Source: Polytrichum commune
Lineage: Eukaryota; Streptophyta; Polytrichopsida; Polytrichales; Polytrichaceae
NCBI GenBank assembly: GCA_950295325.1
Contig: OX485804.1
Span: forward strand, 49,848,001 to 49,912,000
Direction: 5' to 3'
Length of the DNA: 64,000 bases
Numbering within the stretch: position 1 is the stretch's first letter; each line of letters begins with the position of its first letter. The translations under genes were made by a program, and so were the position numbers. The notes beneath the pieces are model-generated. The model saw only the letters and a list, made by a program, of their open reading frames with translations. It was not told the origin of the DNA and did not search any database. Shown here piece by piece: positions 1 through 64,000 of this stretch.

Positions 1-961
1 TGTTGCGCTTGGCACGGTGGGTGCGAGAATTTAGCACAATGATCCATTTATATTGGGCCACCCTAACAGAATGAATAATACTCCAAGGTAAGTACTATCT
101 ATTCTCCACCATTGATTCAACAACTTGCTGACACCTAGGCTTGGCTTACCGGCTTTGTAGACAAATTAAAGAACTTAAAAAAAAATTTATGAATGATGTT
201 GGCATGGGCTGGCTGCGTGCATGTCGGAGGGCCCACGTGGAGCTTGGTACATGCTAGCAGACTCCACATGAAAAAAAGTTGGGAATAAGTAGAGATGCGA
301 ACCTGTCACTTCCCACTCCCCTTTTAGAAATGGAGCAGAGGTGAAAGGTTGAGTTATGGTGGCATCGCGACATGGATCCATTACTCTTAACTAGGATGTA
401 GGTTGATGAAAATTTGTAGGGGTGTTTACAAGACGTAAATAACATATTCGCAATAATAGTTGGAGTTTACCCTCAAATGTATGAAGGTCCAACTTGACTT
501 GAAGACGTATCAAAAAACATGAATCAAAGACTTGTTTTGGAATTCATATACAAGAGTAAGATGTAGAGAATGAGTTTTCGACAACATCTATATACTTGAA
601 ATAAGACATCTTCACTAAATACTAGTTTAAACAACAAATTCCTTCAAACAAATTTATGATTTCAAGATAAATCAAAATCACACAAAGCTTTAATTTAATT
701 GGTTAAAAAAAAATAGTAGATCATTTCAATTTATTTCTCTGAGGTGGTGTATAAGTTTGGTTCCATGAGGATTTATGAAAACAAACAAAGCAAGTAACCA
801 TTTTGAAAATGTTCAAAGAATAAAGTAAACAATTATCTTCTTTGAGAAATTTGATCTCTTTGGGAAGACTCTTGCGACCACTTTTTGGCTTCTCATGCAT
901 TGTGGGAAGACTTCATCCGTGATTTAGTTTTGTAGAAGTAAGAAGTGGAAGGAAAATGTAC
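1..961. other. Gene-free edge, presumed intron of the PILS gene
   Basis: No exon was recognised here on either strand. The PILS gene reads leftward and its last visible exon ends at 962 with a splice donor, so this stretch is inferred to be intron. The missing carboxyl half of the carrier should lie beyond the left edge. The sequence is AT-rich with no clear repeat. Confidence 0.5.
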
Positions 962-3900
962 AGCTGAGGTTGTCGGTGGTGTGAATATCTTGTCCAAGTA
1001 GAATCTCTTTGAGAACATGGTCCACTGATGTATCAAGGATGAGGAGTTTGTCGACGACGTTGTCCTCACTCCAGTTTCTCCGATCTGAATTAATTGTTCC
1101 ATAACCTCAGTCAACAACTCCCATGACTCAATCGCTTCTGGTTGCATATATACATGGTAGCAATCCAATTAAACCACACGAATCATCCCGTTCAGTGAGG
1201 GTGGCCAAATAGTGCGTGTGGGAAACTACTGAAGGTGATACTACATTTCTTCACGCTATGAGATTGTGTGCCACCAGAAGATCAAGGGTTGCAAGAACCC
1301 AATGTGTCGAAGTGTTGGAATTTCTCAATGCAAGCTCTCTTGAGTTGCTTAGTGCGAGGAGATGTCTCAGGAGTGAGTGGTGCGGACTGAAAACAAGACA
1401 AAGAAAGAAGCCTCTTCAAGCTCACCAAAACACATCATGCACTCTACAAACACCTTAAAACACACTCATTTTCTTGAAATGCATGATAATTGAGTTTGTA
1501 TTCATGAGTTCTTTTTAATATCACACGACCCACGCTAATTTAGAGATTTGGCAGAATAGTGCGTGTTTCGGGAATTAGTACCCCACACACTACTTGGGAT
1601 AATCAATGTACTCACAATACATAGCGGATGCGCAACACTTCACCTTGTGAAACCTTGAGATTAATACTTGGAGAACGCAAGGAAGCTAAGTACTTCATCC
1701 GAGATTCACCTGAACTTGTGGCAAAGAAGTTTTGACCTGGGGATACATTGAAGGTCCACCTTTCTCAATTTCTTCTTCCACTGCAGCCTCGTCAGTTGTG
1801 GTCTTAGCCATCTCATAATTCCCGCTCTCATTTTGTTGTTGTTGTTGTTGTGAAGTGCTTAAGTTCGATTCCGGACTTGGTTGCAGAATATAAAATACAA
1901 ACGTCCACATTAACATTGTAGCCATCTGTTTCACATCACATCAATGTGATCACATGTTTAGCCAACAAGTTCCCAGTTGCATTAAAACATGAGTATGCTG
2001 AACATTCCCAGTAAGTGGCAACAGAGATTTTTGGGCATAATCGGTCGACATCTATTCTAGTGTTTCCAAGTCCAACCGGTCATATGCTGACATCTTTTGG
2101 CTCTCCTTTTATTAAATTGGGGGGTATGTGCTATAAAGTCCTCTAAAATGATGGGTAGTTTTAGAGACGTCTTGAACTTTCAACCGGTTATTTCTCAAAC
2201 TTAACCAGTTCGTCTGTAACTCGGAGCCGCTTCTCCCTGTTGATCGTTCCCAATGCCCATGTTACGATTTGACCAACCTGACCAGTTTCATGACACCAGG
2301 AAGCAAATGCATTTCGCAATGGATCCGATCAATGTCCAGGGAGATTCTTGGGCAAAAACCGGTCAGAATCCTAGTGTTTCCCAGTGCCAGCCGGTAAATT
2401 ACATGTTGTGATCTTTGGATTTTTTCTTCAATGAGTTGAGGTGTGTTCCATAGATTCCTCTAAACTGATCAGCAAATTTCCTGAAGTCTTGATGAACTTC
2501 AACCAGTTAAATCTCAAACTCAACCGGTTCATCTGTAATTAGAGATCTGTTCTCCTTGTTCATTGGATCCCATGGGGGAGAAGTCAAGGTGAGAGAGAGA
2601 GAGAATGCGGCGTCGTCAAGTGTCTTTCGGACTGGTTGGAAAAACATTTTTCCTAGTATAATACAAAGAATACAAAGAGTACAACTAGGCAAATCTATCA
2701 ACAAATGAGGCCACTAATGCCATCAATTGTTGAGATCATAATTGTTGTAAATACAAGTGCTGACTTTTTGTGACTCGGCAACGTGTAGCCACATTGTGGC
2801 CTTCATAATCCTTTACGGGTTAAACTTTGCGAAAGGTTCATAATGAGATATTGATCAAAAGGAGGGCTTTTAAGTTGGGGTTTTGTCGATTTTTCTCACA
2901 AGTACATGAGTTTGAGAGGTGCAATAGTGATGATAAAGTTTGAAGAAAGTATGGAAGAAAAATGTAGTGTTTTATGGTTTGTTGATTAGATGAACCGTCA
3001 TTTTTCGTAAATGTTGGTAGGTGCTATCACATTCTCCTTAACACACATTTTCTTAGATGAATTCAAGGCGACCATTACATCTTGCACCATGGTGGCTTAC
3101 CCACAAACCAAAAGACACGTATGCAACTCCATTTTGTGAGCATGTGTCACTTTCACCAAATGGGCTACTTTCTTCCTTGCAAATACCAGGGACCAACACC
3201 AAAGGCAAATTTCCCGTGTTACCTATATAAACATTTAGAAACCTGAAAGTCATGTACACACCAATGTAACCAACATTGGTATTCATGTTAAATCTTCCAA
3301 CATGTGACATATAGGTAAAATGATGCACCTCTTAGATCCCCATTTGTATCATCGTGCGATTTAACATTTTATCACCACAACGTATCATCATGTGATTTAA
3401 CATTTTCACTTTCTAACATTTGTAGTTATGCGCAAACAATACTCTTGTATTAACAAATAAAATGGAAGGCCTTAGACATGCCTACTCAAAGTTAGTGACT
3501 CATTTTAGTTTATAAATTATAAAGCACATATGAATTGAAGCATTAACTCTCAAAGGAACATGGCATCTTAAATAGAAAGGATTCTCTAATTTGTTGGGTT
3601 TTGTAGGCCTAAAATATCTATTGTTCAAACAAGACTTTAACTAACATCAATATGTGAACTTAGAATGTTTTTCTTCACTTTCACACATACAATGTTCAAT
3701 GTAGCGCTTTTACTTATGAAAATTACTACTACAATATGAATCACATTTGTCTATATAATGTGCAGATATTGCAAAAGGGCTTAAGATATTTCATTTACAT
3801 TATTTAATTAAAAAAATACAATTCTCCAATTTATATATTAGCTAACCTGCAGCACAACAAGCAACGATGAGCTTTTCCAATTGTTTGGGAGGGTTGCTAT

Positions 3901-5348
3901 ACTTGATCACCAAAAATCCAATCAACGCACCACATGCATAGCATATGAGTACATTGATGGGCATGTACCACCTACATCATTTCATCAAAATCATTCATGG
4001 CCAATAACAGATCAAATCCAAGCACATTTTATTGTTGCAGTACAAACTCAAAAACCATATCTTTAGGTTTTTGAAATCACATGTGTGGGCAATGCTCCAC
4101 CCACCAGTCAAATAATTTGTCCAATGTCACTGCTTGAGCCAGCCTCGTGAAGACCAAACAAGGTGTGAAAACAAGATATACCATCTGTCCCATCCTTCAT
4201 CATTCTTCCAATCACTAGGGAATATGATGTTCATTATATAAATTTAATGCATGCATATGTGCAATAATAGATTCTGTCATGTTTCATATGTTTTTTGAAA
4301 TAAATCACAATTTGTCAAAAACCTAGTTTGTCATACAATGCCTCAATTGTCAACATCTCACTAAATGATAATAATATTGCAAAATTTTGGTGTATCGTTA
4401 TGCTCAAATGCTTACAAGTTTGTTGAAGAGGAATAGAAATAATCATAAAGGTCTTACATAAACAATGACAATACAAATTCTTCAATCCCTTCATTTAAGT
4501 GAAATAGGAATAATCTTTGAAAATCCCTTGTATTCAAATAGTTAGCTAAATTTTCCTCTTATGATTATGTGAATCTATCATAACATCAATGTACCAATCT
4601 TAGGTACATTACATAATACAATAGAACCCCCTCTCCTCCAAGACCACGTTGGAACCATCTACTTCATAAACACTTACATCATAAACTCATGCCACAACGA
4701 TGTATCCATTGTTTTGAAAGTGGAGTTTGATTTATCAAGTTGAAGCTTCATTCTAAAATGTTTGATATTTGTTGCTCTTTTACTTTGTCTTTTCCTTTGT
4801 TCCTTTTTTCCATGTAACCGTCTCTCACTAAACCCTTGAGCCCTGACCTTCTACATCACATTGCAATGATAACACAAAAAACAATTGACAATCAAGACTA
4901 AGTGCGATATTCATGTGCACACATATTTTCACATTCATGTTACTTTGGGATCAGAATACATCCATTCACTATATCGTGATGATATAGAATATTATTACTT
5001 TCGTGCACCTCGGTCACACATTTGAGAAACACAAATTTCTCATACAACATGCATAAAGGGGCAAATGTAGTGCGATTCTAAACTGGTGGGATGAGCTCTA
5101 TACAAGTGAATCCACGGAGTTTGAGTGGACCAATTGATCAATCGAATTGAAGTCATGTTGACATGAGATGAAGAGAGTGAGGATGTGATTTGGCTTGTGG
5201 TTAGTGTTACCTTGTTCATATGTTTGCGGGCATCAACGGTGAACACATTGAAATAAGGGAGAGCAAGAACAATGCCTATGCCACACATTATTAGAATCTT
5301 TGCCACAGGGATAGTTGCCATCACTAGCACATTTCCCAAGCTTGGCAT
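962..5348 (-). CDS. PILS: PILS (PIN-LIKES) auxin-carrier family protein, partial
   Basis: PILS proteins are endoplasmic-reticulum membrane carriers that control intracellular auxin. Six minus-strand exons were assembled: 5348-5211, 4184-4105, 3971-3847, 3222-3101, 1925-1710 and 1084-962 (804 nt, 268 residues, phases consistent). Exon 1 opens at the only in-frame ATG and gives a hydrophobic helix ending in VDARKHMNK. Exon 2 has VFTPCLVFTRLAQAVTL. Exons 2 and 3 join as WWYMPINVL, the family WWFMPVN motif. Exon 4 carries GNTGNLPLVLVPGIC, SPFGESDTCSQNG and AYVSFGLW, a strong family signature. Exon 5 starts a further helix and enters the cytosolic loop with a short glutamine run. Exon 6 ends in KIFTPPTTSA, matching the APPT motif before the second transmembrane bundle. 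The acceptor of exon 6 (1085) is the least certain boundary. The 3' part is outside the window. Introns hold dispersed repeats, but no stop or frameshift was seen, so it is probably functional. Confidence 0.85.
1837..1853. repeat. (TTG)n microsatellite in PILS exon 5
   Basis: Six TTG units on the plus strand encode a six-glutamine run on the minus strand, in the variable loop of the PILS protein. A length change here would keep the frame. Confidence 0.8.
2019..2243 (+). repeat. Dispersed repeat family P, copy 1
   Basis: About 220 bases in PILS intron 4. It shares an ordered set of motifs with copies at 2340, 45381 and 62008: GAGATTTTTGGGCATAATC, GTGTTTCCAAGTCCAACC, TCCTCTAAAATGATGGG, TTGAACTT(T)CAACCGGTT and ATTTCTCAAAC. 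AACCGGTT recurs several times. No coding frame or terminal inverted repeat was recognised. Confidence 0.75.
2340..2560 (+). repeat. Dispersed repeat family P, copy 2
   Basis: A second, diverged copy about 320 bases downstream of copy 1, in the same orientation and the same PILS intron. It keeps GAGATTCTTGGGCAAAAACC, CTAGTGTTTCCCAGTGCCAG, CATAGATTCCTCTAAACTG and CTCAACCGGTTCATCTGTAA. Confidence 0.75.
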
Positions 5349-7056
5349 CTTGTCAATTTCAATCCTTGATGGCAGCAAATGATTCAGGAAGCCTCGCGCT
5401 CCATGGTTATCCAATTTAACATAGTATCCATTCTTTAGTAGACCATGCTTTCCTTTGCATCCAATGTTTCATACTCATTATGTCAAGGTGCAAGCCTCCT
5501 TGGAATCATCTCACCTCCATCACTTTTCTTGGTGGTGAGCTACTCACACAAGATGTGTTTTGTAATCAACACATTGTGCATAAACAACACAGGTGCCCCG
5601 ATAAACAAATATCACCATTAATGTTGTGCAAATCACCATTTCATTCTATTACAATTTAGTCGAGTGTGATAACTTTCTATGAGCCTGTGAGTGCAAAGAA
5701 CTCAACCTATATAGTATGAACTACTTTTCGCGTACGAAGATGATGATAGAAATGCCAACTTCCAAAGGAAACAATAGCAAACATGCATGAAAAGCCTCTT
5801 CACCTAAGACTCCTACAAGGTGTTAGTTGCGGACTCTATCCTACTTTTCCAATGAATCCTGATAGAATTTATTTTGCAATACCAGTCCATACATGATAAA
5901 GCAGTGTCCTTGTTGGATCAAGTATTTGTATCATGTCAACAAGCATATAGGTATCTTTACTGAGGAAATGATTGCACCATCTTACACATGTGTTGGAAAA
6001 ATCGGTGATGTTGCTATTCAAGACATACAAAGCATAACTATCAATTATCCAACTTGAAGTAGTCGAGTTACTATGTGCTCCGATGTAACGTTTTCTTGAC
6101 CCATTATCACACACAACTAAAGAAAGTGGCCAACTCACTAGAACTAATTCTTATCTAGAGTTGGTATGGGACTTGGGTGTATGCAACCAAAAGGAGTTGA
6201 AGAGAAACAAGAGAGGAGCCTATTCAAATCACATTCTCTACCTCTTCCTCTCTACAATAACATTGTGAAGGTTACTTTTTGTTCTTGTAAGTTGGGAATG
6301 GTAGAAATGACTCCACTTGACATTAGTCCATTGTTCAATTGCACTTCCAATTTGAGCATCCATGTATGCCAGAAATATTAAATGGAATATTGGACTTGTA
6401 TGAATGACCTAGATGTACATACATACATACCATCCATATATCTATATCTATATATATATATATTGTTGCACATAATTATACCTTCACTTTGTCTTTATAG
6501 TAGGTTATGTTTTGATAAAGTTTCAATCTCATACATCAAGTAAATTGTGAATTCAATTCTTGTTGGGACCTTCTAAAATCTATTGCATATATCAAAAAAA
6601 TGTGTACAATTATCTTCAATGGTTAGGTCCGTTTCCTCCTTAACCCTAGGTTAAACCCATGCAATAAATGTCCATATATGCCCCCCTTAACCCTCAAACG
6701 ATAATCCAGGCATGCCCATGCCGCACATAGACATATTGTATGCTTGAGCTATAATAAACTTTTCTTGGTAATTATTGATAATAAGTGAAATTTAATTGTT
6801 TATCAACTACACTTTTAAAATAAGTTAAAAATAACCTTGATATTCAAAAAGAATATGGTCCAAACACACCATAATCTTGATTATGGTGCCCTTGGATGCC
6901 TTGGGTGCCCTTGGATGTATACTTTGTATTTTGATCATCCTTATCACATATTTATACATCTATTCTCCATGCCATGAGACAATATAATAAATACTTTCTA
7001 AACAAATAAATATAAACATAACGATTTTAAGACTTAACAAGGGCTCATAGAATGCA
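5349..7056. other. Gene-free stretch upstream of PILS
   Basis: This should contain the promoter of the leftward PILS gene, but no element could be fixed. Short open frames here resemble nothing known. There is a short TA-rich run near 6436-6464. Confidence 0.5.
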
Positions 7057-7058
7057 CT

Positions 7059-7443
7059 ACACTAAATAGGTAGATTAGTGTTAGAGCCAATAGTTACCCA
7101 AAACACTAAATGTCACTTGAAAGTACAATTAGTGTTATAATTTCCTTTGTCTTTATTTTGCATTGTCAAAGTTGAGTTCCATTAAGTTTAAATTTTGTAA
7201 TATCAAATTCCTAGCATATTACATTTTCTATGAGGCTCACATATTCTACCTCCAATTCTTCATTTGAAGATCTACAAAAAATGTCATCTAACACTAAATG
7301 TGCTTTTGTAAATATTCAAAGTTACTAATTGGTACAAATAGTGTTAGAGTTGACATTTAGTGTTCTAACACTATGAAGACAATTGACATTTAGCGTTTTC
7401 GTCGACTATTAGTGTTTCCAACACTAATCTACCTATTTAGTGT
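7059..7443. mobile_element. MITE with CACTAAAT ends and TA duplication
   Basis: A 385-base non-autonomous element. Its left end reads CACTAAATAGGTAGATTAG and the right end is the exact reverse complement. Similarity continues through GTGTT. The flanks give TA on both sides, consistent with a TA target-site duplication. Internally it holds several further CACTAAATG / CATTTAGTG motifs. There is no coding capacity. TA duplication points to a Tc1/Mariner-type mobiliser, but the ends are not the classic Stowaway sequence. Confidence 0.8.
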
Positions 7444-7950
7444 AGCTAGTTTGCAATAGTCTTGGTGCTTGCAACTTAATCCTCAATGATGGTCAACTTG
7501 GTTTGAAGATGTTCAATACTTGTAAATTTAACATCCATGAGTTCTTTCCTTTTTTTCCTTTTTTTCTTTGAGTTTCTTACAATTTGTACTGGGGGCATCT
7601 TTGTTATGATGAGATGAGGTCTCATTCATGTTTGCAAGAAAGGAAAAATAAACATGGGCAATACCATTGACGTGAATGTGAGTGCGTTAGCCTCATTATT
7701 ATGAAGAATTGCCTTATGATAAGTGGTAGGGTTGTGTTGCCTCCCTCTTAGAAGATGGCAATTGGGTTGAGAAGATCGTTTTGTCATATCCGTTGATTTC
7801 CATATGGTAGGTTTGTGCATTTGTGCTATAGTGAGGTCAAATACATGTTTACAAAGAGAGTTTGTTGCATTTTCATGTTATGTTATCCTATGAGACTGTA
7901 ATGCATTTTGAAACATAATATTGGTATGTTGTGTCCTTGAAATTTTGTAT

Positions 7951-8007
7951 TCTTCTTCTTCTTCTTCTTCTTCTTATTTATTTATTTATTTTGTGGGGGG
8001 GGGGGGG
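7951..8007. repeat. (CTT)n, TTTA-rich and G13 low-complexity tract
   Basis: A run of CTT units at 7951-7975 is followed by TTTA units and then by thirteen consecutive G (7995-8007). It is intergenic, with no gene attached. Confidence 0.85.
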
Positions 8008-8460
8008 TCTTGCCTAGTCTAATTCAAGTGGTTTATAGACCTCTAACTTCTGAAGGTGTTCGGGATGTGAACATTTCATATGACTAAAATTGCTAATTTT
8101 TGTTGCATCCCACTTTTTTAGTGTCCCCACAAGTCGATTCTTCACATTACTTTTCCCATTTATTCACCCACATGTCTACATCTCAAGAAAACTTACTGGA
8201 ACGAAAAAGCAAAAACTACATCCATCGAGGTTTATAGCATCCAGAAAATATTTTTCTTATTCCACTTGTATAAGTGAAATTAGATTATGTCAAGTTTTGT
8301 TGGATAGGCTAGTAGATTAGGTACTAGACAACTAGTGATGGCATGAAGCCAAGGATACACCAACTCACATTCAAATTGAGGGTAAGAGAATCATGGTTAG
8401 ACGCATGTGATTTCTTGACCCTACATGGCACAACACTAGTTTTGAATATTGTTATAGGAC

Positions 8461-8940
8461 AACCGCTAAGATTTGAGGACAAATTGATGCCACACTAACA
8501 ACACCTCATTTTCTCTTACTTTGTACATGGACCCTAATGTAAACTCCTCGAGTCCAAAACTCTACTCTTGACCAATAAGACCACTCCATTTTGGAGTTTC
8601 TTTGGTCTTAAACCTTGATGTAAACCCAACATGTTAACATCAGGGTCAGAGTCCAAGAAACTTGAGATCCAAAACACTTCCTTTCGGACTCAAAACTGTT
8701 CCCAAACTTGAAGTTTGATTTTTTAAACTAGGAAAAATACATTTTTGAACAAAAACTACTGAGATTCGATAAAAAAAAATGATGCCATATTATGACCACT
8801 TTATTTTCTCATATCTTACACCTAGACCTTATCGTAAACTCCTTAAACTCCTTGGGTCCCAAACTTTGCTCTCAACCAATAGGATCGCCCCATTTGGGAG
8901 TTTCTATGGTCTTGGGCCCTCAGTAGTGTAAGTCCACCTA
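8461..8940. repeat. Diverged tandem duplication upstream of the J-protein gene
   Basis: Two units of about 190 bases begin at 8461 and 8752. Both contain AGATT, GATGCCA, a CTCATTTTCTC-like segment, GTAAACTCCT, CAACCAATAGGA-like sequence, GGGAGTTTCT and TGGTCTT in the same order. The second copy ends just before the 5' leader of the J-protein gene and may include part of its promoter. Neither codes. Confidence 0.7.
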
Positions 8941-9030
8941 TATACGATGACCGGTGACGAAGCCCATCGTTGCCGGAGTGCGGCGATCTCGTTAGGGTTT
9001 CGTCGACTGCTCAGGAGGAATGAAATGAGA

Positions 9031-9061
9031 AGGAAGGAAGGAAGGAAGGAAGGAAGGAAGG
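9031..9061 (+). repeat. (GGAA)n microsatellite
   Basis: About seven AAGG/GGAA units lie just upstream of the J-protein 5' leader, followed by a GAGAGA-rich stretch. They may belong to the core promoter or the leader. Confidence 0.85.
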
Positions 9062-9361
9062 CAGCGAGCGCGAGAGAGAGCGCGAGAGACAGAGAGAAGC
9101 CTGGCCATAATCAAGCTCGTTCTGCCCTCCATTTCCTCTCTAAGTAATCAGCGGGTGTCCTCGGGACCGCCTTGCTCAATAATCTTGTCTCTCCTTTTCC
9201 TATCTTCTCTCACTTTCTCTTTCTCAATTCATCGCGTATATATCACTCTCCTTCCTCAATATTTCTCACTGCTACCTTGTGAATACCAGATCCTCTGTTT
9301 CTCATTCGACCCTCACCAATCACCAATCACTAATTCTACAAGAATTGTATCGCATCCTCCC

Positions 9362-9397
9362 ATGGCCAGGATCATCGGCGTTCTTGCAGAAGAGTGA
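9362..9397 (+). promoter_or_regulatory. Candidate upstream ORF in the J-protein leader
   Basis: An 11-codon frame (MARIIGVLAEE, stop TGA) in the context CCCATGG ends 64 bases before the main ATG. If the transcript starts upstream of it, it could lower translation of the main frame. Its presence in the mRNA is inferred. Confidence 0.4.
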
Positions 9398-9461
9398 GCG
9401 GTGAATTTATACATTGTACTGTATTCTGAGGTGTGCATAAACTTTTAGTTAGGATTTGCTG

Positions 9462-12400
9462 ATGGCTCCTCCAGTGGACGGGAACCTTCAGGAGTGTCTA
9501 TATGATACTCTGGGAGTGGAGCGCACTGTGAGTCCGGACGCACTGAAAATTGCCTACCGGAAGCAGGCAATGAAATGGCATCCTGACAAAATTCAACAAA
9601 GTGGAGCATCTGCGGATGCATATCAAGCAGCCACGGTGCGGTTTCAGCAAATAAACCGTGCGTATGAAGTGCTATCGGATCCTATAGAACGAGCATGGTA
9701 CGATTCACATCGATCAGCCATACTTTCGGCCTCCTCGTCGTCTTCAAATGCTGCCCCTGGTGAATTTGACTTGAATTTATGGCCATACTTCTCACCATCT
9801 GCCTTCTCAGGATATGGTGAAACTGGCAATGGTTTCTACTCGGTATTCTCTGAGTTGTTTAAAAAAATACATGTCCAGGAGCAAATGTTTGCTCGAATGT
9901 ATGGGGGTGGGGATGTCAGGGATGCACCTGATCTCGGAGGTAGAGACACACCTTATGTGCAAGTATCTGCATTTTATAAATACTGGCAGGGGTTTAGCAC
10001 TGTGAAGGATTTTGGATGGTGTGATGAGTATGATGTGTTAGAAGCCCCCAACAGAAAGGTGCGAAGACTCATGGAGGAGGAGAATAAGAAGATTAGGAAG
10101 AAGGAGCGCCGTGAGTTCAATGACTCTGTTCGACAACTGTCATCTTTTGTGAAGAAGCGTGATAAGCGGGTGATCGAGAAACAACTTGAACTTCAAAAGT
10201 TACAGAAAGAGAAGGATCATGCTCGGAAGCTCCGTCAGCTACAACTGGAGAAAGAAAAGCAAGAGCAGGTTCTGTCTGTTGCTTGCATGCCTCTTTCCTA
10301 TTCTTTTTTCCTGTACTTGATTGATTCTCTAGCTGGTGAGTTCTGTACAGGTATGGCACACATGGTTATTCAAGAATTTGTGCTGGCTATTGCTATGTGT
10401 GAATCTGAATTTGTTGGAATCTGGCAATGTTGGACCGGTGTATAGGTGAATGCATGGCATTCAAGAACCTACCCAACTCGTATCAAATTGTAATAGCAGT
10501 TAGATATTGATACATTATGGGTTCCAAGTTAAGAGAGTCTTTGTACATTGACGTCATTATTTGGGTCAATACCATCCTAATATCATATTAATACTAGGGC
10601 AATACTACCTAGGTATGAAGGTTTTTGGATGGTATTTAGACCTGAATGGTACTGAAAAACAAAATTATCCTCGAATACCCATACCCTACGTGTATTAGAA
10701 AAGCATAAAATCCTTATTACATATACCTGAGTGGTTTTGGAAAAAGGTGATATCAGATAGCACTGGACTGTGGGCAGGGTATTTGTATGATGTCTTTGTA
10801 GCTTTACACCTACTCATAACTTTTAAACCATCAAATGGTACTTTATATTACACAACAGTTTGCTGTGTGCAGACATGAACTTACAAAAGCACATAAACAC
10901 GTCTGCATGTGAGCTGCATGTTAGTATTGGCTGTATGCCAAGTTATCTGTGTCCTGACTATGAAGAGCTTTCTAAATGTGGCGCCTTTCTATAGTCATTC
11001 CAACTCTCTTCAGGAGCTGTCAGTAAATGTGTCTCTATTTATAGGGTTCTCTTGGTGGTGACAGAGAATTGATTTAAAAATGCGCTGAGTACTGAATCTG
11101 GTCCTTCGTGCATGGTTGTGACAGATTCGACTATACAAGGAACAAGCTTGGACTGTCCCAGCGGATGAGGAGGAAGATGAAAGTGACGAGACTGATACTA
11201 GCTCTGGAGAAGACGATTGGCATAAACGAAATAGGAAAACTCTTCCAAAACCAGATATCAATGTAGATGACCTTCAATGTGTTATCTGCAGGAAGCGTTT
11301 TAAGTCAGCAAAGCAATGGCAGAATCATGAACAGTCAAAAAAACACTTGGAGAATATTGCTGCATTAAAAGGAGCATTCCGTAATGATGACAAACAAGTA
11401 GAGATGTTAGGAAAGCATTTGGGGATCGACTTTTCAAGTGAGTTTGCTAAAGAGAAAAAATTGAGTGCGGAAAGGAATGACCAGGGCCTCAGGCAAGGAG
11501 TCGCTGGTTTGGAACAGGTCAGTGTCTTGATGATGAAATACTTTTGGTTCCTGTTCAGTCAGTAGCGATATTTTTCTGGTAGAGACCTCACCTCTAGAGC
11601 TGTGTAAGTCCATGCCATTCATGCTTATGACTGATCAAGCTAAGTTCAATTATATTTAGAATGACTTCAGTTATTACGTTTTGATTGCTTCCATGAGTGC
11701 ATGCAGGCTGCTGAGCTGAACGACAATGTGCAACAAGGTGGTACTGACGATACTTTAGACTTGTCAAGGAGCAGTGAAGATGAGTCGAGTGTGTTCCATG
11801 GAGTTGCAGTTGATGAAAACCATTTACAAAGATCTGATGAGCAAAGCAATGACAGTGATGGAAGTGGGGCTGATGCCAGCCTCGATAGGCAAGATAAGTC
11901 CACTGTGGACAGGACAGGGACCACAACTGAGGCTGCAACCTCGGACGTGGATGATGATGAACTTGAGGAAGATGATGAGGAGAGCATGCTTGCTGCGATG
12001 TTAATTTCTCAAAGAAATGTTCAGACATCAGGGGCAATGGAAAAGACTGCTGATGTTGAAGGGGTTGTTGAAAACAATTATGGGGACAAGGACTTAGATT
12101 ATAGCAGTGAAGGTGAAGAGGTTGACGAGGATAGCATGCTGGCAAGCATGTCAAGTCTTCACTTAAGGTGGGGAGAGGCTTCTTCATCATTCATGAATTC
12201 TGACAGTAAAAAAATTGACGTCATGGTCAAAGACTCCTCAACGGAAACCGAAGGGCCTTGTGAAATGCAGGAAGGATTGTCTGATGAGGATAATGGGAGA
12301 TCAAAGAAGGCTAAATCCAAGAGGAGAGCAAAGCAGGAAAAGAAGCAGGTAGCTGCATCAAATCGGCATGTGGCTTCTGCAGCGGAGCTGAAACAAAATG

Positions 12401-13232
12401 CATCACAAGCGGCAGGTGTAAGTGGTGATACAACTTTAGAGAGAGAAGTCATATCTGGTGGAGTAAATAATAACAAAGTGGTCAATACCAAAGAAGTTCC
12501 CCAACCAAAGCACATGAAGCTTGGTACGCGTGGAAAGAAGATGAAGAAAGAAAAGGTACTGGGCTGAATTCATTCATTTGCAGGCTGCTGGATTGTAAAA
12601 TATCTATTTTGGAGCTAATTTGTGATTTCCAAATTTCACAACTGTGTTTAGAGAAAACCTTGTTCAAAACCTATCACACACTCTACACTGTTGTGGTATT
12701 CTTCAGTGACATTCAAATTTTGCTTGATATGGTAGTTGCCAAACATCTTACTCCTTTGCCAGGTCGCTCCACAACCTGTTAGGACTCACTATCACAAGTT
12801 GGAGCTGGTGATTTGATTCTTAGTCATGAGGGAAAGACTACACTGTGACCTGTTGTTACTGTCTATTTCTGGACTCTGAAATTTTAAACCCTCTCAAACC
12901 TTGGAGTGAATGGAAAACTCACCAATCCATGCCTACATGTTGGCCTGTGCAGAAAGGTGCAAAGCAGGATGATCACACTTGTCAAACTTGTGGTGAGGAC
13001 TTTGAGTCAAGGTGAGCCAATTTGTTCTGGTGGAATCAATTTTCTATCTGGGGGACTACCTAGTGTGCTCACTCACAGGGTCTCACATGGTGTAGAAGCT
13101 TGCATCTTTGTAAACTCTTTGTGTCAGAGTAAGGAGATCTCAGTGAAGCTGAAAGAGGGGTTTTTTTTTTGCAGGTCTCAGCTGTTCAAGCACATTGCTG
13201 CTACCAATCATGCCATCCTAAAATCAAAGTAG
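9462..13232 (+). CDS. DNAJC21: DNAJC21/JJJ1-type J protein, two C2H2 zinc fingers
   Basis: In yeast and humans this family stimulates Hsp70 to release export and maturation factors from late pre-60S ribosomes in the cytosol. Five exons: 9462-10268, 11125-11517, 11707-12555, 12953-13011 and 13175-13232, giving 721 residues. An in-frame TAG at 9450 precedes the chosen ATG. The J domain is at about residues 10-75, with HPD at 40-42. The family block FYKYWQGFSTVKDFGW and the basic helix NRKVRRLMEEENKKIRKKER follow. Exon 2 holds the first finger CVICRKRF...HEQSKKH (C321, C324, H337, H343). Exon 3 encodes a long acidic linker with Lys-rich patches. Exons 4 and 5 form the second finger (C693, C696, H709, H715), split by intron 4. 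The protein ends in ILKSK. Domain order and length match the family. Intron 1 carries a dispersed repeat. Confidence 0.93.
10440..10760 (+). repeat. Dispersed repeat family C, copy in DNAJC21 intron 1
   Basis: This copy shares GTATAGGTGAATGCATGG at its left edge with the reverse strand of 53690-53935. It shares CGTCATTATTTGGGTCAAT and ACTAGGG with 29720-30020, and CTAGGTATGAAGGTT with the 53.7-kb copy. It is non-coding. Confidence 0.7.
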
Positions 13233-13469
13233 GCACAATGGCATGAAAGTACAATAGGATATGCCAAGGACTTCTGGCAGTGTTGTGTATTACGTCCTGC
13301 TAAAATTAGTCCCATTTTGACTCCACATTGTTATGTACAACAAGAGAGAATTTTGCTCATACGTCATGAAAAATCTTAGACTTTCTTCAGATTTTCTGAC
13401 GGACTGTAATCCAAAAATGGATGTTACCCGATTTGTTCATGGACCGTGGTTCACAGATTATCTTACTAA

Positions 13470-13886
13470 GAGCATCCCCAGGAGAGATAGTAAGCAACCC
13501 GCCAAAAATAATATATTATATGGTGTTTAGGAGCCCTCCATCTTGGGCGGGGCCGCTCATCTTGAGTCAGAGCCCACCAAAGCCTAGGCATACCCCCGGT
13601 ATAATTAGGAAGCAATCAATAAGACAACGACACCTATTATCTGACATGGGATAAAGTAGGATATCGGAGTATCTGATATTAAAGTAATCTCTTGGCGGGC
13701 CGGAGGAGGGTCGCCATATGAACCATTTATGGCGTTGGAAGGCCTTTACTATACCCGGGCCGCTTCTAAATTATGCCGGACCGGACATTGGTGGGGCTCA
13801 ATTTATGCCGGTACCGCCACCTAAGAACCCGGGATGCCCCATTTTTGGCGTTGGCATGCCCTATGGCGAGGCTGCTGGGGACGCTC
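13470..13886. mobile_element. PIF/Harbinger-like MITE with TAA target duplication
   Basis: A 417-base element whose ends are GAGCATCCCCAG and its near-perfect complement CTGGGGACGCTC. It is flanked on both sides by TAA (13467-13469 and 13887-13889). A three-base TWA duplication is the mark of PIF/Harbinger elements. It is more GC-rich than its surroundings, and no transposase frame is present. It lies 238 bases after the DNAJC21 stop codon. Confidence 0.8.
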
Positions 13887-14364
13887 TAAGTCATCCTTGT
13901 CACCTGTTTAAAATGAATATTTTAGTGTATTTTTTCCCCTTTCCATTTGATCATCAGAATTTTTATACATCAACATTTATGTTGGTTTGCACATCCTCCA
14001 AACTTTTATTTCTCTCACAACCACTCACATACGGTCAATTTATTTCACATAACATAACTGATTTACTCTATAGACCACACCGATTTCCCTTTTAAATGTA
14101 TTGTGGCACATTCACTGCAACTATCATCCACATATGATGGTGACCATTAACTTAATATGTAGAACTACACAATCAATTTTGCATCATCCTTGCTTATTGC
14201 ATTTCAAACGGATCCTCTTACACCAACTACATTCGGTAATCAGAAAATGCACATGTCCATGATGAGAACTGCACCTGTAGGGTTGGTACACGAAAACCCT
14301 ATTGGCTTCTGTATTAAAAAGGAGCCCAGCTTTTGCTTACATTGTCAATACCGGTACACAGTTT

Positions 14365-14735
14365 GCGGTATTTAGTGTCATATACACTATTTGCAAAGGG
14401 TCTAAACAGGATGCCTAGAGGTCTTAAAGTCTCACACCTGCTAATTGCCATTATGATATTATTCATCAATATTAGTAACCTTTTAAAGTGAAAAAATATT
14501 TACATTGCAACATTTAGCGTAGCACATTGGGATACTTTAGATGACAATCTTGCATTTTAGTATGCAAGGGGATGATATTTTTGAGCTTTCTAATGGCAGG
14601 TGTCATGTGTTTACATTTTAATATGCAAGAGGATGATGTTCTTGAGCATACTAATGACAAGTGTTAGTTGTGTACACTTTAGTCAACTTGTAGACCATTC
14701 TATAACATAGGTTGGTATCAAAAAGCATTGATTTA
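14365..14735 (-). repeat. Dispersed repeat family B, copy 1
   Basis: The reverse complement of this stretch matches 28150-28510 over long runs: TGGTCTACAAGTTGA, AGTATCCCAAT, GATGAATAATA, ACTTTAAGACCTCTAGGCAT and GCAAATAGTGTAT. It lies between genes and is non-coding. Confidence 0.7.
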
Positions 14736-15985
14736 AAAAAAAATTAATGTTGATTTCATAACATTATTCAACCATGTGAGTTGGTTTCATGATCCTAGAA
14801 TATGTCAATTATATTATGTGCCCCCCCTGAACAAAGTGAAAAATATCCATTTACTATTCATACATTTAGGTTGGCACTTGGAAATTTAGGTGGAGTTATA
14901 CTCCCAACATTATTCATAGGAATCATTGCTCATAAAAATACTATTCATAACAACATTGTCAATAAAAAAACCGACACTATTCATAATATTCTTACTATTC
15001 ATATTGTTATTATTCATTATTTGTACCGGTGTCAATTTCTTCTTATTTTTTGAGTTTCTTTCCATGAAAGTAAGATAGTGGAGGCCCATGTGAGATGCTA
15101 AATATAGAATGGAACACAACCATGCAATTGAATAATGTTATGTTGAATGACTAGAATAATAAACTACAAAAATATGAATGAAGTGGGAAAAACATTGTCA
15201 ACTATAGAACCTTATCACATTCCCATATAGTAAATCTTGTAACAAAATCAAAATAAAGGTCATTGAGAGGCATAACATTACTCAGGTGATGAGTTGTGTT
15301 CAACTACCCTATCTTCAAATTCGGTTTGAAGCATTAGGATTTTGACATATGGAGGCTTTATTCTTGGATCTACTGTGAGAACCATGAACATAGCTCATCA
15401 GCTGAGTAATGTTATGGAGATTGCATTCACAAGATTATGAATTACTAATACACACAAGAATGAGATCAAAATTCTTGTAGGGAAAATTTTTAGACAAAAA
15501 GTATGGAAAAAAAACAGTTCAGAATACAAATGAACTCTCTTTACAAAAACGTTTCCAGAAAACACTCCAGTGCTTGGTCTCCCAGGCCCTTAGGGGTTAA
15601 CTACAAGCCTTGCCATATACCACCCAACCATAGGCGAGTCTAGTTAAGAAAGAGTGACCACATAAGCATAAGCTCCTGCAATGCAGGTTGGAAGACAGCC
15701 AGGATCTTCAAACCCTCCTTCAAAACCGTTTGGCGATGGGAATTTCACATCATGTCCTGTAGCTCATTAGGTTGCTACAATGCGAATGATGTGTCGAAAA
15801 GAGTGGAGAAATTTCGGAGGAGGGGTGTCTGTTTATCTGCAAATAAGTTAACTTGAGTGATCTTAGTGCAAGGGGAAGGAGGAAGATGTGTCCGATACGT
15901 GTCCTTTGTGTGTGATCTTATGGTGAACACTGAACAGGAAGAATTTCATCAATAAGTGGCTGACTTGATCGTAGGCTAAGTCACT
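14736..15985. other. Gene-free stretch upstream of the HEATR6-like gene
   Basis: From 14853 to 15020 the motif TATTCAT recurs at least six times in AT-rich sequence, giving a degenerate low-complexity array. The rest shows no recognisable gene. The HEATR6 promoter should lie near the right end. Confidence 0.5.
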
Positions 15986-16081
15986 TTGCTCCGATTCTGC
16001 CACTCAATTCGAATAAGGAACACTCTGCTTCTGCCCACAAATGATCCGCTGATCGCACCTTATCCCAAGACTACTGTCAAT

Positions 16082-19000
16082 ATGCAGTCCATGTTGGCTC
16101 TCTTGCATTCTCTGCAAGAGACAATCACATCGGCCTCCATGTGTGACACAGGTGGAGTGAATGCCGGCAAAGCAAAGGTGGAAGCTTTGGCAGCTATTGG
16201 GTATGTAATTTTGAAATTATGTCAACTCTTTGTTTCTGCCCTCAACCATCTTGACAAAGAGCTTGTGGAGCTTCACAATGAGCATGGGGTCATAGTTTTG
16301 TTGAATCTCTTTGCTAGCCTTGGTACAGGGTTGGTCGCAGCAATAAAACAGGATTGTTAATTCGTGCACATATTTGATATGCGTCAACTATTTGTTTGTG
16401 CCCTCAACCATCCTTGCAAAAAATTCTGGAGCATGGGGGCATAGTTATGTTGCATCTCTTTGCTGGCCTTGTTACAGGGTTGGCTGCAGCATTAGAGGCA
16501 GGATTGTGCATTCATATATCATATACTTAGGTAGATAACAATATTATGGAGGGTTTAGGGTTTTCATGATCAATGAAGTTTACTGGAGAGGGCAGGCTTG
16601 GAGGGAAGAATGCAAACTTTCATGTATATTGTCAAATTCTTCCTGTAGGAGTTTTTATTTCTACGGCATAGTGATGTGATTATTATGAAATTTTAACATT
16701 TTATCAACGTTTTAAGTTGAGATGAATTGTGGTGCTCGGCTGGGTTTTTGCTGTGACAGGCAAGTTATTCACGATAATGGAGGGCAGCTACCGGTGGATG
16801 AGGTATCCTCACTCATGTCGTTTCTTCTGAGGTTGATAGCTGACCCTGTTACACCAGGTCGACGCCAACCTTTCAGGTCGAGTGCAGGTTCGGACAGTGC
16901 AGTCTGGGTCAGGCACATGGATGATGACATGGAAGTGCAGAGGCTGGCTTATGTTGCCATCGGTGTAATATTCTCACGAGCAGGGCCTGCAATCTCCAAC
17001 ACCACTTGGAAATCCACCGTAGAGGTATGGTTCGCTATTTTTGCCCATGATATCTACCCTTTCAATTTTCTCAGTCTTGATTTTGATTGCAATCTTTTGA
17101 GCTCTGGTGAAGTCATTATTCTCGGGTTCAGTATAAGCTACATTGTTGATCATCAGAAAAGTTTACACAATTTGAGGGTCATAATGTCACTTTACAAACA
17201 GCATCACTCAAGTGGGTTGCTCGGGTTAATCCAAATCCACATGCATCGCTGACTGGAACTTTAAGTTATTTGACAAAATGGCCCTGTAACCACATCATCA
17301 GTATGGTTGTCTATGCTTAACTTTGGATCCCTAATGGTCTGCGCATGGAAGCAAATAGTAGGGGAAAACATTCCAGTCCCTCTCTCTGGTCTTGATGACG
17401 AATCTCATTCTATGATATGCTGTGAGTACTATTGATGAGGTTATGGTTATACTGTGATTTGTGTTCCATGGTTTTATGTTGACTGCAACAAATTTTGAAA
17501 TATAGGGATGTGTTGTCAGGTCACTTATATATACTTCTTCATTTATCAAAGTATGCCACATATTTCACCAATTTGCAATGTGTCGTGATTGAACACATAA
17601 CGCTTTCTTGTTAAATATCCTGAAGCAAGGTATTATGTCTTGATGACATTGGGCATCTGGACATACATGCAGTACTTGACACTTCTTGCATCACTTGTTG
17701 GGGGTCATGCATTGCAGTGGATATATACAAAGTGTTGAAGTTGAAGATTAATGAAACTGATCACTCTTGTCCTCACATACTGACATTTCAACCTTTTCAC
17801 CGACTCCACTGCACTAAATTCTTGGTTAGTGTGAGTAGTCCTGTGTGTCTGTTGATCGAGAGTTCATTTGTGTGAACACGAGATGGACTCAAGACGAACG
17901 CAAGGGTTTTATGGCATGGATGCAATGATTGACCTTGATAATAGTGTGGGCGGGACTAAATCAGGAATTCAGTGTAGATGATCTACATTTTATAGGAACA
18001 GTGTCAGGGAATTTGGGGTTTGATTGTTTGGCTGGTACTGTTTGGAAGCAGGCTCTACGTGCAGTGCTTGAATCAGTTGCTTCTAAGCCTCCCTTGACAG
18101 AAGATGCTGACTCATCCAGGTTAGCTAAAAAGCCTTTCGTGAAACTGTTGCATTGATCTGTAAAGACATGGCCCCAAGCTGATTAGTATGTACATGTTGT
18201 CTAACACCCAATTGAGATCGAGCACTTCTTGTAAAGTATCCTTAGTAAATCATGTCATACTTATTTTTGGAGAAAATGGATGGTGACAGTGGGTTATGGT
18301 CTTATTACTACTCCTTACATCTGGTTAAAGCAGAGATATATTGTATATTGAAGACAAACACATCACCACAATAAGCTTGATGCAACTTTTGTGTTCAATG
18401 GCAGATATTATGCGGCTCTTCTGCGATGTCTGCATCTTGTACTATCAGATCCAAAGGGGTCACATGAGGAACATGTAAGATGTTCTCTTCCTCTAAGAGT
18501 AGCTCTTAGTCATAATAGGTAGTGCAAAAGGTATGACATGAAAGACCAGAATGTTTGAGTAGCATTACACCTGTTATTGCATCTTTGGCATCTTGTATAT
18601 GAACATAAATGCTTCTTGTTGGGCAGGTACTGGCCTATCTTGGACCGTTGCGTATGTTCTTTATGTATGGGTTAAGCAATAACCAAGGCAAGGCATACAG
18701 AACTAGCACAGAGAAAGAGGCTGGTGCATACCGCCCTCCACATCTCCGTGGTAAGCTGAAATCCCATGTTCAAACAAGCGGTGGAAGTACTGCCATGTTA
18801 GATGAAGCAGAACTTGCATGGGGTTTCTCATCTGATTCTGATCAAAGTGACAGTGATGGCTCTGTTGGAGAAAATGATCGCTTCAAGAGCTCCAAGTGCC
18901 GAACAAATGCCATCATGATCATTCAGGTTACGTTTCTATGTGATTTTAATGTAACCCAGACGAAACGAAAATCAAGTCTTAAACTCTGAAAATGAATTGG

Positions 19001-22000
19001 TTGATCTATGATTGAAAATGCTTGTGGAGTTTGAAATCTTTAAGGGCTCCTAGCAGTGAGTAAAGTTTGGGTTGACCTAACAGGTTATTGTGGTTTCTTC
19101 TATTGAGTAGGCACTGGCGCGCACAGATCCAAAGTCCCTTCATGCGCATTGGGCTTTACTTTTTCCAACACACAATGTGTTGCAGCCACGGTACCACCTC
19201 TCTTGCACCTGATCATCCTGAACTGGGTACAAAAGAGTAGACATAGTCATTAATATATATAATTGGGGAATTACTGTCCCTTTGTTGTAATTGTACTGCA
19301 TCTTGAGAGCATATCCGTTGGAGCCAAATTCCAAGTAATACTTTGTAAATTCAAAGTTGGACACTTGGACACGTTCACACATTAACAAGGATTGGAATGC
19401 TTTGCTCTGATCTTGAGTCTTCAGGTTAACTGTGATAAGGGAGAAGAGCGGAGTTGTGGATGCAATATTGTAAAAGTTCCAGAGAGTCATTATCTTTTCT
19501 TATCTTGGTCTGTTCTACCTATTACTGGATCAAATGGAGCTCTACCACATTTAGTAGTTCTCTGAGTGATTATTCTTGCAAGGCAATGTGCTCTTCAGAA
19601 TGTTGATGCATGTGGTGTATCTTATGCAGACCTTACCAAGCAACATTGCTGACAACCCTACTGTTTGATCCCATAATCAAGGTAAATCAATCTCGAATTT
19701 ATATGACGGTTACTGCATGTCTACGTCTGTGCCTTAGGTCTTAACGATTTTCAACTAAAAGAGCCTTGAATATGCTACATTAGGGCATCCTTGATTGAGA
19801 GCACTTGAATGAGCAAACGTCTTCTTTTGAGATGAATTTTAAGTTGGATCAAAATGTTTGTGCACAGCAAGACAATGAAAACAGGAAATCAAGAGTAGAA
19901 TACTATTGTGTGTGTGTGTGTGTGTGTTTTGAAAAGTTTCAGTAATTTTTAAAAATTAAAAATTAATCTGAAAGGTCCAATCTCAGTGGAGCTCTGGCCC
20001 CTTGAAGAGATTTTGAATTCTTTTGTAGTGATAGGCCTGTAGTAAGGTAATACATACAAGGATCCCAGGTTTTGTTATTTTCTGGTCTCAAATTTGGGCA
20101 GGCGTCTTGGAGGGAATAGGCTCGTGTTGCAGCAGCATCAACAATAGCTGTCATGCTTGAAGGTCCCGTTCGCCCATTTTTGCAAGTGGCAGAACATCGT
20201 CAGCTTGCACGGACAGGACCCTTCACAACACTATCTGGTTCCCTAGGCCAGATTGTGATCCAACTACACACTGGTGTGCTCTCATCTGTTTTTGTGTGCA
20301 CCCTACAAGCGTGTTAATCTGCAATTTCTGCTCTTGATTTTGGTAAATGTATACATAGCATCATGGTGGGGTGGTGGAAGGTTGAACTTTTAAAGTGAGT
20401 TAGGTAACAGTCGTTCAGTTCCACACCAAAAATTGTTTCTAAAGCAAGACTCTGGCTCCTTCTGTGCAATGTGTCTAGTGGACACACACAAGCTGAATGT
20501 CTATTGCCTTTCAAGATGGTGACATAAGGAGGTCTAGAATGATTGGTCTCTAAAGAAAACTTGACATGTTCGATCCTAAGTGATCATGTACGTGATGTAC
20601 AGGTCTTGTGCATGTTGTGCTGAACGAGAAGCAGAGTGGTGTGCTTGTAGTTGCTCTGAAGGCCCTGTCTCTTCTTGTAGCTGCAGCACCGTATGTTGAA
20701 CCAAACCCTGACCTGTTTTGTGGCTTTATGACGTGATGTATTATTCTTGTCCGCAATTTTGCATTCAAAATTTATGACTTGTTTTAAAACAGCTTTACCT
20801 GTCTTCCCTGCTCTTTCCCTGTCCATCAGAGTATCTGTTCTGATCATGGAAATCTCATTAGTTTTTTGATCTTCTAAACTTTTGGCAGGTTCAACCGGCT
20901 ACCTGCTGAGCTTCTGTCGAATGTTGTACTCTCTGTTTGCAAAAGGATTCGGGAGCTGTTTAGTAGTTCTATTGACCAGGGCAATACGATGGTGTGCATA
21001 CTTCACATAATTTCCACCTAGCTGCAGCATCCTCACCTTGTCCAACCTTCTGTTGCTACTTATTGGAGTGTGGTGATGGGTGTTTGTATTTTACTTCCTC
21101 ACAGGGATACAGCAACTCTGAGGGGTGAATCATCCTCATCTCTTAGCAGATTTTACACCTTCATATTGTGGTTTGACTTGCAGTGTGCAGCCATCAGTTG
21201 TCTTGGGACAGCTTTGAGTGCTACTCCCGCAACCAGTGATGTAGCTGCTTTCCTTTCTACCAAGCTTCCTACAGGTTGGTCTTCATAACAAATTACTCCC
21301 TAAGTAGTTATTGTAAATGTTTAATTTTCATATTGCAACTATGATACAATTTGAGTCCATTTGGTATATCCAAATATCATGCTTGACCTTGTGGACACAT
21401 GTTTACAATTGAATTTTTTTTCCAGAACTTGTGGCCCCATGTCATTTAGGCCTACACATCAGTAAATCATGCAAATAAAACCCTAAACCTTGTCGTTTGT
21501 TGCTTTTTATGATTTTCCAAAATCCAGTTTGAAACTCTGTTGTCATATCAAGTTAAACGATTGTTATAAAGAAAAATCAACTCAGCTATGCATCTGCATG
21601 TTATCGACAAGCATTGCTTATGGGATCGTTTGTCATGGTGAGACCTCGTAGATCCTGGGCCACATCGGGTGTTCTTTGTACTGTGAGAGAGCCCTTGATG
21701 AGTAGAGATGCACTGCAGTATCTCATGCCATTCCAGAGGTAGATAATGCATTTCAAGTAGTTTTATCACTGGTCTTTTAAAATTCTGGGTGTCTTTCTCT
21801 CACCTCAGAAGAATCGATTGCAGCATAGACGTGTCCATAGGGTAATTTGGGATACTACAAGTTTTGAATTAAGAATTCTCTTTCCTCAAGAATGGTCAAT
21901 TTATCTCATCATAGGCCATTTTGGAGGGAGGACCCCATGACAGGATTTGTTACTGTTTAGAGGTATAGTGTAGTCCAACTCTCATTGACCATTCTGCAGA

Positions 22001-25000
22001 AGCAATGTACTTGTTATTGCTTTTATTTCAAAGCTCAATCGCCCATTCACATAGTAGACACAAATACAAGTTTATTACATTGCTTACTCACAAACAAGCT
22101 GCACTGGATATTCCCTAGTTACCTTTATGTAAGGCTAGAACTTGTGATTTATAGTCAATGGTGTACTCAATCTTTGATTTTGGTGCAGCTGGACCTGTTG
22201 ATGCAGCAAGGGCACATTCACTGCTCTTGGATTTATTCACTTACGCACAGCCCCCTGCACCTGTTGCTGTTCGAATTGAAGCATTTCAGGTCTATTTGTC
22301 AAGTGAAGTTGCCTTGTATTTGTTAAGAGAATGTAATTCTATTGTTCAAAACCAGCACTCATTTCATTTTGTTTGTCATGTTGAGATCCTCCTGACTAGA
22401 AGGGTAAGGGGTGCATTCTTTGTACCATCAGAAAGGATGAATACGAAACAGATGTTTAGGATCGAATGGGTGGGAGATTTTGAACTTAATCTTTGTCAGT
22501 AGAAGGAATTGTTCATGGAAAATAGGAATTTGTTCACTTTGGGTTTTGGGTGTGTTTCTTCAGCCCTTACGGCTTCAGGGTGATAAAGACATGCTCCTGT
22601 ACTACTTTGGGGCTTATCAATGCAACTCAAGAGGGTGGTTTCAGCCAAGAAGTTGATATTGGCTGAAATTTCTCAATGGAATAAGGATCTCTTTGAAAGA
22701 ATTCCATGGTACTAGGGGCACATTCCTAGGATATTGTGAATCCCTACGGCACTGAAGTGGAGATTTGTTTTCCCATGAAAGTAGTGACCAATTAAAGGCT
22801 TGTCAGAGTGTGCTCAATTGGGTTATAATGCTGCTCTTTCTCATAAGTGTGATTTTCACAATGTGGCAAAATTTGCTTCACCACACAGAGCACACACTAA
22901 GTATTTGGTGCAATCAAAGACTTGTGTTGACTAAGTATCTACTGGGTGTGTTCAGGCACTGAAGGCTGCTGTACACAATTACTCAGTGGTGGTTGTCAGC
23001 TTCTGGGACCAGATTTTTGGTGTTGTGATTGGGGTTATTGACTTGAGTACAGATGGTCGTTATGGAACAACTGAGGTTGTGCAAATGTCAAGCTTTGCTA
23101 AGGGCGTTCAAGCCACTGCATCTACTCAAACTGCACCTACTCAAACTGCACGCCTATCTGATGACAAACTGGTGCAGAGTGCTATCAAGGTATGCAAAGC
23201 TTTGGTCTTTCTTAATTTTTTATATTGAGATCCTGGTATAGCTGTAAAGTTCAATTTGTATCATGATAGACTATGGTTTTTAATTCCAGTATCTTGCAAA
23301 GCAATTGGACTATGATGCCTTGTAGAAGTCATCATTTAAATATGTGTGATTTACTGACAAAAGGTCTCGTGATGTTGAAGCTATTGGATGAACTGCTCCG
23401 TACCATATCAGGCTTTGAAGCATCAAATGAATTGCATGAGGAAGGACTGCTAAAGCCTCCCTCGCCGTCCTTGTTACCAAAACCCCTGAAATTGCTTGGT
23501 GGACCTATTGCACCTCCTGCTAACAAAGCAATAGAATCCAATAGTGTCACTGACTCTGAGAACAAAGATGGGTGCTCACAGTGGCTTCTAGCTTTAGAGG
23601 ATGTCCTGCCTAAGGTGCTACCTCACAGTGCACCTATGGTAAGTTTTTTGTCAACAAAAACAAATAAGCATACATTTTTGTCCCTGGTTATCGATAGTTC
23701 TGATGAACGGAAGTTCACAATGCTGATATTTAGTCTTCCTGAATCAGTTTACTGATGATTGAATTGTGTAACTAGTGCAAATAGTTCCATCTGTAGCAGC
23801 CAACGCTGTTCTTGTGATTCTATTAGTGCTCCTGAGGTGAAGATACAGATCTTTCCAGTCCTTGACTTTGTTTTCTTCCTTCTGTCTAACAAGCTCAGCT
23901 GCAAAATATTGCATATTGTAGGTTCGAGGAGCTGCCCTGACGTGCTTTGCCGGATTGACACCAGCTGTCTTCTGTGGGCTACCTGCACAGAAACAAGAAT
24001 TCATCTTATCTGCTGTTGTATGCCATTTTTCAGCTCTATAATACCTGGCCTTGTATCCAGTATCTTTCAAAGTGATAAGTTTGTGAACATTGATAATAAA
24101 AAAGGTCTCTGTCCCAGAATTAGTAACTCTAGAAATGTAGTCCCAGATTGTGCATGGAAATATACCCTGTGTCTTTACTTCTTTGCTTTGGTGTTTGCCC
24201 TCAATTTTTGTTAGTAACTCTTTTGTAATAAAGAACAATGTGGAGTAGGAGAGTTAGGTGCTAGAGTGCAGAAGTTTGTTAAGGCAAGTGGGGATGGCTG
24301 TTCAACATGATGGAATAGGTGCATGCTTCTGAGGATGATGATACTCCAGCAGTTCGTTCAGCAGCTTGCCGGGCGATTGGTGTGATTGTAGGGTTTCCTC
24401 CAGTTTTGAAGAGGTAAACTCAAGTCTTCTTCCCTCTCAACTTGCAATTCCTGGCTTCTTTTCTTTTTCACAGGCTATTCTGATACTAGTTATTCTTTAT
24501 TAGGACTTGAGCTATGTAAGCAAGCTGTGAATTCCATGTGTTAAATACCCGATACCTGCATTTGTCTGTGGTCAGTAATGAGAAGGTGACTCAAATTATC
24601 AATCTTGTGCTGCCAAGGTTGGAGGATGCCTCAGCTTCAGTACGTACAGAATTTCCTTGCTTTGCATGTTTTATCTTATCGGCACTGTGAATTGTTTTTT
24701 GTATCATTGTGGATTTTTTGCTCTCCTTGAGATCTCTAGTCGTGCATGGATACTTTAAAACCTCATGGACTGCTGATTGTGTTCTTTCAACTGGGTCTTC
24801 ACAAGGTAATACAATTCTGTAATATACTCTGGTGTAAAAATTTGTGCATCTGGCCTCTCGCACTCAGCTGTTTGCATCACAAATTGGTGACTTCAGGTGC
24901 GAATCACAGCTTCTTGGGCTGTAGCAAACCTCTGTGATGCACTGCGCAGCAATATGGAGACAGTTGATCTGAAGGAAGCTGGTAACTCTCAGCTGCTTAT

Positions 25001-28000
25001 GTTATCATAAATACTTTCTTGTGCTGATAGGTGTATGGTCTGGTAATTATATACGATCCTTGCTAGTGAAATGAGTGCTCATTGTTGATTATCTATGTCT
25101 GGCTTTAAGACACTTTGGAAACTGGAATTTGTTTGAGAGCAAGCAGGGATCTATTGTTGGATTTTTACATTCTGTGTTGTTTCTTTATGGTTCAGATCAG
25201 ATTTTGAAGGGAATACCACTCACACATTTGGCAGAGTGTACGTTTAAAGCTGCAAAGAATGGTGACAAGGTTAAATTTTGATACTTGACCTTATTTTGAT
25301 TCAGTGAATGATCAAGAACTTCCAGTGTTGCCTGTTGTGAACACGCACATCAATCCTTTGTGTACTTGGCATCTGTGAAAAACAGTATCAACAATATGAT
25401 AGATAAAATGTTTTAGGCTACGATTTGTTTCTCCTTCTGCCAAGCCCTTCTGATAACTTGTGGAAAACTGCAGGTGCGTGCCAATGCAGTAAGAGCTCTT
25501 GGGAACCTTGCAAGATTTGTGAATTTCAGCAGCAACCCTTTTGGTCCAGGTGGCAAGCTTGAACAGAAGAGCGACTCTGAAGGCCTCCGTTCCCCCGGGA
25601 TTACTCAAACTCCTGCTTCTGAGTGGTTGGGCACAATGGTACAAACATTTATGTCCTGTGTAACTACAGGGAACGTGAAGGTCAGTTTTAAATGTTTCTC
25701 TTTCAAAACTATAATCGCAACATCCAACAGATGTTAATTTCAACAAAGGTGTCTATTTATTAATTTTCACTGCTGTGGTTGTTACACTGATAAGGATTTG
25801 TAGTTTCCACAATATCACAGGTGCAGTGGAATGTCTGCCATGCTCTTGGAAATTTGTTTCTCAACCGTAGCATTCGGCTGTCTACTGCTTCTTGGTAAGG
25901 CTCTCAACTTTTCAATCATCTTCACAGATTCTAGGTGACACCTCCCTGTTTTCAAAAGTTGATGATTTGCAAATGAGAAGGGTCTAGATATAATCCATGA
26001 ATTGACAATCCATGTAGGAACTCATGTGATGCCTTTAGAATTGGACAAGGACAAGGTGTGAGGTGTGAGGTGACAAAGATGAGGTTGTTGAGAGGATGTT
26101 GACGAACTGCAGGGTAGTATTTCTGGGTGTGATCCACATCCATGAATGTGTCGTCATATTCTTCAAATGAGAAATGTGAACTCTTACCCACCCGATATCA
26201 AATTCATGTTGTGCTTTTCTGTTGCTGGTGATTATGTCTGGCAATAAAGACATGGTCCTTCATGTAGCACTTGTAGGCTAGAATCATACAAAACTGAAAT
26301 ATCTATTTGCAAAGTGACTGACAATCTACTTCTGTTGTTCTATTGCAGGGCACCATCTGTTTTCAGTGTACTTCTTTTACTTTTGCGAAGTTCAACAAAT
26401 TTCAAGATTCGGATTCATACTGCCTCTGCTCTTTCTGTTCCAGAGTCCCGGGAAGGTAGACAACACTACATGAATGACCAATGTGTGCTTATATTGAATG
26501 ATGTAGCAAACATCTAGGTGACTCATTTGTTTTCTTGCCTAAAGAATCATATCTTCATCACCAACGTTGTGCATTGGGTATTTTAACTAGAAGGTCTCAA
26601 TCTGTTGTCGGTGATCAATTGGACTTGTGCACTGTAAACTCATAAATGTCTCATTACTGGTCAGGATCTTTATACAGGTTGGGTTTCTTTTCAGTCCCAC
26701 CAGTGACGAATAGCAACTTCCCCATTACATTACATGCAAAGGATAGGGAAATTCTTGATCCATTAAATGGCATGTTGACTCATTAAGCTACTAAATTTAC
26801 TATTGATTTTTATGAGTTTGAAAGTAACTTCTATGACAGAAATTATGTGTCCATATCCTACGTCTCTGGTTTGTTTGGCTGATTTCCTAGAGCTGTAGAA
26901 ATTTAATGTCCTCTGTATGCGAGGGATCAGCATCTGAGAAGTTTTAGACCACCTTGATTATTGTTGATTCCTGTATATCAAGTCACTGCATTGTAGATTG
27001 CTAATGACATTGTGTCCATGCAGATTATGGTGTTGCATTTGGAGATGTAGTGCAGACTCTGGTGCACTCACTGGAATCTGTAGATGCTGATGTTAGCGCT
27101 GAGCCCACATCCTTCAAATATCAGGCAGCTCTCAAAGATCAGGTAGAGTACAAATTTCTCTGCATTTGGTATTTGGACATAAATCATTGGATGTAGAATA
27201 AATAAATAAACCTCAAGTACTGGGCTTTTATTGTATCTAGTTTCTGTAGAATTAGTATTACTGGGGCTTGAAGTTCAGCTTCATAAATACTCTTAGATAC
27301 TTTTAGCCCTAGAATGAGTTGCCACATGGGTATTCACAGGAGTTAGCAAATGACTAGGTGTCATGATGTATTGGATGGAATTACATACATGCAGTCTCAA
27401 TACCTCCACCTTTCAAGAAGTAACAGTGACTGGATCTTAGTAATGCTACCCTCCTAGTTGATAAATTAGTATGTGAGAAAAACTCATTCAGGGAGGCTAC
27501 CATAGGTTACCTGTAACTGACAGCAAACAGTATGTGGCTCTTAGATCGACTGATAGTTTGGTCATGTTTTGCAGCTGACTTCCACAGCACTACATGTGCT
27601 TGCTTTTGGACACCCACAAGACTACACCCTGTTGAAGGACACACTTGTGAAGGTAATTTAGCATGTCAAAATTGATTTCCTGCTATTCTTAAGAACATGG
27701 ATGTTGCAAGTGGTCGTGGTAAATAGGTAGTATAGGGAGATGTATAGTGTGACTTACCCTGGGCAACCCTGTAGTGTGCAACAATATCCACCATCATCCA
27801 GGAAAATATTGTGCAACCCTAATTAGTGATGCTCTCGTCAGAGACTCACCTCCTTCCCCTAGGTTGGAGGTCCTTCAAATGCAACCTATTCTCAATATAA
27901 TAGAAATAATGTGATTTACACTGTGGACCTCTAAACACTGAGTAATATTCCCACTGTTTTCAGTGTGGAAGTAAGCTCAGTAAACCATTTATGGAATTTA

Positions 28001-29470
28001 GTGTCGATGCGTAAATAGTGTCACTTACTCTGTTTTGAGGCGTATGCTAGGTTACACTAATGACCAACAACTTCACCATTAGCATCATCTCATGACACCT
28101 GGTGTTCAAATGCGGGTACTACTATCTTGGCAAGAGTATGTTCAATACTGTTCTAAGGTGTATGCCTATTTTACACAATGGTCTACAAGTTGATTGAAGT
28201 GTGCACAAATGACACTTGGCATTAGTCTGCTCAAGAATATCTTCCTCATCCATATTAGAATGTAAACACATGAAAATTGCAAATGAAGATTGTATGCTCC
28301 ATACTATCTTCCCCTTTTATAATAAAACGCAAAACTATTATCTAAAGTATCCCAATCTGCTATGCTAAATGCTCTAATGTAAATATTTTCACTTTAAAAA
28401 GTTCCTAAGATTGATGAATAATACAATATTGGCAATTAGCAGGTGCAAGACTTTAAGACCTCTAGGCATCTAGTTTAGGCCCTTCGCAAATAGTGTATGT
28501 GACTAAACACTATAAGCAGTTTAGTGTAGGCAGTTTAGTGTAGGGTGGCCCACAATATTACCATAATCAATGTACCTAATTAGACCAGAGTTTTGTTTGG
28601 GAGTTGGTTTTTTTGCATAGAAATCTTTCCATGTTCGGTAAGTTTTTGTGGCATGCTTGGAGTTGATGTGCAGGTTTGAACAAAGAACCTTATTTATCGG
28701 TTCATTGGAGGTCAAACTCATTTTGGCATGCCGAGTGGTGCTGAAATGAGTTCAGCCGCCAATGAACTGATATAGAATGTTTTCCATTCAAACCTCCACA
28801 CGGACTCCAAGCATGCCCTGAAATTTCACCGAACATCAAAAGTTTTGTATGCAAATCTCCTGATCAAGACTCTGGTTGAATTAAAGGATAACTGTCATGT
28901 CATGGTCTTGTTATTATCTTTTCTGCACTTTTGTACCTAGGAAGATCTTCTGTGTATCATCCTAATGTCTTTGCCTACCTCTCTCTCCATTATGTCCATG
29001 GAACAGAGGTAGATTCCAAGCTGATCAATGAAGATAGCATTCCTGTTGCCTGAAGCTGCTTCTGTAACCTATTAATTCCAAGTTAGACGCAAGGGAGTGT
29101 TCCTGATCATGCACATTTGTTGCCTGTCTTTCACCAGCGGGCGAGCTTCCTACACATGTGGCTATCAACGTTGTTGCCTGTGCTTAAAAGGGGCATGCCA
29201 TGCAGCATAGACACATCGCAGAAGGCAGCTTTTGGGACTTCGAGGATGGCTGTTACAACTGTGGAGTTTGATGAGAAGCCTTTGCCTCCGCCAGGATATC
29301 AAAGGGGCTACAGCTACGAAGATCTCAAATGCACTTCCGGAGTTGACAGCGAGGAGATATTTCATAGGTTGGTTGATGCTGAAAGAGCTGTTAAAGCTCT
29401 GAGTGCCATGTACATGTATGGTGGAAGCATCTCCACTTCTCAGAATTTGGAAAATTTGATGTGCTTATAA
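16082..29470 (+). CDS. HEATR6: HEATR6-like HEAT/ARM repeat protein
   Basis: A large all-helical repeat protein of the family with human HEATR6 and a single-copy plant counterpart; its biochemical role is not established. Twenty-five exons: 16082-16200, 16760-17024, 18052-18119, 18405-18474, 18627-18926, 19111-19190, 19630-19681, 20120-20273, 20603-20690, 20889-20991, 21184-21274, 22189-22289, 22956-23189, 23381-23638, 23922-24017, 24319-24413, 24576-24639, 24897-24981, 25196-25269, 25474-25680, 25821-25894, 26349-26455, 27024-27142, 27575-27652 and 29138-29470. They give 1,104 residues with every phase consistent, near the roughly 1,170-1,180 of relatives. Family-like blocks are YYAALLRCLHLVLSDPK (about 152-168), TIAVMLEGPVRPFLQVAE (about 325-342), SAACRAIGVIVGFPP (about 707-721), VRITASWAVANLCDALRS (747-764), VRANAVRALGNLARF (800-814) and QWNVCHALGNLFLN (870-883). 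The start is the first in-frame ATG. Relatives have a somewhat longer amino end, so an upstream exon may be missing. Confidence 0.88.
16219..16525 (+). repeat. Tandem duplication in HEATR6 intron 1
   Basis: Two units of about 160 and 147 bases share GCCCTCAACCATC, GAGCATGGGG, CATAGTT, AATCTCTTTGCT-like and ACAGGGTTGG segments. In the first unit exon 1 reads on without a stop to 16360 (ending VAAIKQDC). The second unit is broken by stops. Confidence 0.75.
19907..19927 (+). repeat. (TG)n microsatellite in a HEATR6 intron
   Basis: A simple dinucleotide run of about ten units between exons 7 and 8. Confidence 0.85.
27995..28545 (+). repeat. Dispersed repeat family B, copy 2, in the last HEATR6 intron
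   Basis: This is the longest copy of the family. Its left part (GTCACTTACTC, TTTTGAGGCGTATGCTAGGTT, CAACAACTTCACC) matches the reverse strand of 45815-46020. Its right part matches 46070-46215 directly and 14365-14735 in reverse. Both edges carry TTTAGTG-like motifs, as in the CACTAAAT MITEs. Confidence 0.7.
28577..28882. mobile_element. Foldback element in the last HEATR6 intron
   Basis: Two inverted arms of about 140 bases surround a short loop near 28725-28741. Matching arm segments include ACCAGAGT, ATGTTCGGT, GGCATGCTTGGAGT and GGTTTGAA near the outside, and GTTCATTGG and AAACTCATTT near the centre. Internal mismatches show it is not recent. It abuts the family B copy. Confidence 0.75.
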
Positions 29471-29719
29471 AGCAGATGCTTGGCTCCGGTTTTATTGTTT
29501 TGGTTGTGCATGTCGCACTTTATAGGAACACCATCAAATTCAGATGCACTAATCACTCGATGGGATGGAGGGGCTGTGCTTTATATGTTGAGTCGTTCTA
29601 TGTAGAAGCCACCTGCTTTATTGCGCCAAGTGTTGAGCATTCTTCTGTCAAGGCTCTTGATTCTCCAAAGATAGAACTTCAATGTTTGGGGGACATGACT
29701 GAAACTTCACAACATCAAT

Positions 29720-30020
29720 GTTGAACCAGTGTAATGGTATCAATATTCAAATTATGTCCACCCGTCATTATTCGAGTCAATATCATCCTAATACCACACT
29801 CCTAGGGAAATTGACCAAGATATAACCGTCATTATTTGAGTCAATGTCATCCTACTACCACACTACTAGGGAAATTTACCAAGATATAAAGGTTATTGCA
29901 ATGGCATATTGACTGGGATGGATTTTAAAACAAAAATATCTTCCAATATATATGCCCTACTTGTACTCAAAAGATGACGAAAACCTGATGATATTTTCTT
30001 CAATGTGTATAAGATTTAAG
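29720..30020 (+). repeat. Dispersed repeat family C, copy 2, with internal 64-base tandem
   Basis: This starts about 250 bases after the HEATR6 stop codon. It matches the DNAJC21 intron 1 copy across CGTCATTATTTGAGTCAAT, ACTACTAGGG and CAAAAATATC-like segments. The first 64 bases (29763-29826) are repeated directly at 29827-29890. Confidence 0.7.
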
Positions 30021-32856
30021 GTGGTATGAGTCCAATACATCTCCAGATGATGAATGGTTGTTTTAGTGTGCACATTGGAAAAGGCTATCAACAATTTTGA
30101 AGTAAAGGTAGATGTACAAAAGGGGGGCCTTGAGGTTTAGAGAAAAAATTGACCTTAGATGTGTTAGTTTCATGCAATTTACATCTTCATGTAATATTGT
30201 TATGTGGTAATATTCCCCAATAACTACCCTATTAATTTTCATTAGGATTTGCAATTTTAAAAACTTGAGGCTCTTGGAGCTCTTGTCGGCTCCCTTGAGT
30301 TTTCCTCTTTGGATTGTGGCTAAGCTTTTATGTTGTTGTCTTCATTTGTTTGATGCAATAATTGAGTTACACCCTATGTACAAAAAGTGTTCATTAACTT
30401 TCTCATTGGGAAATCAAAGTGGATCGTACATGTAACAAAGGCTTATATATTTCATGATTCGTATTTTGTATATGTAGTAGAGGACGCATTTATGACATTG
30501 AATTCAAAAGCTTGGTATAAATACAGGAGTCCATTTTCTAGCCTACCGTTAGTATGTATACATTTGTTTTTCTCTATAGTTTAATTGTACATAGAGGGTT
30601 TAATCTTTATAGTGACGCACACACGTCCTTCAGGTCTCCAATGAAGAGTCCACCTCCAGGATTAGACTTTGCGAAATTGAACACATAGAGAGGTCATCTG
30701 CAATAAAAGTTGAGGGATTGGTAATATCCAAATAACTTTAATTTCTGAAGTTCTCACATTAGGATGTTGTTGAGGGATAGCTTTTCTTAATAACCTCATA
30801 CAACAATGATAAGAAATAGCCATCTTTTTTTCATATTGTTTTGCAATTCTATGCCTCCAATGAGTTCACATAAATCATGCACTGCACATTTTGATCATGA
30901 GGTTTGATTGTCTAATATCTGACATCGAAACATATTTGGACAAACCACTTGTCCAAAAATATTGGGGAGTGTGCACTTGTAGGACAAAAACCTCAAATGA
31001 CAACAATAGAAATAACAATCACAACAATCACAACTTTGAATGTTTGTATTCCATGTTTGCCAACCAACATATTTGTGTAGTTTTACAATCTAATATACAA
31101 CATATTGACAATTGGAATTGTCCAAAATTCATGCATAAATTCAAATATACTTTAGTCCTAGTTTAATGGACTTCCAAGAGTCACAATAAAAAAATTGAGC
31201 TCTTTAATTTTTAAAAGTTGGTTTCAATGCAGGGCAATTTGGGCAAAAGGTAGAGGCAGTTTTGGGAGAAAACAAAGTTAGTTGTGGGTGAAAATTGGGA
31301 GCATCTTGGGCGAGTGCCAAGATGGTTTTGGGAGCCAATTGCAATGGAAAAAGTGTAAGTCTAGGGATGGATTTAAGAACCTAGGGGTAAGTGATTTCAA
31401 AATTTTCTAATATAATCTATGATGTGCAATTTATTTTCTTTCGATTCCTACTATGTCTAAGCCAATTTGCTATGCCAATCATGCATGCCACTAATCTAAA
31501 TGGACTCCAAAAATAGGCCCTCTTCCCACCTGACTTTACCAAATAACCAAAGTCTTTCTTAAAAATTGGATAAAGCTCTCTTGGTGAAGGAGGCATCCGG
31601 TTATCCCAATGCACCTACAAGAACTTGCTCCAAAGATTTTCGAGGACGGGAGAACTTCTTGACTCATGCCTAAGTACCAATGGGAGGGTCAGTGCTGGAG
31701 GCTAAAAACCTCCACTTTTTAACCATGCCACATCAATTGCCGACTAGGCTCGGACTAGATAATGTCGATGGTGTGAAGACCATATTTTTAGAACTAAGTT
31801 TTAGGCTTTAGCTAAAGTTGAGTGGGAATGGGGAATAACTCAATTAAAGTGGTGGTTTAAGTACCCCATACATCAGGCCATGCTAAGGATACAGGAGTAG
31901 ATTTACCGTATTAAAATTGATGCATCCAATTTTAGGAAGGGGGCACATCCTTCTAACACAGCTTCTTTCCAGGATTTGTGCTTATAAGGTCATTATTTAC
32001 ATAGGTGTTGGTTTATGTTATTTTATTAATAATTATCAACAAGTTGAGAGCAGTCATACCGTAGTAGTGCACAACAGTGAAATTACCCTTATGTCCTTAT
32101 GTGGTTCTGCCTTTGAGAATTCGTCTTGACAGATGAAACTCCTAGGAAAATACAATATAAGGTCTACATATCCAATTCCAACATTTCCTTGAACCAAATT
32201 ACAATCCATCCAAATATATCAGCAGTATGCTTAGAATAAGTGCATAATTGTTCCTTTATCTTCTTTTTGGCACAAGGAGCCAAAGCCAACCAAAAGATGT
32301 TTATTCCCTCCAGAAGTCCTTGGTATAGGCAATAGGTCATAACAATTGTTTCCCATGCATCATCCTAAATCACAAAAGCAGTGACAAGATACTGAAGAGG
32401 ACAAAAATGAGGAAAGAAAGGCCAGGATACTAAAACAATCACTTTATGTGGTTTCCCCAGACTGAGCATCACAATAAGGCCAGAGTAGATGACCCAAAAC
32501 ATCACTGACCCGCAACCCTTGCTGGCATTAGCAACACATTACGGCCAAGTGGAGATCACGATGAGGGGATGACCACCAAAATAGTGGTACAATTTACACC
32601 CTTCATAATAGATCAGAACAGCAAGTCTGAGAAACAAAGAAGCCCCGCACCCCACACTTCCAGTTAAACAGATCCTGTAATATGGTGGAAGGGTTGAAAC
32701 ACGCAAGCTACATCAGTTGTCTTCTGTACATAAAGAGAAAATAATTCTCAGCCCTATCCCAAAAGCTTTAAACAAGACTTCAGGAACAAAACCTACAGTG
32801 ACAGCCTTCAAATAACCTTCTATCCTCTCCAAACTGTTAGGAACAGATTTGTACAC
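30021..32856. other. Gene-free stretch between convergent HEATR6 and XRN genes
   Basis: No exon or recognisable mobile element was found. The right part, from roughly 32500, is likely the 3' untranslated region of the XRN gene on the minus strand. Short open frames here do not resemble known families. Confidence 0.5.
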
Positions 32857-41982
<9,126 letters not shown>

Positions 41983-43422
41983 CTTCGATAGCAACGATAC
42001 TCAATGCGTCAGGAATTCCTAGGACGAAAGTGGCTTTCTAACCTAAAATGAGTCATACGATGGCCTCCAAAGGTGCACAACTCTGAACTTGTAACTTCTT
42101 GCTATAAAGAATCTGTAACAGTTGTTACCAAATCACTACTGCCTGAGCATGCAGATGAAACCCTGCTGCAATTTCAAGTTCTTCCCCTGACAGAGGACAA
42201 CTACTCTTTTCCAGACCTGCTCGAGGTCGACTGCTCACGGCGTGTATCAGTATGTGCTCGCCTAGGCCAAAACAAAAGCAAAGCCTCCACGTTGATGCAG
42301 TTCTAGATCAACAAAGCCAATCAGCATTACGGTGGCCGTGCCTCAAAAGGCGCTATCCCAAAAGCCTTAAATTCCCAAGTAAAGGGTGGAGGTCAGAGAG
42401 GCATCTATTCCTATGTGCTGAACACATTTAAAGGGCATAAAAAATTGCTCAAACCTTAAAACCAAGTGGAATGGAAATGGCCCCTACTAATAAATCCCTC
42501 GCAATACTGTCCCAAACAATCGCCCTAATACCGCTTTCCTCAATATCTTCTCAGGTATCTAACACAGCATACAATTGTTTCAGAATGGTCAAGAGAAACG
42601 TCATTAAAACACCCAACATATCCCCCAAGAGTGCCTGCCTGCCTAACTATCTACTAAAGCACCATCAGAGTGATACAAAACTGAATCCTACTAAGATAGC
42701 AGAAAACTACAGCATCTGTAATGGAAGTTTCCTTCAATGGATATTCGTGCCAACAAACCTACTGAAAAACCACGAGATGGTTCAACCAACTGTGAGGGTA
42801 AGGTTCAACTCGAGAGTACACTAGGCTCTTCAAAAGAAGTGACCAGATGTACGAAGCCCTCAATTGCGAAGACGAACTTTTTGGCGTCTTCAGCTCCTTT
42901 TGGTGTCAAAACCCTTCAAACAGATTCCAAGATAAGAACTTCTACATAAACTATTTCAGACTTCTTGGCCCTTAACTAGTCACCATTTGATCAATAAATA
43001 GGGCACACCAGCGGTTGTCGTGTTGAAACAATCCTACTCAAAAATTCGGGAATGTTTCAACCAAATGGATGAGAGTGGACAACCCCCTTAGAAACAAGTT
43101 AACTCATGCCCACATGTATGTGACCCCTCACATAAAATAAGACCCTTTACTAAAGGCTCCTTAGCTCTTGGTATTGCGAAAACCCTAAAGGGCTATCAGA
43201 GAGAGGAAAGAACCATTTATAGCACTCTCTCTCTTTCTCCTTTCAATAACCAGAACACCAACACTCTCTCTTGCAGAAATTGTAGAAACTGCCTCGCATT
43301 ACTGTAAAATCGAGCCTCCAGATTGTCAAATGGACATGGTGTTATCCATCTCAACGCAAAGGAAAAAAAAGGGTAAAAAAAAATAACTCTCCAGCGAAAG
43401 AAAAGGAACCACTTGAGAATGA

Positions 43423-43425
<3 letters not shown>

Positions 43426-43464
<39 letters not shown>
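43426..43464 (+). repeat. (CT)n / GAGA microsatellite
   Basis: About nineteen CT units. On the minus strand this is a GAGA run upstream of XRN. Plant promoters and leaders often carry such runs, so a regulatory role is possible but not shown. Confidence 0.85.
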
Positions 43465-43466
<2 letters not shown>

Positions 43467-43603
43467 CGCAGCGATGAGTACTGGAAAAGGTGCACCACAA
43501 ATCTCACTACAAAATCAGGCATTCAGAAAGATGAAAAAAATGACACACAAAAGCTAACCGCCTGCCAATTAGGTTAAGTAATTAGGTCAAAGGAAGAACA
43601 ATG

Positions 43604-43624
43604 TTGATGATGATGATGATGATG
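43604..43624 (+). repeat. (GAT)n microsatellite
   Basis: About six or seven TGA/GAT units in non-coding sequence. Confidence 0.8.
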
Positions 43625-44450
43625 GGAGGATGTTGGGATGACTGCCTTCAAAGCCAAGAGGGGCATGCCTGACGAATCTCTGCACTGACTACTACTTAGG
43701 TTATGACTTCGCAAGACAAAAGTGTAGAGCTGTAGAAGAGACACAAAGGCAGGGAGGGCAATTGGGTGTGGAGCGAGAGAGAGAAAGAGCTACGGAGAGG
43801 CTGTTTCGGTTGATGCGGCAAGCCTGCTACCTACACTTTTAGCGAAGAAGAGGATGACCTGTGCAATCTTGCTGAAGTTTGAGCGAAATGCATCATGACA
43901 AGAGGCGGTCCAGATTCTATTCTATGCTATGCTGCAGAGCTTTTAGGTTGATTTGACCTAACTTTTAGGGCTTGTGTAGGTGAGAGTACCTTCACCTATG
44001 ATGAGAGTGACAAGTGTGGTAGCAGAGGTTGAAAGAAGAGAGGTGAGGCGGATGGAACAGGCACCTCATCCTCCTCCGTGAGTGCCTATTCCATCCATAG
44101 TCTTCGTCTATGGACCGGTCGTCGACGTGGCGCTCCTTTATTGGCTTCCGAGATGAGGTGTCAACCACTTGGCGTTCTGAGGTGGCGTGCCTGGATTGGG
44201 GGTGAGGATCACTCCCCTAGCCCCCAACTTCCCAAGCTTTTGGAAGGGTTGTTTGGAGTGCATTTCACTCAATGTTGGTTGTGGAATTTTCATGGACAAG
44301 TTTTGAGGTTAAAATAGGATTTATCTGTGAGGTCTTGAAACATGGGAGATGAGGATTTGGGCAAACCAACTCGTTCCTTGCTGGATGCCCAAACCCTTGC
44401 CTTCAAGGAACCAGTGTATGAGTTGTTTCGCCCCAGCCGGAGATGAGCTA

Positions 44451-44670
44451 CACTAAATATGATATTTAGTGCCACTTATTATTTGGAATTATGCAACGCT
44501 ATAATTTCCTTATTGTACATCTCTTTTTATTTACCAAAAAAGGTGGAATTGGTTGTTTGGACATTATAGAACATTAATATCTTTACGTGGTAAACAAATA
44601 CATTAGTAGTAAAAAGATCTAGGAATGTGTAATGCCGAATAGTAAGTGATACTAAATATCATTTTTAGTG
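44451..44670. mobile_element. CACTAAAT-family MITE with TA duplication
   Basis: A 220-base element starting CACTAAATATGATATTTAGT, whose right end is the near reverse complement. Similarity continues inward for about 50 bases. Flanking TA is present on both sides. Each end is itself an imperfect palindrome, so each can form a small hairpin. It is related by its ends to the elements at 7059 and 61336. Confidence 0.78.
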
Positions 44671-45380
44671 TATTTTGAGGGGGGGGATGGGCATAACTAG
44701 CCCTTTGGACTTTAAGATTATAACAATTAAAGGAAGGGATGCACAAGAAAATGCCAAGTATTATCTCCAAAAAAAAAGACCTTTGACTGATCAAATTAAC
44801 CTGGAAAACGATTGGAATGCTCATGTGATCCACTAGATGGGAACACCTCTCAACAGTTAAGCACCTCCACAAATTCTCATGCCCAAAATGTGCATACCGG
44901 AATAGGCTAGCCACCTTGCATTTGGAGTATGTGAATTATCCCATATTTCAAATTACGTATATGTGAAGCATCCTTGAAAATTAAAGAGTGTCCAAAAATC
45001 AAAATGAATGGTTGATGTGAGAAAAAAGGCATTTTTTACATGAATATCATAAAATATCTCACTTTTATCAAAATAAATATCGTTGATGTTTATGCAAAGT
45101 TTGGATCACCATGGCAATCATTGATAGGAGTCAACACCCTCGCATGAGCTCCCAACACAAATAAAACATGACCACTTCCAACTTCGACATTTTTTTCCTC
45201 ATTCTAATAGTCTCCAAATTGCACACTCACGTGTCTATGGGTAGATATCCATGTTGGCTTCATGTTTATGATTATTTTGATTATGGATGAATGAGTTAGG
45301 CGGGGTTAATGTAGGGAAGAAATCATTCATCTATCCCAAAAAGGTGGGAAGATAGAGGCTAGAGCACAAGGCTTTGTGTC

Positions 45381-45600
45381 CGGGGAGATTTTTGGGTCTA
45401 ATCAATCAAAATTTGGTCTTTCCAAGTCCAACCAATTACTTGTTGTGATCTTTTGGTTTTTTGGCTTTTCTTTATTGATTTAAGGTATGTTTCATAGATT
45501 CCTCTAAAATGATGGGTAATTTTAATGAAGCATTGAACTTCAACTAGTTATTTCTCAAAGTCAATTGGTTCAATTGTAACTAGTGGTCGGTTCCTTGATA
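45381..45600 (+). repeat. Dispersed repeat family P, copy 3
   Basis: Matches the PILS intron copies in order: GGGGAGATTTTTGGG, CTTTCCAAGTCCAACCAAT, TTCCTCTAAAATGATGGG, TTGAACTTCAACTAGTT and ATTTCTCAAAGTCAATTGG. The AACCGGTT motifs of other copies have mutated here. Confidence 0.72.
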
Positions 45601-45814
45601 AGGTGGACACATGGCCTAGGCTTCCACAACCAAGGTGGCCCTTGGAGGACATGGGCAGCAACTTTAAAAAGTAAAGATATGAATGAAACAGTATAACCTC
45701 ACAACGGAAATGCTTGTTTTTATTGTTGGGATAAAACACTTGGGGTGAAACGCAAGCTACATTGCAATATGCAACTTGCACGGTGACATGCCTTGGCTAC
45801 AACATGGAGTGGGA

Positions 45815-46215
45815 AGATATTTTGAGCATACCAATGGCAAGTGTGTTATGTGTACACTTATTTATAGGCATGCACCTCATAACACTATTGAACATACTTG
45901 TGCCATAATATTAGTAAGCGCATTTGAATGCCAAGTATCATGAGGTCACACATACGGTGAAGTTGTTAATAATCAATGCAACCTAGCATATGCCTCAAAA
46001 TAGGGTAAGTAACATTATTACACATGTGACATTAAATACCATAAACGGTGCAATACATAAATCTATCATCTCAAGTATCCCAATGTGCTATACTAAATGC
46101 CATAATGTAAACATTGTTCACTGAAAAGAAGTACTTTTGTTGATGAATAATAATATAATGGCAATGAATAGATATGACACTTTGAGACCTCCATGCATGT
46201 AGTTGTGAGCCTCGG
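45815..46215. repeat. Dispersed repeat family B, copy 3, rearranged
   Basis: The left half (to about 46020) matches the left part of the 27995 copy in reverse. The right half (46070-46215) matches its right part in direct orientation. One half has therefore been inverted relative to the other. Confidence 0.65.
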
Positions 46216-48018
46216 TGTTCTTTGGAAGGTTCTATTAAGCATGCTCAATGCAACTCTTATGGTTGAAATGCAATTTGTGATGGAACATGCAACCTTAGCA
46301 ATGCATGCACATGGGGCCATGGTGGTGGTTGTGTTGGATGCAACCTTACAAGTGGTGGATCATGTCTCATGATATTGTCCTAGTGGGGTGCTTTAGAATC
46401 TAAGATTACAATGTTTAATTAATTCCCAAAATAGATTTTGACAAATTTTAAAATTTAAGTTTTCTCAAGAATCTCACAAGGAAATTTTGTACACATGAAA
46501 ATCAATATGAATTAATTTTTTGGTATTCTATGAAAAATGCGACTTCCATCGAAACTACCTTCATCAAATGACATCTGCAATGAGATCCCACATATAAAAA
46601 AACTAACGAGGCACTGTTATTGATGGGACCATGAAGGTAGGTTAGCTAAAGAAACAAGAACAACCATTGATTGTTGATGTGAAGATGCATATATCTACCT
46701 AAATTGGCCATTGTATAGTGCACATTTTCACATTTCAACCTCACATTTCAATCTCGATGCATTCATCACAAGAGGAAACATGCAAACGAGTCATAATCCC
46801 AAATTCTGAATAACAAAAGAAAAAAGATGCATGTGATTTGCAAAAATTAAGTGTTCTTGTGAAACACATGTGATGTTGGATGGAAAAATACCCTAATGTA
46901 AACACTTTGATGAAAAAAATTACAAATTCAGGCAATGGATAAAGACACCCTTGACCAAAAAGTATACTCGTCGGGAAACGTGTACGAATAAAGAAAAAAG
47001 CTTTGCGGGATAGAGTACTAGATTATTGTCCTTGGCAAAATATTCCTGGGTAATGGTCCCCTTTACCCAGCATTATCCTTTTAATCCGGATACCCACCCC
47101 ACATTGGTTCCAACCATTCACATGATGACGTGGCTCTTTATGGCCTAATCCGCACAAGGGTAGTTCATCAATATGGAATTCCGAGCTGGAAGTGGTGTCC
47201 CAACGTTTTAACCTTCAATCATGTGACGGTGTAGTCCGACGTGTCTTTGTACACAGGTCTCAACGAATCCAGTTCGGCCACGTCACAGCGAGCTCGAAGC
47301 CATCTGGACGACGGAGGAGCTGTTGGGATGATTGTTGCAAGTTTTGTTTGTTTCTCTTCACACAGCTTACTCTCGCATTCTGTTTCCACGCATCATCGCC
47401 ATTTCACGTCGCCAATGTCCTCCACAGGGTCACTCCGGCACTTCTAAATTTACTTGAGCAGGCAACAGGAACTACTCACGTGCTGTGCTGATCCAGCTTC
47501 AACCAACACAGTACGAAAGAAGGGGCGTAATAAGTTAAGTTAAATCGTAAAAAGTATCAATAATATAAGTATCTTGAAGAATTCGTCGAGGCCATGTGAC
47601 GGATTTCCGGGTTTGCAATCTCGATGCTTCATGATGGCACACTGATCGATACATTCGAATGTACCGGCTTAGTTGCATCCGGGCCGCATTGCATCGGAGC
47701 TCATTTGCGGATCGGACCCCAAACCCTAATCGGGCGATTTGAGGTTTGTCGAACCTCATGCCTATCGGTGTTGGAGGCTCGCCAGATGAGAGAATGGTTC
47801 ATTTTGTCCAGATGGAGGTGTAAGCGTTTCCCAAGCTTCGGGCGGCAAGGTTCCATTCGTTGATTGATTGCAAGGTACGCTTCTTTCTCAATACAGATTG
47901 AGTCCGGGTGACTGGAGTCGGTTGCACGGATTTGAAGTATCTCGGATGGATGAATGGTATGTGTTTATTCTACAGAGAGGCTTTGATTTATTCTAATTTA
48001 GGGGAATGCAGGAGCAAA
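46216..48018. other. Gene-free stretch upstream of TRAPPC12
   Basis: No known family was recognised. Around 47860-47880 the sequence GATTGCAAGGTACGC would make a good splice donor, so a non-coding first exon of TRAPPC12 may end near 47873. The frames at 47192-47491 and 47624-47863 have no recognisable product. Confidence 0.4.
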
Positions 48019-48487
48019 GGGTTGTTTACACTACAAGGGTAATTGTGGTTGTGGTAGTGGTTAACCACATTAATCAACCACAACTGTGGTTTTTCCCGTT
48101 CTTTCACACTTGGCTTGGTGATTCCTCGTGTGTGTGGTTGATGGTTGGGTCGGTCTTTAAAATCATCGCAATATATCAGTGATGTAGGTCTTATACTGGA
48201 GAAGAAATTAACGTGATTATTATCGTTGTTGGCCTTGGTTTGTAGTGTTAAAGTGGTTCCCTCCTCAGCTTTTCCCCGGACTTTGGCCCTGAAGCTCTCT
48301 AGTAATCGTGCCACACGAGCATGAACAGCCACCTTATGTGTGGTTAGTAGTGCGGAGTAGTGGGGTTGATGGGGTAGAGGGTGGTTGAGATCGTGGTTAG
48401 TATTTATTATTTCTGTTCCATGGAAATAGAACTAAAGAAAGTAAACCACACGATCATGACCACAACCACCCCTAGTGTAAACAACCC
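48019..48487. mobile_element. MITE family D, copy 1, beside the TRAPPC12 start
   Basis: A 469-base element with inverted ends GGGTTGTTTACACTA, followed by TGTGGTTGTGG-type repeats on the left and their complement on the right. There is no coding frame and the target duplication is unclear. It ends about 260 bases before the TRAPPC12 ATG, in the promoter or a leader intron. Confidence 0.75.
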
Positions 48488-48746
48488 TTGAGGAACATGA
48501 TTTTAGGGTTTTAGGGTTCGATTTTGACCTATTTTACTCTCTGGAAGTGGGTAGTTCAGTGCTTGCATTGGTGGAGTAAAATTTCTGTCTCAGAGATGGA
48601 TTAAAGCTGATTGCCAGTATCTCATTGTTAGTGGTGCACTACAGATTAAAGGAGTTCATTAAAATCTTACTGCAGCAGGGCAGTATGGACTCAAGGAGGT
48701 GAAAATTTGAGAACAAGTCTTGGCACAACAATTATTGTGTCTGATC

Positions 48747-51700
48747 ATGGAAGAACAACCTTCGTCTGTGGCAACATCAGGGGATAATTTTGGCTCTTAC
48801 TTTGCTAGCTCACCAGCTTCCTCACCTGCAGCCCCGCCGAAGGAGGGCAGATCTTCTCCTGCTGTCAAGTCCCCTCCTTTCCAGAACGAGGCGAGCTACG
48901 GAAATTTTGAAACAGATTCACAGTCGCCTGTAACACCTTCTTCGGTTTCACGGTTGGCATCACTATCCTCCTTGGTCCCTGAAAAGCCAAGCTTCATGGC
49001 CAATTTTGGCCAGCCATGGGGGTTGTTCAATACTGAAGAAGATAATGGTCCCACTGAGACCGTGAGGCATCCCCTCATGGGCAATCATCCACTCAGTGAT
49101 GATGATGAAGATGGTGGCCCAGTAACATCTCCATTGAAGCTCCCCACTGATTCTGCCTCATCTACAACAAAAGCTTTCTCCAACTCTCCAGAGGCTGTCA
49201 ATTCTGCGAGGCCTTCACTGAATCCAAGTCCTCTTTCATTTTCTGGTTTGTCAGACATGTCAGAGGTCTCCAGCTTGCGCAAACTTGCGGTACGCAGTAT
49301 CCTGTAATCTTGTCATCCTTGTTTTTGTTGACCCTCTCTTTGTTTCGGCGCTAGTTTCTGCCTGTTACATGTCTATTCTTAAATCTTTTGGGATTTGGGC
49401 TGCTAATAAAACTTAATTCTTAGCTGAGGAGGGGGGGAGTGCAACAACATTGGGCATTGAGAATATAGTAGACAGAATGTGCCATCGTAGTTCTGCCCAT
49501 TGTGCATCAGCTAAGTTTGACCTTTGGGGACTGAAAACATAGTAATTGCTGGTGATGGTTTGGCTCTGCCTTCCTGTTTGCTGATATTGACCTTAAGGAT
49601 TGGTGGTAGATAGCCTGAGATGCCATCTCAAATTATGGGTCTAAGGCGAAACAGTTAATTGTCCTGGAAATCTTGAGAACTGTAGCTGTACATTCCAGAT
49701 TGTGAATTTCTAGCTTCCCTGTACCTATCACTGCTTCATATCAGGCTTTTATGGAAGAAGTCCCAAGCTTTGGTTAGGTTCAATCAGTCTTGTGCTAGGG
49801 GAATGGTGAGCACAAAGATAATTTGTACATGTCGGCCATAGCAAGGTTTTCTCTTTTGGCATAGCCCTATACTTTCATCGTGACTATAGATTTGATACAT
49901 ATCATATCGGATTTTCAGCACTCCCATTATCCTTTTTGTTCATGAAGTGATGCCCCTGACTAATAAGCGCGGTTGGCATATACAGAGGCAAGGTGCATGG
50001 AGGACACTCATTGACAAGGTGAAAGCTGCAAAGAAGCGGGGATCTTTGACAACACCTGTTCAGGAGTTGAACTTTGCGACATACCATCTCCTAGCATTGA
50101 TGAAGTTGCGCAATTATGGTGCTGCTGTTGATGAGTTGGCAGCTCTCGGTGACCTAGATGCTCCACACTACTCTTATGATGAGTATCCTTCTGTTTATCC
50201 TGGAAAATCAGGTCTGACTTCCTCCTGCAAAATCTGCTTGACTGGTTGCCCTTCATGTGCTCAATGTCGAGTCTGTTCTTTATTGACATTGAGGATAGAG
50301 TTGTGCAAGATTGGCTTGAATATCATCACATTAAAGCCATTCACAATACATTCTTTGCAGGTTCAATGGTGCCATTTGCATTGAGGTGGATGCGTGCTGA
50401 ATTACCACACCGAACAGGGCAAACAGCTACAACCATGGAACAACTCTATGCACTCTTTGCCTTCTGCAGTTCTCGAGTACGTATTCTCTATTCATTTGTT
50501 GCTGCAGATTACTATCAGCTTCTTCTATTTAATGATTGTTTTGTATAAGTGAATTTATAACTCTTTGTAGTGAATAAGTTGAGTCCATCATGCCTCATTT
50601 ACATTTTTTAGGGTTGCATACATATTCTTGCTTGATTCTTAGTTCAATTAGAAGAAGAAGCTGTCAAGCTCTGGTATTCTATTTTCTAGCGGCTGTTCTT
50701 CTGGTTATGCTTTGTAGATACTAGCCTCTTTAAGATTCACAAGGACATTGCTGAAGGTTTCTTCTTGGAATGTTGCTTGCATCATCTCTGAGAATCAGCT
50801 GCTACCACTTGAGGGTAACCCTGACGAGCACAATTGTTGATCGTTTTGTGGGTTCAATCAATGTCTCTTAACCAACTTTTTGAGCATGGCATTGTATAAT
50901 GTGTTGTACATGTTTGTTGATATAGATAGAAGCACTGGAAGCAGCTGATGCTGGACATAAAGACCCCTTGGTCTCTCCTGTGCTTATTGATACTACTGAC
51001 TTGTCTGACAAGGACAATGCTTTGGCTGCTGTGGAAGAAAATGTGGCTGCTAGTCAAGAACTTAGTGAGGAAACTCCTGCTGAAGAAGTGGGCACCAGTG
51101 GGGAGGAGGACTTTGGCGAGTTTATAGCCAGTGAAACCACATTAGCAGGGAAAATGTTGCTTACATGGAGGAAGCGGAGGGAGGAAGTTGTGTATGCCCT
51201 CGTGGGCCATCATCTATACCAGAAGCAGTTTATTGTGGCGCTGCAGTGGCTTAACCAGCTACTGGCCCGGTTAGTCGTGAGCTCATCTACAACTCTGTGC
51301 CCGAGTCCCTGTCTTGTACTGGGTGACCTCTTTTACTACGATTGTCTGTTGGCCACTAACTCTGACTTCGTTTAATGTGCTGCAGGTCCCCCACAGATGC
51401 AGAGCTGCTATCAAAAGTTGGTTATGTTCAGCTCCAGCTCGGTGACCTGCTGGGAGCGCAGCAAACCTTCACCAAAGTAGACTCTCTTCTTGCAGACACA
51501 TTGGACAATGATCTCCTAAACTTGGCGGGGCGCAATCGAGGTCTTCTTCACTTTGCTGAGAAAGAGTATGCGAAAGCCTTCAATGAGTTCACTGCTGTCT
51601 TGGGAAGAAATCCACAAGACATTGTTTCTGCAAATAATAAGGTGACTTATACTAATACTCAGATTCTTTTGCAATGTGAACAAAGGACAACGGTAGCTGT

Positions 51701-52103
51701 ATGTTTGTTGTTGCCATATATAGAACCTTAGAAGATCAATAATCCAAAGGTGTGTAAGTTGATGTTTTATAGCTATTGTACCTGAAAATCATTGGTGATA
51801 AATTGGTGGTAAATGAGTTAGTTAGAAGGTGATCAAAGTGGGTACATTGGTCTGACTTCGATGTATTATACTTGGCAGGCACTGTGTTTGATGTACTCTC
51901 GGGAGCTTTTGGCAGCAACATCAGTACTGGAGGACAACTTGCAGTCCAGTCCTCGGTCGATACTGAATGAGACTATGGTCCTCAACTTGTGCAGCATGTA
52001 TGAACTAGCATCCATGAATAGCGTGGAATCAAAAAGAACTCTTAGCTCATGGCTCCTGAATCATGCTGCTGATGACTTTGACCCTTCCTGTACACGCTTG
52101 TAG
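48747..52103 (+). CDS. TRAPPC12: TRAPPC12-like TRAPP complex subunit (TPR protein)
   Basis: TRAPPC12 belongs to the TRAPPIII-type tethering complex that acts as a Rab exchange factor in ER-Golgi traffic and autophagy. Six exons: 48747-49289, 49986-50211, 50361-50476, 50926-51269, 51386-51641 and 51879-52103, giving 569 residues, phases consistent. An in-frame TGA precedes the ATG. Residues 1-181 are low-complexity, rich in Ser and Pro. The conserved part opens with RQGAWRTLIDKVKAAKKRG (182-200), typical of the family, then YHLLALMKLRNYGAAVDEL, MVPFALRWMRAELP and TPR-like helices around LTWRKRREEVVYALVGHHL, VGYVQLQLGDLLGAQQTF and NRGLLHFAEKEYAKAF. It ends with ALCLMYSRELLAATSVLED and NLCSMYELAS. 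It is shorter than human TRAPPC12 (about 735). An acidic insert (about 305-350) separates the first conserved block from the TPRs. Confidence 0.9.
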
Positions 52104-52974
52104 ACACCTTTCGTCGATGTCTCTTCGACCTCAGAAAAGAAGGTGCTTACTATTGTATTGTCCATAGACTGCCAATTCATGTTGTAGGAAATTCATAGGA
52201 AAAGCTTTTCATTGTGGCTCGCCTGCTCTTGAGCCTGGACCTCCACCTAAAGCAATTAACTGCTGCTAATTGGTTCTCATATGCATCCCTGTATTGGGAG
52301 GTGAGCTTTTACATTGTCAAGCAAAGGATCTAGGAGCTTTGATGTTGTATATTCAGAAGGTGTTTTGGTCAAAGATTCTTCTTGTATTCAGGATGAAAAT
52401 CTCAACAAAGGTTATATTTGAAACAATGTACTACAGTATACTGTGTAGATTGTATTTCTGTCATTCTATCAGAAGAGCTGCTCTGTCAGCTATGTTACTG
52501 CCCAGGGATAATGCAAGCAACATGTTTTGTGTGATTAGACCAAACAAAATTTATTTGACATGCTTTGAAAAGAAGAATGATGATTAGCGAACACCTCAAA
52601 GATCCATACAAGTTCTCAGATTTGTTGAATTCAGAATATCTGAATTTATAGATGAATGTGGATTTTCATTGAAAGACAACACTAAACAACCAAACACCAG
52701 AGAACCACTTCCAGGCTTTGACAGGTGAGAGGTGGAAACAACAAACACATAACACCCTAACGCACACATTCTTAGTGCTAGGATTATCTCTATGCCAAGC
52801 CAAAAGAGCACCCATGTCATGACCATGCAAAACACACCATGCTCCACCTCAAATTGTTCCGAAAACCAATCATTCCTACTAGGGTTTTCCTATATATTCT
52901 GCTCAGTATTTAGCCAGATGTACTTCAATACTTGTTGCCAAACAATGATCTCAGCCTTACTCAGGCCATGTATC
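52104..52974. other. 3' flank of TRAPPC12
   Basis: The first few hundred bases are probably the 3' untranslated region of TRAPPC12. No second gene was recognised. Confidence 0.45.
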
Positions 52975-53480
52975 CTATTTGGCAATCTTGTCCTTGTGGC
53001 TATTCCAGATAACCACATAGTAACGCTCAGGAGTAAGTGTTCTGTTCAGGATTGCCTTCTTGACGCATTGGATAAAATAAATGTGCCCAAAGTGGACACT
53101 TCCAGCATTCCAACAAATGTAGGGTTTGACAATCCAAGAAATCTTACATGAACACATTAGCAAATCCAAACGAGGATTATGAGAGTTGATCTTGTTATGT
53201 TTGGAATGAAAGTGAGTATCTTATGAATTCTTGAAGTGGTGCTCATATATGTACATTTCATACTTGAATATGTACTTATAGACTAGAAACCATTTAAGAT
53301 CACATACCACTTTAGGGCCACATACTTTAAGTGGCCAACTAATAAAAAATATTTTGCACTGAAGATTGCTCAGTGTGACAATTTGGACATGCCCAATAAG
53401 GCAATTTGATAGGGGTTCTATGGTTCACATGCTTTGCTAGAATATGATTATGAAGATGTTTGTATCAAAAACGGATCACA
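52975..53480 (-). pseudogene. Decayed LINE 3' end (reverse-transcriptase zinc-binding region)
   Basis: In broken minus-strand frames, ILAKHVNHRTPIKL is followed by CPNCHTEQSSVQNIFY. This fits the CxxC...H zinc-binding pattern that follows reverse transcriptase in plant LINEs. About 250 bases further on, ERYYVVIWNSHKDKIAKQ resembles the WxIWxxRNxxxF segment that comes next. Stops and frameshifts interrupt the region, and no reverse transcriptase core was seen. The family call rests on motif shape only. Confidence 0.4.
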
Positions 53481-53689
53481 AAAGCCACCTCTGCACTTCT
53501 AAAAGAGTTGATGTGCAAAAGAGAACCAAACACACGAGCATGAACCACTAGGTATTGGGAAGTGTTGTGTGCTATGTAAGGAACCTCCTCACGAGTATGG
53601 AATGATTGTTGTGCTATATTTGTCCCATTCTTCAAGATTGCTGAATTAAAGGAAATGCATACATTGTGAGCAGGGCCAAAATCTAGTGC

Positions 53690-53935
53690 AAACCCACCCC
53701 TTTGGAACTATATATCATGCAAGAACCTTCATACCTAGGCAAAATTGCCTTGGTATCAACATGGTTTGGAATGTATTGACCAAAATAGAAACTTAGTATA
53801 CAAAGATTCTCTCACCTTGAGATACCCACCACATACCAATATTTGACTGGTATTAGAACTTCAGACCCACAGGTATATTCCATACCAATACTGATGTTGA
53901 TTGTTAATACCATGCATTCACCTATACACCAGACC
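53690..53935 (-). repeat. Dispersed repeat family C, copy 3
   Basis: The reverse complement begins GTATAGGTGAATGCATGG and contains TTTTGGTCAATAC and GCCTAGGTATGAAGGTTCTT, matching the copy in DNAJC21 intron 1. Confidence 0.7.
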
Positions 53936-54530
53936 AAGACAAAAGAAATTGTCAGTTTTGAAGGCATGCATTTTCAAGCCATTGTACAAGAGCAGGAGCA
54001 ACATCTGGACCAATAATGAACATGACTAGAAAGTGCAAACAAGAATTAATAACCAGTAGGCTACCGTCGACTCATAACTGGTTAATGAAGAAAATCCAGC
54101 AAGTGATAAGTAGTGCTTACCAGCTGCAAGGCTGTCAAGCATGTATGGAGATTGACAAAAGGAAATTATTGTAGCAGTGTCAGTGTGAGGGCAGTTCTCA
54201 TATATCAAATCAAATATCTGAAAGTGAGCCTAGCAGGAAAAACATTATAAACAACAAATATTGTAGTAATCCTTGGCCAGCCAACTTATACATGGTACCA
54301 TAAGGATCTACAATATGATATGTTTCTACCCGTTTGTATAATTTTCACAGATTGATAACATTGCTAATCTCCTAGGCGCACAACACTGAGTAAACCAAGA
54401 CCTCATTCAGCCCACTTCAAGTTGCAAAAAGCACCTTGTAGTGTCAACATACGAGGCCTTGTATAAAAGCACACTAACACCACAGGAAGTTCTGATTGGA
54501 ATGTAAGCCTGATTGAACAAGTAGTACTTG

Positions 54531-57376
54531 CTATTCGAAGTCCTTGCCCAACCACGCATCACCCTCACGACTGATAAGTGGATAGTCCGTTGGTTTAATT
54601 TTGCAGGGTTTCAAACCGCTATCCACATTCCCAGATGATTGGTTCATCAAAACTTGGTCGTCCATGTTTGCAGATGGTCCTGCCAAAGCTTCAGATGATG
54701 TGCTGTTCTGAGCATGATCAAAGCTTGCATATCCCAAGTTCCTTTCTTGCAGATGCACAGGCATTTCGTGATGAGCATCACTGAGAATATCCTGCACTGA
54801 TACTTCATTGCATAAGGTGAACATAATATATCCTATCCCAACAATTCGCACAAACTGTTCAAGCAACACCCAGTCCTTGTCATCGATTTGTTTCAAAATT
54901 AGTGCTTTTGCTGCAGAGATGTTGTCTTCTTGAGGTGCAGATGTGGAATGATGACCATAACCTTGGTAATCATGCTCAAAGGAAAATCCTTCAGTGCAAT
55001 ACCTGGACAAAATGATGTTCATGAAATCCCCTTTTGGACAAATTTTCATAAACTCTCCTAGCAACACCCAATCCTTGTCAGCCAGTTGTTCCATCACGGT
55101 CAAGTGGGGCATCATCTCCTTTATACGTTTCCGAGCATTCATACAAAATTGAGCATGCTTTTCATCCTTGGACTTGCCCTTTCCACAGATGGGCTGCAAG
55201 CGCAGCTGCTTGTAAATTGGAACAAGTGCAGTATCTGGACAACACTCAAACTTCTTGAAGATAATAGGGGACATCGGATAGTGGTACTTGTCCTTCTCAC
55301 TTCGAGGCAGGAAAGACAGTTTCAAAAACAAACTGAAGTCCCTTGCAAAATTAGCTTCCGCCTCGTCTGGATATGATCCCAAGTGGTATTTCACGTGGTT
55401 GTGACGTGCCTCCACTTGAATTCTACAGAGCAGAGAGAATATCATTCGTTAGAATTGGTGCAAGTCTTTTACTATACAAAAAGGGGAAAAAGGGGAAAAA
55501 AGCAAGCCAATTCATGACAAAAGTGAAGTAATCCCCGGCTACATGTCTCAAGTGCAAACTTGTGATTGCAGGAAAGCATAAGAGAAGAGCCTTGAAGAAG
55601 GCTGCTCTCTTATATACGTGTGCAGACAACAACCTTCCATTTCTCAAGCATCTATGTGTGGCAGTGAAGGGGCGTTTACACACAACTACCTTGTGTGGTT
55701 GTGGTTGTGATTCAGACCCACTTTAACCACAACTAGACATTTTTTCATATACACACAAGGTGTAGTTGTAGTTGAAGAGTAAATTTGACCCAAATTATCA
55801 TTCCTGATCCTATCGATGCATTCCGTGGAGCAAAGAAAACCAAATTATGGATTCTAGTGGAGTGTTTTGTCTAAGAGGACATGCCACAATGAAACCTCCC
55901 CCATGCTTTGGCCTTGAAGTTCTCTCCCCGTATCACAAAGTACCTACAAACAAAATAGCACCAAAGAAAGTAAACTAAAACCATCCCAACCACTCCCAAC
56001 ACCTTGTATTGTAGTAGGCACTTTAAGAGTAGTTATGGTGTGGTTGTCATAAATGCACCTTATTTCTCAAAAACGGAGCCAAAGAAAGTAAAGTGCAACC
56101 ACCAAACGCCTCTCAAGTCTACTTGTTCAGGCATGTAGCTATTAAGATAACTAACCTGCTTGGCATGAGAGTCATTTCCCCTACTCGCTACAAACAACTA
56201 TCCACATGTAGGTTCAAGTTCAGCTACAAATAGTGCTTCCTCCCTGTGGTAAATCAGACGTTTAGATAAACCAGCGACCGATAGGTGATTGTTTCATTCT
56301 CCACTTCGAAAGCCCCATCTTACATTGGGTGCTTGCTATATAAAAATTTGCTTCATGCCCTTCGAGGTTGCAATTTGAGGTTTCAAATTTGATATTGTGA
56401 AAACCAGAATTTCAGCCTCCACACAGCAGCAAAATCACACTAATTACACATCCGTCCACCACCTCTCGAGCAGTGCCAAGGACTGATAATCGATACACAA
56501 AATCCCCAGACTCTAAGCCTTCAATTGACAGAATTGAAATTCACTTCTTCTTCTCCACATTGGGTGCTTGTTATATAAATATTGCTCCATGACCGTAGAG
56601 GCTGCAATTTGATTTCAAATTTGACACCTGCAAATCACATTTCAGCATCGACACAGCAGCCAAATAGCAGTAATCACACATCCCATCCACCGAGACTCGA
56701 GCCGTGAGCGAGAAACAACAACCGATACACAAAATCCCAAAACGAAATCACACATCCCATCCACCAAAACACGAGCAGTCGGCAAGGACTGACAATCGAT
56801 ACATAAAACCCTCAAACTCTAAGACTTCAATTGGCAGAGTTGAGATTCTCCTTGTTCTTCTTCACATTGGATGCTTGCTATATGAAAATTGCTCCATAAC
56901 CTTCGAGACTGCAATTTGATTTCAAATTTTACACTGTGGAAATCAAATTTCAGCCTCAACACAGCAGCCATATAGCACTGATCACACATCCCATCCATCC
57001 GAGACCCGAGCCGTGAGCGAGACACAACAATCGATACACAAAAACCCAAAATCCCAATCACACATCCCATCCACCGAGACTCGAGCAGTGGGCGGGGAAC
57101 AACAGTCAATACACACAAAACCCCAAACCCTAACCCTGCAATTGGCAAAGTTAAGATTCACCTCTTCCTTTTCCTCTTCCACTTGTTTGTGTTCTTGTTC
57201 GACTCCTCATCCTCCCGCTGCAGAGGAGGAGCAGCAGGAACATCATCCTCCACCAGCTCCCTCCCCGCCTTCCTCCTCACATTCTCTTCCTCTTCCTCCT
57301 CCCGTTCCCACTGCTGAGGAGGAGCAGCAGAAGCAGGAACATCCGCCATGCCCTGCTTCCCTGGCCTCCTCGTCAT
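54531..57376 (-). CDS. Unrecognised protein with AP2/ERF-like core and a duplicated DKDWVLL unit
   Basis: The family was not recognised. Two minus-strand exons, 57376-57162 and 55422-54531, give 368 residues. The ATG sits in the context GCCACCATGA, the donor is AG|GTGAAT, and phase 2 closes exactly at the acceptor. Residues 1-60 are charged and low-complexity with an acidic run, then KWKRKRKR (about 65-72) looks like a nuclear signal. IQVEARHNHVKYHLGSY (73-89) followed by DEAEANFARDFSLFLKL resembles the strand-strand-helix part of an AP2 domain (AEIR, KRVWLGTF, EEAARAYDRAA), but the usual YRGVR start is missing. Two units of about 33 residues, near 179-211 and 244-276, share DKDWVLLxxF and similar flanks. 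The tail is polar and acidic. A nuclear DNA-associated role is only inferred. The intron holds a MITE and a tandem repeat. Confidence 0.65.
55669..56070. mobile_element. MITE family D, copy 2, in the orphan gene intron
   Basis: Its left end (GGCGTTTACACACAAC followed by TGTGGTTGTGGTTGTG) and right end (GGTTGTCATAAATGCACC) are degenerate inverted repeats of the same type as 48019-48487. Internal segments such as CTTTGGCCTTGAAGTTCTCT match that copy. Confidence 0.65.
56321..57160 (-). repeat. Tandem array of ~310-base units that include the exon 1 splice junction
   Basis: Similar blocks recur at about 57137, 56825 and 56518, with a partial fourth near 56321. Each holds a CAATTGGCA(A/G)AGTT-like segment next to a GATTCAC-like donor, a CACATTGG(G/A)TGCTTG block, GCAATTTGATTTCAAATTT and CACACATCCCATCC. 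Inside each unit a shorter segment of about 70-77 bases (from CACACATCCCATCC to GATACACAAAA) is itself repeated twice. The junction used by the gene is the rightmost copy. Confidence 0.75.
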
Positions 57377-59440
57377 GGTGGCTACGGCTGCTAGCTGCTC
57401 CCTCAAATTCCACACCGTCCCATGTTAAAGAAGAATGTTCGACGGCGGCGGTGTCCTTATAGTACCACCATGGCCATTCAGGCCATCCCTCAGGGAGGCC
57501 GGCGTCGGCAAACAGAATCGGCATCCTGGCTGCTGTCTGCAACGGTGTTGGACGGCGCAGGCGTGGCTCCGGATCCTCCTCCCCGACTGACTCCACTAAC
57601 TGACAATGATGAATTCCTGCTCCTCATCCCTTGCATTCTCTTCTCGCCTTGTCGTTGCTGCTGACTTTGCTCTTACGCCTCCTCCACCTCCCCATTTGAC
57701 CCAATCCTTCCTCCCTCTCCTCCTCTTTTTGGCTCCTTCCTGCTCTCCTGTTTTGCGCCGTCCGGCCTCCTCCTCGGTCTCCTCCTCCCTCGGCAACTCC
57801 GCCTGCCAGCACCAGACGCAAAGTGGCCAAGTGCTACGTGGATGAAGGGGAAAGTGTAAACCTTAAAGGGCGCGGGGTCTCAAGCTTAGATAGACTACGG
57901 CCATAAATGCGCAATTCACGGGCTTCACCAAGTTCACAATTCATATCTTCATATATTATGTGTTTCAAACCTTGTCACATACATTGTTTTATTTCAAGGA
58001 GAAGATAAACACAACATGGGATTTGGAGGTGGTTCACATGGGATCCCAAGTCCCAACGTGGAGGCAAAGTCCCAACTGTTGAGCCTCAAGAAACCATTAT
58101 AATATGGCTAATCATCATCAAAGTCGTATCTCGATTATTTTTATGCGAAATTATTCACGGGACTTATGCTCAGAGTTGGGTTTAGCTTATTTCTTGACCC
58201 AACTTTCAACACAAATCGCAAGCCTCACCTCCAAAAAGTGTTGCCATGTCATACTGGGACTTAGGATTTGGGACCCTGTGCGAACCGGCCCTAAATACGC
58301 TAGATATTATGTTTTGTGTCATATAGTGTTTTATGCCATTGTGGTAATTTTTCTAATGACATATCTTGTGAATGAGTTTTTGGAGGTTAGAAGCCCTTAG
58401 TGTAAACACGAATTCCTACTGCACACTTTGCCATGCCCATTGCCTACCTTCAAGACTTGGACCAAAAAAATCCCCTACAATCCCGGTTTGGACATGTGGA
58501 TTTTTCATCCCTGGAAAATGTTATGGGTTGCAGCCCAAAACCACTCACATGTAAATCCAAAGCGAGAGCTTGTGACACTCTCAACCAAAGAGAATTCAAA
58601 GACTCTCAAGAGCCAAGGTCTAACAACTTTCATTTAAACATGCCCTTAGAGCATCTCCACTCATAGAGCCTCAAATGAGTCATTACAATATTTTTTTTGC
58701 TCTTTAATAGCAAGATTGCATGATACATTTGTCACAGTATGCGGCGTCGGCGGCCGCACCTTATCCGTTGGGTTTCATCCATTTAGGTTTGGATGAATGA
58801 ATCTTAGATGTGGAGAGGAAGGCTCCTAAGTGAGGAGCCTCCTCCTTGGCTTGGCATTCTTGCCAAGTCAAGTCTTGTGAGTGAGTGTGTGGAGAGAGTT
58901 TGTATGAGGTGAAGATTGCATGTTTTTGCAATAAATCTTGAGTTCTTCTCCCCTTTCTTACACTCTTGGATTCTTCCGTGGTGAAAATAGAGATAGCTTG
59001 ACTCATTGTGTGCATTTGAAGAGAGAAGTAGAGCTCTTGCAAGGGTTTGACTCTCTTCCTTCTCACTTGGCAAGAATGCTTCATTTTTTATGTTTTCTTA
59101 TTCATTCTTAAAATAAAACACGCAAGGGAGGACGTGAGGACAAGGAGTGACGAAGCGGAGGACACCGCGGATTTGCGGAACAATAAGATGAAGAATGCTC
59201 GCTTGTGAACGCCACATCAAGGTGAATTTTGATGATGAATTATTGAATTGTCCACGGAATTTCGTGTCAATTGACCGCTTGCAAGCTTGAATCACGTCAT
59301 TGAGCCGTGAAGAATCATTCTTGATTCCAATTTAGTGAGAAAATCATTTTTTTTAATTTAAAAAATTTAGGGGAAAGGCGGAGGAGCCGAAGCTCATGGC
59401 CGGCCCCTCTGCTGTGCCTCGGGTTCGGCGGCGGCTCGGC
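57377..59440. other. Gene-free stretch upstream of the orphan gene
   Basis: The first 450 bases are GC-rich and purine-rich on the minus strand and probably hold the orphan gene promoter and leader. At 58649 a GAGCATCTCCAC motif preceded by TTA looks like one end of a Harbinger-type element, with no partner found. Between 58823 and 59082 there are short inverted motifs, including GGCTCCTaagtgAGGAGCC and TGGCATTCTTGCCAAGT with its complement about 210 bases away. Confidence 0.5.
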
Positions 59441-59535
59441 GGTGGGCCTCCCCCCCCTTCTTCCTCCTCCTCCTCCCCCTTCCTTCCCCCTTCCTACCTC
59501 CCACTCCCCTCCTTCCTCCCACCTTCCCCTCCTTA
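59441..59535 (+). repeat. Polypyrimidine tract
   Basis: Roughly 95 bases almost entirely of C and T (CCTCCCC, TTCCTCC, CCCTTCC units), followed by a CTAGCC/CTAGCT-rich stretch to about 59595. The reverse strand encodes only a glycine/arginine low-complexity frame. Confidence 0.85.
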
Positions 59536-59851
59536 CCCCAGCTAGCCTAACCCAGCTAGCCCCCACCCCCAACTAGCCTAGCTAGCCCCCCTAGGTCCAC
59601 CTCCTAGATCCCCACTTTAGGTCCCTAGGTCAACCCTCCCGTAGTCATATGCTTCATTAAGCCATGCACGTGTAAGGGCCACTTTATACTTGGGGCCGGA
59701 TTGAGGGCCGGCCGGAACTCTCAAAATTTGGGCCAATAGGATCGCTTGATTTCATCAAATCGGGCCCAAGGGCTCTATACTTGGGGCCGGTCCGAACACT
59801 CACTTATCCCATGTGGCGTCCTAGGTGGCACAATTTTGGCGCCAAACCATT

Positions 59852-59911
59852 GGGCCCTAGATGAGAGTTCGGGACGAGCTTTTCCTCGTCCCGAACTCCC
59901 ATCTAGGGCCC
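59852..59911. repeat. 27-bp near-perfect hairpin
   Basis: Left arm 59852-59878 and right arm 59885-59911 pair at 26 of 27 positions around a six-base loop CTTTTC. The arms begin GGGCCCTAGATG and end GTTCGGGACGAG. The arms are GC-rich against an AT-rich surrounding. Confidence 0.9.
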
Positions 59912-60000
59912 GATTGGGCTCCTCCGTTAGATTGAGCTCATCTTGTCCATCAATCACTACCGGGGTAAATTATTTTCCTCTCCTCTTCACTCCACTCTTC

Positions 60001-60711
60001 TAATAACACAACAATTAGCATAAATATGATTGCATTAGACTAATAAGGCAACAATTAGGGCGTTAATCACACATTTAAGATAAAAATGAAACATTCAAGC
60101 ATTTAATCAAGCATGTAGTATGGCTTAGGCTATAAGTTAGTCTAATAACGCATCAATTAGCTAAAATATGATAGCATTAGGCTAATAATACAACAATTAG
60201 GGTGCTAATCACACACTTAAGATAAAAATGAAACATTGAAGCATTTAATCAAACACATGGTATGGCTTAGGCTATGGGTTGGTCTAATAAGGCAATAATT
60301 AATATAAGTATGTTACCAATAGGGTAATAACACAACAATTAAGATGCTAATCATACACTTAAGATAAAAATAAAACATTTTAAGTTGTTAATCAAGAATT
60401 TGGCGTGCATTATTCAATGGGTTAGTCCACTAACATGATAATTAGCACAAATATGGTAGCATTAGGCTAATAACACAACAATTAGGGTGCTAATCATACA
60501 CTTAAGATAGTAATGAAACATTTAAGCATTTAATCAAGCATATGGTATGGCTTAGGCTATGGATTATTCTAATAAGATAAAAATTAGTGTAAATATGATA
60601 GCATTAGGCTAATAACACAACAATTAAGGTGCTAATTATGCACTTAAGACAAAAATGAAACATTTAAGTTGTTAATCAAGAATATGGTGTGCTTTCTAAA
60701 CCACACCCATT
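60001..60711 (+). repeat. Five-copy ~142-base tandem array
   Basis: Units start at about 60001, 60143, 60285, 60429 and 60570. Each opens TAATAA or a variant and holds GCATTAGGCTAATAA, CAACAATTAGGGTGCTAAT, CACTTAAGATAAAAATGAAA and ATTTAATCAAG. Copies 3 and 5 share AAGTTGTTAATCAAGAAT; copies 1, 2 and 4 have AAGCATTTAATCAA and TATGGCTTAGGCTAT instead. Confidence 0.9.
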
Positions 60712-62007
60712 GGTCAATCCATTGAACATGGTAGATAAATTTATAAGAGCATTTTGACGCCGGAATAGATTCAAAGGCCCCAATTTAGTCTAGTGGGACC
60801 CAATTTCGATTCGCTAACCACAACCCTATAGATGTCATCCCTCATAGTAGTGAAACTTAATTGTCGAGAACACCAGGCATTGACCACGGTAAGTTCCATG
60901 AATCTTAACCCTCAAGACCATCGGGCCCCAGAATCGGGCCTCACCACTTTACATGTGACAAGGTTGGGTCGGAAAAAAGTTCATAAAGTGGGGCCGGATT
61001 GAGGCCTCAATTGGGCCGGTGCTCCGGCCGGCCCCAGGCCGTGTTTAAAGTGTACAAAAAATCCCATGCCCTTGGAAAAGTGTGCAAGATTTGTCAATGT
61101 TTGCATGCTTTTTGGTGCCCATATTGGTCTTTCGGACCGCTCCTCCATAACTTTCTCCATCCACCTCCTTGTTAGCTACAACACAACATGGTTTCTTGCT
61201 TTTCAATATTCATGGGTCATATAATTTGTGTCATTGTTGTTTTATTTTTTGTTTTACATGTCTAAGGATTGTGGATAATTTCTTCTATTTCATGTAAAAG
61301 AACATTACATAACAATAAAAGACTCAAGAGCACTACACTAAATATTGCATTTAGTGTCACCATTTCTATTCGTCTTTCTCAATGCTAATTGTAAATCATC
61401 CATGTAATGCCACGAACACTAAATATAAACCCAACATTATTTGCCATCCCTTGTAAAAAGAAATTGAGCATTATTGATTCACATTGTTATAAAAACTGTC
61501 ACTTATTAAGTGATTTTCATCCAAACTTCAATCATCCATGACTATATTTCATTACAGATAAAATACAAGGATGCAAACTATACGAATCGTTGTTTCAAAA
61601 CATTGGCGTGTAGATGAACTAAAAGTAAGCTGGGAAGACAATATTTGTATACTTAATCATGAGAAGTGCCACTTGAAAAGGTTACCACAGTGATATAATG
61701 TACCACTTGTTTTCTAATCAAAGTGGAATTAACATGGGTCCTAAGACTTGGGTCAACCCCGAAAAGCCTCTGCCCACCTGACACTACGAGGAGGTTATTA
61801 GTGCCCAAAAACAACATTAGTTTAACATGCATGCTTATCCATACGCATCTGCAGCAAAAATAACACTATGGCGACTCCAGGCCCAGCTTGAAACGTTGGT
61901 GTCGCTCCGCCACATGCATGCAACACTGGCATCAAGTCAGGTACATCTCACAAGAACTCGTTGATTTGTTGCATTTTCCAGAATAGTCATTTTGCTGTCT
62001 GAATCTA

Positions 62008-62229
62008 TGATCGGGGAGAACCGACAGTTAGTTACAGATGAACCGGTCGAGTTTGAGAAATAAGCGGTTGAAGTTCAAGACTGCAGGAAAATTACCGATC
62101 AAATTAGAGGAATTTATAGAATATACCCCAATTTAATAAAGGAAAACCAGAGGATGTCAACATGTAACCGGTTGGACTTGCAAACACTAGGATCTCAACC
62201 GATTATGCCCAAAAATCTCTCCGATCACT
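62008..62229 (-). repeat. Dispersed repeat family P, copy 4
   Basis: The reverse complement reads GAGATTTTTGGGCATAATCG, CTAGTGTTTGCAAGTCCAAC, TTAAATTGGGGTATATTC and CTCGACCGGTTCATCTGTAA, in the same order as the PILS intron copies and closest to copy 1. It lies inside the long inverted-end element. Confidence 0.78.
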
Positions 62230-62878
62230 GGTCTGAATCCTAGCTAGGCTTCATAGCAATTCAAGCTACGTTTGGGCACTGAGTCTCACAGGTCTGACAT
62301 CAGGAAGGTCGTGAAAATCTGTCTAGTTGAAAAAACATTTTTTGCAGACTATAAAACCAGTATGATGAAGCACCCTGATTGAGGTTGATTGAGGCCATCG
62401 AAAGTTCCCACTTGACATCGATGAAGAACATCACACCGTAGGTGGAAACCCCCTCTGCTGTAAATGCTGTGTGATGGCAAACAACAAGGTCGTAAGGCAG
62501 ATGCACCAACACAGTTGACCTGACTTTAATAAACTTACATTGCTCAGTCGAGCCTGGTTGATTCCTCAGTTCATTCAATCTCTGCCCACCTGGTTAACCG
62601 GTCATTGTCTCAAACTTGCTGAATTTGTCTTCTGAAGTAAATCACTAGATAGCTTCTTGTAAGTTCAATCTATTCAACCCTTACATGAGGGCAAAGATGC
62701 TTGAGTGACAGGAACTCTTCAGCAGCATGTACACATCCAAATTCAGGTAAAATGCTTTGGTGTAATCTTGCCTGACTACGAACGATAGCCGGGTAGGGCC
62801 AATTTCAGGTCGTTTTCCTACCGAATGTAGCCAGAGCCCACGTCTAGTGCGGATTGCATCCACCTCTGCAACTTCAAA

Positions 62879-62914
62879 CAGGAATATCAGGAATATCAGG
62901 AATATCAGGAATAA
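62879..62914 (+). repeat. 10-base tandem repeat (GGAATATCA-type)
   Basis: Nearly four units of AGGAATATCA in non-coding sequence within the 61.3-63.9 kb element. Confidence 0.85.
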
Positions 62915-64000
62915 GGCTTAGAATGAGGCCACTTTTGATCCTCATTCCCCACACAATGTGTTGTACTTGATGAAAGGCTTGGTTAGTGACTAAACATTGT
63001 ATCAAAGAGGAAAAATGTTCCCGTTGCTGACCTTGCATCCAGTCATTAGATCGTACTATGATCGTTGATGCGAGCTCTCTTGTTGCAGACTTGGATTCTT
63101 TACAATTTGAGAAGATTGTGTAATCTACTAAAGGGTGCTCAATCTTATATTTGATCTATTTACCGTCTATGACTCAAAACATTTGCCTGCCTGCTCTCTA
63201 TGTTATCCAATGTCAACAGTTTCTGTCTATTTTATGAATCGGTGGAGTGTGGTTTTGTAAGCAGCCACAAGGCGCGGTACTACTTGCCTTACTTTTAGGG
63301 GAAAATTGCAATTGTTTGTATGACTGGCTTTGTTGTAGAGTGCTATTTGTGTGGATAACTGATCGGTATTATTAGTGAAAGACTGGTCTGGTGTCTTTTG
63401 CTTTTATCTGTCTGAATTCCCTTGTTTCTGATCATCTGTCGACACCACTACTCTGCCACTCAAGTGACGTATATCCTTGGGTAAGTGGAAGTGTTTTTCT
63501 ACCATATAGCTAGCACTGATAATACCAGAATAAAGCAACTGTTTACCAATTCATAGGTAGTGGTGTACGCAAACACAAGTTCTTCATGATATCTAGTCTT
63601 CTTACAAGGCCTATGACGGATGTTGATAAAACTCTCTAGTCTTCTGATGAGAATTGCACTTTCTAAATTCCCCTTACCTAACATGTCCGTAATAAAATAT
63701 TGTCATGGAGGATTGAAATTAGGATGAAAATTCACAGTAATTGCAACATTGTAAATACACAATGCCCAAAACATTCTATAAAGATAGATTTTACAAAGAC
63801 AAATAATTCTGTCTTTACATTTAGTGTCTTTGCACCTGTGACATTACACAGGTGGTTTGCAATCGGTATTCAGCAAGTCAAATAGAATTGGTGACACTAA
63901 ATACAATATTTAGTGTGATATTACACACAACAGTCACTACATTGGACTTCGCACAATGGCCTAGTGAATGTGGCCTCTCCGTCCTCTGTCCGGAAAGGGC

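Follow-up and report, generated by a model that had tools for sequence, protein, structure and literature searches.

A locus on the minus strand of the Polytrichum commune genome, within a stretch of 64,000 nt that we call the window and to which all positions below refer, raises two questions: whether it holds a real protein-coding gene, and from what kind of protein such a gene may have descended. As regards the first, a continuous reading frame is formed by two exons of that strand, 57376-57162 and 55422-54531, and encodes a 368-residue protein followed by a stop codon. The initial annotation had proposed this same in-phase splice, and both the joined translation and the good splice sites bore it out; the two-exon gene is probably real. 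Its parts are the following.

57162 to 57376, minus strand: exon 1, 215 nt (71 codons plus 2 nt), in phase with exon 2 and with its best coding score in its own frame
55423 to 57161, minus strand: intron, 1739 nt, carrying a degenerate tandem array with a spacing of about 307 nt, the first copy of which overlaps the end of exon 1
54531 to 55422, minus strand: exon 2, 892 nt, made up of the one base that completes the Arg72 codon, another 296 codons and the stop

The splice donor reads GAG/GTGAAT and the acceptor CTGCTCTGTAG/AATTC (slashes mark the exon boundaries), and a branch-point-like CTAAC word lies approximately 30 nt upstream of the acceptor (TCTCTGCTCTGTAG). Ranked by plant consensus weights, the donor came fourth among the 164 GT sites and the acceptor fourth among the 166 AG sites between 57700 and 55300. 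The intron contains 27, 22 and 31 stop codons in its three frames. An extra exon considered at 56243-56156 was discarded because of stops in all three frames. The interval 58300-57377 contained no TATA-like word, and in 54530-53901 the one word resembling a poly(A) signal was AATAAT at 54170, 361 nt past the stop codon; neither observation is decisive.

Codon scores, trained on eight other open reading frames of the window (1356 codons), favour both frames as read, with a strong signal in exon 1 and a mild one in exon 2. The in-frame score of exon 1 was 0.56, the 99th percentile of 215-nt windows being 0.32; that of exon 2 was -0.02, above the 90th but below the 95th percentile of 891-nt windows, and its own frame was the best of those available to it. 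The exon 2 frame runs for 305 codons without a stop, and just one stop-free frame of the window is longer. Twelve third-order Markov copies of the window had longest frames of 148 to 237 codons, short of 305 in every case.

To the second question, a part of exon 2 offers a putative answer, in the form of a segment that resembles the AP2 domain of plant transcription factors of the ERF type.

55323 to 55422, minus strand: AP2-like beta2-beta3-alpha segment, residues 72-105, with the first strand missing, delimited by profile tests, hhalign and AlphaFold

We compared the protein with four AP2 profiles. The first was built from eight plant AP2 domains; with it, residues 51-140 scored 6.1 bits, a value reached by 1 of 5000 shuffles, and the whole protein scored 3.3 bits (11 of 5000). 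A profile of five domains from solved plant structures gave 4.2 bits for the protein (12 of 5000 shuffles as high), and one of nine HNH-AP2 domains from phages gave 8.8 bits (3 of 5000). For the phage domains, 10 records were taken among the 30 listed of 178, and one of these (L011) was left out of the profiles because its match was short; WRI1 repeat 1 was used in the profiles and left out of the alignment (A1) used for the column comparison below. The combined profile of five plant and nine phage domains gave 11.3 bits over residues 66-98, higher than all 5000 shuffles (maximum 9.3), a value to be read as the best of four profiles tried on an AP2 idea taken from the initial annotation; the reversed protein scored -0.3 bits. 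With exon 2 alone, the combined profile gave 6.8 bits (2 of 5000 shuffles), and the plant and phage profiles were equalled by 17 and 15 of 5000 shuffles, respectively. Each of the plant, phage and combined profiles ranked the exon 2 frame first of the 275 six-frame open reading frames of at least 60 residues.

A scan of exon 2 against the 38,880 PHROGs families, which carried no prior in favour of AP2, returned three weak hits, the third being phrog_99 (HNH endonuclease) at E 0.38, with family positions 227-253 aligned to exon-2 residues 3-29. By interpolation from phage proteins, these positions fall within the AP2 part of the family. When four phage proteins matching phrog_99 were scanned, Pfam HNH_3 followed by AP2 was seen in all four, the AP2 match being above the cut-off in one and below it in three (E 1.7e-7, 1e-5 and 1.8e-5). 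A hand-made ERF pattern, written after the match had been seen, was absent from 200,000 shuffles. A sequence search of the PDB gave a weak sole match to a cytidylyltransferase (E 0.048), which was set aside.

The predicted structure agrees with this picture at modest confidence. Modelled alone by AlphaFold, residues 72-135 formed a strand at positions 2-7, a second strand at 10-15 and a helix at 21-37, an order that would correspond to AP2 strands 2 and 3 and the helix; block pLDDT was 60-73 over the first 40 residues, 63 over the ten that follow and 43-46 in the terminal part. The model of the whole of exon 2 was poor (mean pLDDT 36), and its Foldseek hits were dismissed as meaningless. Taken together, the profiles, the predicted strands and helix and the translation uphold, weakly, the initial claim of an AP2/ERF-like strand-helix segment that lacks the YRGVR start. 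The reading that we tentatively favour is that the locus is a genuine gene, which arose from one of AP2 type and lost the exon for the first strand, and that its product is probably a nuclear protein acting through protein contacts.

The principal rival to this reading holds that the AP2 likeness is coincidental, and that the protein belongs to a family restricted to its lineage, which has a beta-hairpin-helix start of its own and binds proteins through its duplicated unit. We regard this as rather unlikely, and several results are nevertheless on its side. In Pfam and NCBIfam no model fits the 368-residue protein, and Pfam AP2 (PF00847) was not listed for it at E up to 10. With the combined alignment, hhalign gave the protein a score of 25.7 and a probability of 21%, and none of 300 shuffles went above 22.9; exon 2 alone reached 21.9 (8%), and two shuffles of the complete protein scored higher than that. 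Alignments to nine single AP2 domains scored 23-35, values matched by 26 to 812 of 1000 shuffles and mostly not significant, and seven of the nine landed on the segment of residues 72-105 in the expected register. Foldseek, run against the PDB with the model of residues 72-135, found no AP2 chain among four weak hits at E 10 or less, so the AP2 fold is putative only. The exon 2 frame came 12th when the 2869 six-frame pieces of 15 or more residues were ranked by the first profile. Against coincidence stand the shuffle counts of the combined profile and of its two halves, and the prior-free PHROGs hit, which fell on the same residues as the AP2 match. On the whole, the AP2 similarity appears weak and was above chance in most tests.

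If the segment does descend from an AP2 domain, its residues should show which features have been kept. The strand 3 and helix signature LGxF...A..AxD of AP2/ERF proteins occurs as LGSYPDEAEANFARD at residues 86-100. Of the four invariant AP2 columns of the alignment, G27 and A35 are kept and G3 and V4 are lost; among the three nearly invariant ones, A38 is kept and I17 and G48 are not, all columns being placed by the register of the profile match. A published list of residues conserved in over half of ERFs has 17 positions from 16 onward (PMC9748296). Placed by hand, with a loop two residues shorter, 7 of these 17 are kept here: E16, R18, L28, G29, A37, A40 and D42, as E76, R78, L86, G87, A95, A98 and D100. 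Set against the same list, the protein lacks the first strand and has W27 replaced by H85 and G50 by S108.

Among the closest known families is the Soloist group (At4g13040/APD1), whose AP2-like domain is likewise single and short; this protein and a reported Soloist also have HLG where other members have WLG (PMC5543283). The other mark reported for Soloists, an MRG first strand (PMC5543283), is lacking here, as is a Pfam AP2 match, and the protein has two exons as read here compared with the 6 to 9 introns reported for sugarcane Soloists (PMC7531145). Soloists are tabled with a short AP2 domain in a further report, in which partial AP2 domains represent incomplete transcript contigs (PMC3644242). 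RAV proteins carry a B3 domain after AP2, and Pfam found no B3 model here. The HNH-AP2 homing endonucleases (phrog_99) share the weak likeness to their AP2 part noted above, but carry an HNH domain, for which Pfam found no model in this protein.

Relatives of the protein were found neither in viral contigs nor in prokaryote genome contigs, where 14 pattern matches yielded no confirmed case. One viral contig (L001) was hit by a DNA pattern for DKDWVLL, the core of the repeated unit described below; it was rejected, as its frame shares only DKDWVLL, and an AP2 family search in the record behind it was empty. A narrow literature search returned nothing on grass-specific or truncated AP2 proteins, which says little about plant databases. 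We expect that relatives exist.

The AP2 fold packs a sheet of three strands against a helix, and the first of these strands carries YRGV. In the protein the YRG element is absent, and the AP2 similarity starts near the exon boundary (R72), as would be expected if an upstream exon had been lost or replaced. Ahead of this boundary, exon 1 encodes a simple-sequence N-terminus rich in Glu and Lys, which closes with the basic patch KWKRKRKR (residues 65-72); the final R of the patch is the codon split across the exon junction. The last codons of exon 1 lie inside the tandem array of about 307-nt repeats that runs into the intron, which points to local duplication at this end of the gene. The array, at 56322-57170, is degenerate, contains sub-repeats of 74-75 nt, occupies the first part of the intron and includes the splice donor; it was delineated by a direct-repeat search, and three of its copies were compared by eye. 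An overlapping frame of 93 codons in another phase lies at 57243-57524 on the minus strand. Opening with MPILFADAGLPEGW / MPILFADAGLPEGWPEWPWWYYKDTAAVEH, it starts at an ATG at 57524, 148 nt upstream of the start codon as read (57376), and extends beyond that codon. The 126-codon open frame around it gave no Pfam match, and it could be an upstream open reading frame or an alternative first exon.

These features bear on a second alternative, that the gene model is incomplete: another first exon or the upstream frame would then begin the protein, possibly with a full AP2 domain, and exon 1 would be a 5′ leader or an alternative exon. Consistent with this are the overlapping 93-codon frame, the end of exon 1 being part of a repeat that extends into the intron, and the three GT sites that outscore the donor as read. 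A search for the missing strand argues the other way. A loose first-strand pattern gave 2 hits in 60500-55424 on the minus strand (26 in six frames of the window). One of the two, LRGVWW from 56116, looks like a first strand but failed: from none of the four GT sites in the 75 nt that follow can it be spliced to exon 2 in frame and free of stops. The interval 60500-55424 of this strand thus yielded no AP2 first strand that could serve the gene. Moreover, exon 1 lifts the AP2 score from 6.8 to 11.3 bits, though W66 may give much of the gain. An incomplete model seems unlikely to us, and we return to the gene as read, with its AP2-like segment placed directly after the basic exon.

Downstream of that segment, exon 2 encodes two copies of a unit centred on DKDWVLL.

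55020 to 55097, minus strand: DKDWVLL unit 1, residues 181-206, found by self-comparison against 300 shuffles (repeat D6)
54822 to 54899, minus strand: DKDWVLL unit 2, residues 247-272, found by self-comparison against 300 shuffles (repeat D6)

The two units align without gaps at an offset of 66 residues with a score of 66, which none of the 300 shuffles reached (best 47). The duplication and the 66-residue distance proposed initially are thereby confirmed; the alignable core, at 26 residues, is somewhat shorter than the proposed length of about 33. Of these 26 residues 12 are identical, and 3 of the 12 corresponding codons differ silently. Within the seven-residue DKDWVLL core itself, two codons differ silently and no residue is replaced. 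The DNA-level counterpart of the pair is the repeat D6, of 74 nt at 72%. Silent changes in the cores without replacements suggest that this is an old duplication retained at the protein level. AlphaFold tentatively placed helices at the DKDWVLL units, at a block pLDDT of about 29-41. The unit is unnamed by the Pfam, NCBIfam and PHROGs libraries and by the literature search, in which no paper with DKDWVLL was found, a result that says little about plant databases. A suspected likeness of unit 1 to the helix that follows RAV AP2 domains was dropped, as alignments to single AP2 domains did not bear it out.

The pattern of changes in the cores also bears on whether the locus is a decaying gene fragment, left open by chance or by a recent loss. 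Such a fragment could account for the truncated domain and for the failure to detect a full family member in Pfam or in the viral and prokaryote contigs. However, the DKDWVLL cores differ silently and not by replacement, and the stop-free run of exon 2 is longer than the longest frame in all 12 Markov copies, so we consider decay very improbable.

Under the favoured reading, a real gene that lost its AP2 first strand, we infer the following course for the predicted protein. Exon 2 would descend from a gene with an AP2/ERF domain, of which strands 2 and 3 and the helix were kept. The first strand with its YRG element, expected in an upstream exon, would be gone, a low-complexity basic first exon having taken its place. 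Lacking that strand, and carrying His85 in place of the strand-3 tryptophan, the protein is not expected to read the GCC box in the manner of ERFs. The basic patch (residues 65-72) would probably serve nuclear import or unspecific contact with nucleic acids. The two DKDWVLL units and the acidic tail (residues 291-368, pI 4.6) probably mediate protein contacts, through which the protein may co-regulate transcription factors or compete with them. It may be a lineage-specific regulator, as the initial annotation had suggested. A bolder form of the same idea, which we consider distinctly unlikely, is that an AP2 domain lost its first strand at the exon boundary, gained the DKDWVLL duplicate and became a module for protein contacts by which intact AP2/ERF factors are antagonised or tuned. 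If true, a major plant DNA-binding domain would have lost its recognition strand and been kept for another use, with the addition of a repeated unit named by no library searched. This would be useful for annotation and for understanding the evolution of transcription-factor families, and would not amount to a new kind of system.

The other suggestion made initially, a domesticated transposon protein, found no support and is scarcely credible: AP2 domains are present also in mobile HNH endonucleases of phages, but Pfam found neither an HNH nor a transposase model in the protein, and the inverted repeats on both sides of the gene are only short and distant. Inverted-repeat pairs in 52000-64000 number 51; of the 25 longest, four span the gene (I11, I16, I17 and I18), with arms of 18-21 nt lying over 7 kb apart; a domesticated gene need not keep terminal inverted repeats.

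Elsewhere in the window, long imperfect inverted repeats (79 nt at 81% and 46 nt at 87%) bound a 2.6-kb stretch at 61335-63916, starting near CACTAAATATTG, that looks like a non-autonomous DNA transposon. A tandem array with a 142-nt unit (4.9 copies, 80% matches) lies at 59999-60692, and a hairpin with 30-nt arms, 93% complementary, around a 6-nt loop lies at 59849-59914. On the minus strand, an open frame at 32857-33645 encodes a polyglutamine tract over a CTG/CAG-like array at 33430-33519. Two ordinary neighbours were recognized by Pfam, a DnaJ/zuotin-type gene at 9453-10445 on the plus strand and an exon of an XRN 5′-3′ exonuclease at 40600-40998 on the minus strand.
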